Source of the DNA: Chromatiaceae bacterium
GTDB lineage: Bacteria; Pseudomonadota; Gammaproteobacteria; Chromatiales; Chromatiaceae
Assembly (NCBI GenBank): GCA_024639005.1
Contig: JAHEJD010000001.1
Location: 1 to 64,000 of the forward strand
Reading direction: 5' to 3'
Length of the DNA: 64,000 bases
The position numbers and the translations under genes were made by a program. Below the pieces are notes generated by a model, which saw only the letters and a list, made by a program, of their open reading frames with translations, was not told the DNA's origin and searched no databases. This document shows positions 1 to 64,000 of the stretch, one piece after another. Each line of letters opens with the position of its first letter. Within the stretch, counting starts at the first letter, position 1.

Positions 1-2
1 CG

Positions 3-821
3 AAGAGAAAAGTCGCCGCGATCCAGCTGGCCTCCGGCAGCAATGTGAGTGCGAATCTGCTCGAGGCCGAGCGCCAGACAGAGGCAGCAGTGAAGCAGGG
101 CGCCGAGCTGATCGTGCTGCCCGAAAACTTCGCCTTTATCGGCAGAAGTTGCAGCGACACCAATGCCTTGCGCGAAGAGCCCGGCGATGGCCCGCTGCAG
201 TCCTTTCTGTCGCAGCTTGCCAGCAAGCTGGGGGTATGGGTGGTCGGCGGCACCATCCCACTTGAGGCCGACCATGCGGCCAAGTGGCGCGCGGCCTGCA
301 CAGTATACGATGCCCGCGGACGACAGATTGCTAGGTACGACAAGCAACACCTGTTCGACGTCAATCTGGTGGAAAGCGACGAGCAGTTTGTCGAGTCGGA
401 GAGCATCGAATCCGGCGACCGCGTCGTTGTCATCGACAGTCCGGTCGGCCGACTCGGCGTCTCCGTGTGCTACGATTTGCGTTTTCCAGAACTCTATCGC
501 GCCATGCTAGATCGCGGCGTTGAGGTGGTGGCGCTGCCCGCGGCGTTCACGGCGATTACCGGGCGCGCCCATTGGGAGACCCTGGTGCGCGCTCGGGCAA
601 TCGAAAACCTCGCCTATGTCATCGCCGCGGCTCAGGGTGGCTTTCACATCGCCAGCCGGCAGACCTACGGGCACAGCATGATCGTCGATCCCTGGGGAAC
701 CAAGCTGGCGGAACGCGAGCGAGGCAATGGGTGCGTCGTAGCGGCCGTCGACCGAGGTTTTCAGCACACGACGCGGCGCAACTTTCCCTGTCTCGACCAC
801 CGGCGTCTGCATTGCCGCTGA
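3..821 (+). CDS. Carbon-nitrogen hydrolase (nitrilase family), 5'-truncated at window edge
   Basis: Frame is open upstream of the listed GTG ([19 protein letters not shown]...); motifs [31 protein letters not shown]. Confidence 0.9.
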
Positions 822-861
822 GCGCGGAATCGGCGCGCGCATTCCTTGTGGAGATTTTTGG

Positions 862-2304
862 ATGACGCAAAGTACAGCCATCGCGCGCGCAACCCTACTC
901 GACGCACCGGGCCTGAGCGAAACCCATCTGGCTAGGGTGATGGATCGGCTATTGAGTCGCCAGGTAGACGCGGCCGACATCTATTTTCAGTACAGCAGAC
1001 TGGAGTCTTGGGTACTGGAGGACGGCATCATTCGAGATGGTAGCCACGGCATCGAACAAGGGGCCGGGATACGTGCGATCAGTGGCGACAAGACCGGTTT
1101 CGCCTATACCGACAGCCTGGCCCTGCCAAAGCTGCTCGATGCCGCAGGCGCGGCGCGCGCGATTGCGCAGGCCGGGCAGCATGGCGCACAGGCAATAGCC
1201 GACGGCGATACGCCGACGGCCCTGTACGCACCGGTCAATCCGCTGGAGTCGCTCAGTGAGGCGGAGAAGCTCGATCTGTTGCGGCGCGCCGATGCCGAGG
1301 CACGCGCTGCAGATCCACGGGTGCGGCAGGTAATCGCCAGCCTGGTAGCGGCGCACGACATAATCCTAGTGATGGACAACAGCGGCCAGATCAGCGGCGA
1401 TGTACGTCCGCTGGTGCGTATGAACGTGCAGGTGATCGTCGAGCACGACGGTAAGCGCGAGCAAGGCAGCGCCGGCGGCGGCGCTCGCCAGGGCCTCGAC
1501 TTCTTCATCAGCGAGGAACGCGCCCTGGGCTACGCGCGCGAAGCGGTGCGCCAGGCGCTGGTCAACCTCGATGCGGTGGCTGCACCGGCCGGCATGCTGC
1601 CGGTAGTGCTCGCCCCGGGTTGGCCGGGCGTATTGCTGCACGAGGCCGTCGGCCACGGTCTGGAGGGAGACTTCAACCGCAAAGGCACATCCGCATTTGC
1701 CGGACGGATCGGCGAACAGGTCGCATCGAGCCTGTGTACAGTGGTCGATGACGGCACACTGCCCGACAGACGGGGATCGCTGACTATCGACGATGAGGGC
1801 ACGGCGTCGCAATACAACGTGCTGATCGAAAACGGCCTGCTCAAAGGGTACATGCAGGATAAGATGAATGCTCGACTGATGGGCGTCGCCGCGACCGGCA
1901 ACGGCCGACGCGAGTCCTATGCGCACCTGCCGATGCCGCGCATGACAAACACTTATATGTTGCCCGGGCAGCACAAGCCCGACGAGATAATCGCCTCAGT
2001 TAAGAACGGTCTTTACGCAGTCAACTTCGGGGGCGGTCAGGTGGATATCACCTCTGGAAAATTCGTGTTCTCCGCCAATGAGGCCTACCTGATCGAAGAC
2101 GGGAAGGTGACCCGGCCGGTCAAGGGCGCGACCCTCATCGGCAACGGTCCGGACGTGATGACGCAGGTCAGCATGGTCGGTGATGACCTGGAACTCGACA
2201 GCGGCGTCGGCACCTGCGGCAAAGAAGGCCAGAGCGTCCCGGTCGGCGTCGGCCAACCCACCCTGAAGATCGATCAACTGACCGTTGGCGGCACCGCCGC
2301 TTGA
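862..2304 (+). CDS. tldD: Metalloprotease TldD
   Basis: [30 protein letters not shown] motif and full-length similarity from recognition. Confidence 0.95.
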
Positions 2305-2317
2305 GCAAGACCGCCAG

Positions 2318-3649
2318 ATGAGTGAAACCGAACAGATCTCCCAACTCGCACGGATCGTAGAGGACCTGCTGCACGAGGCGCGCCATCTTGGCGCAGATGC
2401 GGCAGAGGCCGGCGTGTCGACGCAGACCGGGCTGTCGGTGACAGTGCGCCTAGGTGAGACGGAGACCATCGAACACACCAGTGACAACGGACTGGGTATC
2501 ACGGTGTACTTTGGTCAGCGTAAAGGCTCTGCCAGCACCACCGATCTGCGTGACGCGGCGGTTCGCGAGACTGTCGCCGCCGCATGCCGGATTGCCAGGC
2601 ACACCTCCGAAGACCCAGCGGCCGGCCTCGCCGATGCCGCACTGATGGCGCGCGACGTGCCGGATCTCGACCTGTTCCACCCCTGGGAACTCGATGCCGA
2701 TACAGCAGCAGAGATTGCCCGTGGCTGCGAAGACGCGGCGCGGAGCGTCGATCCACGGATCAGCAACTCGGAAGGTGCCACGCTGTATACCCAACGCTCC
2801 AGCTTCATCTATGGCAACACCCACGGCTTCGTCGACGGCTATCCTACGACGCGGCACAGCCTCAGTTGCGCGGTGATTGCGCAAGAAGGCGAGGAAATGC
2901 AGCGCGACTATTGGTATGACAGCAGCCGTGTGCCGGCTGGACTCAGCAGTCCGGAGGTGATCGGCCGCACGGCTGCAGAGCGCGCCCTGGCCCGGCTGCA
3001 TGGTCGCAAACTGGGCACCCGCGAGTGCCCCGTGCTGTTCCGAGCCGATGTCGCACCCAGTCTGCTGCGCAGTCTGTTTGGGGCGATCCGTGGCCAGGCG
3101 GTGTACCGCAAGTCGACCTTTCTGCTCGATCGGGTCGGCGAGAAGATATTCCCGGAATGGGTCGCCATTAGCGAAGACCCGCGTAAGCCACGCGGACAAG
3201 CGAGCGCACCGTTCGACAACGAGGGGGTGGCAACAGGCTACCGTGAAATCGTCTCGCACGGCACGCTACAGGGGTATCTCCTGGACAGCTATGCGGCGCG
3301 CAAACTCGGTCTCACCAGCACGGGCAATGCCGGGGGCGTGCGCAACGCCGCTATCGAAAGCAGCGGGCAGTCTTTCGACATGCTGCTACGTGACATGGGT
3401 CGGGGCGTGCTTATCACCGAGTTGATGGGGCAGGGAACCAACTTGGTCACCGGCGACTATTCGCGCGGAGCTGCGGGTTTCTGGGTGGAAAATGGCGAAA
3501 TCCAGTACCCCATCGAAGAGATCACCGTTGCCGGCAACCTCAACGAGATGTTCAGCGGCCTGGTCGCCGTGGGCAATGACGACGACATACCGGGCAGCAC
3601 AAGGACAGGCTCATGGTTGTTCGAGCGCATGACCATCGGTGGTGACTGA
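2318..3649 (+). CDS. pmbA: Metalloprotease PmbA/TldE; start assigned to internal [12 protein letters not shown]
   Basis: TldE-like [15 protein letters not shown] and [19 protein letters not shown]; directly follows tldD. Confidence 0.93.
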
Positions 3650-3687
3650 ATCCTCTTTCCTCTGCGAACCATCAGGAGACGACGCGG

Positions 3688-4077
3688 ATGCGAATTTTGC
3701 ACACCATGTTGCGAACGGCCGACCTCGATCGTTCAGTCAACTTTTATACTGAGGTGCTGGGGATGCGCCTTTTGCGACAAAAGGACTATCCCGATGGTGA
3801 GTTCACGCTGGCCTTCATCGGCTATGGCGATGAGGCCGACAGCAGTGTGATTGAGCTCACCTACAACTGGGGCGAAGACAGCTATGAGATGGGCAATGCC
3901 TATGGCCATATCGCCATCGAGGTCGATGATGTGTACCAGGCGACAGAGGCCATCCAGGCACGCGGCGGCAAGATCCTTCGCGAGGCCGGCCCCATGAATG
4001 CAGGCACGACCATCATCGCCTTCGTCGAGGACCCCGACGGGTATCCCATCGAACTGATCGGTCGCAAGGAACATTGA
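3688..4077 (+). CDS. gloA: Lactoylglutathione lyase (glyoxalase I)
   Basis: [54 protein letters not shown]. Confidence 0.95.
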
Positions 4078-4203
4078 GCGTCGCAGTCCCCAGGATCAGA
4101 TCAGCAACGTCTTTTGCGAGAACGCCGCGCCCTGGCAGTTTCCAGACACGGCGCCTGTTTAGCCAACGGCGTGGTCAACGTAGCCTGGAAATCTCCAGGC
4201 CAG

Positions 4204-4380
4204 TCTGCAAATGTCACCGTTTTTCGTCGCGAGGGTGTCGAGACGCCGTCATGGCGGGGCGCACGCCGTGAAAGACGGTGAAGGGCGTTGCTGACACTGC
4301 GTCAAACCGGCTGTAGCGAGAGCGTCCCGTTAGGGCGCGTGTATCGCCGCCCGCAGCAGGAGGTCGGTGAGATCTCCAGG
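4204..4380 (+). repeat. MITE-like element family 1, copy A (most diverged), ~177 bp
   Basis: Left end TCTGCAAATGTCACCG, right end CGGTGAGATCTCCAGG; interior aligns by eye with copies at 5970 and 35972. Confidence 0.75.
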
Positions 4381-4408
4381 CTAAAGATCTGCCGCCGGCA
4401 GGCGGTCA

Positions 4409-5713
4409 TTAGTGTCTGGTGGCCTTCTTTTTGGTCTTTGCCGTCTTCTTGCCGGCCACCGGCTGCTTGCGCACGGTCTTCTTGACGACCGCCTTTTTCG
4501 TCGGCGCCCGCTTGACTGCGGACTTCTTTGCAGTGGACCTCTTGCCAGACGCCTTCTTGACGGCTGTTTTCTTTACCGAGACCTTTTTGGCGGAGGCCTT
4601 CTTGCTGGCCGATTTTCTCACTGCGGCCTTTTTCACTACCGACTTCTTGGCGACCGCTTTCTTCGCGCCAGCCTTCTTTGCGGCGATTTTTTTCGCGGCC
4701 ACTTTCTTGGTGGGCTTTGTCTTGGCCGCTGCCTTCTTGGCGGTCAGCTTCTTTGCCGCAGTCTTGGACGTCGCGGTCACCTTGCGTGCCGCCGGCTTTT
4801 TCGCCGCCACCTTCTTCGCAGGCTTCTTCTTGGGCGCCGACTGTTTGGCCACGGTCTTCTTCACTGCCTTTTTCTTGGCCGCTGCCTTCGTCGCTGCGAC
4901 CTTGTCTGGCGCGGTCTTCTTCGCCGGTTTCCGCTTGGCCGATTCTTTCGCCGGTACGGCTTTCGCGGCTTCAGGCACCGCTTGTTTCTTTGACGCACCC
5001 CGGGCGCTCGGCTTGGTCTTGGCGGCCTCGCTGGCCTCGGCCGGCGCACTTTCCGGCAGCGCCTTCGGTGGCATCGCATCAATCAGCTTGCGGACCACCT
5101 TCCAGGCCTTTGCCGGCCCCTGGTCGGCCTGAACCCGCTGCAGCTTTTCGTGCAGAGCGTAGTACTGCAGCAAAGGCCCCATCTGGTTTTCATAGACGCG
5201 CAGTCGATTACTGATGGTCTCTTCATAGTCATTCGGCCGGCGCACGACACGGGCCCCGCATTCGTCACAAACGCCCTCAACCAGCGGCGGATTGAAGTAC
5301 ATATTGTATTGCGCGCCGCAGTTGTCACAGGTGATGCGTCCAACCAGACGCTCCATCAGCTCATCGCGGTCGACCTCAAGATTCAGCACCAGCTCAATCT
5401 CGGCGGCGAGATCGCCGAGCACACTGTCCAGGACATCGGCCTGGCCCGCATTTTTTGGCAGATCGACCAGGATAAAGCCCTTGCTGAGGTCCATCTGCGG
5501 CATCTGGATGCGCAATAACGCCAGTAGAAGCTCATCCGAGACGCGCGACATGTCCATGGCCTCTTTGGCCAGCCGACCCAGTTCTGTCTGCTCGGCCGCG
5601 GCGCGCCGCATAACGCTGCCGACGGTGATCACCGGCATCCCGTAATGCGCGGATATCTGCTGGGACAGCGCCCCCTTCCCTGAACCGGGGGGGCCTAGTA
5701 GAACGATCCTCAT
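4409..5713 (-). CDS. Adenylate-kinase-like nucleotide kinase with Zn-type LID and long histone-H1-like Lys/Ala-rich C-terminal tail
   Basis: MRIVLLGPPGSGKGALSQQI Walker A; CDNC-X16-CDEC LID; RPNDYEETISNRL; residues ~219-434 dominated by K/A (AAKKxxAKK) repeats. Confidence 0.9.
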   Translation of the reverse strand: MRIVLLGPPGSGKGALSQQISAHYGMPVITVGSVMRRAAAEQTELGRLAKEAMDMSRVSDELLLALLRIQMPQMDLSKGFILVDLPKNAGQADVLDSVLGDLAAEIELVLNLEVDRDELMERLVGRITCDNCGAQYNMYFNPPLVEGVCDECGARVVRRPNDYEETISNRLRVYENQMGPLLQYYALHEKLQRVQADQGPAKAWKVVRKLIDAMPPKALPESAPAEASEAAKTKPSARGASKKQAVPEAAKAVPAKESAKRKPAKKTAPDKVAATKAAAKKKAVKKTVAKQSAPKKKPAKKVAAKKPAARKVTATSKTAAKKLTAKKAAAKTKPTKKVAAKKIAAKKAGAKKAVAKKSVVKKAAVRKSASKKASAKKVSVKKTAVKKASGKRSTAKKSAVKRAPTKKAVVKKTVRKQPVAGKKTAKTKKKATRH

Positions 5714-5811
5714 GTTGGCTCCTCAAAGGGCGTTTTCTTGTTGTGGCAGACGCCTGACGACTGCTGCCCGACCGATTTCTGATCGAGTGAGCGATGCGCC
5801 CTGAAATGTAA

Positions 5812-5828
5812 GGAAATTAGGAATTTCC
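5812..5828. promoter_or_regulatory. Perfect inverted repeat GGAAATT-AGG-AATTTCC upstream of the kinase gene; candidate operator
   Basis: 7-bp perfect arms in an AT-richer intergenic segment. Confidence 0.35.
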
Positions 5829-5969
5829 TATGGGGGCATGCGCGTTTTGCATTGGCTGGCCCGTGCCGAGTTGCCTAAGCTAATCGCAGATTAATTTGGC
5901 TGTCAACGAAGCGACTGATTTTTCGCGAATTTTAGCCCGTTGTCGGAAATAAACGACTAATCGGCCCAG

Positions 5970-6145
5970 CCTACAAATTTCACCGTTCTTCGTAACGAGG
6001 CTGCCGAGACGCCGCTGTGGCGGGGTGCACACAGTGGAAGGCGGTGAAGGGGTAGTCGACACTACGTCGAACCGACTGCAACGAGTACGCCCCGTCACGG
6101 CGAGCGTATCGGGGGCCGCAGCAGGAGATCGGTGAGATTTGCAGG
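5970..6145 (+). repeat. MITE-like element family 1, copy B, 176 bp
   Basis: CCTACAAATTTCACCG ... CGGTGAGATTTGCAGG terminal inverted repeats; internal GTAGTCGACACTAC shared with copy C. Confidence 0.88.
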
Positions 6146-6238
6146 CTAGGATTCCTTGCCGACAAAAAATGTACAATCCGCTGCTGTCATTCGTCGTGGT
6201 CGATTTCGCGATCGGCTCCGGTTCATTGATCAGGTCGC

Positions 6239-6598
6239 ATGAGCACTATCCCAGACATCACAGAGACTGAGGATTGGATCGTCAAGACCACGCTGAAAGA
6301 GCGCTACGGTGGCGATATCGATCTGCAATATGCCGATGCGGAAATCCGCCTGAATCCGGCCGACCGCGAACTGACGACCTGCCCGGTTTTCGTCTGGGAG
6401 TCCGACGGCTGCCATTTTGTCATCTTCAAGAGCGGGGAAAGGCGCTACCGTTGCCAGTTCTTTTTCCGCGGCTACCAGCAGTACGGGACAGGGGTCCATG
6501 AGTACGACGACTTGACCGAGTGCGCCGTGTCGCTGCTCCAGGCGCAGGCAGATCACGTCGCCCGCGAGCGCGGTGACATCGATAGCAAGCGACGCTGA
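6239..6598 (+). CDS. Hypothetical protein (119 aa)
   Basis: Intact ORF directly upstream of and co-oriented with the PPi-PFK gene; no family recognised. Confidence 0.7.
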   Translation: MSTIPDITETEDWIVKTTLKERYGGDIDLQYADAEIRLNPADRELTTCPVFVWESDGCHFVIFKSGERRYRCQFFFRGYQQYGTGVHEYDDLTECAVSLLQAQADHVARERGDIDSKRR

Positions 6599-6649
6599 TC
6601 CGGCGCCACGGTCGCAACAACAGCCAATCTGAATCAAGAGGGAAACACC

Positions 6650-7906
6650 ATGCCGGCGAAAAACGCCTTTTATGCCCAATCCGGCGGGGTCACCGCCGTA
6701 ATCAACGCCTCGGCCTGCGGCGTGATCGAGACTGCGCGTCAGCATCCGGACCAGATCGCCAACGTGTACGCAGGACGCAACGGCATCATTGGCGCCCTGA
6801 CCGAAGCGCTGATCGACACCAACCAGGAGTCGGCCGAGGACATTGCTGCGCTCAGGCACACCCCGTCCGGGGGTTTCGGCTCGTGTCGTTTCAAGCTTAA
6901 GAGCCTGGAGGACAACAAACGCGAGTACGAGCGCCTGATCGAGGTCTTCAAGGCACACGATATCGGCTATTTCTTCTACAACGGCGGCGGCGACTCGGCG
7001 GACACCTGTTTCAAGGTCTCTCAACTGTCGGAGAAGATGGGCTTCCCAGTGCAGGCCATCCATGTGCCCAAGACGGTCGACAACGACCTGCCGATCACCG
7101 ACAACTGCCCGGGTTTCGGCTCGGTCGCCAAATACATCGCTGTGTCCACGCTCGAGGCGAGCTTCGACGTCCGCTCGATGGCCGCCACCTCGACCAAGAT
7201 CTTCGTGATCGAAGTGATGGGACGGCACGCCGGCTGGATCGCGGCGGCGGGCGCGCTGGTAGAAGATGAGGGCATCCCGGTTGTCACCCTGTTTCCAGAG
7301 GTCGAGTTCGACAAGGACAAATTCCTCGCCGCCGTCGACACCAAGGTGAAACAGCACGGCTACTGTACCATCGTGGTCTCCGAAGGCTGCCACTGGCCGG
7401 ACGGCAAATTCCTGGCCGAGCAGGGTACACGTGATTCCTTCGGGCACGCCCAGCTTGGCGGCGCCGCACCCGTGGTCGCCAACATGATCAAGGAGGCACT
7501 CGGCCACAAATTTCACTGGGCGGTCGCCGACTACCTGCAGCGTGCGGCCCGCCATCTCGCCTCCGCCTCTGACGTCGAGCAGGCCTTTGCGCTGGGCAAG
7601 GCGGCGGTGGAGAAGGCGCTCGAGGGTAAGAACTCAATTATGCCGACCGTGGTGCGCACCGCGAACAGCCCGTACCGCTGGGAGATCGGCGAGGCGCCAC
7701 TGAGCGAAGTCGCCAACGTCGAGAAGATGATGCCGATGGATTTCATCGCTGATGACGGCTTCGGCATCACCCAGAAATGCAAGGACTACCTGTACCCGCT
7801 GATCCAGGGCGAGGCCTACCCGCCGTACAAGGCCAACGGCATGCCCGACTATGTGACCCTGAAGCTGTCCAGTGTGCCACGCAAGCTCTCCGACTTCGAA
7901 CTCTGA
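6650..7906 (+). CDS. 6-phosphofructokinase, PPi-dependent type
   Basis: FFYNGGGDSADT and PKTVDNDLPITDNCPGFGS motifs of the PPi-type clade (Lys in PKTVDND rather than PGTIDND). Confidence 0.92.
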   Translation: MPAKNAFYAQSGGVTAVINASACGVIETARQHPDQIANVYAGRNGIIGALTEALIDTNQESAEDIAALRHTPSGGFGSCRFKLKSLEDNKREYERLIEVFKAHDIGYFFYNGGGDSADTCFKVSQLSEKMGFPVQAIHVPKTVDNDLPITDNCPGFGSVAKYIAVSTLEASFDVRSMAATSTKIFVIEVMGRHAGWIAAAGALVEDEGIPVVTLFPEVEFDKDKFLAAVDTKVKQHGYCTIVVSEGCHWPDGKFLAEQGTRDSFGHAQLGGAAPVVANMIKEALGHKFHWAVADYLQRAARHLASASDVEQAFALGKAAVEKALEGKNSIMPTVVRTANSPYRWEIGEAPLSEVANVEKMMPMDFIADDGFGITQKCKDYLYPLIQGEAYPPYKANGMPDYVTLKLSSVPRKLSDFEL

Positions 7907-7936
7907 GCGGGGGGTGCCGCGGGACGGATCGATCAT

Positions 7937-7959
7937 AGGGCCCTGCGGGGCCCTTTCTC
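7937..7959 (+). terminator. Rho-independent terminator after PFK
   Basis: AGGGCCC-TGCG-GGGCCCT perfect stem followed by TTCTCT. Confidence 0.8.
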
Positions 7960-8014
7960 TGCGGTTAACAGGAAATAACAGACTGGACCGAAATCATCAG
8001 GAAATCGATCATCC

Positions 8015-8218
8015 ATGACACTCGACAGGGCACGCGAACTCATCCGGGTAAAACTATCCTTTGGCGGTGGCTATAACCGCAACCCGGTACGCCTGATCCT
8101 GGCCGAAATCAGCAATGAACATGGCCAGGGCGCAGTCGACCAACTGATACGAGAGTTGAATCTGGCCGAGCGATTCGGCCTAAGCGAGGGCACCGATTTC
8201 TCGCGGGTGGGGCGCTAA
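8015..8218 (+). CDS. Small conserved-looking hypothetical protein (67 aa)
   Basis: Intact ORF MTLDRARELIRVKLSFGGGYNRNPVRLILAEISNEHGQGAVDQLIRELNL; helical composition. Confidence 0.6.
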   Translation: MTLDRARELIRVKLSFGGGYNRNPVRLILAEISNEHGQGAVDQLIRELNLAERFGLSEGTDFSRVGR

Positions 8219-8256
8219 CCCGCGTATCTCGACGGGATCCGGCGCCGCAGACAATC

Positions 8257-9324
8257 TCAGGCCAGCAGGGCCACGCTCTTGACTTGCGCGTAGAGACGGC
8301 TGCCGGGGGTGATCGAAAGCGCCCGCTGCGAACGCCGCGTGACTCGGGTCAGCAACATGGCGTCGCCCGCCGACAACCTGACCATCACTTGGGCCGGGCC
8401 ATCGTCGGCCAGGCCGCTGACGACTACCGGGAAGCTGTTGAGAATACTGCTTCCGAAGAGCGGTTGCTGGGCGAGACTGACATCGCGGGCGAGGATCCTC
8501 AAGCGGACGGCGGTCCCGGTCGCCAGCGCCACCCGCGGCACCCATAGCCGGCCACCACTGAACACCAGTTCGCTGAGATGATCGGGCGCATCGCGTACGG
8601 CGACGCGCGCCTGGATCACCGCCTCCGCCTCGCCGCCGTGCGCCAGCGGCAGATCCAGCCGGGTGAGTAGATCATTGACCGGCCCACGGGCGAGGAGCCG
8701 GCCGTCGCGCAGCAGCAGCATAAAGTCCGTCAGCCGGGCGACTTCGTCGAGGGCATGGCTGACGTAAAGCACCGGGATATCCAGCGCACGTTGCAGCGCC
8801 TCCAGGTAGGGCAGCAGTACAAGACGGCTGCCCTGATCCAGCGCGGCCAGTGGTTCGTCCATTAACAGCAGACGTGGGTTGCTCAGCAGCGCCTGGGCGA
8901 TCGCGACCCGTTGGCGTTCACCGCCCGACAGCCCCGGCACCCGTCGCTGCAACATAGCCTGCAGACCAAGCAGGTCCACGACGTGATCGAATGTCGGCCC
9001 AATGCCCAAGGCGTGCCGCCGACGCATACCAAAGGCCAGATTGTCGGCCACATTGAGGTGCACGAACAGACTCGGCTGCTGGAACACATAGCCCACCATG
9101 CGGCGATGCGTCGGCAGGAAGATGCCGTCTCCCATCCAGGTCTCCCCGCCGATGCTTACCCTGCCCTGTGCCCCAGGCTCCAGGCCGGCGATTACACGCA
9201 GCAGTGTGGTCTTGCCGCAGCCTGAGGCCCCGAATACCGCGGTGAACCCCGTCTCCGGTGCCTCGAATGCCAGCCGCAGGTCGAAATCGCCCTTGCGCAG
9301 CCGGGTCTCCACCTGGATGCTCAA
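8257..9324 (-). CDS. modC: Molybdate ABC transporter ATP-binding protein
   Basis: [17 protein letters not shown] Walker [17 protein letters not shown] signature, C-terminal TOBE-like domain; adjacent modB. Confidence 0.92.
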
Positions 9325-9989
9325 GGCGTGACCCTGCGACCGAAGCCGCTGGCATAGACCATCAGCAGCAACGCGAACGACAACAACAGAAGTCCGGCCG
9401 AGAGTAGGTGCGCCCGGGCATAATCCAGGACCTCGACGTGCTCGTAGACCGCGATCGATAACACCCGGGTCTCACCCGGGATATTGCCGCCAATCATCAG
9501 CACGACGCCAAACTCGCCCAGGGTATGGGCGAATCCCAGCACCGCGGCGGTGACATAGCCCGGTCTGGCCAGCGGCAGCACGACGCTGCGAAAACGATCC
9601 AGCGGGCCGGCGCCCAGGCACGCCGCCGCCTCCAGCGGCTGCTCGCCGACGGCGGCGAAGCTGTCGCGCAGAGGCTGGACCACGAACGGCAGCGAGTAGA
9701 CCATTGAGCCGAGCACGAGGCCGCCGAAGGTAAACGCCAGCGAGAAATCGGCCAGCGGCCCATTGGGGCCCATCATCAACAATAGATAGAAGCCGAGCAC
9801 GGTCGGCGGCAGCACCAGCGGCAGAGCGACGACCGCCTCAATGATCGCCCGCCAGCGGCTTTGCGTACGGGCCAGCCACCACGCCAATGGGGTGCCGAGT
9901 AGGATCAGCAGCACGGTGGTGAGCGCGGCCAGCTGCAGCGTCACTGACAACGCCTGCAGATCATCGGGCGAGACCAGATCCAGGCTCAT
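9321..9989 (-). CDS. modB: Molybdate ABC transporter permease
   Basis: [38 protein letters not shown]; 4-bp overlap with modC. Confidence 0.93.
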
Positions 9990-10216
9990 GCCGGTCCCGG
10001 GAGACGGTAGCCCGCCTGGCGGATCAGCGCCCGGGCCCGTGCGCCCCGAAGATAATCGAGGCAGGCCTCGGCCGCGGGGTGTTCGCGCAACAACAGCGCC
10101 TGCTGGCTGATCGGTGCGTGCAGATCTGCCGAAATCACCCGATAGCTGCTGCGCCGCGCACCGACCAGCGGCATGAGGCAGGGGAGGCTGAGCATCAGGA
10201 AGCGGAGGATGTGCAA
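9986..10216 (-). pseudogene. modA: modA remnant: signal-peptide-like N-terminus fused to the C-terminal ~50 aa of a molybdate-binding protein
   Basis: [17 protein letters not shown] ... [49 protein letters not shown] (ModA-like C-terminus); only 76 aa where ~250 aa is expected; 4-bp overlap with modB. Confidence 0.8.
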
Positions 10217-10278
10217 ACGACCACCAACCCTGAACGAGGCGCGACGTCGGGAGTTTAACGCAGACCGACCGCGGGCCG

Positions 10279-10308
10279 CCTCAGGCCACTCCGCCGACCG
10301 GCCTGAGG
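10279..10308. terminator. Strong hairpin between hppA 3' end and modA remnant
   Basis: CCTCAGGCC ... GGCCTGAGG perfect 9-bp arms; no clear U tract. Confidence 0.4.
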
Positions 10309-10332
10309 TCGGACACTACGGATGGTGGGCGG

Positions 10333-12333
10333 TCACAACAGCGGCGCAATCACCAGCGACACGATTGCCATCACATTGATCAGGATGTTCATTGACGGGC
10401 CCGAGGTGTCCTTGAAGGGGTCGCCTACGGTGTCGCCGACCACGGCCGCCTTGTGAACATCGGAGCCCTTGCCACCCAGATTGCCCTTCTCGATCCATTT
10501 CTTCGCGTTGTCCCAAGCGCCGCCGGCATTGGCCATGGTCAACGCCAGCAATACGCAGGACACCAGGGCGCCACCCAGCATTCCACCCAGGGCCTCGGCG
10601 CTGATGCCAAAGCCGATGATGACCGGCGCCGAGACGGCGATTACACCGGGCAACACCATCTTCTTCAGCGCCGCGCTGGTCGCGATGTCCACACAGCGCG
10701 CGGTATCGGGCTTGGCATTGCCCTCGAGCAGCCCAGGGATATCGCGAAACTGACGGCGGATCTCCTGAATCATATCGAAGGCGGCGTCACCGACCGCGGT
10801 CATCGTGATCGAGGCGATCAGGAACGGCAGCAGGCCGCCGACGAACATCCCGATCAATACATCGGGGTCGTTCAGGAGAAGAATGAAATCGGGCAGTCGC
10901 GTGGAGATGGTCTCCACATAGGCAGTGATGATCGCCAGCGCAGCCAGCGCAGCCGCGCCGATCGCAAACCCCTTGCCGATCGCGGCAGTGGTGTTCCCAA
11001 GTTCGTCGAGCGAGTCGGTGATCTTACGCGTCTCCTCCCCCAGACCCGCCATCTCGGCGATGCCGCCGGCGTTATCGGCCACGGGACCATAGGCGTCGAT
11101 CGCCATGGTGATGCCGACCGTGGCCAGCATACCGACCGCGGCGATGCCCACCCCGTAGAGTCCGACCAGCGCGTTTGAGACGAAGATTATCGCGCAGATG
11201 GTCAGGATGGGGACGACAACCGACTGCATACCGATCGCCAGACCGGTAATCATTAAGGTCGCAGTCCCGGTCTCGCCCGATTTGGCGATCCGCTGCACCG
11301 GTTCGCCGCCCGTGTAGTACTCGGTGACCAGGCCGATGACGACACCGCCGATGGCACCGGCGACCACAGCACCCCAGATCGCCGGGCTGCCGCCGAGTAA
11401 GGCAATCAGCAGGTAGGCGGTGACGATGAACGCCGCCGAGGCAGCCAGCGTGCCGGCGCGCAGCGCCTTTTCCGGGGCCTTCTCGGACGACTTGGTGACC
11501 AGGAAGATGCCCCCTATGGAACACAGCAGCCCCAGAGAGGCCAGCTGCAGCGGCAGCCCCATCAGCAGTTGCTGACCCCCCAGATGATCGGCGGCAGCCA
11601 GGGTCATGGTCGACGCGATCGCGATAGTCGCAATCATCGCACCGCAGTAGGACTCGAAGATGTCCGAACCCATGCCGGCGACGTCACCGACATTGTCGCC
11701 GACGTTGTCCGCGATTACGCCAGGGTTGCGCGGGTCGTCCTCAGGTATACCCGCCTCGAGCTTGCCGACCAAGTCGGCGCCGACGTCCGCACTCTTGGTG
11801 AAGATACCGCCACCGACACGCGAGAACAGCGCCACCATCGAGGCGCCCATGCCGAAGCCGTGGATCGTGTGTGCGGTCTCGGGGTCGCCGCCGAAAAACA
11901 GATACAGCATCCCCAGGCCGAGCAGGCCCGTCGAGGCCACCAGCAGACCCATCACCGATCCGCCGAAGAACGCAACCGAGAGCGCCGACGCGGCACCATG
12001 ACGGTTTGCCGCCGTGGTAGTGCGCACGTTGGCACGGGTGGCCGTGAACATGCCGAAGTAGCCCGCCAGCCCCGAGGCCAGGGCGCCGGTCAGGTACGCC
12101 ACGGCTGTGTTCATGCCCAGGAAGATAAACAACAGCACCAGAACGATCGCGCCGAAAATGCCCAGGGTCTTAAACTCTCGGCCCATGAAGACCATCGCGC
12201 CAAGATGGATCTGGTCGCCAATATCGGTAACCGCGGTGTCACCGGCAGGGATCCGCATGATCTGGCGGTAGATGAAATAGGCGGCTGCGAGACCAAAGAT
12301 GCCGAGGAATGGCGGCACGAGCGAACCGAGCAT
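10333..12333 (-). CDS. hppA: Membrane-bound cation-pumping pyrophosphatase
   Basis: 666 aa polytopic; [61 protein letters not shown]. Confidence 0.96.
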
Positions 12334-12678
12334 AGGGGAGGCTCCTTAAGACTGTTTTTGACGACTGCGAACTGCGCAGGAAACTTTAGAGGCGATCCGC
12401 TTGGCGCGCCCAAAGTTCCATCAATAATGACATAACATTGAGATCTAGTGCAGGCGCAATGACCGCTGCCAGCGCATTTCGGTACGGGGGAGGCAGACTG
12501 CCGGAAAGCATTCCCCGCTCTGGGCTGACCGCGATTGGCAATCACTAGGGTCTCTGTTCGGTCGACTGGAATCGCGGCCGACCCGATGGGTTTTCCGGCG
12601 GCCCCGCAAAGTGGACGCAACCTCCGAGTGCGCTTACCCTTGGCGGCTTCGGCCATCGTCACACCCCGAGGGGGCTGC

Positions 12679-13224
12679 ATGAATCTGGATCGTGTCACCA
12701 AGGGCAATGTGCCCAATGAAATCAACGTCATTATCGAGATTCCCGCGCATTCCGACCCGGTCAAGTACGAACTCGACAAGGATACCGGTGCGATGTTCGT
12801 CGACCGCTTCATGTCGACCGCGATGTATTACCCGTGTAATTACGGCTATGTCCCGCATACGCTGTCGAAGGACGGCGACCCGGTAGACGTGCTTGTACTG
12901 ACGCCGGACCCGCTGATCTCCGGATCGGTCATCTGCTGCCGCCCGGTGGGGGTGCTGAAGATGAAGGACGAGTCCGGCGACGACGCCAAGGTGCTGGCGG
13001 TACCGATCGACAAGCTCTGCAAGACCTACCGCGGGGTCGAGAGCTTTCGCGACCTGTCGGGTGACGTGCTCAACCGTGTCTCTCACTTCTTCGAGCACTA
13101 CAAGGACCTCGACGAGGGAAAATGGGTGCGGGTAGACGGCTGGTACGGCGTCGACGAGGCCAAGCAGGAGATCATGGACAGCGTGAAGATGTACAAGGAC
13201 GCACCCGAGAAACCCAACTTCTGA
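12679..13224 (+). CDS. ppa: Soluble inorganic pyrophosphatase (family I)
   Basis: [60 protein letters not shown]; start set to internal [12 protein letters not shown]. Confidence 0.95.
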
Positions 13225-13441
13225 CGACTCCCCGCGCTGCGCTGCGGCGGCGTCCGGTTCGGTCTCCATGAGCGTACACCGGCCACCTGACCGGTGCCGC
13301 GCAGCTCGGCTTCATCTACGGCACCTTGCCGTTTGCGGTCTCCACCCTCGCGGACCGGCCCACCTGCCCGAACCGGCGCCGAACGGGCGGCTGGGCGCAG
13401 GCAGGCGTCGCGCAGCGGGCGCAGGTAGAATGAGAAGCCAG

Positions 13442-13603
13442 GCAGCCTGTCGGACTTGACCGTTTGCGGCGAAAATCACTGGGAGCGAATCAAATCAGGT
13501 TATCGTCTGAGGAGAATAGCCCAGCTATTTGACGAAAAGGATAAGCGGAGTTGAGCGCTATCCAGGGATTTGCAGCCTAACAGTGTTAAGTCCGACAGGC
13601 TGC
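13442..13603 (+). repeat. Inverted-repeat element family 2, copy 1, 162 bp
   Basis: GCAGCCTGTCGGACTTGAC ... GTTAAGTCCGACAGGCTGC terminal inverted repeats; interior near-identical to copy at 61709. Confidence 0.87.
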
Positions 13604-13631
13604 TAGCCCAGTCATCATCAAGGCACCCCGC

Positions 13632-14186
13632 ATGAAGGTTTGTATTCTTTCAGATAGCCACGACCACATCCCGCTGATCGACGCTGCGGTCGCCGACGCC
13701 AAGACCGCCGGCGCGGAGGCCGTGCTGCACTGCGGCGACCTCGTCGCCCCGAGCACGCTGCACTGCCTGGAGAAATACGGGCTGCCGGTGCACATTATCC
13801 ACGGCAACAACACCGGCGACCTGTTCGCGCTTACCCAACTGGCCCACAGGCCCGGCGGCGTGGTGCGCTTTCACGGCATGGACGCCGGCATCGAACTGGC
13901 CGGCAGGCGGATCTTCCTGGTCCACTACCCACACTATGCGCGCGCGATGGCGGCGACCGGCGACTGGGACCTGGTGTGCTGCGGGCACAGCCACAAGACC
14001 GAGATACTGGAGCAGAAGAACTGTGCCGGCGGCATCACGCACGTGGTAAATCCAGGCACCATCGGCGGCGTCGGTCAGGCCCCGGCGACCTGGGTGCTCG
14101 CTGACCTCGACAGCATGACGTTCGAGCGGCGCGAGGTGCCGAAATCGCTCGAATACCGCGATGCCGTGACCGCCGGTCATGTCTGA
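13632..14186 (+). CDS. YfcE/MJ0936-family metallophosphoesterase
   Basis: [39 protein letters not shown]. Confidence 0.88.
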
Positions 14187-14673
14187 TCGCTTCACCCATT
14201 TCGACGCTGAGGGCCAGGCGCACATGGTCGATGTCGGCGGAAAGGCCGTCACTGAGCGCGTTGCGGTGGCGAGTGGCAGCATACGGATGCAGAGCAAGAC
14301 GCTCGAGATGATCCTCGCAGGTGGGCACAAGAAGGGCGACGTGCTGGGTGTGGCTCGGATCGCCGGGATCATGGGGGCAAAGCGGACGTCGGAACTCGTG
14401 CCCCTGTGTCACCCGCTGCCGCTGACCAAGGTCAGTCTCGAATTCTCCCCCGATGCCGTGCTGGATAGCATCCACTGCAGCGTAACCGCGAAGACGCGGG
14501 GTCAGACCGGGGTCGAGATGGAGGCACTGTGCGCCGTGCAGGTGGCACTGCTGACCATCTACGACATGTGCAAAGCGGTGGACCGGGGCATGGTGATCGA
14601 GAATGTGCGCCTCGAGGAAAAATCGGGCGGCAAATCCGGCCACTGGCGGCGCAGCAATTTCCCCGATCGATGA
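14179..14673 (+). CDS. moaC: Cyclic pyranopterin monophosphate synthase
   Basis: [62 protein letters not shown]. Confidence 0.96.
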
Positions 14674-15278
14674 ACCCGCTGTATCGCCGGACCCTCTTTC
14701 TCACCAGCGCCGCCCAATTGTCGCAGACTCCGAGCGATGCGGGGTTCGAGGTCGCCTTCGCCGGCCGGTCGAATGCGGGCAAGTCGAGTGCGATCAACGC
14801 CCTGTGCGATCAAAAGGCCCTCGCGCGCACCAGCAAGACCCCGGGGCGCACACAACTGCTGAATTTCTTCGCCATCGACGAGTCGCGACGCATCGTCGAC
14901 CTGCCGGGCTATGGCTATGCCAAGGTCAGCGAGGCGATCAAGCGCGAATGGCAGGGTTCACTGGCCGCCTACCTCGAGCAACGCAAATGCCTGCGCGGAC
15001 TCATGCTGATCATGGATATCCGCCATCCGCTCAAGGAATACGATACACAGATGCTGCGGTGGGCCAGCCATATCTCGCTGCCGGTGCACGTACTGTTGTC
15101 CAAGGCGGACAAACTGAAAAAGGGGGCAGCCGCCAGCGCCCTGCTGGAAGTGGGCAGGGCGCTGCGAGACATCGATTCGGGATTCAGCGCGCAGATCTTT
15201 TCCTCGCTCAAGCGTAGCGGCCTCGACGAGGCCCACGCAAAGCTCGACGATTGGTTCGGTATCGGGCAGGGCGCCTGA
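14670..15278 (+). CDS. engB: Ribosome biogenesis GTP-binding protein EngB/YihA
   Basis: [55 protein letters not shown] overlaps moaC stop. Confidence 0.94.
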
Positions 15279-15291
15279 TGTGAAGCCCGGG

Positions 15292-17997
15292 CTAGTGCGC
15301 CTCGTCCCAGTTGTCGCCGATGCCGATGTCGACCACCAACGGCACCTCGAGTGAGGCCGCGGCCTCCATCAGTCGGCGAATCTGCCGGTTCGCGGCATCG
15401 ATCTCCGGCGCCGCGACCTCGAATACCAGCTCATCGTGGACCTGCATCAGCATGTGCACCGCCGGGGCGTCACTGAGTATCCAGGCATCCACCGCGAGCA
15501 TTGCGCGCTTGATAATGTCGGCCGCAGTACCCTGCATCGGCGCATTGATCGCCGTGCGTTCGGCGGCCGCACGCACCTGCTGATTGCGCGCATTGATCTG
15601 CGGCAGATACAGGCGACGGCCGAACAGGGTCTCGACATAACCCTGGTCGCGCGCCTTTTCCCGCGTGCCCTCCATGAACGCCTTCACACCAGGGTAGCGG
15701 GCGAAATACAGGTCGACATAGTCCTGAGCGTCAGCCCGCTCGATCCCCAACTGCCGGGCCAGCCCAAATGCCGACATTCCATAAATGAGTCCAAAATTGA
15801 TCGCCTTGGCAGAGCGACGCTGTTCGTGGGTGACCGCGTCCGGGCTGTCGACACCGAACACCTCGGCCGCTGTCGCCCGGTGGATATCCGCACCGGCGGC
15901 AAACGCATTCAGCAGCCCCTTGTCCGCCGAAAGATGGGCCATGATCCGCAGTTCAATCTGCGAGTAGTCGGCCGCCAACATGCGCCACCCCGGCTCGGGC
16001 ACGAAGGCCTGGCGAATTCGCCGCCCCTCTTCACTGCGCACCGGAATATTCTGCAAATTGGGGTCGGAGGAACTGAGGCGGCCGGTAGCCGCAACGGCCT
16101 GATGGTAGCTGGTATGAAGTCGCCCGGTATCTCGGTTGACCAGATCGGGCAGCTTGTCGGTGTAGGTCGACTTGAGTTTCGCCAGGCCGCGGTGCTGCAG
16201 GATCACCTGCGGCAGCTCATGCCCCTGCTCGGCCAACTCCTGGAGCACCGACTCGGCGGTGGAGGGCGCCCCCTTGGGCGTCTTGGCGATCACCGGCAGC
16301 TTCAGCTCGTCGAAAAAGATCTGCCCGATCTGCTTTGGCGAGCCCATGTTGAAGCTGCGCCCGGCGATCCCATAGGCCTGCTGCTCCAGTGCATGCATAC
16401 GCTTGGCCAGTTCGGCGCTCTGAATGCCGAGCATCTTGCGGTCGAGGCGCACGCCCGTGCGCTCCATGCGTGACAGCACGCTGACCAGCGGCACCTCGAT
16501 GCCGGTCAAGACATCGCTCAGCGGGGGCGTCTGTTCGAGCTGCGGCCACAGCGCCTGGTGCAGGCGCAGCGTGATATCGGCATCCTCGGCCGCATAGGGG
16601 CCTGCCTGCTCCAAGGGTACCTGATCGAACGTCAGTTGCTTTGCGCCCTTGCCGGCGATGTCCTCGAAATGGATTGTATGGCGCTGCAGGTGGCGCTCTG
16701 CCAGGCTGTCCATATCATGACGTCCTGCCGACGCATTCAGGACATACGACTCGAGCATGGTGTCAAACGCTATACCGCGCAGCGTAATGGCATGATTGGC
16801 CAGTACGCTCATGTCGTATTTGAGGTTTTGGCCGACCTTGCGCCGGGCGGGATCCTCCAGCAACGGTTTCAGTGCCGCCAGGATCTCCTCGCGGTCGAGT
16901 TGCTCGGGCGCGCCGGGATAGCAGTGCGCCAGCGGCACATAGGCGGCCTTACCCGGTTCGACCGCGAAGGATACGCCGACAACGCGCGCCTGCATGTAGT
17001 CGAGGCTGGTAGTCTCGGTATCGAAGCTGAAAAGCGGCGCGGCCCGCAGCCGCTCTCGCCACTCATCGAACTCCCCGCGCGCGAGGACCGTGGTGTAATC
17101 CGCGCGCGGCGCCGCGGCTGTCGCATCGGGCGGCGCATGGGTCTGTTCGTCGAGGCTGGCCAGCAATCGCCGCGACTCCAGGCGCTCGAAGTGCCTACGC
17201 AGTGCCGCGGGATCGCCACCGCCTGGTTTGAGATCAGTCGGGCCCGACGCGAGGGGCACGTCGGTCTTTATCTCAGTGAGTGCACGCGATAGCGGGAGCT
17301 GGTCGAGCGCGGCGCGAAGATTCTCGCCGATCTTGCCCTTTACCTCTTCGGCCCTGGCCATGACTTCGTCGAGCGTCCCAAACTGGCTCAACCATTTGGC
17401 GGCGGTCTTCGGACCACACTTGGGCACGCCCGGGATATTGTCGACGCTGTCACCGGTCAGCGCCAGAAAGTCGATGATCTGGTCCGGACGAACCCCGAAT
17501 TTTGCTTGTACGCCCGCCTCATCCAGCAGCGTATCGGTCATGGTATTGACCAGCGTCACATGCCTGTTGACCAGCTGCGCCATGTCTTTATCGCCGGTCG
17601 ACACCAGGGTCTCTATGCCCTGTTCAGTCGCCTGGCGGGCCAGGGTTCCGATGACATCGTCCGCCTCGACATCGTCGATGATCAGCAACGGTAGCCCCAT
17701 CACTCGGATGATATCGAGCGTCGGCTCGATCTGCTCGCGGAGCTCGTCGGGCATCGGTGGTCGATTGGCCTTGTACTCGGGATAGAGATCGTCGCGAAAG
17801 GTCTTACCCGGGGCATCGAACACGACCGCAATATGCTTAGGCCGATACTCGGCGATCAACTTGCGCAGCATATTGACAACGCCGACGGTGGCTCCCGTAG
17901 GCTCGCCCTTTGTGTTGCTCAGCGGCGGCAGCGCATGGAACGCGCGAAACAGATACGACGAGCCATCGACGAGGATAAAAGGTGGGTTGCTTGCCAT
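15292..17997 (-). CDS. polA: DNA polymerase I
   Basis: 901 aa; 5'-3' exo, 3'-5' exo and [14 protein letters not shown] polymerase motif. Confidence 0.97.
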
Positions 17998-18059
17998 GCC
18001 GAGAGGATACTACTTTTCGGTCTGGGCAAATCGCACAGTCGATGCGGTCGAAAACGCGG

Positions 18060-19511
18060 TTATTTGCGCCAGAACGCCGGGGTCAGCAAGACCAATAGCG
18101 TAAAGATCTCCAGCCGGCCGAGCAGCATCGCAAAACACAGGATCCACTTGCCGGGGTCGTGCATATCCGCGTAGTTCGCACCGACGCCCTCCAGGCCGGG
18201 ACCCAGGTTGTTGATACTCGCAGCAACCGCACTGAACGCGGTCATCAGTTCGAGGCCGGTGGACGCGAGCGCCAGGTACATCACGGTGAAACTGGCCACA
18301 TAGAGTGCGAAGAAGCCCCAAACCGCCTCGACGACACGCGAATCCACGGACTTGGCGCCGACCCGCACTGGGATCTGCGCGCTCGGATGCACCAGACGGG
18401 TAATCTCACGCAGCCCCTGCTTGACCAACAACAGCACGCGGATCACCTTGATACCGCCACCGGTCGATCCTGCACAGCCGCCGACAAAACTCGAGAACAA
18501 CAGCAGGATGGCGATGAAGCCGGGCCAGTTATAGAACTCGGCCGTGGTGAACCCGGCGGTTGTGCCAATGGACACGGCCTGGAACAGTCCATTGACAATC
18601 GCCCCTTCCCAGTCGTCATAGGTCTCGGTGAAGTGCAGCCCCAATACCGTGATCAGGATAACGATGCTCAGCAGCAGCACGTAAAACCGGAACTCCGAGT
18701 CCTGCCAATAGCCGGTTACGCTACGGTGACGGAAGGCCACGAAGTGCAGCGAGAAATTCACCGCGGCGAGAAACATGAAAACCACGGCGATCATGTCGAT
18801 CAGTGAGCTGTTGAAATAGCCCATGCTGGCGTCGTGGGTGGAGAAGCCGCCGATCGCAACGGTCGAAAAGGCGTGGCTAACGGCATCAAATACGCTCATG
18901 CCGGCCATCCAATAAGAGAAGCCACAGGCGACGGTCAGGCCGAGGTAGATGTACCACAAGGCCTTTGCGGTCTCGGTGATACGCGGGGTGAGCTTGTTGT
19001 CCTTCATCGGGCCCGGTGTTTCCGCCCGATACAGCTGCATGCCACCGATGCCGAGCATCGGCAGCACCGCCACTGCCAAGACGATGATACCCATGCCGCC
19101 AAGCCACTGCAGCTGCTGGCGGTAATAGAGGATCGACATCGGCAGCCCATCGAGACTGGTGATGACGGTCGCCCCGGTGGTGGTCAGGCCCGAGACGGAC
19201 TCGAACACCGCGTCGGTCAGGGAGAGGTGCGGATTGTCTGCCAGCACAAAGGGCAACGCACCGATCGCGGACAGCACAGTCCAGAACATCACGACTACGA
19301 TGAATCCGTCGCGCAGGCGCAGCTCGCGTTTCATGCCGCGCACCGGCAGCCAACTCAAGATGCCCACGCCGAGGGTCAGCGCAAACGCGGTGGCAAACGC
19401 CGCCGCGGCGCCGTCCTGCGCCAGCAGCGCCAACCCAACGGGCGGCAGCAGCGTCAGGCTGAATACGGTCAGCAGGATTCCCAGAATGCGCTGGACGGCA
19501 GCAAATGACAT
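18060..19511 (-). CDS. trkH: Trk potassium uptake membrane component
   Basis: SVSGLTTTGATVITSLDGLP, GGMGIIVLAVAVLPMLGIGGMQLYRAETPGPMKDNKLTPRI; adjacent trkA. Confidence 0.95.
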   Translation of the reverse strand: MSFAAVQRILGILLTVFSLTLLPPVGLALLAQDGAAAAFATAFALTLGVGILSWLPVRGMKRELRLRDGFIVVVMFWTVLSAIGALPFVLADNPHLSLTDAVFESVSGLTTTGATVITSLDGLPMSILYYRQQLQWLGGMGIIVLAVAVLPMLGIGGMQLYRAETPGPMKDNKLTPRITETAKALWYIYLGLTVACGFSYWMAGMSVFDAVSHAFSTVAIGGFSTHDASMGYFNSSLIDMIAVVFMFLAAVNFSLHFVAFRHRSVTGYWQDSEFRFYVLLLSIVILITVLGLHFTETYDDWEGAIVNGLFQAVSIGTTAGFTTAEFYNWPGFIAILLLFSSFVGGCAGSTGGGIKVIRVLLLVKQGLREITRLVHPSAQIPVRVGAKSVDSRVVEAVWGFFALYVASFTVMYLALASTGLELMTAFSAVAASINNLGPGLEGVGANYADMHDPGKWILCFAMLLGRLEIFTLLVLLTPAFWRK

Positions 19512-19521
19512 GGATGACGAC

Positions 19522-20895
19522 TCAGAGGAAGGTTATCCCGACCTGGAACAAGCGCTCGACGTCGGGGATTCGACGCTTGTCGGTGAGAAAGAGAATGACA
19601 TGATCCTCCGTTTCAATAGCGGTGTCATGGTGGGCAATGATCACCTGGTCACCGCGCACGATGGCGCCTATGCTGCTGCCCGCAGGGAGCTTGATTTCTT
19701 CAACCGCACGCCCCACCACGCGCGATGAGGTCTTGTCGCCGTGCGCTACGGCCTCTATCGCCTCTGCCGCGCCGCGGCGCAGCGAATGCACCATCACCAC
19801 GTCGCCGCGCCGCACGTGCGTCAACAAGGTACCGATGGTCGCGTGCTGCGGTGAAATGGCGATGTCCACGGTCCCGGAGTGCACCAGGTCAACATACGCC
19901 GCGCGGTTGATCAGGGCCATTACCTTGCGCGCACCGAGTCGCTTCGCGAGCATTGCCGACAGGATGTTGGCCTCGTCATCATTGGTAACGGCGCAGAAGA
20001 CATCAGTGTCCTCGATGTTCTCCTCGAGCAGCAGGTCTTCGTCGGCGGCATCGCCCTGCAGCACGATGGTGTGATGCAGATCCTCCGAGACGCGTCGTGC
20101 CTGACCCTCGTTGCGCTCTATGATCTTCACCCGATAGTCGTCTTCCAATGAAGAGGCAAGGCGCCGTCCGATATTGCCCCCACCGGCAAAAATCAGACGC
20201 CGGAACGGTTTTTCCGCCTTGCGCAGCTCAGCCATCACCGCCGGGATGTTGCTGGCCGCGGCAAGGAAGAACACCTCGTCGTCCGGCTCGATCACCGTAT
20301 AGCCCTCGGGCTGGATCGCGCGGCCCTGGCGATAAATCGCCGCCACCCGCGCCTCGGCGCCGCGCAGATGTTCGTTCAGGGTGCGCAGTTCATGGCCAAC
20401 CAGCGGTCCGCCGTAATACGCGCGAACGGCCACTAGGCGCACTCGACCACCGGCAAAATCCAGTACCTGGAGCGCACCTGGGTGTTGGATCAAGCGCAGT
20501 ATGTAGTCGGTTACCAGCTGCTCGGGGCTGATCAGCACATCGATCGGCAACGCCCCCTGGCTGAACAGCGACGGATGCGCCAGGTACTCGGGAGCGCGCA
20601 CGCGCGCGATTTTGGTTGGGGTATGAAACAGCGTCCAGGCGGTCTGACAGGCGACCATGTTGGTCTCGTCGCTGTTGGTCACCGCGATGATCATATCGGC
20701 GTCATCGGCGCCGGCGCGCTGCAACACATCAGGGTGAGACGCCTCACCCTGCACCGTGCGTATATCCAAGCGGTCCTGCAACGCATGCAGCAGGTCGGGA
20801 TTCTGATCCACCACGGTAATATCGTTGGCCTCGCTGGAAAGGTTGTCGGCCACGGTGGTACCGACCTGGCCTGCACCAAGAATGATAATTTTCAC
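19522..20895 (-). CDS. trkA: Trk potassium uptake regulatory NAD-binding protein
   Basis: [36 protein letters not shown]; duplicated RCK domains. Confidence 0.96.
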
Positions 20896-21216
20896 AGTAT
20901 GCGCATGCTACGTTTTCGTATTCTTGTCTATTTTAGTGCTGAGTCCTGCCGGCGGCCATTCGCTGTGCCGAAGCGTAAAACCCGCGATGCCCACCACGCA
21001 TTGTCGATCTGAACCCGTTACAGGCAAATTGGTCGACTTTTCAAACGCTTCGGATGTTAAAGAGGAATGGCGGACCGCTCAAAAGCGGGAAATCACACGG
21101 ATAATAAGGGCAACCCATTGCTGAATTTCGGGAAACATGAAGACCTAATCAGTGGGATCTGGACTTCGCAGAAAGGCCGGGATGACAGTCATTGCAACGA
21201 CTTGAACGGCGAAGAA

Positions 21217-22541
21217 TCAACTATTGCGTCTGTGCAGGGCGATTGCACCAAGCAATGTAAGCAGAGCGCTCAACACCAAGATCCCCATTGGCGTCATTAT
21301 CGGAGTCGATTTTACATCTGCCGGAGGGGTCTCAGGAAAAATACTCACACTGGCCTGGTTGTTCGTGGCGTCGGGCTCGGCAACGTCGAGCCCGGTAATA
21401 GCCGCGGTGTTGGTACAGTCACCGCTGGCATTCACCAGCGCAGTCAGGGTGAGAGTCGCTGACGTGACCGGATTGACCGTCCCGGTCGCACCGCCGCCGT
21501 TGCCGTCGTCGATGGTATAGGTGAAGCTGTCAGTGTCGCTGAAACGGGGATTGGCCGTGTAGGTTATCTCGTCATCGTCGACATCCGCGGTACCCTTGGT
21601 ATCGATCGCCGTGCTGCCGGTGGCCGGATCGCTGCACGCGATAATGGTCAGAGGATCACCGTCGGCGTCCGAGTCGTTGGCCAGGACGTCAATGTTGGTG
21701 GCCACACCCGGATCGGCCGCCGTCAGATCATCAACCACCTCCGGAGCATTGTTCAGAGGCTCCACACCACTCGTGCCGCTGTAGACGCCTCCGAAGACGA
21801 TCGGATCAGTCAGAATGAAGCCGCCACCGCCTATTCCCTCAGGATCCATCATCCAATCTTTTTGCAGCGGGTCGGTGTTCGACGCCGAGGCGCTGTAAAA
21901 AATGCGCACCGGAGTGGCCGGAAAAATAAGCTGCGCTGCGCCGCGCCGTCGTTGAAGGCCGTCAAAGGAACCTGAAAATCCAGCCAGTAGTCTGTTTCGG
22001 TACCACAGCTTGTCGCTGTTACACGCGTGTGGTTGTTTGTGCTCGCATCTCCGCTTGCCCCGGGACCTGGCGCATACCATCGATCCAGTTCATCCGATCC
22101 TTGATCGATTTCCTGCGTAAGGTCGTCGCTGTGATAAAGAAAAAAGCGGTCTGCCTGCGAGCCGGAGAAGTTGCCGTCAAGGTCGATGACGAAGTCCTTG
22201 TAACCATCGTCATCGATATCGATATCGATCAGTATATTCCAGTGATTGTTTTGATAACCCCGCTGCTGGCCTGAATTGCGTGGGTCAGCGTCCACTCTGA
22301 TCCCGAAAGATAGGTAAGCATCATCGATTGATGCATTATTTCCGTCGACATCGTAGTAAGCGATCCGCGTGCTCGACTCGCTCCCTGGGGCGGCTCCGTC
22401 CAAGGAGCATGAGGCGATATCGACCGTGTCTGGTGAAACCGCTGCACCTCCATTGCTGGGGTCAGAGGATGATTCGAAATCGGTTATTGGGTACCCCAAA
22501 AAGTGTGGCCGACGTAGCGGCGAAGTGGCGGACCTGGTCAT
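21217..22541 (-). pseudogene. Surface/secreted protein, frameshifted and apparently 5'-truncated; cadherin-like/Ig and DUF11-like modules, C-terminal TM sorting-like tail
   Basis: Two minus ORFs (22541-21849 and 22080-21217) join into one protein (...LTAFNDGAAQ|LIFPATPVRIFYSASASNTDPL...) across a 5-bp tandem duplication (CTGCG)2 at 21931-21940; no signal peptide. Confidence 0.75.
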
Positions 22542-22795
22542 GGGGCCTGCCGTGGCTGTTTATGGCGCAGGTATGGGGTGTCGGCTTCGATACCCTGAAG
22601 ACCTTGCTGTTCGCGATCGGCCCGGCGGCTCCTCCGCTCGTCGGGTTTTCGGCATGGCAGACAGAACTGGTGGCCCTGGGTTATCAGCTGGGCTTTCTGA
22701 TCCTGCCCTCGATCTTGCCGGTCGCGATCTGGTTCGTACTTTACCGCGACTACCTGGCCACCCTGGTAGGCGACCAACGGACGACGCCGGTTTGA
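22505..22795 (+). CDS. Small polytopic membrane protein (GTG start, ~96 aa)
   Basis: VADVAAKWRTWSWGLPWLFMAQVWGVGFDTLKTLLFAIG...; the longer listed ORF start (22328) lies antisense to the surface-protein gene. Confidence 0.55.
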   Translation: MADVAAKWRTWSWGLPWLFMAQVWGVGFDTLKTLLFAIGPAAPPLVGFSAWQTELVALGYQLGFLILPSILPVAIWFVLYRDYLATLVGDQRTTPV

Positions 22796-22846
22796 AGCCG
22801 CCGCCCGACCGACGGCTACCGTGCGATCGCTGCGGCGTTGAAGCGC

Positions 22847-23320
22847 TTATTTGCCGATCGCTGACGTCGATGCCTGGCACAGCGCGATGAGGTCGTCGGG
22901 CGCGATCTCGATATCCAGACCGCGCCGACCGCCGCTGACAAAGATGGTAGCGAAGTTCGCTGCGGAGATATCGATCACGGTCGGCAGGCGCCGCTTCTGG
23001 CCCAGCGGACTAATGCCGCCCACCAGGTAGCCGGTGACGCGCTCGGCCTGCATCGGATCGGTCATTTCCACTTTCTTGACCGCGCACGCGGCGGCCATCG
23101 CCTTGAGATCCAGCTGCCCGGTCACGGGCACCACCGCGACCGCCAGCCTGCGGCCATCACCGGCCAGCGTGACCAGCAGGGTCTTGAACACGCGCGCCGG
23201 ATCCAGGCCCAGCGCTGCCGCTGCCTCCAGCCCATAGCTGGTATTGCCCGGATCGTGTCGATATGCATGCGGCGTTACCTGGATACCGGCCGCCTGTGCT
23301 GCCTTGATCGCCGGGGTCAT
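22847..23320 (-). CDS. ybaK: Cys-tRNA(Pro)/Cys-tRNA(Cys) deacylase YbaK
   Basis: MTPAIKAAQAAGIQVTPHAYRHDP, YGLEAAAALGLDPARVFKTL, VKKVEMTDPMQAERVTGYLVGGISPLGQKRRLPTVID. Confidence 0.93.
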   Translation of the reverse strand: MTPAIKAAQAAGIQVTPHAYRHDPGNTSYGLEAAAALGLDPARVFKTLLVTLAGDGRRLAVAVVPVTGQLDLKAMAAACAVKKVEMTDPMQAERVTGYLVGGISPLGQKRRLPTVIDISAANFATIFVSGGRRGLDIEIAPDDLIALCQASTSAIGK

Positions 23321-24684
23321 CGCCGGTCCTTGATCTCGATGCCCCGATCGCGCAGCTTGCGGTAGAGATGGGTACGCTCCATCTCGGCCTCTTCGGCCAT
23401 CTGGCTGACATTGCCCCCATGCTTCTCCAGCTGATACTCCAGGTAAGACTTCTCGAAGGCATCGCGGGCATCACGCAAGGGTTGGTCGAATGAGACCCCT
23501 GGCACCGCCGTCGCGGCGGCGGTCACCTGGGCCGCCCCCATGGCCGCCTCGACCTCTTGTACACCGATCTCATCGCCATTGCCGAGTATCAGTACCCGCT
23601 GCACCAGGTTCTTGAGCTCACGGATATTGCCCGGCCAGTTATGGTGACGAAGCACGTTTTGCGCACCGATGGAGAAACGCCGATAGGGCAGTTTGTCTTG
23701 TTCGACCAGGCGGTCGACCGCGCTCTCGAGCAGCGCGGGAATGTCTTCACGATGATCCCGCAGCGCCGGCACCACCAGCGGCACCACATTGAGTTGATAG
23801 AACAGGTCCTCGCGAAACTTTCCCTCTTCGACGGTCTTGTGCAGATCGCGCTGAGTGGCCGCAATCACTCGCACGTCCACGCTGACCGGCACCGAGCCGC
23901 CGACGCGCATAAAAGATCCGGTATCCAGGGCGCCTACCAGCTGCGCCTGGGCCTCGAGGTCCATGTCCGCCACTTCGTCGAGAAACAGGGTACCGCCGGC
24001 GGCCTGTTCCAGGCGACCATACTGGATGTTGCCCTCGCGCTCGCTGCCAAACAGCTCGCGCGCCGCATTGCCCTTGCTGATCGCCGACACCCCGACATCG
24101 ATGAATGGCCGATCGCGGCGCGGGCTGTGTGCATGCAGATAGCGGGCGAAGGTCTCGCGGCCGCTGCCCGGTTCGCCGGAGATCAATACCCAGCTGTCAT
24201 GTTGGGCAACACGCTTGACCTGCTCTCGCAGACGTTGAATGACCGGGCTGTGGCCAATCGGTTCGATCACCGGCGCGGCGCGGCGCCTCAGGCCGACGTT
24301 CTCCTGCGCCAGGCGGTCGGCCTCCAGGGCACGTTCGACCGTCAGCAGTAATTTGGCCAGCGACAATGGCTTCTCGAGAAAATCATAGGCGCCCAGGCGT
24401 GTCGCCTCGACCGCGGTCTCGACCGTGCCATGACCCGACATCATAATCACTGAGCAGGGCAGGCCGCGCCCCTGCGACCACTCCTTGAGCAGACTGATGC
24501 CGTCGAGGTCGGGCATCCAGATATCGAGCAGTATCAGGTCGGGCCGCCGGTCGCGCAGCGCCTGGCGCGCTGCCGCCGCATCCTCAGCGGTGTTCACCGC
24601 GTAGTTCTCATCTTCCAGAATATCGCGCACTAGCTCGCGAATATCCGGCTCATCGTCGACGACCAGGATATGCGCAACGCTCAT
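23317..24684 (-). CDS. ntrX: Sigma-54-associated response regulator, NtrX-like
   Basis: Receiver VVDDEPDIRELVRDIL, GEPGSGRETFARYLH, truncated GAFTGA-like region, C-terminal HTH. Confidence 0.85.
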   Translation of the reverse strand: MSVAHILVVDDEPDIRELVRDILEDENYAVNTAEDAAAARQALRDRRPDLILLDIWMPDLDGISLLKEWSQGRGLPCSVIMMSGHGTVETAVEATRLGAYDFLEKPLSLAKLLLTVERALEADRLAQENVGLRRRAAPVIEPIGHSPVIQRLREQVKRVAQHDSWVLISGEPGSGRETFARYLHAHSPRRDRPFIDVGVSAISKGNAARELFGSEREGNIQYGRLEQAAGGTLFLDEVADMDLEAQAQLVGALDTGSFMRVGGSVPVSVDVRVIAATQRDLHKTVEEGKFREDLFYQLNVVPLVVPALRDHREDIPALLESAVDRLVEQDKLPYRRFSIGAQNVLRHHNWPGNIRELKNLVQRVLILGNGDEIGVQEVEAAMGAAQVTAAATAVPGVSFDQPLRDARDAFEKSYLEYQLEKHGGNVSQMAEEAEMERTHLYRKLRDRGIEIKDRR

Positions 24685-26876
24685 GAGCCTTCTCCCTGAC
24701 TGGCAGCTGCCCAGCGCTGTACCGTGGCTGCATCGCGCGGCTGCGCCATCGCCGGCAGGCGCAGCGCGACAAGGGCCCCACCGCGCGCCAGGTTTTCGGC
24801 ATGAATCACGCCGCCGTGATCGGCCACGATACGCTTTACGATCGCCAGACCCAGTCCCGTACCCCTGGTCTTGTTGGTCACATAGGGCTCGAATACCTGT
24901 CCGAGGAGTTCAGGATCGAAACCCGGTCCATTGTCGCTCACGGCGATCTCCACAAACTGGCTTCCCTCTTCCTCGCCACCGTGACTACTCACCTCGATGC
25001 GCCCCCGGTCGCCGGCCGCCTCGACGGCGTTCTTCAAGAGATTATGCAGGACTTGGCGCAATCTAACCGGGTCGGCCTCGACCACCAGGCCGGGCGCGCC
25101 AACTTGCAGCGCGACATGCTGCGTGCCGCCCTCGTACAGCGCCACCACCTCGTTGAGAAAACCGTCCACCGGCAACGACTCGATGTGCAATTTGCCGGGT
25201 TTGGCGTAGTCGGAAAAGTCGTTGACCATGGCCTTCATGGCCTCGACCTGCTGCACGATTGTGTGGGTCGCGCGGTCGAGCACCCGGCGGTCTTCGGCGG
25301 GCATTTTGTTGAGATATTTGCGACGCAGGCGCTCGGCCGATAGCTGGATGGGGGTCAGCGGGTTCTTTATCTCGTGCGCCAAACGGCGTGCCACCTCACC
25401 CCAGGCGGCATCGCGCTGTGCCCTGACCAGTTCGGTCACGTCATCGAATACCAGCACATGACCAACGACGGTGCCAAGCTCGGTCTCCAGCTGCGAATGG
25501 CGGCACAACAGGACCTGCCGGCCGCCGCCACGATACAGGGTGATCTCGAAGCGGCCCTCGCGTGCACCGCTGGCGAAGCCCTCGGCGAGCCGGTCGACGA
25601 ACGGCCGCAGGGCCTCGCTATGCTTGCCGAGTGCCGTCAATGGTTCGCCCTCCAGCTGCGCCACGGCCAAGCCGAGAATCTGGTCCGCGGCACGATTGGC
25701 GGTCTGGATGCGACCCTCGGAATCCAGTGCCATGACACCGGTCGATAACCCGGCCAGCACCGTCTCGAGGTAGTTGTGCTGCGTCTGCAGTTTGTGGCGA
25801 CTGTCTTCAAGGTCGTTGCGCGCACGCGCGATTCGCCGCGTCATCGCATTGAACGACGACACTAGATAACCGAGCTCGTCCTCGACCCGTGGCAGCGGCA
25901 GCTGTTTGTCGTAGTCGCCCTCGGTGACCGCCCGGGTACCCTCGGCGATGTCACTGATGGGTTGTACCAGCCGGCGTGCCGTGAACACCGCGGCCCAAGC
26001 CGCGGCAAACAGGCCCAGCACCAGCACCAGCGAAAGACTCAGCGCGAAACTGAATTTGATCTGCGAGCGCATGTAGGCACGCGTGCGGTAGGCCTCGTAG
26101 GCATCCTGCACATTGCTGCTGAGATCGCTGAGCAACTCAGGCACCGGATACAGCGCCTGCAGCACCATGCCGCGCTGGGCCTTGTCCAACACTAGGCAGC
26201 GGACCATAAGACCGCCATCCGGCCCGGTTGAGACACCGACATAGTCCTCACCCGAGATCACCTGTTGCACCATGCCGCTGTCCGGCGGTGTGGGCAGCAG
26301 GATGTCGGGGTTGGCGTGGCTCAGCGCCAGGATTTTGCCCTGGATGCTGAACAGGGTCATCTCCATGGCACCCGCCGCAGAACGCAATTCATTGACGCTG
26401 AGCGCGATCGCGGTCTGCGACGTGTCTTCGATCGCCGTCAACAGATTCGCCGTCAGCTTGAGACGTTCGCGTTTGTGCAGATCCAGCGAGACTTTGCTCA
26501 GTGTTAGCGCATCCTCCATTGCACTGTCGACCTGCAGATCGAACCAGCTGTCAATGCCGCTGGATAGAAACCGGATGGAGTAAAAATAGACGACGCTGAC
26601 CGGGACCAGCGCGACCACCAGAAACAACGCCGACAGTCGCGCACTGAGGCGGGAACCGGCGACACGCCGACGATAGTCCCGCAGCAGGCGCCAGAGGTTC
26701 CAACCGACCAGACCAAACAGCAGCAGCAGGCCAACCACTGTGAACAGCAACAGCGGCATAAACCACGGCCCGACATCCTCTGAGCGTTGCACCGCCGCAC
26801 TGATCATGTGCAGCGAGGCCAGCAAGAGCACGAACAGCATGCCGGCGGCGAGCGCGTCGAAACGCTGCTTGCTCAT
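24681..26876 (-). CDS. ntrY: Sensor histidine kinase, NtrY-like
   Basis: TMs, HAMP, PAS, RRLAHEIKNPLTPIQLSAERLRRKY, NLLKNAVEAA, GTGLGLAIVKRIV; start MSKQRFDAL overlaps upstream gene by 4 bp. Confidence 0.88.
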   Translation of the reverse strand: MSKQRFDALAAGMLFVLLLASLHMISAAVQRSEDVGPWFMPLLLFTVVGLLLLFGLVGWNLWRLLRDYRRRVAGSRLSARLSALFLVVALVPVSVVYFYSIRFLSSGIDSWFDLQVDSAMEDALTLSKVSLDLHKRERLKLTANLLTAIEDTSQTAIALSVNELRSAAGAMEMTLFSIQGKILALSHANPDILLPTPPDSGMVQQVISGEDYVGVSTGPDGGLMVRCLVLDKAQRGMVLQALYPVPELLSDLSSNVQDAYEAYRTRAYMRSQIKFSFALSLSLVLVLGLFAAAWAAVFTARRLVQPISDIAEGTRAVTEGDYDKQLPLPRVEDELGYLVSSFNAMTRRIARARNDLEDSRHKLQTQHNYLETVLAGLSTGVMALDSEGRIQTANRAADQILGLAVAQLEGEPLTALGKHSEALRPFVDRLAEGFASGAREGRFEITLYRGGGRQVLLCRHSQLETELGTVVGHVLVFDDVTELVRAQRDAAWGEVARRLAHEIKNPLTPIQLSAERLRRKYLNKMPAEDRRVLDRATHTIVQQVEAMKAMVNDFSDYAKPGKLHIESLPVDGFLNEVVALYEGGTQHVALQVGAPGLVVEADPVRLRQVLHNLLKNAVEAAGDRGRIEVSSHGGEEEGSQFVEIAVSDNGPGFDPELLGQVFEPYVTNKTRGTGLGLAIVKRIVADHGGVIHAENLARGGALVALRLPAMAQPRDAATVQRWAAASQGEGS

Positions 26877-27439
26877 GGGCGCAACCGCCACTCCCAGGGC
26901 TCCTCGCTGGCGATCGACCAATCGCGCTTTATATAGGCCATGGGGCGCATCGGCAGGGGCAGGGCCTCCACATCCAGCCTGACGCCGATCTTCACCAGAT
27001 ACTCCTCATCCAGATTCAGGTCTCGACGCTCGACAATCGGCATCGCGATGATGTTGCCGAGCGCGCGCAGGGCTGCGTCCCGGGTGGCGAAGGCCAGCTG
27101 CTCATCGCCCTGCAGGTTGCGCAATTCGTACAGTCCGGACAGCGGACGGTAGCGCAGCACAGTGCGCAGGCGGTGCTCGACGACATCGGCCTCCCAGATC
27201 CAAGCCTCGCTGCGACGCAACTGCACATGGGTCTCGAAGGTCAACGGGACACCGTTCTCCAGCGCCTCGGACACCGTCTCATTGAGATCGTAGCCGATGT
27301 CGGCATCGAGCAGGATTCGACCGTCCTCGCTCAGGGTCAACGCGACCGTCCGAAATTCCACACCCGCCGCAGTCAGTGCGAACGAGGCGCACAGGCTCAC
27401 CACCAAGGCCAGGCGCTGCGCGGCACAGCGAATACTCAA
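26873..27439 (-). CDS. DUF4390 domain protein
   Basis: Typical position between ntrY-like and rsmB; signal peptide; LSGLYELRNL, IKRDWSIASEEPWEW. Confidence 0.8.
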   Translation of the reverse strand: MSIRCAAQRLALVVSLCASFALTAAGVEFRTVALTLSEDGRILLDADIGYDLNETVSEALENGVPLTFETHVQLRRSEAWIWEADVVEHRLRTVLRYRPLSGLYELRNLQGDEQLAFATRDAALRALGNIIAMPIVERRDLNLDEEYLVKIGVRLDVEALPLPMRPMAYIKRDWSIASEEPWEWRLRP

Positions 27440-28740
27440 ACCGTCACCCGTTTTTCCAACGCGGCGTAGAAGAAGCCGTCCGTGTCATCGATACCTGGCA
27501 ACAACTGTACACCCCTGCCGCTGCGTATTCCGGGAATCGCAGGCAGTTCTGCCGCCTGCGCGTCCGCATGCCGTTTAAGGAATGCATCCACCTGTAGCGC
27601 GTTCTCGGCCGGCAGCAGCGAGCAGGTGACATATAACAGCCGACCGCCGGGCAGCAGCAGAGGCCACAACGCCGCCAGGATCGCCGCCTGACGCTCGACC
27701 AGTCCGACTATATCCAGCTTCCGCCGCAGCAACCGAATATCCGGGTGGCGGCGCAGCACCCCAGTTGCCGAGCATGGCACGTCCAGCAGGATTCGCTGAT
27801 AACGCTCCCGGCCCCACTCGGCGTCCTGGGGCCTGGCCGCATCGCCGACGTAGAGCGCGGCCTGATGACCCGCGCGGCGCAGATTCTCATCGACCCGCCG
27901 CAGACGCTCGCCATCCATATCCACGGCCGTGACCTGCAGATCGGCTGCGCGCTGCAGGATGTCCAAGGTCTTTCCGCCCGGCGCCGCACAGGCATCGAGC
28001 ACGCGCTGCCCGGATTGGGGATCCAGGTAGGCGCCCGCCAGCTGCGCACCGGCATCCTGCACAGAGACCAGGCCCCGTGAGAACCCCGGCAGGCGTTCGA
28101 CGGCAAGCGGTATATCGAGCACCAGGGCGGCGGGTAGCGACGGATGCGGTCGCGCGGAAACACCCATCGCCACCAGTTGCCGGAGATACTCGCCGCGGTC
28201 GGTCTGACCGAGGTCAACCCGCAGGGTCATCGGAGGCCTCGCCTGCAGGGCCGGGAGTATGGCGCTGCGCTGCTCCGGCCAGGCCGCGCAGATTGCATCG
28301 TATAGCCAATCTGGCAGGGCGTAACGTATCGCCTCATTGCGATCGACGGCGGCCGCCAGCCCTTCCTGGTCGCGCTGCAGCCGGCGTAGTACGCCGTTGA
28401 TCAGCTTGCTGGCCCAGGCCTTGCCGAGACGGCGACTGACCTCGACCGCGGTAGAAATGGCCGCGTGCGGCGGTATCCGGCTGTAGAGCAGCTGGTAGGC
28501 GCCAACCAACAGCAGCACCTGGAGGTCGCGATCCCTGTTTTTCAGGGGCTTCCGGAGCAACTGGGCGACCAGCGCATCCAGCCGCCGGTACCAACGACAG
28601 ACGCCGAAACTCAGTTCGGCGGCCAGCGCGCGATCGCGCTCGTCGAGAGATGGCGGGGCGGCCGCAAGGACATGATCGAGCGAGCGACCGTCAAGCACGT
28701 CCAGCACATTGGCTACCGCTGTCGTGCGTGGATCAGCCAA
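27436..28740 (-). CDS. rsmB: 16S rRNA (cytosine-967-C5) methyltransferase
   Basis: VLDACAAPGGKTLDIL, LDVPCSATGVLRRHPDIRLLRR. Confidence 0.95.
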   Translation of the reverse strand: MADPRTTAVANVLDVLDGRSLDHVLAAAPPSLDERDRALAAELSFGVCRWYRRLDALVAQLLRKPLKNRDRDLQVLLLVGAYQLLYSRIPPHAAISTAVEVSRRLGKAWASKLINGVLRRLQRDQEGLAAAVDRNEAIRYALPDWLYDAICAAWPEQRSAILPALQARPPMTLRVDLGQTDRGEYLRQLVAMGVSARPHPSLPAALVLDIPLAVERLPGFSRGLVSVQDAGAQLAGAYLDPQSGQRVLDACAAPGGKTLDILQRAADLQVTAVDMDGERLRRVDENLRRAGHQAALYVGDAARPQDAEWGRERYQRILLDVPCSATGVLRRHPDIRLLRRKLDIVGLVERQAAILAALWPLLLPGGRLLYVTCSLLPAENALQVDAFLKRHADAQAAELPAIPGIRSGRGVQLLPGIDDTDGFFYAALEKRVTV

Positions 28741-29668
28741 GCACTGTGCCCTGGATCTCGTTGGCGTTGATGAAATCTTGCGCCCGCATCGCGCGTTTGC
28801 CTGGCAACTGGAGCTCGGTTACCCGCAGCAGGCCGTCGCCTGTGGCGACATCGATACCGTTGCGCGTCGCATTCATTACCAGTCCAGGCGTGCCGCTCAC
28901 CCCGCCAATTGCGTGCGCACGCCAAATCCGCAGATTCGCGTGCTCGAACCGCGTCTGTGCCACTGGCCAGGGATTGAATGCCCGCACCTGACGTTCAATT
29001 TCCGCAGCCGAGTGTGTCCAGTCGATCCATGCCTCCGACTTTTCGAGTTTTCGGGCATAACAGGATTGCGTATCGTCCTGGGGTTGCGCTGCCAGTGAGC
29101 CGTCGAGGATCCCGGGCAAGGCCTTCATCAGCGCCTCCGCGCCGAGCCCGGAAAGACGATCATGCAGGCTGCCGCCTGTCTCCTCGGCGCCCAGCGACAG
29201 CTGTTCGGTCAAGTACATGGGCCCGGTGTCGAGCCCCTCTTCCATGCGCATGATGGTAACGCCGGAGGTGGTGTCTCCGGCCAGCACCGCCCGCTGGATC
29301 GGCGCCGCGCCGCGCCAGCGCGGCAAGACCGAGGCATGAATGTTGACGCAACCGAGACGCGGCGCATCAAGTACCCGCTTGGGCAGCAACAGGCCGTACG
29401 CAACCACGATCATAAGGTCGGCCTGAAGTGATTCCAGCGCCGCGATGTCCGCTGCGTCCTTGAAATTGGGCGGTTGATTAACCGAGATCCCGGCATCGAG
29501 CGCCGCCTCCTTGACCGGGCTCGGACTCAGCTTACGCCCGCGTCCGGCAGGGCGGTCGGGCTGAGTGTAAACCGCAACCAGCCGATGCGGCGAACCGAGC
29601 AGCGCGCGCAGCGGGGGCACTGAAAACTCCGGGGTGCCGGCAAAGATTATGCGATTCGGTTCAATCAT
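28733..29668 (-). CDS. fmt: Methionyl-tRNA formyltransferase
   Basis: RIIFAGTPEFSVPPLRALLGSPHRLVAVYTQPDRPAGRG; start set at MIEPNRI. Confidence 0.96.
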   Translation of the reverse strand: MIEPNRIIFAGTPEFSVPPLRALLGSPHRLVAVYTQPDRPAGRGRKLSPSPVKEAALDAGISVNQPPNFKDAADIAALESLQADLMIVVAYGLLLPKRVLDAPRLGCVNIHASVLPRWRGAAPIQRAVLAGDTTSGVTIMRMEEGLDTGPMYLTEQLSLGAEETGGSLHDRLSGLGAEALMKALPGILDGSLAAQPQDDTQSCYARKLEKSEAWIDWTHSAAEIERQVRAFNPWPVAQTRFEHANLRIWRAHAIGGVSGTPGLVMNATRNGIDVATGDGLLRVTELQLPGKRAMRAQDFINANEIQGTVLG

Positions 29669-29855
29669 TTGGGAGGCCCTAGAATGGGACACGAGTCTCA
29701 GTGCGATGGGGCAACGCCACCTAGGCTTGTTCGCAGAACGGAAATCCGGCCGGCTTGGCAAGGCTCGACCAAAGGCCGTAGTCTAACGGAAGTAGACGCC
29801 TATTTTCAGTGGGGTCGATGCGCCGTCTGCGTCACCGCAGGGCCGCATTGGCGGC

Positions 29856-30398
29856 TCAAATCGCCCGCCGTCGCTGCGTCTTGTCGCCCCCCTGACGTGC
29901 GTCTTTTTCCAGCTTTTTGCGGATTCGCTGGCGTTTCAGATTGGATAGATAGTCGACGAACAACTTGCCATCCAGGTGATCGATCTCGTGTTGTATGCAG
30001 ACCGCCAGCAGACCATCAATGTCCTTTTCGATCGCGTTGCCCTCGCGATCGAGGGCGCGAACGCGAATCTGCGCCGCGCGCTGAACGGTCTCGTAGACGC
30101 CGGGCACCGACAGGCAGCCCTCGTCCATCGACTCGTCGCCCTGTTTTGCGATGATCTCCGGGTTGACCAGCGCCAGCGCCTGACTGCGGTCTTCCGAGGT
30201 GTCGACCACGATCACGCGACGCAGATCGTTCACCTGCACCGCAGCCAGACCTATTCCGGGTGCGGCGTACATGGTCTCGAACATATCGTCGATCAACTGA
30301 CGCACGCTGCCATCGACCTGTGCCACCGGCTTGGCGACATTGCGCAGTCGGGTGTCGGGAAAATGCAAAATATCCAGAATGGCCATGTCCTGTCCCAT
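29856..30398 (-). CDS. def: Peptide deformylase
   Basis: [35 protein letters not shown]. Confidence 0.97.
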
Positions 30399-30575
30399 AT
30401 TCTATGGTTTCTACTTAAGAATCACCGCTAGGCAGCTGTATGCGCTAGAATTTCATCCAGAAATCGCCCTTAGCCGGCCAATTTATTAAAGAGTCGGCCG
30501 CTCTGGGCCGTAAATAATACTCCAAGCAACCAATTTTTCATCGATCGGAAGTCGCCACTACGCCAAGGGAATTCC

Positions 30576-31604
30576 ATGATAAAAGCCTGCAAAAGCCTCA
30601 TCCTGCTGCTGTTCTTTGCCCTGACAACGCCCTTGGCGCTGGCGGAGGACCTGCTCCGCGCCGATCACCCTGACCGCTACACCGTGGTCAAGGGTGACAC
30701 CCTGTGGGACATCTCGGGCCGATTCCTGCGCAGCCCCTGGCGCTGGCCGGAGATCTGGCACGTGAACCAGCAGATCGCCAACCCGCACCTTATCTACCCC
30801 GGCGACGAGCTCGAACTCGTCTACATCGACGGCCAGCCGCAGCTGCGCCTGAGCCGCGGTCCGCTCAAGCTGTCGCCCAGCGCGCGTGCCACCCCGTGGG
30901 ATGGTGCCATACCGACCGTACCGATCGATGCCATAGGGCCTTTCCTGACCCGGCCCTACGTAATGGAAGAGGGCCAACTCGAAAAGGCGCCTTATATCGT
31001 CGCTTTTGGCGATCAGCATATCGTCGGGGGTGCGGGGCAAAAGGCCTACGTGCGCAGCATCGACGACAGCGGCCAGCTGAAACACGAAATCGTGCGCGCC
31101 GGCGGTCCCTACAGAGACGCTGAGACCGGCGAGATCCTCGGCTATGAGGCCCTCTACATCGGCACCTCGCAGCTGCAGCATACCGGTGATCCGGCGACGG
31201 TTTTCATCAACTCGACCAAACTCGAGGCCATCACCGGCGATCGCGTGATCCCGGCCGGCGACGAAAAGGCTACCGCCAACTTTACGCCGCACGCACCGCC
31301 GATGCCGGTCGAGGGCAGTATCATCTCGGTGCTGGGCGGCGTCAGTCAGATTGGCCAGTACAACATCGTTGTCATCGACCGTGGCCTGAAAGACGGCCTC
31401 GATCCCGGCACCGTACTGCGCATAGACAGCGGCGGCCAGGTCATCCGCGACATCGTTACCCCCAATTCGAGGGACACGGTGAGGCTTCCGGAGGAGCAGG
31501 CCGGCCTGCTGATGGTGTTCCGCAGCTTCGAGCGGGTCAGCTTCGGCCTGGTCATGTACGCGACTAACGTGATGAATGTCTTCGACAAGGTGCGCAACCC
31601 GTAG
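30576..31604 (+). CDS. LysM peptidoglycan-binding domain protein
   Basis: Signal peptide; YTVVKGDTLWDISGRFLRSPWRWPEIWHVNQQIANPHLIYPGDEL; upstream of dprA. Confidence 0.92.
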   Translation: MIKACKSLILLLFFALTTPLALAEDLLRADHPDRYTVVKGDTLWDISGRFLRSPWRWPEIWHVNQQIANPHLIYPGDELELVYIDGQPQLRLSRGPLKLSPSARATPWDGAIPTVPIDAIGPFLTRPYVMEEGQLEKAPYIVAFGDQHIVGGAGQKAYVRSIDDSGQLKHEIVRAGGPYRDAETGEILGYEALYIGTSQLQHTGDPATVFINSTKLEAITGDRVIPAGDEKATANFTPHAPPMPVEGSIISVLGGVSQIGQYNIVVIDRGLKDGLDPGTVLRIDSGGQVIRDIVTPNSRDTVRLPEEQAGLLMVFRSFERVSFGLVMYATNVMNVFDKVRNP

Positions 31605-31728
31605 GATGGACCGGAGACGCCGCGGCCGCCCCATAGCCGCGGCCTCAGCACGGGGTGTGCGGTTTGGCGATTGCGCGGCCCCGCCCGCCTCATCTATCCT
31701 GGGGGCCCGTTGCTGACGCGAAGGTTGA

Positions 31729-32841
31729 ATGGAATCAACCCCCTCCGACGAAACCGCCGCCTGGTGTGCGCTGCTGCGCGCACCAGGCGGCGGCAGCCAG
31801 ACGCTAAATCCGCTATTCGAAACCCACGGTGATGTCCGGCAGCTGGTGCAGGAACCGCCCGCCGACCTGCCGCCTTTACTGAGGGACTACCTGCGCGCTC
31901 CGGACTGGCCAGGCGTCGAGCAGGACATGCGCTGGTTGGAGCAGCCACGTAACAGGTTATTGGCGATCAGCGACCCCGCCTATCCGACCCTGCTCCGCCA
32001 ACTGCCCAACCCGCCGACGGTCTTGTTCCTGCACGGCGATACGGACTTGCTGTCGCTGCCCCAGTTGGCTGTCGTCGGCAGTCGCAGCCCAACCACCGGG
32101 GGTCGGCGCAATGCACATGAATTCGCCGTCCATCTGGCCGCCGCCGGCCTGGTGATCAGCAGCGGCCTTGCGACCGGCATCGACGCCGCGGCACACCAGG
32201 GGGCGTTGGCGGCGGATGGCCTTACCCTCGCGGTGACTGGAACAGGGCTCGACCGCGTCTACCCGGCGAAGAATCGCGGTCTCGCGCACGATATCGCCTT
32301 GCATGGCCTGCTGGTTTCGGAATTTCCTACCGGGACGCCGCCATTGGCTGCCAATTTTCCACGTCGGAACCGGATTCTGGCCGGCCTTGCGTTGGGCACC
32401 CTCGTGATCGAGGCCGCGCTGCAGAGCGGTTCGCTAATCACGGCACGACTCGCCACCGAGGCCGGTCGCGAGGTATTCGCGCTGCCGGGGTCGATCCACA
32501 ACCCGTTGGCCCGTGGCTGTCATGCGCTGATTCGTGATGGTGCCGCGCTGGTCGAGTCCGCCGACCAGGTACTCCAGGAACTGGCTCCGCTGATCCCACA
32601 CAGCGGCATTGCTCCGCGCGACACGCAGGCATCCCCATCTGTGCCACCGGCAACGGTCGACCCACAGCACGTCGAGCTGCTGGAGGCGATGGGATACGAT
32701 CCGGTGACCACCGACGACCTGGTTGAGAGAACCGGATTCCCGGCGGCCGAGGTCTCATCCATCCTGCTGTTGCTCGAATTACAAGGTCATGTATCATCTT
32801 CTGCAGGTGGACTGTTCACACGACTTGGAAACGACCCTTAG
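31729..32841 (+). CDS. dprA: DNA processing protein DprA/Smf
   Basis: VGSRSPTTGGRRNAHEFA, SGLATGIDAAAHQGAL, FPRRNRILAGLALGTLVIEA. Confidence 0.96.
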   Translation: MESTPSDETAAWCALLRAPGGGSQTLNPLFETHGDVRQLVQEPPADLPPLLRDYLRAPDWPGVEQDMRWLEQPRNRLLAISDPAYPTLLRQLPNPPTVLFLHGDTDLLSLPQLAVVGSRSPTTGGRRNAHEFAVHLAAAGLVISSGLATGIDAAAHQGALAADGLTLAVTGTGLDRVYPAKNRGLAHDIALHGLLVSEFPTGTPPLAANFPRRNRILAGLALGTLVIEAALQSGSLITARLATEAGREVFALPGSIHNPLARGCHALIRDGAALVESADQVLQELAPLIPHSGIAPRDTQASPSVPPATVDPQHVELLEAMGYDPVTTDDLVERTGFPAAEVSSILLLLELQGHVSSSAGGLFTRLGNDP

Positions 32842-32928
32842 TGGATCCATTTCCCGCCCTTAGCGGCTCGACACCGGATGCGTCCTGCCCTTCTACGAGG
32901 CCTCCCTTTCTTCGCCAGGAAGACTGCC

Positions 32929-33408
32929 GTGAATGAAAACGTCATCGACGTCTTGATCTATATCTACGAGAACTACATGGACGCGGAGGAATCTGTTCCG
33001 ACCGACCAGATCTTGCTCGAGGAAGAGCTGGTTCAGGCGGGCTTCCCGCAGGGAGAAATCAAGAAAGCCTTCAACTGGCTGGATGAACTTGCCTGGCGCC
33101 AGGGCTCGCTGGCCTACGCCAGCGCGCAGCCGAATCGCTCGATGCGCGTCTACAGCGAACGCGAGCAGCAGCGTATCGATCTCGAGATTCAGGGAATGCT
33201 CCTGTACCTGGAACAGACCGGGATTCTCGACAACATGAGTCGCGAACTGGTGATCGAGCGGGCCATGGCGATCGAGACCGAGGAACTCACCGCAGATGAT
33301 GTGAAATGGATCGTGCTGCTGGTGCTGCTGAATCAGCCGGGCCAGGAAAATGCCTTCGCGTTGATGGAAGAGCTGGTGTACAACGGCGAGCCCGTATACC
33401 TGCACTGA
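32929..33408 (+). CDS. smg: Smg (DUF494) family protein, GTG start
   Basis: NENVIDVLIYIYENYMD...; position between dprA and topA. Confidence 0.9.
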   Translation: MNENVIDVLIYIYENYMDAEESVPTDQILLEEELVQAGFPQGEIKKAFNWLDELAWRQGSLAYASAQPNRSMRVYSEREQQRIDLEIQGMLLYLEQTGILDNMSRELVIERAMAIETEELTADDVKWIVLLVLLNQPGQENAFALMEELVYNGEPVYLH

Positions 33409-33595
33409 CTTGTCGGCTCTGCCCACAGGATCGCGGGCGTCCAAAACAGCGGGCACATGAAAGCGTGCTTGGCATCTCCGTCGCGGCCCTCGTCGCCGGC
33501 TATAGTTGAAAGCTGGCCGGCCCGCTGTGAGCCAACGGTATCCTTCGACCCGAGCGCGGACGGCGTGGGTCGTTCAACAGAGCTATTCGAAAGCC

Positions 33596-35902
33596 ATGAA
33601 CCTGGTCATTGTCGAATCACCCGCCAAGGCGAAAACGATCAAGAAGTACCTGGGCAAGGACTTTGACGTACTCGCCTCGTACGGCCATGTGCGTGATCTG
33701 GTGCCCAAAGAGGGCGCGGTCGATCCCGCAAACCACTTTGCAATGAAATATCAAACGATCGAACGCAATGACAAACACGTCAAGGCGATCACCACCAAAC
33801 TCAAGGGTGCCGAAGCGCTGTATCTGGCGACAGACCCCGATCGTGAGGGCGAAGCCATATCGTGGCATCTTTACGAAATGCTGAAAGACAAGCGGGTATT
33901 GAAAGACAAACCTGTCCACCGCGTAGTGTTCAACGAGATCACAAAGAAGGCCGTGCAGGATGCCGTTGCCCATCCGCGTACCCTGTCGATGGACCTGGTC
34001 AATGCTCAGCAGGCGCGGCGCGCACTCGACTACCTGGTCGGTTTCAATCTGTCACCGCTGCTGTGGAAGAAGGTGCGGCGAGGCCTGTCCGCGGGCCGCG
34101 TGCAGAGTCCGGCCCTTCGACTGATCTGCGAACGCGAAGCAGAGATCGAGGCCTTCGAGACCCGCGAGTACTGGACCATCGAGGCCGACACCGAAAAGGA
34201 CGGTCAGACATTCAGCGCCAAGCTGACGCATTTAGCCGGCGACAAGCTGAATCAGTTCTCGGTGACCGATGGCAAGCGCGCCGCGGAGATCGAGCAGACA
34301 CTGCGGAGCGCGGCGGCTGGTCATCTCGACGTCATCAAGGTCGAAAAGAAACAGCGCAAGCGCAATCCGGCGGCACCCTTCACTACGTCGACGCTGCAGC
34401 AGGAGGCCTCGCGCAAGCTTGGCTTCACCGCCCAGCGCACCATGCGCATTGCCCAGCAGCTGTACGAGGGCGTAGACATCGGTAGCGGCGCTGTCGGCCT
34501 GATCACCTACATGCGAACCGATTCGGTGAACCTCGCCAACGACGCCATCGCCGAACTTCGCGACTTCATCGGCGGGAAGTACGGCCCCGATCAGTTGCCC
34601 AAGTCGCCGCGCGTGTACAAGACGAAGGCCAAGAATGCGCAGGAGGCCCACGAGGCAATCCGACCGACATCGATCGGCAACACCCCCGAGCTGGTCGCCA
34701 AACACCTGGACAGGGACCAGCTCAAGCTTTACAGCCTGATCTGGAAGCGTACCGTCGCCTGTCAGATGATCCATGCCACGATCGATACCGTGGCCGCGGA
34801 TCTGGGCGCGGGTTCCGGGAACCTGTTTCGCGCGAACGGTTCGACGATCGCGCGACCCGGTTTCATTCAAGTCTATCTAGAAGGCAGGGATGACGTGAAA
34901 CCGGGTGATGACGACGAAAAGATGCTGCCCCCCTTGCGCGAGGGTGAGCGCATCGTGCTGCACAAGATCCGCCCTGAACAGCACTTCACGGAGCCGCCAC
35001 CCCGCTACAGCGAGGCCAGCCTGGTGAAGACACTGGAGGAATTCGGCATCGGGCGCCCTTCCACTTACGCCTCCATCATCTCGACGCTGCAGGACCGCGA
35101 ATATGTCGAAATGGACAAGAAGCGGTTTATTCCGACCGACGTCGGGCGCGTAGTCAACAAGTTCCTGACCAATTACTTCACCCAATACGTCGACTACGAC
35201 TTTACCGCCCGCCTCGAAGACGAACTGGACGCGGTATCGCGCGGCGAAGAGGAATGGGTTCCGCTGCTGGAGAAATTCTGGCAGCCGTTCAGAGACCGTA
35301 TCGAACATACCCAGGAGAACGTGCAGCGTTCCGATGTGACACAGGAGAAAATCGACGAAAAGTGCCCCAAGTGCGATGGCCAGCTGGCGATCCGGCTCGG
35401 TCGAAACGGGAGCTTCATCGGCTGCACAAACTATCCGGAGTGTGATTACACGCGGAATCTGAACGACGACGGCAGCGCCGGCAGCGAGCCGGAGAAGGTC
35501 GGACGCAACTGCCCGGAGTGCGACGCTGAGCTAGTCTTCAAACAGGGCCGTTATGGTAAGTTCATCGGATGCTCAGGGTATCCGAACTGCCGCTACATCG
35601 AGCCGTTGGAGAAGCCGAAGGACACCGGGGTTACCTGCCCCAAGTGCCGCAACGGGACGCTGATGCAGCGCAAGTCGCGGCGCGGCAAGATCTTCTACTC
35701 CTGTTCCACCTATCCGAAGTGTGAATACGCCGTATGGAATGAACCGGTCGCGGAGCCCTGTCCCAACTGCGGCTGGCCCGTTCTGACGATCAAGACGACT
35801 AAGCGCAGCGGGACGCAGAAGGTCTGTCCGCAGCAGGACTGCTCCTTTGCCGAGGCCTATGAGGCCCCCGGCGAGGCGCCCCCAGAGGCAGCAGAGAACT
35901 GA
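33596..35902 (+). CDS. topA: DNA topoisomerase I
   Basis: MNLVIVESPAKAKTIKKYLGKDFDVLASYGHVRDL; ITYMRTDSVNLA; C-terminal Zn fingers (CPKCDGQLAIRLGRNGSFIGCTNYPEC). Confidence 0.97.
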   Translation: MNLVIVESPAKAKTIKKYLGKDFDVLASYGHVRDLVPKEGAVDPANHFAMKYQTIERNDKHVKAITTKLKGAEALYLATDPDREGEAISWHLYEMLKDKRVLKDKPVHRVVFNEITKKAVQDAVAHPRTLSMDLVNAQQARRALDYLVGFNLSPLLWKKVRRGLSAGRVQSPALRLICEREAEIEAFETREYWTIEADTEKDGQTFSAKLTHLAGDKLNQFSVTDGKRAAEIEQTLRSAAAGHLDVIKVEKKQRKRNPAAPFTTSTLQQEASRKLGFTAQRTMRIAQQLYEGVDIGSGAVGLITYMRTDSVNLANDAIAELRDFIGGKYGPDQLPKSPRVYKTKAKNAQEAHEAIRPTSIGNTPELVAKHLDRDQLKLYSLIWKRTVACQMIHATIDTVAADLGAGSGNLFRANGSTIARPGFIQVYLEGRDDVKPGDDDEKMLPPLREGERIVLHKIRPEQHFTEPPPRYSEASLVKTLEEFGIGRPSTYASIISTLQDREYVEMDKKRFIPTDVGRVVNKFLTNYFTQYVDYDFTARLEDELDAVSRGEEEWVPLLEKFWQPFRDRIEHTQENVQRSDVTQEKIDEKCPKCDGQLAIRLGRNGSFIGCTNYPECDYTRNLNDDGSAGSEPEKVGRNCPECDAELVFKQGRYGKFIGCSGYPNCRYIEPLEKPKDTGVTCPKCRNGTLMQRKSRRGKIFYSCSTYPKCEYAVWNEPVAEPCPNCGWPVLTIKTTKRSGTQKVCPQQDCSFAEAYEAPGEAPPEAAEN

Positions 35903-35971
35903 CCTGGCGGCGATGGGCGTCGCAGCCGACGGTCGCTTGCCTTCCATGGCCTGCCGACTCAACCGTCTTAA

Positions 35972-36147
35972 CCTGCAAATCTCACCGTTTTTCTAAACGA
36001 GGGCGCCGAGACACCGCTATGGCGGGGTGCGCGGAGTGGAAGGCGGTGAAGGCGTAGTCGACACTACGTCGAACCGCCTGCAACGAGTACGCCCCGTCAG
36101 GGCGAGGGTATCGGGGGCCGCAGTAGGAGATCGGTGAGATATGCAGG
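35972..36147 (+). repeat. MITE-like element family 1, copy C, 176 bp
   Basis: CCTGCAAATCTCACCG ... CGGTGAGATATGCAGG; right end overlaps tsaC start. Confidence 0.9.
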
Positions 36148-36692
36148 TTAAACTGCAATATGCGGCCCGGGTGCTGCGAGCCGGTGGCGTGGTCGCCTAC
36201 CCGACCGAGGCGGTATTCGGGCTGGGGTGTGATCCCTGGAACCAGGCCGCGGTGCTGCGCCTGTTGGCGATCAAGCAACGCCCGATGGATAAGGGCCTGA
36301 TCCTGATCGCCAACCGCCTCGAGCAGCTCCTGCCCTTCCTGCGTCCACTCGGAACCGAAGTCGAGCAGCGTCTCCGGGAGACCTGGCCCGGACCGGTGAC
36401 CTGGTTGCTGCCGGCCCGTCCGGCGGCCCCCCGCTGGCTGCGTGGCCGACATAGTAAGCTCGCCGTTCGCGTCACGGCACACCCGCTGGCGGCTGCGCTG
36501 TGCGAGGCCTTCGGCGGGCCCATCGTGTCGACCAGCGCCAACGCGAGCGGACGCCCACCCGCGCGCTCGGCACTACATACCCGCCTGCGCTGCCCCGGCG
36601 TGGATCTCATCCTTTCCGGTGCTACCGGCGGACTGGCACGCCCCACCCCGATTCGCGACGCCCTGAGCGGCGAGGTGCACCGCCCCGGTTGA
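36141..36692 (+). CDS. tsaC: Threonylcarbamoyl-AMP synthase
   Basis: VVAYPTEAVFGLGCDPWNQAAVLRLLAIKQRPMDKGLILIA, SLAVRVT-like KLAVRVTAHPLAAALCEAFGGPIVSTSANASG. Confidence 0.95.
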   Translation: MQVKLQYAARVLRAGGVVAYPTEAVFGLGCDPWNQAAVLRLLAIKQRPMDKGLILIANRLEQLLPFLRPLGTEVEQRLRETWPGPVTWLLPARPAAPRWLRGRHSKLAVRVTAHPLAAALCEAFGGPIVSTSANASGRPPARSALHTRLRCPGVDLILSGATGGLARPTPIRDALSGEVHRPG

Positions 36693-37667
<975 letters not shown>

Positions 37668-37693
37668 ATGCAAAGACTTTTGCCAAAAAAATA

Positions 37694-37814
37694 AGGCCTA
37701 CCCGGGGAGAGAGCAGGCCTCAAAAGCGCTCATTGAGCGCCGGAGGAGGATCGACCTTAGTAATGCCGAGGCATCGATAAGGGCGTCATCTGAAAAAGTT
37801 AGCGCCCCCGGCGC
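37694..37814. ncRNA. Tandem hairpin cluster downstream of hemF; candidate structured RNA or complex terminator
   Basis: AGGCCT...AGGCCT; GCGCTC-ATT-GAGCGC; ATGCC-GA-GGCAT; GCGCC-CCC-GGCGC. Confidence 0.3.
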
Positions 37815-37837
37815 GAGAAACCTGAACGATCCGAGAA

Positions 37838-38221
37838 TCAGATTCCCCCGCCCGTCAGGTGCTGTTGTATCCAGTGCTGGATCCAGCTTGATGGCCGCGC
37901 GCCACTGAAGCGGGCCGCCTCCTCACCGGCCTGGAACAGCATGACGGTCGGAAAGCCACGCAGACGATACCGACCGGCGAGCTTCATGTTGTCGCCCTCA
38001 TCGACCTCCACCTTGGCCAGGTGAATTGCGCCATCGAAAGCGTCGATTACCTGCACCAGATGCGGCGCGATCGCATGACAGGGCGCACACCAATCCGCCC
38101 AGAAGTCGACGATGATAGGCAGCGATTGCGAAGCGGCGAGCACTCGCCGGTCGAAATCGTCCAGGCCACAATCAAATATCAGGTCACCGGACATCCTCAA
38201 TCTCCCTGCCGGGCGCCTCAA
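37838..38221 (-). CDS. Thioredoxin family protein
   Basis: PIIVDFWADWCAPCHAIAPHLVQV; VDEGDNMKLAGRYRLRGFPTVMLF. Confidence 0.93.
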   Translation of the reverse strand: MRRPAGRLRMSGDLIFDCGLDDFDRRVLAASQSLPIIVDFWADWCAPCHAIAPHLVQVIDAFDGAIHLAKVEVDEGDNMKLAGRYRLRGFPTVMLFQAGEEAARFSGARPSSWIQHWIQQHLTGGGI

Positions 38222-38389
38222 CCAGGCCCGGCGTTGAATACCGGCTGATCTTCAGATCTCGCCAGCATCAACCCACAATGCTAACCCGGCGGCGGCACCC
38301 TGGTATCGTCTTATGAATGGACTTTGTCAGGACCCGTGACAGCCAGTAGCATTGGTGCCTTGGTCGACCACCGTCATTTTCGCATTGTC

Positions 38390-39340
38390 ATGCCCGAGCA
38401 CCGCATACGCATCGCCACCCGCAAATCCCCACTCGCCATGTGGCAGGCCGAGCACGTGGCTGCGGCGCTGGGACAGGCCCATCCCAGCCTTGAGGTCGAG
38501 ATACTGGGCATGAGCACCCAGGGCGATAAGATCCTGGACACACCGCTCGCAAAGATCGGCGGCAAGGGCCTGTTCGTCAAAGAGCTTGAGCAACGTATGT
38601 TGAGCGACGACGCCGACATCGCCGTGCACTCGATGAAGGACGTCCCGGTCGAACTCCCGGAGGGACTGCATCTGGCAGTAATTCTCGAGCGCGAAGACCC
38701 GCGCGACGCCTTTGTCTCCAACCATCACGCCGGCCTCGCAGAGCTGCCCGAGGGTGCGCGGGTCGGAACCTCCAGCCTGCGACGTCAATGCCAGCTGGCC
38801 GATCAACGCCCTGACCTCGAGATCGTTGCCTTGCGCGGCAATGTGAATACGCGCCTGCGCAAGCTGGATGACGCCGAGTACGACGCCATCATCCTGGCGG
38901 CAGCCGGTCTGCTGCGACTTGGCTTTGCCGAGCGCATCCGCAGCTTCATTGACATCGACGACAGCCTGCCCGCGATCGGTCAGGGGGCGATCGGTATCGA
39001 GTGTCGCAGCGATGACACACGCGTCAACGCACTGCTCGCGCCGCTGCACCACGAGTCCACTGCTTTGCGGGTGCGCGCCGAACGCGCACTGAATCGGCGC
39101 CTAGAGGGCGGCTGTCAGGTCCCGATTGGAGGCCATGCGACCCTGCAAGACGGCGAACTGCACTTGCGCGGACTGGTCGGCACGGTGGACGGCAGCGAGA
39201 TCCTGCGCGCCGAGGTCCGCGGTCCGCAGATCGATGCGGAGCGTCTTGGTGGCGCGCTGGCCGAGGAGCTGCTGGCGCATGGCGCTGCGCAGATATTGCG
39301 CGAGCTGTACAGCGAAACCCCGTCGAGTGGCGTCGATTAA
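38390..39340 (+). CDS. hemC: Hydroxymethylbilane synthase
   Basis: [56 protein letters not shown]. Confidence 0.97.
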
Positions 39341-40118
39341 ACCCGCAGCCCCCTGCAACCTGGATGGCCTCAGCGTGCTGGTCACCCGTCCGGTGCATCA
39401 GGCCGACAAGCTTTGCGCCCTGATCGAGGCTGCACACGGCCGTCCAATTCGCTTTCCTGCGCTGGAGATTCTCGGGCCCGCCGACAAAGTCGCCGCCCGC
39501 GATGCGCTGGCTGCCGCCCGCCGCTGCGACCTGTTGATCTTCGTCAGTACCAACGCCGTGGACTACGCATTTCCGTTGATGCCCGACCAACTGCCGGCCG
39601 ATGTCGGGATCGCCGCGGTCGGGCAGGCGACGGCGCAGGCGCTGGACAGGTTAGGGCTCGCCCCGACCCTGGTCCCGGAGCGCATGGACAGCGAAGGTCT
39701 GCTGGCGCTCCCGGGCCTGCAAGACATGCAAGGGAGATCAGTGCTTATCCTGCGCGGTAATGGCGGACGCGAGCACTTGGCAGACACCTTGCGTGAGCGC
39801 GGCGCCGAAGTCGTCCAGGTCGAGGTCTACCGTCGGCAGACTCCACAGCGCGAGGCGGCCGCGGCGAACCTGGTGCAAAACTGGGAACAGCTCGTAGACG
39901 TGGCGTTGGCGAGCAGCAACGCCATTCTGGACAATTTGTTCGCGATGGTGGGTGAGACAGGCGCGCCAAAGCTACGCAGAACGCCGCTGGTGGCCGTCAG
40001 CCAACGCATGGCGGCGCATGCCCTGGAGCGCGGCTGTGGGATCGTTCATGTCGCAAACTCGGCGCGCGATGAAGACGTTCTGGTCGCCTTGTGCGAGTTG
40101 AGCCCGGATGTCGCCTGA
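39327..40118 (+). CDS. hemD: Uroporphyrinogen-III synthase, probable GTG start overlapping hemC
   Basis: [34 protein letters not shown]; hemCDXY order. Confidence 0.9.
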
Positions 40119-40178
40119 GCATGCCTCTGCAATTGCTAGACGCAAAGGTCACACGAGCAAGATTCGGAAAGCCAGCAG

Positions 40179-41384
40179 ATGACGCATGAAGAACCAAGGC
40201 CGGGCATCGTGATCGACGTAACGCCGGATAGGGAGGCCACAGCCGCTGACCCTACGGAGCCTGCAACGCACACTCCGACCGATGAGACCGTCAAGACGGG
40301 CAGGGGCAAGAATCTGGCGTTGGCTCTCGCGACGGTGGCGCTACTGGCGGTCGTCGCGGCTGGCGGCTACGGCTATCGCTACTGGTCGAATCTGCGGCTG
40401 GATATCGCGCGGCTGGATTCGCAACTGCGCGAGGCACGCGCGCAGCAACAGCAGTTGCAGCAGGCCTTATCCGGCGCGACCGATGCGCAAAGCGAGCAGC
40501 GCGCGATTCTGGCCCAACAGCAGATCGCCGCAGAAGAGGCACGCGGCGCCTTCACCGCGCAGGAACAGCAGCTCGCAGAACAGGGTCTGCGCCTGCAACA
40601 GCAGGCAGCGGAGCTGCGCGCAATTGTCGCTGACATCCACCGTCGGGTCGGCAGTTCCGGGACACAGTGGATGATCGCCGAGTCTGAGTATCTGCTGCGC
40701 ATCGCCAGCAATCGACTGATCCTGACGCGCGATGCGGCGACCGCAGGCGTTGCCCTCGAATTGGCCGATCAGCGCCTGCGCGACACCCAGGATCCCGGTT
40801 GGGCCCGCGTGCGGGCACAGATTGCAAGCGACATCGCCGCGCTGAACACCTTCAAGATACCCGACGTCGCCGGCATCTCTGCCCAACTGTCGGCCTTGAT
40901 CGTGCGGGTTCCACAGCTCAGGATTGCCGGTGCACCCATGGCTCCGGAACGCAACTTGCCCGAGCAGGGTGCGGGCGCGCCTAGTGTGCGCAATTGGGAG
41001 ACCCTGCTCGACGACCTGTGGTCCGGGTTAAAAGACACAGTGCGCATCCGCGTGCACGACCGACCGATCCAGGCAATGATCGCCCCGGAGCAACAGTTCT
41101 TCCTGTACGAGAATCTCAAGCTGCACCTCGAGGTAGCGCGCCTGGGACTCGCGCGCCATGACCCGCGGTTGTTTCGCGACAACCTCGCCACGGCATCCGA
41201 CTGGCTGGGGAGGTATTTCGACGCGAACGACGCAACCGTGGCGGCCGTGAAACAGGAAATCGACGCGCTGGGCGACATTGATATTGCCCCTGAGATACCG
41301 AACATCAGTCGGTCGCTGCGCGCCTTGATAGCGCGGGACAAGCTGATGCAGGACGCGGCGGCGAACGCGATCGAGACGCCATGA
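40179..41384 (+). CDS. hemX: HemX-like protein
   Basis: Single TM, coiled-coil, WMIAESEYLLRIASNRLILTRDAATA; between hemD and hemY. Confidence 0.9.
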   Translation: MTHEEPRPGIVIDVTPDREATAADPTEPATHTPTDETVKTGRGKNLALALATVALLAVVAAGGYGYRYWSNLRLDIARLDSQLREARAQQQQLQQALSGATDAQSEQRAILAQQQIAAEEARGAFTAQEQQLAEQGLRLQQQAAELRAIVADIHRRVGSSGTQWMIAESEYLLRIASNRLILTRDAATAGVALELADQRLRDTQDPGWARVRAQIASDIAALNTFKIPDVAGISAQLSALIVRVPQLRIAGAPMAPERNLPEQGAGAPSVRNWETLLDDLWSGLKDTVRIRVHDRPIQAMIAPEQQFFLYENLKLHLEVARLGLARHDPRLFRDNLATASDWLGRYFDANDATVAAVKQEIDALGDIDIAPEIPNISRSLRALIARDKLMQDAAANAIETP

Positions 41385-42682
41385 GGTCGCTGCTGAAGCT
41401 ATGGTTGTTCGTGCTCGCCGGGGCCGGAATCGGCATCGTGCTCACCCGCGATAGCGGTTATGTGCTGTTGTCGTTCGGCAACTATACCGTCGAGATGAGT
41501 CTGGCCCTGCTGCTGCTCTTGCTCGCGGCGCTGTTTGGCGCCCTCTATCTCGGCATTCGTCTGAGCGTTCGCACCCTACATCTCCCAGCAGATGCGCGCG
41601 ACTGGCGGCGCGAGCGCGGTGCGCGGCTGGCCCATCAGGCTTTGACCCGTGGCCTGCTGGAGATGTCCGAAGGCAATTGGCGGGGTGCGGAAAAGCACCT
41701 GGTTCGCTGCGCCGAACATGCCGAGACACCCTTGCTGAATTACCTCGCGGCGGCGCGGGCGGCACAGTTCCAGGGCGCACACGATCGGCGTGACACCTAC
41801 ATCCGCCTGGCACATGAAACCATGCCGTCTGCCGATGTCGCCGTCCATCTAACGCAGGCCGAGCTGCAGTTGGCCGACCAGGAGCTGGGACAGGCCCTGG
41901 CAACCCTCAAACGCCTGCGCGGCGTCGCACCCAGACACGTCTATGTGCTGCGCCTGCTGCGCCGCTTATATGAACAACTGGGCGACTGGGAACACCTGCG
42001 CGAACTCTTGCCGGAACTCAGCCGGCGCAAGGTTGAAGAAGAGGACGACCTGCGGCTGTTGGAGGCGCGGACGCATCGTGCCTTGCTGGAGCGGGCCTTC
42101 TTCTCCGCCGATGCGCACCGGCTCGGCATGGCATGGGCGGACGTGCCTCGGGTCTTGCGCGAGCAGCCGCAAATCCTCGGCGACTATAGCGGCTACCTGC
42201 AGGAACTCGGCCGGGACGCCGAGGCGGAGGTACTGCTGCGCGGGGCCATGCGCAAGCACTGGGACAGCGGCCTGGTGGAGACCTACGGCCTGCTCGAGAC
42301 AGCAGACCCGGGTAAACAGCTGGCGTACATGGAAAAGCGGCTTACCGACCACCCCGATGACCCGGTCCTGTTGCTCACCCTCGGTAGGCTAAGCCTGCGG
42401 GCGCAACTGTGGGGCAAGGCACGCGGCTATCTCGAGGCCTGCATCGGCCGCAATGGGCCCCCGCAGGCCTATCGGGAACTCGGGCAGCTGTTGGAACGCA
42501 TGCACCAGCCGGAGCAGGCAATCGAAGTCTATCGGCGGGGACTGTCGGGTACCGGCGGGCCCGACCCCGTGCCGCTGCCGCGGGATATCGGCAAGGCACA
42601 GCACAAACGGCCGATGCTGGATGAACAAACCGCACCGGCGCCACAGCCTGCAAGGTCACAATCCGGACCCTCGTCGATCTGA
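41381..42682 (+). CDS. hemY: HemY-like TPR membrane protein
   Basis: Two N-terminal TMs plus TPR; ATGA overlap with hemX. Confidence 0.9.
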   Translation: MRSLLKLWLFVLAGAGIGIVLTRDSGYVLLSFGNYTVEMSLALLLLLLAALFGALYLGIRLSVRTLHLPADARDWRRERGARLAHQALTRGLLEMSEGNWRGAEKHLVRCAEHAETPLLNYLAAARAAQFQGAHDRRDTYIRLAHETMPSADVAVHLTQAELQLADQELGQALATLKRLRGVAPRHVYVLRLLRRLYEQLGDWEHLRELLPELSRRKVEEEDDLRLLEARTHRALLERAFFSADAHRLGMAWADVPRVLREQPQILGDYSGYLQELGRDAEAEVLLRGAMRKHWDSGLVETYGLLETADPGKQLAYMEKRLTDHPDDPVLLLTLGRLSLRAQLWGKARGYLEACIGRNGPPQAYRELGQLLERMHQPEQAIEVYRRGLSGTGGPDPVPLPRDIGKAQHKRPMLDEQTAPAPQPARSQSGPSSI

Positions 42683-42714
42683 GCGGGCGTGGGGATACAA
42701 GGTAATGCAGCGGA

Positions 42715-43734
42715 TCAGTTGCCGGCCTTGACCTGACTGTCGTCTGCGTAGTCGAAGGAATCGTAGTGCATGTGTCGGTCCATCATGCCGGCAGCCTGGA
42801 AGGCCGTGCGCGCGGCGGACACCATCGGCGGCGGACCGGCCATGTACAGATCGAAACCGGACAGGTCGGGAAAATCTTTTACCACGGCCTCATGAACCCA
42901 GCCGGTGCGGCCCTGCCAGCCGGCATCCGGCTCGGACAACACGGGTACGTAGAAGAAGTTGGAGTGCTCGCGTATCCAAGACTGCGGCAATTCAGGCAGA
43001 TACAGATCTCGCTGCGCACGCACGCCCCAGAAGAGGTGCATCGGACGCTGAATACCCGCCTCGAAGGCGTGTTCGATCTGCCCTTTGAGCGGCGCGAAGC
43101 CGGTGCCGCCGCCCATGAAGATCATCGGCCGTCCCGAGTGCTCGTCCAGCGTGAAAGTGCCAAGCGGCGCCTGGATGCGAAGGATGGTGCGCTCCTTCAT
43201 CTGGTTGAACACCCAATCGGTGAACTTGCCGCCGTCGACATGGCGGATATGCAGTTCGATATACTCGTCGTCGTGGGGCGCATTTGCGATCGAGAAGGCT
43301 CGCCGGCGGCCGTCGGCGAGTAGAAAATCCAGATACTGGCCGGCGCGGAACTGCAGGCGTTGGCCCTCCGGCAGCTTCAGTAGCAGGCGCACAACATCAT
43401 GGGACAGGTGATCGGCCGCGTGTACGCGGCAGGGGAGCAGCTTTACCTCGATGTCGGCGGCAGTCTCGACCTCGCGTGCCGCAATGGTCAGATCGCTGGC
43501 CGCAAAACCCTGGCAGGGCAGGCACTTACCGATCCCTGCCTCCTCCAAGGCGGGCGGGGAACCGTGATATACGACCTCACCGGACACCAGGTCGGCGGCA
43601 CAGGCACCGCATCGTCCGTTGCGGCAGCCATAGGGGAGGCCGATGTCCTGGCGAATGGCCGCCTCCAGAATGGTCTCGTTTTCTTCGACCTCGAAACGAT
43701 GGCCGCTGGCGCTGACGATAACGGTAAAACTCAT
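42715..43734 (-). CDS. 2Fe-2S/FAD oxidoreductase (CDP-6-deoxy-L-threo-D-glycero-4-hexulose-3-dehydrase-reductase-like)
   Basis: GLPYGCRNGRCGACAADL plant-type ferredoxin motif; RAFSIANAPHDDEYIELHIR; GGTGFAPLKG. Confidence 0.88.
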   Translation of the reverse strand: MSFTVIVSASGHRFEVEENETILEAAIRQDIGLPYGCRNGRCGACAADLVSGEVVYHGSPPALEEAGIGKCLPCQGFAASDLTIAAREVETAADIEVKLLPCRVHAADHLSHDVVRLLLKLPEGQRLQFRAGQYLDFLLADGRRRAFSIANAPHDDEYIELHIRHVDGGKFTDWVFNQMKERTILRIQAPLGTFTLDEHSGRPMIFMGGGTGFAPLKGQIEHAFEAGIQRPMHLFWGVRAQRDLYLPELPQSWIREHSNFFYVPVLSEPDAGWQGRTGWVHEAVVKDFPDLSGFDLYMAGPPPMVSAARTAFQAAGMMDRHMHYDSFDYADDSQVKAGN

Positions 43735-43803
43735 GAGTTCCTGGTAATTTGCTGACGTACCTCTTTGATTTTGCGTGATTTCGGAGGGCAATAAAACCGT
43801 GGG

Positions 43804-44712
43804 GTGGACATGCTAATCGTCGGCTGCGGCGACGTCGGAACACGGATTGCGCGGCGTGCGCGAATGCGCGGGCAGTCTGTTTCATGCCTGGTGAGGCGGG
43901 CCGAGAGCGCAGGCCTGTTGCTGAGTGAGGGAATCATAACGCTGGTCACCGATCTCGATAACACGACGCCCGCGTTCAGTCCGGACGTCGGCTCGGGGCA
44001 GATCTTCTACCTCGCACCGCCGCCCCCGACGGGGACTGATGACCCGCGCATGCGACGCTTGCTGGCCGCAGTGTCGGACGACCGGCCAGGCCGCATTGTC
44101 TATACCAGCACAACAGGCGTATACGGCGACTGCCAGGGCGCCTGGGTAGACGAGAGTTTTCCGGCGCAACCGCAAGTCGATCGAGCACGCCGGCGCCTGG
44201 ATGCTGAACAGCAGCTGCGCGCCTGGTCCGCTGCCGGTCGCGGCGACATCATCATCTTGCGGGTTGCCGGTATCTACGGTCCGGACAAACTGCCGCTCGC
44301 GCGCCTGCAGCAGCGGGTACCGATGATCTCGGCCGCCGAGGCGCCCTGGACCAATCGCATCCATATCGACGATCTGGTCACCGTGTGCGAAGCGGCTATG
44401 GCCGTGGGCAGGCCGGGGGAGATCTACAACGTCAGCGACGGCGATCCGGGCAACATGCGCGACTACTTCGATCGCGTCGCCGATCTGTACGGCCTGCCGC
44501 GCGCCCCGTTGATCAGCCTCGCCGAGGCGCGCGCGACACTGTCGCCGGGCATGCTGTCCTACCTCGGGGAATCGCGTCGAATGGATAACCGCAAACTGCG
44601 CGAGGAACTCGGCGTCTCGCTGCGCTACCCCAATCTATCCGAGGGACTGGCCGCCTGCAGACGCGGCGCAACGGATTTCTCGGCGCCAAGGGATGAGCCA
44701 CCAGACCGGTGA
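43804..44712 (+). CDS. SDR-type NAD(P)-binding epimerase (YeeZ-like)
   Basis: MLIVGCGDVGTRIARRARMRGQSV; RIVYTSTTGVYGDCQGAWVDE. Confidence 0.85.
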   Translation: MDMLIVGCGDVGTRIARRARMRGQSVSCLVRRAESAGLLLSEGIITLVTDLDNTTPAFSPDVGSGQIFYLAPPPPTGTDDPRMRRLLAAVSDDRPGRIVYTSTTGVYGDCQGAWVDESFPAQPQVDRARRRLDAEQQLRAWSAAGRGDIIILRVAGIYGPDKLPLARLQQRVPMISAAEAPWTNRIHIDDLVTVCEAAMAVGRPGEIYNVSDGDPGNMRDYFDRVADLYGLPRAPLISLAEARATLSPGMLSYLGESRRMDNRKLREELGVSLRYPNLSEGLAACRRGATDFSAPRDEPPDR

Positions 44713-44759
44713 TGGTCATGCCATCAGAACCAGGCTAAACATCATACGCGGGAGGCCAG

Positions 44760-45380
44760 ATGGACCAATCACCCCCAGTCGAGGCGCTGCTGTTCGACCT
44801 GGGCGGCGTAGTTATCGACATCGACATCCAGCGGGCCCTGCGGCACTGGGAACCGCTGTCGTCACTGTCGCGCGCGCAGCTGCAAAAACGGTTCACCGTC
44901 GACGAAGCGCTTCGGCAATACGAATGTGGCGAGATCGATACCGCCGCCTATGTCGCACACCTGCGCCAGGAATTCGAACTGGATGCCAGCGATAGCGATA
45001 TCGTCGCCGGCTGGAACGCCATCCTGGTTAGCGAGATCGAACCTGCGCTGCAGGCGATAGTCGCGGCCCGAACGCACCTGCCCTGTTATGCATTCAGCAA
45101 TACCAGCCCAGCCCATCAGATCGCGTGGTCGAGCGCATTTCCGCGCGTGGTAAAGGCCTTTGACCGCCTGTTCCTGTCTTTTGAAATCGGCGCACGCAAA
45201 CCCGACATCGCGGCTTTTCGGCTGGTTATGGACGCGATCGGCACGGATGCCAGCCGTGTTCTCTTCTTCGACGACACGCCGGCGAACGTGCAGGGCGCCC
45301 GCGACGCCGGCCTGCAGGCCGTGCAGGTTAGCGACCATCGCGACCTCAACCGGACGCTGGTCGGGCTCGGCGTTCTCTGA
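44760..45380 (+). CDS. HAD family hydrolase
   Basis: LLFDLGGVVIDID, YAFSNTSPAH, GARKPDIAAFRLVMDAIG, VLFFDDTPANVQGARDAGLQAVQV. Confidence 0.92.
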   Translation: MDQSPPVEALLFDLGGVVIDIDIQRALRHWEPLSSLSRAQLQKRFTVDEALRQYECGEIDTAAYVAHLRQEFELDASDSDIVAGWNAILVSEIEPALQAIVAARTHLPCYAFSNTSPAHQIAWSSAFPRVVKAFDRLFLSFEIGARKPDIAAFRLVMDAIGTDASRVLFFDDTPANVQGARDAGLQAVQVSDHRDLNRTLVGLGVL

Positions 45381-45776
45381 GCGCGGTGGCGCTTGCTGTC
45401 GCGGCGTGCGCGGCACGCTCAAAGTGACCTCGCGACCGCCATAGCCATGGATCAGATCGTGGGCGCGAATCCTCACCCAGGTGAATTCGTCGGGGATACG
45501 CACCGCGGACAGACCGCGGGTGAATGGCTGCTCGTGAACATGCGGATGCGCCAACATGCGGGTTGCGAGTACCTCGCCATCCGGGCCCAGCAGCTCCCAG
45601 CGATTGGCGTAGTGGTCCCAGCCGCTGTCGGCGTGGCGCAGGGTGACATCGATGTCGTAGCGACCCAGCTCGACGGCCGGTCGGATCTCGACCTTCAGCA
45701 CATCGGCGAGGCCGGCCAGCGAAGGCTCGGCGCCCAGCAGCACGGCGAGCCCGAACGAACCGATCAGCCGCGCGCC
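44862..45776 (-). CDS. Conserved-looking secreted protein; ORF lacks an early stop and runs antisense through the HAD gene
   Basis: Signal peptide plus VEIRPAVELGRYDIDVTLRHADSGWDHYANRWELLGPDGEVLATRMLAHPHVHEQPFTRGLSAVRIPDEFTWVRIRAHDLIHGYGGREVTLSVPR; only the first ~135 aa (to ~45381) look protein-like. Confidence 0.6.
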   Translation of the reverse strand, partial: GARLIGSFGLAVLLGAEPSLAGLADVLKVEIRPAVELGRYDIDVTLRHADSGWDHYANRWELLGPDGEVLATRMLAHPHVHEQPFTRGLSAVRIPDEFTWVRIRAHDLIHGYGGREVTLSVPRTPRQQAPPRSENAEPDQRPVEVAMVANLHGLQAGVAGALHVRRRVVEEENTAGIRADRVHNQPKSRDVGFACADFKRQEQAVKGLYHARKCARPRDLMGWAGIAECITGQVRSGRDYRLQRRFDLANQDGVPAGDDIAIAGIQFEFLAQVCDIGGGIDLATFVLPKRFVDGEPFLQLRARQ

Positions 45777-46393
45777 AACCACGCAACCACCGGGTCCCAC
45801 TGCACGACGTCCGGCGCCACCTGCGACGGCGCCAGTTCGAAAATCCCGAGCCCGGTCTCGGCCGCACGGATATAGTTCTGACTCTCGCGCAAGTGGGTCA
45901 GCAGCGGGATATCGTACTCGGCGAGGAAATCCTCCAGTGCGTGGTAGATGCGGGTATTCTCGCGTACCCGGTTGGCGATCAGACCGATGCGCGTCTGCCC
46001 GCGAGAAATCCGCCCCGACTTCAACAACTCAGCGATGAAGCGGGTCGCCGCACGCATATCAATCGGCGAAGGCAATACCGGCACCAGCAGGGTATCGGCA
46101 CGACGCAGCAGCTGGGTCACCTCGCCGCCATAGATTCCCGACGGCGCATCCAACAACGCAAGATCGGTGCCGTGTGCCGCACGCGCATCGCCGTGTGCCG
46201 CGTCGATCCCTTCGATGTCGGGGACCCCCTCGTAGTCGTCGCGCGCGCCCAGCCAGTCGAGACTGGAGCGCTGTGGATCGAAGTCCATGACGGCGACGCG
46301 CTTGCCGTCGTCGGCGAACCAGGTGGCCAGGTTGGTGGCGATGGTCGTCTTGCCGCAACCGCCTTTCGCGTTCATGCAGAGGATAGTCTGCAT
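45764..46393 (-). CDS. ParA-family ATPase (orphan)
   Basis: CMNAKGGCGKTTIATNLATWFADDGKRVAVMDFDPQRSSLDWL. Confidence 0.93.
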   Translation of the reverse strand: MQTILCMNAKGGCGKTTIATNLATWFADDGKRVAVMDFDPQRSSLDWLGARDDYEGVPDIEGIDAAHGDARAAHGTDLALLDAPSGIYGGEVTQLLRRADTLLVPVLPSPIDMRAATRFIAELLKSGRISRGQTRIGLIANRVRENTRIYHALEDFLAEYDIPLLTHLRESQNYIRAAETGLGIFELAPSQVAPDVVQWDPVVAWLARG

Positions 46394-46540
46394 AGTGGTC
46401 CCCCCGATGTTCGTGCAATGGGCCCATTACAGACGAGATCCACCGCGACAGCAAGCGACCAGTCGTGTCGTTTCCGCCGGCTGGCCGGCCAACCGCGCCA
46501 TCCGGCGAGAAGCACTTCTCCCGTGCTGCGCCCGCCGTAA

Positions 46541-46924
46541 TCAGGCGTTTTTCGGCAGATCCAGCGCGTGCGGCAACAGCAGGTCGAGGTCGATGAGCTG
46601 GAGCACACGCTCATGGGTGGCCTGAAGAAATACGGGTGGCGCCAACCCGGAATCCAGCGCCTCCCGCCATCGCATTGCACACAGACACCAGCGGTCGCCG
46701 TCGCGCAGACCCGGAAAATCATAGGCGGGGACCGGCGTAACCAGATCGTTGCCCCGTTCACGTGAAAACGCCAGGAACGGATCGGTCACCCGGGCACACA
46801 CTACGTGCGAGCCGAGATCGTCGGCGCGGGTGCGGCAATGCCCGTCGCGGAGATAACCGGTTCTCGGCTGCGAGCCGCACACTGCGAGTTCGCCGCCCAG
46901 TGCATTGCGTTCGAATTCGGCCAT
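46541..46924 (-). CDS. DUF2237 family protein
   Basis: TGYLRDGHCRTRADDLGSHVVCARVTDPFLAFSRERGNDLVTPVPAYDFPGLRDGDRWCLCAMRWREA. Confidence 0.88.
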   Translation of the reverse strand: MAEFERNALGGELAVCGSQPRTGYLRDGHCRTRADDLGSHVVCARVTDPFLAFSRERGNDLVTPVPAYDFPGLRDGDRWCLCAMRWREALDSGLAPPVFLQATHERVLQLIDLDLLLPHALDLPKNA

Positions 46925-46926
46925 GC

Positions 46927-47253
46927 TCAGGCACGCGCCGCCGTGTAACCGTCGGCAGCACTCACTGCTCCCCACGCTCGATCGAACAACAGGCGGGTAA
47001 GGCTGGCGATCTGCGACTGATCGCCTTCCAGCATGCGTCCACGGATCGCGCTGGTCATCGCCAGCGCCTGCAGTATATCGCCGTCGCTGACATCGTCTCG
47101 GCCCTGCGCATGCTCGGAGATCACCGCCAGCAAACGCGTCACCAGATCGGAGACCGACTGCGCCGAGCGCGTCTCTGGGTACAGCGAAAACTCTATGTCA
47201 TAGGCCTTCCCGCCAGAGGTGACGGCGACAAATTGCATTAAATGCTGCGACAT
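46927..47253 (-). CDS. Hypothetical protein (~108 aa)
   Basis: Intact ORF MSQHLMQFVAVTSGGKAYDIEFSLYPETRSAQSVSDLVTRLLAVI...; stop lies next to the DUF2237 start. Confidence 0.7.
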   Translation of the reverse strand: MSQHLMQFVAVTSGGKAYDIEFSLYPETRSAQSVSDLVTRLLAVISEHAQGRDDVSDGDILQALAMTSAIRGRMLEGDQSQIASLTRLLFDRAWGAVSAADGYTAARA

Positions 47254-47425
47254 TCGGACTCCTCCTTCGCGACGCGGCCGCATGCCACGTTGTTTGCATC
47301 CGACACTCTATGACCGAAGCGCCGACGCATTGCCCCTCGCGTTGTACGGCAATGCCGTAGAACCGCCAGATGCGGGCCGCGCCGTTGCATCGGTCAGCCT
47401 CTTGGGTCAATCCACGCATCTTGGA

Positions 47426-48892
47426 TCAATCGATCGCCAGCGCCTCCCAGATGGCATCGACACGCGCTTTGACGGCGCTGTCCATTGTGATAGGCCGGCC
47501 CCACGCTCGATCCGTCTCACCCGGCCACTTATTGGTAGCATCCATCCCTATCTTGCCCCCCAGGCCGGAGACCGGGGAGGCAAAATCGAGATAGTCGATC
47601 GGGGTGTTCTCTATCAGAGTAATGTCACGCACCGGGTCCATGCGCGTGGTCATCGCCCAGATCACGTCGTTCCAGTCGCGCACGTTCACATCATCGTCGG
47701 TGATGATCACGAACTTGGTATACAAGAACTGGCGCAGGAACGACCATATGCCGAACATCACCCGCGTGGCATGCCCCGGATACTGCTTTTTCATGCTGAC
47801 CACGGCCATGCGATAAGAACAGCCCTCGGGCGGCAGATAGAAATCGACGATCTCAGAAAACTGTTTCTGCAGGATCGGCACAAAGACCTCATTGAGGGCG
47901 ACGCCGAGAATCGCGGGTTCGTCGGGTGGGCGCCCGGTGTAGGTACTATGGTAAATCGGGTTTTCGCGGTGGGTAATGCGCTCGATCGTCAAGACCGGGA
48001 ACTCGTCCACCTCGTTGTAATAACCGGTGTGATCCCCGAACGGCCCCTCGGCGGCCCTGTCGTTCGGTTGGATCCGCCCTTCGAGGACAAATTCGGCACT
48101 GGCCGGGACTTGCAGATCCGAGCCGATACACTGCGTAACCTCGGTTCGGCCGCCGCGCAGTAGCCCGGCGAACGCATATTCGGATAGGGTGTCGGGTATG
48201 GGCGTTACCGCCCCGAGGATGGTCGCCGGGTCGGCACCCAGGGCAACCGCCACCGGAAACGGCTGACCCGGATGCGCCAGCTGCCAGTCGCGCATATCCA
48301 GCGCCCCGCCGCGGTGCGCCAACCAGCGCATGATCACCCGGTTGCGCCCGATGACCTGCATACGATAGATGCCGAGGTTCTGGCGCGGCTTGTCTGGACC
48401 ACGAGTAACCACTAGTCCCCAGGTAATCAGCGGACCCGCATCGCCCGGCCAGCAGGTCTGCACAGGTATCCCTGCTAGATCGACCGCCTCGCCGCCTATC
48501 AGGTGCCGCTGGCAGGCAGCACCCTTGACCATCTTCGGCGCCATGTCCAAGACCCTGCGAAAGATTGGCAGCTTGTCCCAGGCATCCTTCATTCCCTTCG
48601 GTGGTTCCGGCGCCTTGAGCTGCGACAACAGCACGCCCACCTCCCGCAGCGCGCCAACCGACGTCTCGCCCATGCCGAGAGCAACGCGCTCCGGGGTCCC
48701 GAACAAGTTACCGAGCACAGGTATCTGGTGGCCCTTAGGATTTTCGAACAACAGCGCCGGCCCGCCCGCCCGCAGGGTGCGGTCGCAGATCTCGGTCATC
48801 TCCAGATAGGGATCGATCTCGGCCTTGATCCGCTTGAGCTGGCCAAGACGCTCGAGTTGATCGAGAAAATCACGAAGATCGCGGTATTTCAT
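47426..48892 (-). CDS. ubiD: 4-hydroxy-3-polyprenylbenzoate decarboxylase
   Basis: [92 protein letters not shown]. Confidence 0.97.
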
Positions 48893-48950
48893 AGTGTTAT
48901 CCTGAGATCAGCAGCTGTCACTCTACAGGGCGTTGCACTGTGCTCGCTCA

Positions 48951-49193
48951 ATGAACATTGTGTTTTTCCTCATTATCGGTGCAATCGCGGGCTGGCTGGC
49001 CGCCAAGGTCATGCAGGGCCGCGGCTTTGGTCTGTGGATCAACATGGGGCTTGGCGTGATCGGCGCCGTGCTCGGCGGCACTTTGTTGGAGCAGCTGGGC
49101 ATGCAGGTCGAAGGACCGATAGAACAGCTGCTAACCGCCACCGTCGGGGCCGTCATTCTGTTATGGCTCGCCGGGTTGATCAAGAAACAGTGA
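48951..49193 (+). CDS. GlsB/YeaQ/YmgE family stress membrane protein
   Basis: IIGAIAGWLAAKVMQGRGFGLWINMGLGVIGAVLGG. Confidence 0.9.
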   Translation: MNIVFFLIIGAIAGWLAAKVMQGRGFGLWINMGLGVIGAVLGGTLLEQLGMQVEGPIEQLLTATVGAVILLWLAGLIKKQ

Positions 49194-49223
49194 CCAGCAC
49201 CAAACGATGACGGGTCTGCACGC

Positions 49224-50444
49224 GTGACGAAAAAGAAGCTGCTGTTCCTCGTTCACCGCCTGCCCTACCCACCCAACAAGGGTGATAAAATCGCGTCGTT
49301 CAATCTGCTGCGCTTTCTCGCCCCGCGCTACACGGTCTTCCTCGGGACCTTCATCGACGATCCCAGCGATTGTCAGCACCGCGAAAAGGTGCGCGAATAC
49401 TGCCAGGATCTGTGTGCACCGGAGATCAGCCCGGTTATCGCCAGGATCGCCAGTCTGCGAGGCCTGCTGAGCGGTGAGGCACTGTCCCTGCCGTATCTGC
49501 GTAGCCGCGAGCTGTATGCCTGGACGACTCAGGTACTGCGCGAACAGCGCCCGGAGCACATCGTCGTCTTCAGCGGACCCATGGCCCAGTACGTCAGCGG
49601 CCGGGTGCCAGACGGAGCGACCACCGTGTTTGATATGGTCGACGTCGACTCGGAGAAATGGCGCAGCTATGCCACACGCAAGCCCTGGCCGATGAGCGCG
49701 CTGTATCGGCGCGAGGCAGACCGGCTGCTGGCTTTCGAGCGCCGTATGGCCGGCGAGTTCGACAGCACCGTGTTCGTGTCGCGGGAAGAAGCGGACTTGT
49801 TCCGCTCGCTGGCGCCCGAGTGTGCCGCCAAGACCACTTATCGCATTCAGGGCGTCGACAGCGAATTCTTCGATCCGGCCGGCGCTTACCCCAACCCCTT
49901 TCCGGCCGGTGCACCGGCGCTGGTATTTACCGGTGCGATGGATTATTGGCCCAACGTCGATGCCGTCGTTTGGTTCGCCCAGCAGGCCTGGCCAAGCATA
50001 CGCGGGCAAGTGCCAAATGCCCGCTTTTTCATCGTCGGCATGCGCCCCGCGCCCGAGGTAAGCAGGCTGGCCCAGCAACCCGGAATTACTGTCACCGGCG
50101 CGGTCGCGGATGTCCGGCCCTATCTCGCCCATGCGCATGCGGCAATCCTGCCGCTGCGGATCGCCCGCGGCATCCAGAACAAGGTACTCGAGGCGATGGC
50201 GATGCGACTGCCGGTCATCGGTACCGCGGAGGCGATGACCGGCATCGCTCCATTCGCAGGTTTTGAGCCGACCATCAGTGAGCGGGCCGATACCCTGGCG
50301 GACGCCGCCATCCGCTTATTGCAGAGGCCGCGCCAAGTCGACAGCGCAGCGCGAGAGTGCGTCTTGCAACGCTACAACTGGGACGCCAACCTGCAGCGGA
50401 TCGCGCGCCTGCTGGAGACAGGCCAGGTCGCGCCGGATCTGTAG
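49224..50444 (+). CDS. Glycosyltransferase of the TIGR03087 / PEP-CTERM (XrtA)-associated type
   Basis: KKLLFLVHRLPYPPNKGDKIASFNLLRFLA...; DMVDVDSEKWRSYA; VFTGAMDYWPNVDAVVWFAQQAWPSIR. Confidence 0.85.
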   Translation: MTKKKLLFLVHRLPYPPNKGDKIASFNLLRFLAPRYTVFLGTFIDDPSDCQHREKVREYCQDLCAPEISPVIARIASLRGLLSGEALSLPYLRSRELYAWTTQVLREQRPEHIVVFSGPMAQYVSGRVPDGATTVFDMVDVDSEKWRSYATRKPWPMSALYRREADRLLAFERRMAGEFDSTVFVSREEADLFRSLAPECAAKTTYRIQGVDSEFFDPAGAYPNPFPAGAPALVFTGAMDYWPNVDAVVWFAQQAWPSIRGQVPNARFFIVGMRPAPEVSRLAQQPGITVTGAVADVRPYLAHAHAAILPLRIARGIQNKVLEAMAMRLPVIGTAEAMTGIAPFAGFEPTISERADTLADAAIRLLQRPRQVDSAARECVLQRYNWDANLQRIARLLETGQVAPDL

Positions 50445-50535
50445 CCATCCATCCCGGTCTACCGAGACTGTACACCGCGCGAAGGCTAGAATTCCCGGAC
50501 AGACCGCTTTCCCAACGCGCAAGAGGTAGGAAGTT

Positions 50536-51144
50536 ATGGCCGAGGTGCCCCGCGACTTTGTCGCGCAACAGATTCGCGACTCCATCTCGGTCAAACAATC
50601 GATGCTGGCCGACAGCGGATTAATCGCCGAGATCGAAGAGGTCGCCGAGCTCATCGTGAAGACCTACCGCAGCGGCGGTAAGGTGTTGATCGCCGGCAAC
50701 GGCGGCAGTGCCGCCGATTCACAACACATCGCCGCCGAACTGGTCAGTCGGTTCTCAATGGAGAGGCCGGCACTTCCGGCAATGGCCCTCACTACCGACA
50801 CCTCAATTATGACCGCTATCAGTAACGATTACGGTTACGACAGTCTTTTCAGCCGTCAACTTGAGGCCAGTGCCCGTCCCGGCGATGTGTTTCTCGCCAT
50901 CTCCACCTCCGGCAACTCGCCCAATATCCTGCGCGCCCTCGCAAGCGCACATGAGCTGGGCATAGTTGGTGTAGGTATGAGCGGCGCGACCGGGGGCCAA
51001 ATGGCGGCCCTGTGCCGTCACTGCCTGAAGATCCCGGCGACCGCTACACCGCGTATCCAAGAAGGCCACGCCACTATCGGCCATATCTTGTGCGCTAGCA
51101 CGGAGCGGGCCCTGTTCGCCGACGACAGGCCAGCGGACACCTAG
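50536..51144 (+). CDS. gmhA: Phosphoheptose isomerase / SIS domain protein
   Basis: GGKVLIAGNGGSAADSQHIAAELVSRF, DVFLAISTSGNSPNIL, EGHATIGHILC. Confidence 0.92.
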   Translation: MAEVPRDFVAQQIRDSISVKQSMLADSGLIAEIEEVAELIVKTYRSGGKVLIAGNGGSAADSQHIAAELVSRFSMERPALPAMALTTDTSIMTAISNDYGYDSLFSRQLEASARPGDVFLAISTSGNSPNILRALASAHELGIVGVGMSGATGGQMAALCRHCLKIPATATPRIQEGHATIGHILCASTERALFADDRPADT

Positions 51145-51216
51145 CCTGCACATCTTTCTTGTAGAGTGTGGTCACCAGCGGCCGCCCCAGGCCGCGCCAC
51201 CCTCCGGCCACCCGAG

Positions 51217-51870
51217 ATGACCAAAGCACGCGTGCGTTACCAGACGGTTGAACTGGGCGAAACAGATTTCCATTTGAAAACGCTACGCGATCGCCAGCAG
51301 TTCGAAGACGACCAACACGAGGCTGAGGAACTGGGCGTCTCTCCGGCGAACTGGCCGCTGTTCGGGGTGGTTTGGGAATCGGGTGAGATCCTGGCCCGCC
51401 TGATGCAGACCCAGGATATTGAAGGGCTTAGGGTGCTGGAAGTAGGCTGTGGCATCGCCTTCGCCAGCATCGTGCTGCGCTCTCGAAACGCAGACATCAC
51501 GGCGACCGACCAGCATCCCCAAGCGGCGGCTTTTCTGACAGTCAACACTGCGCTCAACGAGCTTGGCCCAATAGCGTTCGTACGGACAGGCTGGTGCGAG
51601 CAGGCGCCGCAGCTGGGGAAGTTCGATCTGATCATAGGCAGTGACCTGCTCTACGAGAGATCCAACGTGGAGCTGCTTTCGGGATTTATCGACCGACACA
51701 CGAAACGTCGCTGCAGCGTGATAATCGTCGATCCGGGGCGGGGTCTGCAGGCGCGATTCTCCCGCCGTATGGTCGCGCTCGGTTATACCCATGACTCGAC
51801 GCGCGCCGTTGCCTCGGAGGTATCTGCGTCATACAGGGGCCGGGTTATGCGTTTCTCCCGCTCCGGGTGA
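51217..51870 (+). CDS. Class I SAM-dependent methyltransferase (METTL21-like)
   Basis: WPLFGVVWESGEILARLMQ, GLRVLEVGCGIAFASIVLRSRNADITATDQHP, FDLIIGSDLLYERSNV. Confidence 0.88.
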   Translation: MTKARVRYQTVELGETDFHLKTLRDRQQFEDDQHEAEELGVSPANWPLFGVVWESGEILARLMQTQDIEGLRVLEVGCGIAFASIVLRSRNADITATDQHPQAAAFLTVNTALNELGPIAFVRTGWCEQAPQLGKFDLIIGSDLLYERSNVELLSGFIDRHTKRRCSVIIVDPGRGLQARFSRRMVALGYTHDSTRAVASEVSASYRGRVMRFSRSG

Positions 51871-51873
51871 TTC

Positions 51874-52419
51874 TTATGCCGTGCGCTGGCGCCAGCGATA
51901 CAGCCCGATCGCAGCGTCTGCAAGCTCGCCGGCGGTTTCGCAGTGAGCAGCCAGGTTCGGCGGATCGAACCATTGATCCTCTTCGTACATCAGAAACGAC
52001 AAGATCGGCGCGAGCAGCGCGCTCGCCCGTTCGTCGGCCAGCATGCGGTCACGCTGATGGTCGCCGAGAAACGCAACCCCGGCCATGTAGCCCTGACACC
52101 AGCCATAAGGCAACGGCAGCGTAACGTCGTCCTCACGCGGCACCTGCAGGATCAGCGGCCCGTAGTCGCTGCGGTCCAGGTCCGACCGCAACTGCATGCG
52201 AAAACGTTCGAGCTGCTCCCGTAGTCTGACATCCTGGACCAATGCGCCGAGCACACGATCGAGCAACGGGCCCAGTTGTTCCTCCGCAGCGGTCGCGGTC
52301 AGAAATCCATGTGCCACATCCAGCGGCATGTTACCGGCCGCGTCCATGTGCTCGACCAATTCGATCTGCAGTCGCTCGATCTCCTCGGGCAACAGCGGCC
52401 GGGCCGGGACGCCATGCAT
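51874..52419 (-). CDS. UPF0149 (YecA/YgfB) family protein
   Basis: MDAAGNMPLDVAHGFLTATA, WCQGYMAGVAF. Confidence 0.88.
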   Translation of the reverse strand: MHGVPARPLLPEEIERLQIELVEHMDAAGNMPLDVAHGFLTATAAEEQLGPLLDRVLGALVQDVRLREQLERFRMQLRSDLDRSDYGPLILQVPREDDVTLPLPYGWCQGYMAGVAFLGDHQRDRMLADERASALLAPILSFLMYEEDQWFDPPNLAAHCETAGELADAAIGLYRWRQRTA

Positions 52420-54452
52420 CAGGCGGCTATTCCGCTGCGGCGGAGCAGGGCATCGATCTGTGGCTCGCGGCCGCGAAACGCCACAAACAGCGTCATCGCG
52501 TCCCTGGCGCCGCCCATTTCCAGAATGTTATGCAGAAACGACTGCCCGGTCGCCTGATCGAATACGCCCTTCTCCTCGAACAGCGAGAAGGCGTCGGCTG
52601 AAAGGACTTCGGCCCACTTATAGCTGTAATAGCCTGCGGCATAGCCACCCGCAAAAATATGCGAGAAGGCATGTGCAAAACGATTCCATGCTGGCGGCTT
52701 GATCACTGCCACTTCCTCACGCACCTCGTCGAGAATCTCGTAGATACGCGCACCCCTGTCCGGGTCATATTCGAGATGCATGCGAAAATCGAACAACGCG
52801 AACTCCAGCTGCCGCACCATCATCATCCCCGACTGGAAGTTCTTGGCCGCCAGCATGCGCTGATAAAGCTCTTCCGGGATGTTCTCACCCGTCTGGTAAT
52901 GAGCGGCAAACAAGTCCAGCGCCTCGCGTTCCCAGCAGAAGTTCTCCATGAACTGTGACGGTAGCTCGACAGCATCCCAAGCCACACCGTTGATCCCGGA
53001 AACGGCCACATAATCGACCCTGGTCAACATATGGTGCAGGCCATGGCCAAACTCGTGAAATAGCGTCTCGACTTCGTCGTGCGTCAGCAGTGCCGGTTTA
53101 TCGCCAACCGGCGGCGTGAAGTTGCAGGTCATGTAGGCGACCGGAATCTGGTCAACTGCGGGCGTCACCATGCGCGACTGACAGTCGCCCATCCAGGCGC
53201 CGCCGCGCTTGTTCTGACGCGCGTAGAGATCGAAATAGAACTGGCCACGCAGGCTGCCGTCGTGGTCGCGGATCTCGTAGAATTTGACGTCCGGATGCCA
53301 GGTATCGATCCCATCGACCTCGTGAAAGCTGATGCCGTACAACGTGCCGACGACTTCGAACATCCCTGGCAGTACGCGGTTTTCCGGGAAGTAGGGTTTG
53401 ATCTCCTCCTGAGTAATGCTATAGCGATTTTGACGCAGTTTTTCGCTGTAGTAGGCAATATCCCAGGGCTCGAGCTGCGCGACACCATAATGTTCGGCGG
53501 CAAAAGACCGCAGTTCGGCCAGCTCGCGCTCGGCCTGGGGCTTGGATTTCGCCGCCAGATCGCGCAGGAACTGCAAGACCTCTTCGGCGGAGCGCGCCAT
53601 CTTCCTCGCCAGCGAGCGTTCTGCATAGTTGGCGAAGCCCAACAGCTGGGCCAGCTCGTGACGCAGCGCAAGAATTCGCTGCATGTTTTCACCGTTGTCG
53701 TATTGCCCGGCCTGCGGTCCCTGATCGCTGGCGCGCGTCTGATAGGCCTCGTAGAGCTCGTTCCGCAGCGCCGCGTCGTCCGCGTAGGTCATCACCGGAA
53801 AGTAGGAGGGATAATCCAGGGTCAGCAACCAGCCGTGCTGCTCGCGCTGCTGCGCCGTTTGGCGGGCCAGATCCAGCGCCGACTGCGGCAAGCCGGAAAG
53901 CGCCGCGGGATCGTCGATATTCTTTGACCAGGCGTTATTCGCATCCAGCACGTTCTCAGAGTACTTGCTGGTGAGCTGCGACAGCTCCTGGCTTATGGCC
54001 TTGAAACGAGCCTTTTTGTCCGCCGGAAGATCGACCCCTGAGAGATGGAAGTCGCGCAGCGCGTTTTCCAGCACTTTGCGTTGGGCCTCATCCAGGGCCG
54101 ATGCCTGCTCCGCTACCGCCTTGTAGGCCACATACAGCTTTTCGTTGTGCCCCATCTCTGTGCTGTAGTCCGATAGTTTGGGCAGGCAGGCGTTGTACGC
54201 GGCGCGCAAGGCGTCACTGTTGAGCACCGAGTTCAGGTGCGACACCGGCGACCAAGCACGTCCAAGCCGGTCTTCATACTCCTCGATGGGCTCGACAAGA
54301 TTGTCCCAGGACGGGGCCTCGACGTCATCGAGCAAGGCCGCGATGCGTCGCCGATTATCCGTCAATAGCTGATCGATCGCCGGTTCGACGTGCTCCGCCT
54401 TGATCTGGGAAAAGGCCGGCAGGCCGCTCTGTTCGAGAAATGGGTTGTGCAT
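52419..54452 (-). CDS. prlC: Oligopeptidase A (M3 family)
   Basis: LFHEFGHGLHHML zinc site; 677 aa M3 peptidase. Confidence 0.97.
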   Translation of the reverse strand: MHNPFLEQSGLPAFSQIKAEHVEPAIDQLLTDNRRRIAALLDDVEAPSWDNLVEPIEEYEDRLGRAWSPVSHLNSVLNSDALRAAYNACLPKLSDYSTEMGHNEKLYVAYKAVAEQASALDEAQRKVLENALRDFHLSGVDLPADKKARFKAISQELSQLTSKYSENVLDANNAWSKNIDDPAALSGLPQSALDLARQTAQQREQHGWLLTLDYPSYFPVMTYADDAALRNELYEAYQTRASDQGPQAGQYDNGENMQRILALRHELAQLLGFANYAERSLARKMARSAEEVLQFLRDLAAKSKPQAERELAELRSFAAEHYGVAQLEPWDIAYYSEKLRQNRYSITQEEIKPYFPENRVLPGMFEVVGTLYGISFHEVDGIDTWHPDVKFYEIRDHDGSLRGQFYFDLYARQNKRGGAWMGDCQSRMVTPAVDQIPVAYMTCNFTPPVGDKPALLTHDEVETLFHEFGHGLHHMLTRVDYVAVSGINGVAWDAVELPSQFMENFCWEREALDLFAAHYQTGENIPEELYQRMLAAKNFQSGMMMVRQLEFALFDFRMHLEYDPDRGARIYEILDEVREEVAVIKPPAWNRFAHAFSHIFAGGYAAGYYSYKWAEVLSADAFSLFEEKGVFDQATGQSFLHNILEMGGARDAMTLFVAFRGREPQIDALLRRSGIAA

Positions 54453-54570
54453 CGGCGGCCTCTCACGCAGTCTTTATGGCGCTAGAGTTTGACACGAAGC
54501 CTGGCGCAGCAGCAGGGGCGAAAACCCCGACAGATATGGCTTATTGCGGTCGTCCCGATGGTCTGTGGTC

Positions 54571-56859
54571 TCAGGATGGCGCCAGCGTGGGCCCGTACAA
54601 CAGCAGCACATTCATTTCGTCGTGGCGTACCGGTCGACCGAACAGATAGCCCTGCACCTCATCACAGCCCGTGCCCCGCAGGTAGGTGCTCTGCTCGGCG
54701 GTCTCAACGCCCTCCGCGACGACGCGCAACCCGAGGCTGTGACCCATCGCGATAATGGCCGAGACGATCGCGGCATCGTCCTGATCGGCCGGGATGTCGC
54801 GAATGAAGGACCGATCGACCTTCAGTTTCTGCACGGGAAAGCGCTTCAAATAGGCCATGGACGAATTCGCCACACCGAAGTCGTCGATCACAAGGTTGAT
54901 GCCCATGTCGTTGAGCTGGCGCATCTGTGTTTCGGCACGATACGGTCCCTCCATGACCCAGCTCTCGGTTATCTCGAGCTCGAGGCAGCTGCCTGGCAGT
55001 CCGCTGGCACTCAGCGCCGAGTCGACCGCCTCCAGCAAGCCCTCGTCCTGGAACTGACGCCCCGAGATGTTGACCGCCAACCGCCCAAACCCTAGGCCCT
55101 GCTCCCGCCATTGCTGCGCCTGTTGGCAGGCCTCGTTGAGAACCCAGGCGCCCAGCGTGACAATCAGGCCGCTGTCTTCGGCCAGCGGGATGAAGCGCGC
55201 TGGTGGCACCATATTGCCGTGCTCATCCTGCCAGCGAATCAACGCCTCGACCGCAACCACACGACCGGTCGCGAGGTCGTATTGCGGCTGGTAGCACAGG
55301 CCCAGTTCGTTTCTCTCCAGTGCGAGACGCAGCAGGCGAGTCAACTGCGAACGCTCCTCGGCTCGCTCATTCATCTCCGGTGCATAGAATGTGTAGCGGT
55401 TCTTGCCGCTTTCCTTGGCCCGATACATGGCTGCATCGGCATGCTTGAGCAGCGTCTGTACATCGCTGCCGTCTTCCGGGAAGACCGCAATACCTATACT
55501 CGTGGTAACCCGGCCCTGATGACCGCTGAGATCGTAGGGCTCAGTGATAACCTCGAGCAGGTGATCACAGATTGCCTGTATGTCGTTGTCATAGCCAACG
55601 TCATTGAGGACCGCGGCAAACTCATCGCCGCCGATTCGGGCGACAACATCGGCCTTGCGCAGACGCGATTCCAGGCGCTCACCAACCTGACGCAGCACCT
55701 CGTCACCGGCACTGTGGCCGTAAGTATCATTGATCAATTTAAAACCATCGAGATCCAGGAACAGCAGGGCCAATCGCCCCCGTGCCCGTCCCGCGCGGTT
55801 GATCGCATGCAACAGCCTGTCCTGCAAGAGCACCCGATTCGGCAGGTCAGTGGTGGCATCGTAGTGCGCGAGCCGGTGGATACGCTCGGCGGCGAACTTC
55901 TCAGCCGATATATCACTGAACATGCAGACATAGTGCAGCACGCGCTGATCGACATCCCTGACCGCTACCACCGTACGGCTCTCAGGGTATACCTCACCAT
56001 CCCGGCGGCGGCTCCACAGCTCACCGATCCAAACCCCACCATCGTCGAGCGCCGCCTGCATCTCTTCACTCAGCCCAGGTTCATCACGCCCTGCGCTCAA
56101 CATGTTGTCACGCCGCCCGAGTACATCGGCCTCCTGCCATCCGGTGATCGTTGTAAATGCGGCATTTACCTTGCAGATACGATGCTCGGCATCGCTCAAC
56201 ATGATCCCCTGAGGGCTGTAGTTGAACACGCTTGCGGCGAGCTTCAGCTCCCGCTGTGCGGTCACCTTTCCTATCTCCAGTGAGATCAAGTCGGCGAACA
56301 GGCCCAGCACGGGATGCAGGCGGTCATCCTTGACCATAGGCGCGCTGTCGGCGACAACGACCATGCCGATCTTCTCGCCTGAGGCCGCGGTCAAGACTGC
56401 GCCGAAGTAACTCTCGATAGCGAACTGCTTGAGCATCTTGCAATTCGGATAGGCAGTCTGCGCACCACTCGGGACGAACAGACGACCATGGGTGAGGACA
56501 TCGGCGCAGGGTGAACCCGCCAGTTCGTACGTGTAGTCATCCAGTGCAGCGCCGTTTATCCAGGCCGCCGTGACACTGACCTTCGCTGGAGATTCCCCTT
56601 TAAGCCTGCCAACGTAGGCATTGGTGACCCCATAGGTTGCGGCCAGGCGGCGTATACCGTCTATGCTCAGTCGCTCTCCGCTGGACGAGGCAACGCGTGC
56701 CAGTTCGGCCACCGCTCGAAGCACGGGATCGGCCGTGCGCGAGCTGGCGATGTTGACGGACTCACCGTACTCGATCTGGGGCTGTCCGGATTCATCTGCA
56801 AACACAGGGCTGTCCACCAATCCGCTTTGTTGAATCATAGTCGATGGCGACAGGCACAA
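54571..56859 (-). CDS. GAF/PAS-GGDEF-EAL cyclic-di-GMP signalling protein (start may be 56838)
   Basis: RIGGDEFAAVL, VVAVEALIRWQ, ELEITESWVM, DDFGVANSSMAYLKRFPVQKLKVDRSF. Confidence 0.95.
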   Translation of the reverse strand: MCLSPSTMIQQSGLVDSPVFADESGQPQIEYGESVNIASSRTADPVLRAVAELARVASSSGERLSIDGIRRLAATYGVTNAYVGRLKGESPAKVSVTAAWINGAALDDYTYELAGSPCADVLTHGRLFVPSGAQTAYPNCKMLKQFAIESYFGAVLTAASGEKIGMVVVADSAPMVKDDRLHPVLGLFADLISLEIGKVTAQRELKLAASVFNYSPQGIMLSDAEHRICKVNAAFTTITGWQEADVLGRRDNMLSAGRDEPGLSEEMQAALDDGGVWIGELWSRRRDGEVYPESRTVVAVRDVDQRVLHYVCMFSDISAEKFAAERIHRLAHYDATTDLPNRVLLQDRLLHAINRAGRARGRLALLFLDLDGFKLINDTYGHSAGDEVLRQVGERLESRLRKADVVARIGGDEFAAVLNDVGYDNDIQAICDHLLEVITEPYDLSGHQGRVTTSIGIAVFPEDGSDVQTLLKHADAAMYRAKESGKNRYTFYAPEMNERAEERSQLTRLLRLALERNELGLCYQPQYDLATGRVVAVEALIRWQDEHGNMVPPARFIPLAEDSGLIVTLGAWVLNEACQQAQQWREQGLGFGRLAVNISGRQFQDEGLLEAVDSALSASGLPGSCLELEITESWVMEGPYRAETQMRQLNDMGINLVIDDFGVANSSMAYLKRFPVQKLKVDRSFIRDIPADQDDAAIVSAIIAMGHSLGLRVVAEGVETAEQSTYLRGTGCDEVQGYLFGRPVRHDEMNVLLLYGPTLAPS

Positions 56860-56899
56860 CTTTGAACCCGTTCGCCAGTTGGCGCTAAAGCGCGCGGTG

Positions 56900-57856
56900 T
56901 CAAAACCGCGTGGATAGCATCAGCGAGACAGCAGCGCCCAGGACAAGGAATGCAGCGAAACCGAGACGCATGCGCCAGCGATAGCGGCGCAGCAGACCGA
57001 ACTCCTCCAGGTTGGAGAGCAGGAAGTAGCGTCCATCGGACGGTTTGCTAAGCGTATGCGTGTGTTCACGCTTTAGATTCTCGCCGCGCAGACGCAAGGC
57101 CTCATGCCTCGCGGCGGTCCGCGCGCGTTCCCACTCCGCGACGTCGATCTTGCCGTCGCGATTGCTGTCGAAGCGCTCGCGCAATGTCTCCTGCTGCTGT
57201 TTCCATTCGCGCAGGACCGCCGCTGTCAGTTCACGCAGCGTAACGCCGTGATCGCCGGGACGTAGGGTGTGGAAGTGCCCGATCGCATAGAGCGGGTCAC
57301 CGTCGAGAATCACCGCTTCGCTGTAGCGATACTCCCCGACCTTACTCCCCAGGCGCTCCAGGATGGTGCTGCCCACGGCGACTGCGCGGTCGGCGGTCTT
57401 GCCCAGACTCGGCAGGCGCACATGTATTGCATGGCTGCCTAAGCCGCTGCCAGTGTCCGACCAGGTACGCGTGTGCCGGGTGGTGACCTCGGCCCCCTCC
57501 GGATCGATGACACAGTTCCCGGTGCCATCGCTGAGCATGAAGATGCCGTCGCTGCTGCCGGACCTTACAGTCCGCCAGTCCTTGCCGGACCGACGTTCGA
57601 CACGGAAGCGGTACCAGCAGCAGCTGGTGTTTGACAGCGGCGCGATAATCGGCTCCCCGCCCATGGTGTGCGCCGTTCCGATCAGTTCGACATATCCCTG
57701 GTGCGCTGAGCGCACGCGCGCGGTCGGTACGTCCTCGATATGCCGGGTACGGCGCAGGCCGGAGAATCCTGCCAGGAGCGATGCCAGCGCCAGGATCGTG
57801 ACGACGAACAGAGCGCCGTCCGGCGCCTGCGCCAGACGATCGATCCAATCGGCCAT
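56900..57856 (-). CDS. GIDE-domain membrane protein with an EF-hand loop
   Basis: N- and C-terminal TMs; IAPLSNTSCCWYRFRVER GIDE-type core; DSNRDGKIDVAEWE EF-hand loop; adjacent to lemA. Confidence 0.8.
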   Translation of the reverse strand: MADWIDRLAQAPDGALFVVTILALASLLAGFSGLRRTRHIEDVPTARVRSAHQGYVELIGTAHTMGGEPIIAPLSNTSCCWYRFRVERRSGKDWRTVRSGSSDGIFMLSDGTGNCVIDPEGAEVTTRHTRTWSDTGSGLGSHAIHVRLPSLGKTADRAVAVGSTILERLGSKVGEYRYSEAVILDGDPLYAIGHFHTLRPGDHGVTLRELTAAVLREWKQQQETLRERFDSNRDGKIDVAEWERARTAARHEALRLRGENLKREHTHTLSKPSDGRYFLLSNLEEFGLLRRYRWRMRLGFAAFLVLGAAVSLMLSTRF

Positions 57857-57859
57857 CGC

Positions 57860-58432
57860 CTACTGGAACAGGTGCGTGAGGTTGACGTCGGCGACCTGGT
57901 CGGCGGCGAACTCCAGCAGCTGCGCGGACTTGAAGTTCAGGGCTCGGGCCACGACCAGATCAGGCAACTGGTCGATTCTGACGTTGTTGGCGTTAACCGA
58001 TGCATTGTAGAACTCACGCCGATCGGCAATAGCATTTTCGAGCCCGGTGATGCGCGTCTGCAGATGCTGAAAACTCTCGTTGGCCTTGAGATCCGGGTAG
58101 GCCTCGGCAACCGCGAACAGATTCCCAAGGCCGAGGCGCAACATGCCCTCGGCCTCGCCGACACCGCCGACATCGTGCGCATCACGTGCCGTCGCCACCG
58201 CGGCACGAGCACGCATGACCTGTTCCAGCGTCTCGCGTTCGTGCTTCATGTATTGTTTGCAGGTCTCGACTAGTTTCGGCAGTTCATCATGTCGTTGTTT
58301 GAGTAAGACATCGATATTCGACCACGCCTGGCTGACGGCGTGCTTGAGATTGACCAGATTGTTGTAGATAAGGACGGCATAGCCGATGACAAAGACCACG
58401 ACAACCAGGAAGATGATGGTTCCTACATCCAT
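57860..58432 (-). CDS. lemA: LemA family protein
   Basis: YNNLVNLKHAVSQAWSNIDVLLKQRHDELPKLVETCKQYMKHERETLEQVMRARAA. Confidence 0.96.
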   Translation of the reverse strand: MDVGTIIFLVVVVFVIGYAVLIYNNLVNLKHAVSQAWSNIDVLLKQRHDELPKLVETCKQYMKHERETLEQVMRARAAVATARDAHDVGGVGEAEGMLRLGLGNLFAVAEAYPDLKANESFQHLQTRITGLENAIADRREFYNASVNANNVRIDQLPDLVVARALNFKSAQLLEFAADQVADVNLTHLFQ

Positions 58433-58495
58433 ACCGCAAGATTCCGCTAACTGTTAACTTGTCTGCTGACTATAACGGCAGAGACCCCAACGATC

Positions 58496-59062
58496 ATGAG
58501 TCAAATTCGCGCTTTCGAAGGCCTTGTCCCATCGATAGACCCAGAGGCCTGGCTCGATCCGCTGTCCCTGGTGATCGGCGACGTCCAGATCGGCGCGCGA
58601 TCCAGCATCTGGCCGGGCAGTATCGTCCGCGGGGATATCAACCGTATCCGCATCGGTGCCGATACCAACATCCAGGACGGCTGCATTCTGCATATAAGCC
58701 ACGATGGCCCGTTCATGCCGGGCGGGTCGCCACTGTTGATTGGCGACCGGATCACCGTCGGGCACAAAGTGATACTGCACGGCTGTCAGATCCACGATGA
58801 GTGCCTCATCGGCATGGGCGCGATCGTGATGGACAAGGTCGTGATCGAGACCGGCGTGATTCTCGGTGCCGGTGCCCTGGTCCCGCCGGGTAAGGTGCTC
58901 AGATCCGGTTTTCTCTATACTGGGACCCCGGCGCGTCAGGCGCGGCCACTGACCGACCGGGAGCACGGATATTTCACCTATTCAGCGAACTATTACGTGC
59001 GGCTTGCGCAGCGGCACCGCAACCAGCTCGGCGCAGATGCAACGGTGAGCAACGCAGGTTAA
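58496..59062 (+). CDS. yrdA: Gamma carbonic anhydrase family protein (YrdA)
   Basis: Left-handed beta-helix hexapeptides; SIWPGSIVRGDINRIRIGADTNIQDGCILHISHDGPF, IGMGAIVMDKVVIE. Confidence 0.93.
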   Translation: MSQIRAFEGLVPSIDPEAWLDPLSLVIGDVQIGARSSIWPGSIVRGDINRIRIGADTNIQDGCILHISHDGPFMPGGSPLLIGDRITVGHKVILHGCQIHDECLIGMGAIVMDKVVIETGVILGAGALVPPGKVLRSGFLYTGTPARQARPLTDREHGYFTYSANYYVRLAQRHRNQLGADATVSNAG

Positions 59063-59072
59063 TCGGCTGCGT

Positions 59073-60800
59073 TCAGCGTAGCTCCATGACCTGATCCATG
59101 ACCAGTCCCTCGGCGCTCGCGTATACCGAAACCCGCAGACGCTCGAACAGCTGCGCCTGCAGTCGAAAGCCGGCCAGCTGATCGCGCAGCTGCCGTGCCA
59201 TCTCCTGTTCGCCCTGCTGACTGAGACGGTCTGCCGTGACGGCCATTAGGCCGCCAAAGCGTTCGACCAGACGAAAAATACCGTAATCCATAGCGAACAG
59301 TGGCGGCGGGGTGGTTAATCCCGCATCGAGCAGCGAACGGGCAAGCGCTTCAGACGCCCCTCCAGCCAGCAGGACCAGCGCTCGATCCTCCATCGCCACC
59401 TTCAGCGGCGGGGTCGGCTTGTTCAGTCCAAGGTCCTGCGGCAGATCGACCACGCTGCCGTCATTCGGGACCTCCAGTACGGCGAGGGCGGGATTGAGCA
59501 TCGCGCCAAGCGCAAAAATGCCGCGCGGGTCGTCCACCGCGGCGAGCAGACCAGCCTGCAGCTTGCTCGGTTGCAGCGTCTGTGGGTCAATCGTCAGATC
59601 GTCGACGCGCAGGTTAAAGCCCTTGATACCGGCAGTCATCGGCCCCAATGCTAGGTTCAACTGCGGCATCACCGCTTGCAGCGAGGCCGGATTGACCCAT
59701 TCACAGGTCGAGCCAGCGGCGATCAGTGCGTCAAGCAAGGCCTCGATGGCATTGCGCAGCTGCGGCAGGTTAAGACCCAGGCCTAGGCTGATCAGGCCAT
59801 CGTAGGGTCCCCCAAGACCAGGCACTGGGGCCGCCAGTTTCTGCAGGTAACTGGTGACCGCCGGCATGCCCTCCCAGATGGCGCGCGCCGCGAGGCGCTG
59901 CTCGCCGGCGGCGGTCACGCCGACCACCATGCGCGGCATACCGGCGACGAGATCCTGCAGCATCTGGATGCAGCCACGGGAAACCGGCAGCGACGCTGCC
60001 CCGAGGCCCTGCATCAGCTCCATGTCGCGGCCAGTGCCCCTGCCGAGCATCGTTGCCAGCAGCTCATCCAACTTGAGAAATCCCTCGCCGTAGCCCGTGA
60101 AGCCATGGCGTTCGATCAAGGTCTCGATATCACCCGCGGCGGCAAGGCTCTGCTCTGGTGGCCGCTGTCCCAGCAACAGCGGCAGATCTCGGTCGAAATG
60201 GGCATCCGGCAGCAATCCGGCGATCAAATGGCTTGCAGTCACCGCGAGCACGGCATCTAACTCGCCGAGATCGAAACGCCGGTAGGCCTGACCGTCCGAC
60301 AGTGACTTCTGCACCGGCACGCCGGCACGCCGCTCGACTCGATCGAGCATTTCCCTGAGGCGGGCTGCATCCGCGATCTCCACCCGCATCGCCGGCAGTA
60401 GGCCGATGCCATAAAGAACCAGACGGGGCACTGGCTCGATGCCGAGTTCCCGCACCGCCGCCGCGGTGTCGTGGCCCTCGAACTCGGCGAACAATGCATC
60501 CATGGCATCGAACACCTGGGCTGCCTGCCGAGCCACGGATGCAGCGTCGTCGGTTACGTCCATTTGCTCCCGCAGGGCAACGATCGCGGCTCGCTGCGCT
60601 GCGAGCTGTGCCGCATAATGATCTCCGAGACGGCCACGCAGCGCATCCGGCAGCGGCTGACTGGTTACGAAGACGTACGGGGTATCGCTGGGCACATGCT
60701 GTAACAGACCCGCCGTCGGGGGCGGCACATCACGGCCACAGCCGGCCAGCAGGCCGAACAGTCCGAGGATCGACAACACGCGTAATGCGCAACGGGACAT
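59073..60800 (-). CDS. Large lipoprotein, DUF3352-like (uncharacterised)
   Basis: Lipobox LLAGC near MSRCALRVLSILGLFGLLAGCGRD; TAGLLQHVPSDTPYVFVTSQPLP. Confidence 0.7.
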   Translation of the reverse strand: MSRCALRVLSILGLFGLLAGCGRDVPPPTAGLLQHVPSDTPYVFVTSQPLPDALRGRLGDHYAAQLAAQRAAIVALREQMDVTDDAASVARQAAQVFDAMDALFAEFEGHDTAAAVRELGIEPVPRLVLYGIGLLPAMRVEIADAARLREMLDRVERRAGVPVQKSLSDGQAYRRFDLGELDAVLAVTASHLIAGLLPDAHFDRDLPLLLGQRPPEQSLAAAGDIETLIERHGFTGYGEGFLKLDELLATMLGRGTGRDMELMQGLGAASLPVSRGCIQMLQDLVAGMPRMVVGVTAAGEQRLAARAIWEGMPAVTSYLQKLAAPVPGLGGPYDGLISLGLGLNLPQLRNAIEALLDALIAAGSTCEWVNPASLQAVMPQLNLALGPMTAGIKGFNLRVDDLTIDPQTLQPSKLQAGLLAAVDDPRGIFALGAMLNPALAVLEVPNDGSVVDLPQDLGLNKPTPPLKVAMEDRALVLLAGGASEALARSLLDAGLTTPPPLFAMDYGIFRLVERFGGLMAVTADRLSQQGEQEMARQLRDQLAGFRLQAQLFERLRVSVYASAEGLVMDQVMELR

Positions 60801-60842
60801 GATGCACTCCTGAGGAAGAATCAAGCCGGTGAAATTTCCAGG

Positions 60843-61658
60843 TTAAGCGGTGCGCAGCGCCTCGATCACCGACGCGGTGTCCGGTCGCACGCCGCGCCAT
60901 AGCCGGAAGGACTCGGCCGCCTGTTCGACCAGCATGCCCAGGCCGTCCAACGCACGCGCCGCGCCGTGCGCGCGGCCCCAGGTCACGAACGGCGTTGGTT
61001 CACTGCTGTACAACATGTCATAGGTACAGCCGCCTTCGGCAAGGCAATCGTCCGGGATCTCTGGAACTTTAGCCTCCAGGCCGGCCGCCGTGCCATTGAT
61101 GATCAAGTCGAAACGCCGCCCTGACAGCTGGTCCAGACCGCAACCGAGTACCGGGCCGGAGCTGGCCATGTCTTTCGCAAGTTCCAATGCCTTGGAAGCG
61201 GTGCGGTTGGCAATCACCAGGCGCTGCGGCTGGGCGGCGAGCAGCGGGCCGAGGACCCCATGCACCGCCCCACCGGCGCCCAGCAACAGAATTCGGGCGC
61301 CACTGAGGCTAAACAAGTGATTGCAGCCCAGGTCGCGGACCAGGCCGACACCATCGGTATTGTCACCCAACAGGCCGCCGGCCGCGGGCAGCAGTGTATT
61401 GACGGCGCCGGCATCGCAGGCCCGCTGACTGAGTGAATCGGCCAGGTGATGCGCACGCACTTTGAACGGTACGGTGACGTTCAGGCCAGCGCCGCCCGCA
61501 GCGAAAAACCTCGCTACGTCATCCTCGAATCCTTCCAGGTCACCGAGGATGCGCTCATAGCGGATGTCCTGCCCGGTCTGCCGGGCAAAAGCGGCATGGA
61601 TCAAGGGCGACTTGGAATGTTCGATCGGGTTTCCGATCACGGCATACAGGTCGGTCAT
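60843..61658 (-). CDS. aroE: Shikimate dehydrogenase
   Basis: MTDLYAVIGNPIEHSKSPLIHAAFARQTGQDIRYERIL, GLNVTVPFK, LLLGAGGAVHGVLGPL. Confidence 0.96.
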   Translation of the reverse strand: MTDLYAVIGNPIEHSKSPLIHAAFARQTGQDIRYERILGDLEGFEDDVARFFAAGGAGLNVTVPFKVRAHHLADSLSQRACDAGAVNTLLPAAGGLLGDNTDGVGLVRDLGCNHLFSLSGARILLLGAGGAVHGVLGPLLAAQPQRLVIANRTASKALELAKDMASSGPVLGCGLDQLSGRRFDLIINGTAAGLEAKVPEIPDDCLAEGGCTYDMLYSSEPTPFVTWGRAHGAARALDGLGMLVEQAAESFRLWRGVRPDTASVIEALRTA

Positions 61659-61708
61659 CGGCGGCAGCGTCTACCAGTGGTCAGGAGGCGATCATTGTAC
61701 CCATGCTA

Positions 61709-61870
61709 CAAGCCTGTCGGACTTGACCGTTTGCGGCGAAAGTCACTGGGAGCGAATCAAATCAGGTTATCGTCTGAGGAGAATAGCCCGGCTATTTGAC
61801 GAAGAGGATAAGCGGAGCTGATCGCTATCCAGGGATTTGCAGCTAAACAGCGTGAAGTCCACCAGGCTTG
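61709..61870 (+). repeat. Inverted-repeat element family 2, copy 2, ~162 bp
   Basis: CAAGCCTGTCGGACTTGAC ... GTGAAGTCCACCAGGCTTG; interior near-identical to 13442-13603. Confidence 0.83.
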
Positions 61871-61941
61871 CTAGTTCAAGCTTTGCGCCACGCGGCCGAA
61901 AGAACTGCCACCGAGCGCCTGTTTTTCCAATGAGAGATATC

Positions 61942-62922
61942 ATGTTGATGAGACACACACAGGGTGTGGCCAACCTCAAGGTCCTGTCATTGCCGGTCCT
62001 ATTGGCCTTGCTAGGCCCGGCGCTGGGCGCAGATCTGCCCAAGTGCCTTTTCGTCTCCTCCTATCACCAGGGCTACGCATGGTCGGATGGCGTCGAGCGT
62101 GGACTGCGGCAAACCCTCGATGGCAAGTGTCGACTTCGGCAGTTCGACATGGATACCAAGCGCAAGAAATCCCCGGCGGTCAAGGAGGCGGCTGCGCTGC
62201 AGGCGAAGGCCCTGATCGAATCGTGGCAGCCCGATGTTGTCATCACCGCGGACGACAATGCCGCCAAATACCTGGTCCAACCCCACTACAAAGAACATCC
62301 GCTGCCGTTTGTATTCTGCGGCGTGAACTGGACCGCCGAGGAATATGGCTTTCCCTACACGAACGTGACCGGCATGATCGAAGTGGCGCCGGTACAGGCC
62401 ATGGTAGACGAGGCACGAGCACTGGTGCCGGGCGCGAGTCGCGTTCTGTATATCGGCGCCGACACCGCCACCGAGCGCAAGAACGCCGCGCGACTGCGCA
62501 AGGCGGCAGAGAAGCGCGGCCTGGCATTTGAACAACGGCTGGCCCCCAGCCTGGCAACCTGGATTGACGCCTACCGCCAAGGCCAGGCTTTCGACTTCAT
62601 CATCATTGGCAGCAATGCCGGGATCAGCGACTGGGACGAGCGGCGCGCCATTGCGGCGATCCAGCCGATAACTCAACGGCTGACCGTCACAAGCCATGAC
62701 TGGATGATGCCCGTAAGCATGCTGGGAATGACCAAGATCCCTGAAGAACAGGGGGAATGGGCGGGCCAGGTAGCCCTGCAGATCCTCGGGGGTGCCGTTC
62801 CCAACAGCATTCCGGTGATCGCCAATCGCAAGTGGGACCTGTTTCTCAACCGTTCGCTGATCAGAGCGGCCGGTGTTGAACTGCCTGCCCAGCTTTCGAG
62901 CAAGGGAAAAGTCTACAACTGA
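61942..62922 (+). CDS. ABC-type substrate-binding protein (ABC_sub_bind-like)
   Basis: Signal peptide; CLFVSSYHQGYAWSDGVERGLRQTL; IESWQPDVVITADDNAAKYLV; PFVFCGVNW. Confidence 0.82.
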   Translation: MLMRHTQGVANLKVLSLPVLLALLGPALGADLPKCLFVSSYHQGYAWSDGVERGLRQTLDGKCRLRQFDMDTKRKKSPAVKEAAALQAKALIESWQPDVVITADDNAAKYLVQPHYKEHPLPFVFCGVNWTAEEYGFPYTNVTGMIEVAPVQAMVDEARALVPGASRVLYIGADTATERKNAARLRKAAEKRGLAFEQRLAPSLATWIDAYRQGQAFDFIIIGSNAGISDWDERRAIAAIQPITQRLTVTSHDWMMPVSMLGMTKIPEEQGEWAGQVALQILGGAVPNSIPVIANRKWDLFLNRSLIRAAGVELPAQLSSKGKVYN

Positions 62923-62932
62923 CAAGCCCATC

Positions 62933-64000
62933 ATGGCGGTCGACACCTTCAACCTCGAACGCCACAAGGCAACCGCAACCCTGCTTGGCGTACTGGTGGC
63001 TGTGGCTGCCCTCGCACTGGCCGTGCGCAACGATGTCCGCGACGCAGATGCAGAATTTACAGCGCAGAATGGCGCAATAGAGAGGTTGCTGACCCGCCGT
63101 CTGGACAACCTCAACGCCTCTCTGCGCTCGTTGAGTGGTATGCACCATGCCATGACCCGCCTGTCGCAGCAGGAGCTGTCGGCCTTCGCCCAGGAAATCG
63201 CCGGCAGTCAACCCTACGTGCGTGCGATCGTCCAGCTCCGACTGGTGGACGATGCAGAACGTGGCGTCTACGAAGAACAGTTTCGGGAAAGCGGTTTTCC
63301 GACCTTCGGGATCGCCGCCAGCGATGGCAACGGCAACCTGACGCCGAGCCCCCGCAAGCCTCAGTACATGCCATTGAACTTCGTCGAACCCCTGAATCCC
63401 GCGCTGGCACGCTATCTCGGTCTGGACTTCTATGCCGATCCAGAGCTCAAGGCGGCGCTGGACCGGGCCGCGCACTCGGGACAGGTGGCAGGCGCCCCAT
63501 CACCGACGCTGGCAAAACAGAGCTTCCTGTTGATCAAGACCGTATACAAGGGCTTTTTCGTCCCGGACGCGGCCCAGGAGCGTCTCGCCCAGGTAGACGG
63601 GGCCTACGCACTCTTAATCGATTCATCGGCCTTTATGGCAGAGATACTCAACGAGTCGCCGATGGTAGGTCTGCGTTTGAGCACCTGGCACGGCCCGGCC
63701 GAGACAGTGCTGTTCGAGAAACCGGCCCCTTCACCCAGCGGCCCGGTCGCGCAATGGCTGCCGAAACACGTCGACGATGTCGAGATCCCCCTGGGACCGG
63801 TTCGTTTTGGTCTGCTCAGCGAGCGCGAGTTGGATGGCCAGATCTTTCGGCCGATGCGCTGGATCACCCTGATCACTACCTTCGTTGGTCTATATGTCGC
63901 CGGAGCCCTGGTAGTGTTTACCCGTCTGCGTGCGGCCGAGGCGGCGAGCGAGGCCGGGGAGCAGTTGTTTCGGGAGAAAGAGCGGGCGCAAGTCACGCTG
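62933..64000 (+). CDS. CHASE-domain membrane sensor, 3'-truncated at window edge (output domain not visible)
   Basis: My translation from ATG 62933 stays open to the window end: MAVDTFNLERHKATATLLGVLVAVAALALAVRND...FVEPLNPALARYLGLDFYADPE... then a second TM; absent from the ORF track, presumably because it has no stop. Confidence 0.85.
   Translation, partial: MAVDTFNLERHKATATLLGVLVAVAALALAVRNDVRDADAEFTAQNGAIERLLTRRLDNLNASLRSLSGMHHAMTRLSQQELSAFAQEIAGSQPYVRAIVQLRLVDDAERGVYEEQFRESGFPTFGIAASDGNGNLTPSPRKPQYMPLNFVEPLNPALARYLGLDFYADPELKAALDRAAHSGQVAGAPSPTLAKQSFLLIKTVYKGFFVPDAAQERLAQVDGAYALLIDSSAFMAEILNESPMVGLRLSTWHGPAETVLFEKPAPSPSGPVAQWLPKHVDDVEIPLGPVRFGLLSERELDGQIFRPMRWITLITTFVGLYVAGALVVFTRLRAAEAASEAGEQLFREKERAQVTL

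Follow-up and report, generated by a model that had tools for sequence, protein, structure and literature searches.

A probable adenylate-kinase-derived pseudoenzyme with a histone-H1/Hc2-like tail in a gammaproteobacterial genus

Introduction

Adenylate kinases (Adks) are among the best-studied and most conserved enzymes. Residues T15, R36, D84 and R88 (E. coli Adk numbering, which we use for all catalytic residues) are generally intact in NMP kinases, and loss of D84 is expected to cripple phosphotransfer by Adk. Arg88 contributes to the binding of AMP, and Arg36 is paired with Asp33 within the AMP arm; Adk mutated at Lys13 is inactive (PMC4325324). The protein that we describe here resembles the zinc-LID Adks of the Bacillus type (PF00406 plus PF05191; PDB 1zin and 5g3y), with which its kinase-like domain shares 38–44% identity, the fold, the P-loop GxxGxGK, the four LID cysteines and the ATP-side arginines. 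Unlike these enzymes, it lacks the AMP-arm and DGFPR/Mg residues, has a one-residue deletion near residue 57 and carries a basic tail of 217 residues. Precedent for a nucleic-acid-related, non-housekeeping role of an Adk-like protein comes from the Fap7/AK6-type ATPases of ribosome assembly (PMC4019466), a different subfamily for which no H1-like tail is noted.

Similar tails are known from other proteins. Chlamydial Hc2, which binds DNA and RNA, is built of lysine-rich pentamers in which two positions are basic and the others mostly Ala, Val, Thr or Pro (PMC2848022). Our protein shares with the Chlamydia Hc2/Bordetella BpH1 type (PF07382) pentads of this kind (the three non-basic positions mostly A/V/T/S/P; PMC2848022), the variable length and the near absence of negative or aromatic residues; it differs in that an Adk domain precedes the tail. 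In Pseudomonas, the H1-like tails of AlgP and PhaF bind DNA and position polyphosphate (polyP) or PHA granules (PMC9239181). The logic is the same, a folded head followed by a disordered, strongly positive, K/A-rich tail of about 150–200 residues (PMC9239181), but the AlgP and PhaF heads are helical or granule-binding and their repeats are KPAA tetrads, whereas our protein has an Adk head and pentads.

Among database models, NCBIfam NF010381 (PRK13808) describes an adenylate kinase of 335 residues, longer than usual; it matches residues 1–127 of our protein at 91 bits, a match limited to the kinase part and far under the cut-off of 426. This family presumably has a basic C-terminal extension, and the existence of this longer model means that tailed Adks may already have been catalogued. 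In the open-access texts that we searched, we found no description of a tailed Adk, intact or decayed. Adk, the zinc LID and Hc2-like tails are each known already; the surprising part is a form that is decayed yet under selection.

Results

Architecture of the tailed protein

We analysed a stretch of 64,000 nucleotides of DNA, referred to as the window. The gene and its parts are as follows:

4409..5713, minus strand: coding sequence of the tailed adenylate-kinase-like protein, 434 aa (open reading frame, Pfam, congener comparison)
5719..5724, minus strand: SD-like GAGGAG, 5 nt upstream of the ATG (sequence)
5063..5713, minus strand: Adk-fold domain, residues 1–217 (Pfam ADK and ADK_lid, AlphaFold2, Foldseek)
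5669..5695, minus strand: P-loop GPPGSGKGA, residues 7–15 (alignment)
5606..5626, minus strand: degenerate AMP-arm motif TVGSVMR, residues 30–36, canonical STGDMLR (alignment)
5453..5467, minus strand: degenerate signature VDLPK, residues 83–87, canonical DGFPR (alignment)
5258..5329, minus strand: intact zinc-type C4 motif of the LID, C129/C132/C149/C152 (alignment)
4412..5062, minus strand: histone-H1/Hc2-like Lys/Ala tail, 217 aa, 5-residue period (HC2 match, autocorrelation, 15-nt repeats)

A sequence-only reading of this locus had proposed that an Adk-like domain is fused to a Lys/Ala tail of about 215 residues, and the fusion is real: the frame is open over 434 residues, and the tail is present in all eight congeneric genomes (open frames of 453–506 aa) and in many families. 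An assembly or frameshift artefact is ruled out by the same in-frame occurrence in every congener and many families. Pfam ADK (PF00406) matched residues 5–187 (6.7e-34) and ADK_lid (PF05191) residues 126–160 (2.1e-14), and Pfam HC2 (PF07382, histone-H1-like) matched residues 240–378 of the tail (3.1e-16; 60.5 bits against a gathering score of 40). The protein passes the cut-off of the adk subfamily model TIGR01351 (172.3 against 168) and falls under every listed NCBIfam Adk equivalog cut-off, the best being NF001380 at 211.8 bits against 251. AlphaFold2 predicted the Adk domain with a mean pLDDT of 92.6 (49 related sequences supplied); the top Foldseek matches of this model were adenylate kinases only, with TM up to 0.84–0.86 against E. 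coli Adk. The LID has exactly the predicted CX2C-X16-CX2C spacing (C129-X2-C132-X16-C149-X2-C152). The Walker A motif held in part, as GPPGSGKGA retains K13 and the Thr of GKGT is lost.

The tail (residues 218–434) contains 69 K, 8 R, 58 A, 6 D+E and no F, W or Y, for a net charge of +71 over 217 residues. Its K/R autocorrelation peaks at lags 5 and 10, DNA repeats within the tail-coding part are spaced 15 nt apart, and the units are xxxKK pentads, as in chlamydial Hc2. Such units, each with two basic residues and otherwise A/V/T/S/P, agree with how Hc2 has been described (PMC2848022); thus "H1-like", including the comparison with AlgP and PhaF, was the right description, as the HC2 match bears out, and "heptad-like" AKK/VKK units was not. 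A heptad-like repeat is ruled out by both the autocorrelation and the DNA spacing.

Active-site changes and selection within the genus

We aligned the nine proteins of the genus with E. coli Adk, and other untailed Adks were listed for comparison. Relative to E. coli Adk, T15, T31, D33, D84, G85 and R88 were lost in 9/9 genus members. Position 15 is Ala in the window protein and Glu in all 8 congeners, and the remaining replacements are genus-wide (T31V, D33S, D84V, G85D and R88K). R36 is replaced by Q in 8/9 members and kept only in the window protein, such that T15/T31/D33/R36/D84/R88 read A,V,S,R,V,K in the window protein and E,V,S,Q,V,K in the congeners. All untailed Adks listed for comparison have D84, T15, R36 and R88 intact. 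The DGFPR signature ([LIVMFYWCA]3-D-G-[FYI]-P-R-x3-[NQ], a pattern that we take to be of PROSITE type) is missing in 9/9 members, the window protein reading FILVDLPKNAGQ, and is found in the canonical Adk of the window genome. Kept in 9/9 members are G7, G10, G12, K13, Q92, R119, R123, R156, D159, R167 and the four LID cysteines; the window protein thus has the P-loop lysine and the ATP-side arginines (K13, R119, R123, R156, R167). These residues suggest that the protein has lost Adk activity and has retained nucleotide binding.

The kinase domain has a dN/dS of 0.09–0.10 within the genus (median 0.093 over 36 pairs from nine species). The AMP arm, where the changes are greatest, ranks with its most constrained regions (dN/dS 0.066, identity 0.89), and dN/dS is also low in the LID. 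With values of 0.09–0.10 overall and 0.066 in the AMP arm, the gene is therefore not a decaying pseudogene; its product is a folded, selected protein.

Intact and decayed tailed Adks across Gammaproteobacteria

A profile of eight tailed domains, run against 370 genomes from the class and 194 from the family, revealed tailed Adks in dozens of families of the Gammaproteobacteria. Of the 80 loci that we extracted with flanks, 79 are tailed. We defined a copy as decayed if two or more of T15/T31/D33/R36/D84 were changed and as intact if at most one was. By this definition, 45/79 tailed copies are intact (43 of them with no change at the five catalytic positions) and 34/79 are decayed, 32 of the 34 within the window's family.

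The decayed set retained all four LID cysteines (34/34, as in 45/45 intact copies), K13 (32/34), R119 (32/34), Q92 (32/34) and R156 (30/34). Far fewer of these copies retained D84 (6/34), D33 (6/34), R36 (8/34), T31 (9/34) or T15 (10/34), and a DGFPR-type signature occurs in 3/34 decayed as against 44/45 intact copies. Pairwise identity falls from 0.73 in the intact set to 0.29 in the decayed set for the AMP arm and from 0.64 to 0.58 for the LID. Together, the conservation counts and identities place the loss on the AMP and phosphotransfer side and the retention on the ATP and LID side. The tail is no shorter and no less charged in decayed copies (median 204 aa and +74.5 net charge) than in intact ones (187 aa and +62). 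The tree requires at least six changes between the intact and decayed states, and the replacements differ between decayed lineages. Some decayed copies are mildly altered, for example L136 (G14R, D33E, R36K), and such copies may be active. Loss of the tail is possible, as two untailed intact Adks (L059 and L065, in genomes G298 and G211) are nested among the tailed ones.

The tailed adk is divergent from a gene for PPi-dependent phosphofructokinase (pfp) at 34/34 decayed loci and most intact loci, often with a gene for a 119-aa protein between the two and an H+-pyrophosphatase beyond. Given this common layout, the decayed and intact forms are positional orthologues. In the window, the two neighbors are:

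6239..6598, plus strand: conserved 119-aa protein between adk and pfp (synteny, AlphaFold2)
6650..7906, plus strand: PPi-dependent 6-phosphofructokinase, the syntenic, divergent neighbor (NF010675, 5.8e-190; synteny)

One adk or two per genome

The second, canonical adk that the sequence-only reading had proposed to look for is present in the window genome (C24:51079-51621). It is untailed, of the E. coli type, and holds all the catalytic residues that the tailed copy has lost; a canonical adk is likewise present in 7/8 congeners. That the tailed gene is the sole adk of the window genome is thereby ruled out.

Elsewhere, 37 genomes seemed to have only a tailed copy, and a Pfam ADK check confirmed one Adk in each. 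In 32 of these 37 genomes, the sole tailed adk is intact (e.g., G036, G020, G044, G237 and G134). A decayed copy with no second adk found occurs in four genomes: G461 and G426 (one genus, 90–91% complete), G417 (72%) and G005 (80%). The copies in G461 and G426 (L105 and L112) are strongly decayed; either a contig is missing in both assemblies, or these cells live without a standard Adk. If a second adk is truly absent from these four genomes, the decayed protein, or PPK2-type enzymes, must supply the activity. The sole tailed Adk of another genome (L090 in G529) has the P-loop GAPDSGEGT (G10D, K13E); its sister genomes are intact, and these changes may be a MAG error.

In the tree set, sole copies are intact in 26 cases and decayed in 4, and copies in genomes with more adks are intact in 37 and decayed in 36. 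The association of a second adk with decay of the tailed copy has a Fisher p of 0.0007 over related rows that are not phylogenetically independent, and an independent-pairs sign test had too few informative pairs to have power. It is a reasonable inference that the second adk came first and decay followed.

Discussion

We propose, with a probability of roughly 0.6, that the window protein is an Adk-derived pseudoenzyme or nucleotide sensor whose H1/Hc2-like tail binds nucleoid DNA, RNA or polyP. Its gene is a positional orthologue of a tailed Adk that in many Gammaproteobacteria is a complete enzyme and frequently has no second adk beside it. For the lineage of the window, the untailed adk would supply the housekeeping activity, whereas the tailed protein would have become pseudoenzyme-like, its AMP arm and phosphotransfer residues replaced and its fold, P-loop lysine and glycines, ATP-side arginines and zinc LID kept. 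In the most likely mechanism, the tail would bind a polyanion electrostatically, nucleoid DNA and/or RNA and possibly polyP granules. The domain would serve as a folded head, possibly responsive to ATP or ADP through closing of the LID on nucleotide, that modulates or positions binding by the tail. Sequence data establish the architecture, residue losses, selection, distribution and synteny of tailed Adks; from them we infer that Adk activity is lost, that nucleotide and polyanion would be bound, and any regulatory coupling between head and tail. A broader version is more tentative, and we would not put it at even odds: that Adk pseudoenzymes arose lineage-wide from an H1-tailed Adk after another Adk took over housekeeping and are now ATP/ADP-responsive, nucleoid- or polyP-associated proteins that link energy charge to chromosome or polyP organisation.

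Several other readings use the same evidence. The protein could be an active nucleotide kinase of changed specificity or cofactor, acting on another phosphoryl acceptor or transferring phosphate without D84, R36 and R88, and localised by its tail. The retained ATP-side residues and LID cysteines agree with this, the genus-conserved altered AMP arm (dN/dS 0.066, identity 0.89) would fit a new acceptor site, and the genome is rich in polyP and PPi enzymes (ppk1, four PPK2 domains, PPi-PFK and H+-PPase). However, D84, T15, R36 and R88 are intact in all the untailed Adks listed, and the replacements vary by decayed lineage, which points to relaxation more than to one new specificity; we consider such a kinase unlikely. 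Selection might instead act on the tail alone, as an H1/Hc2-like nucleoid protein for which the kinase domain is a carrier or a dimerisation or solubility head with no nucleotide role. All decayed copies retain the tail, the AMP arm drifts freely across genera, and Hc1 and PhaF likewise join an unrelated head to such a tail (PMC2848022; PMC9239181). Yet conservation is far higher at K13, the glycines of the P-loop, R119 and the LID cysteines than at the AMP-side residues, which would be unexpected if nucleotide binding were not needed, and dN/dS within the genus is low in both the LID and the AMP arm; we regard a function of the tail alone as quite improbable.

The sequence-only reading had suggested that a nucleotide kinase with such a tail could tether adenylate metabolism to the nucleoid, RNA or polyP; on this account, the protein would be a working Adk that tolerates the substitutions. 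The pass against TIGR01351 (172.3 against 168) and the four genomes with a decayed copy and no other adk found speak for a normal Adk, but R36, D84, R88 and T15 are lost together (R36 in all but the window protein), scores lie under all listed equivalog cut-offs (e.g., 211.8 against 251) and a canonical adk lies elsewhere in the window genome. For the window protein, this account is very improbable in view of the genus-wide loss of AMP-binding and phosphotransfer residues; the idea of an Adk tethered to a polyanion is plausible, and fits better, in other lineages whose tailed Adk is intact and often the sole adk.

If tails bind as proposed, adenylate equilibration would be attached to a polyanion in the many cells whose sole adk is H1-tailed. 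The decayed descendants, which strong purifying selection maintains, would form a bacterial family of pseudo-nucleotide kinases linking nucleotide state to the nucleoid, RNA or polyP. Having intact and decayed forms at the same locus provides a natural experiment on the role of the tail once catalysis is gone.

Other features of the locus and genome

Besides ppk1 and two single PPK2 genes, the window genome has a 502-aa open frame with two tandem PPK2 domains (contig C129, 11220-12686). A further gene (L182, 1507-2124, minus strand, on C57) encodes an AlgP/PhaF-like protein of 205 aa with KKKVA pentads in its tail. With ppk1, the PPK2 genes and this small H1-tail protein in one genome, DNA, RNA and polyP are all possible targets.

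The 119-aa protein is conserved between pfp and the tailed adk at about 40 loci, which span many families. It matched nothing in Pfam or NCBIfam; AlphaFold2 predicted a helix, five strands and a helix (pLDDT 90.5), for which a search of the PDB returned nothing significant (best E 0.11).

A search of Rfam near the tailed adk gave no RNA element match of note. The gene is flanked by two same-orientation copies of a dispersed, MITE-like element of about 185 bp, which has no Rfam match and lies in the window at 4200-4383, 5966-6148 and 35972-36150 (plus strand). An origin of the fusion from these flanking repeats is ruled out, as they belong to a family of about 40 copies and the fusion is far older. 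The element has imperfect terminal inverted repeats of about 18–28 bp and occurs at about 40 places in the genome, in both orientations.
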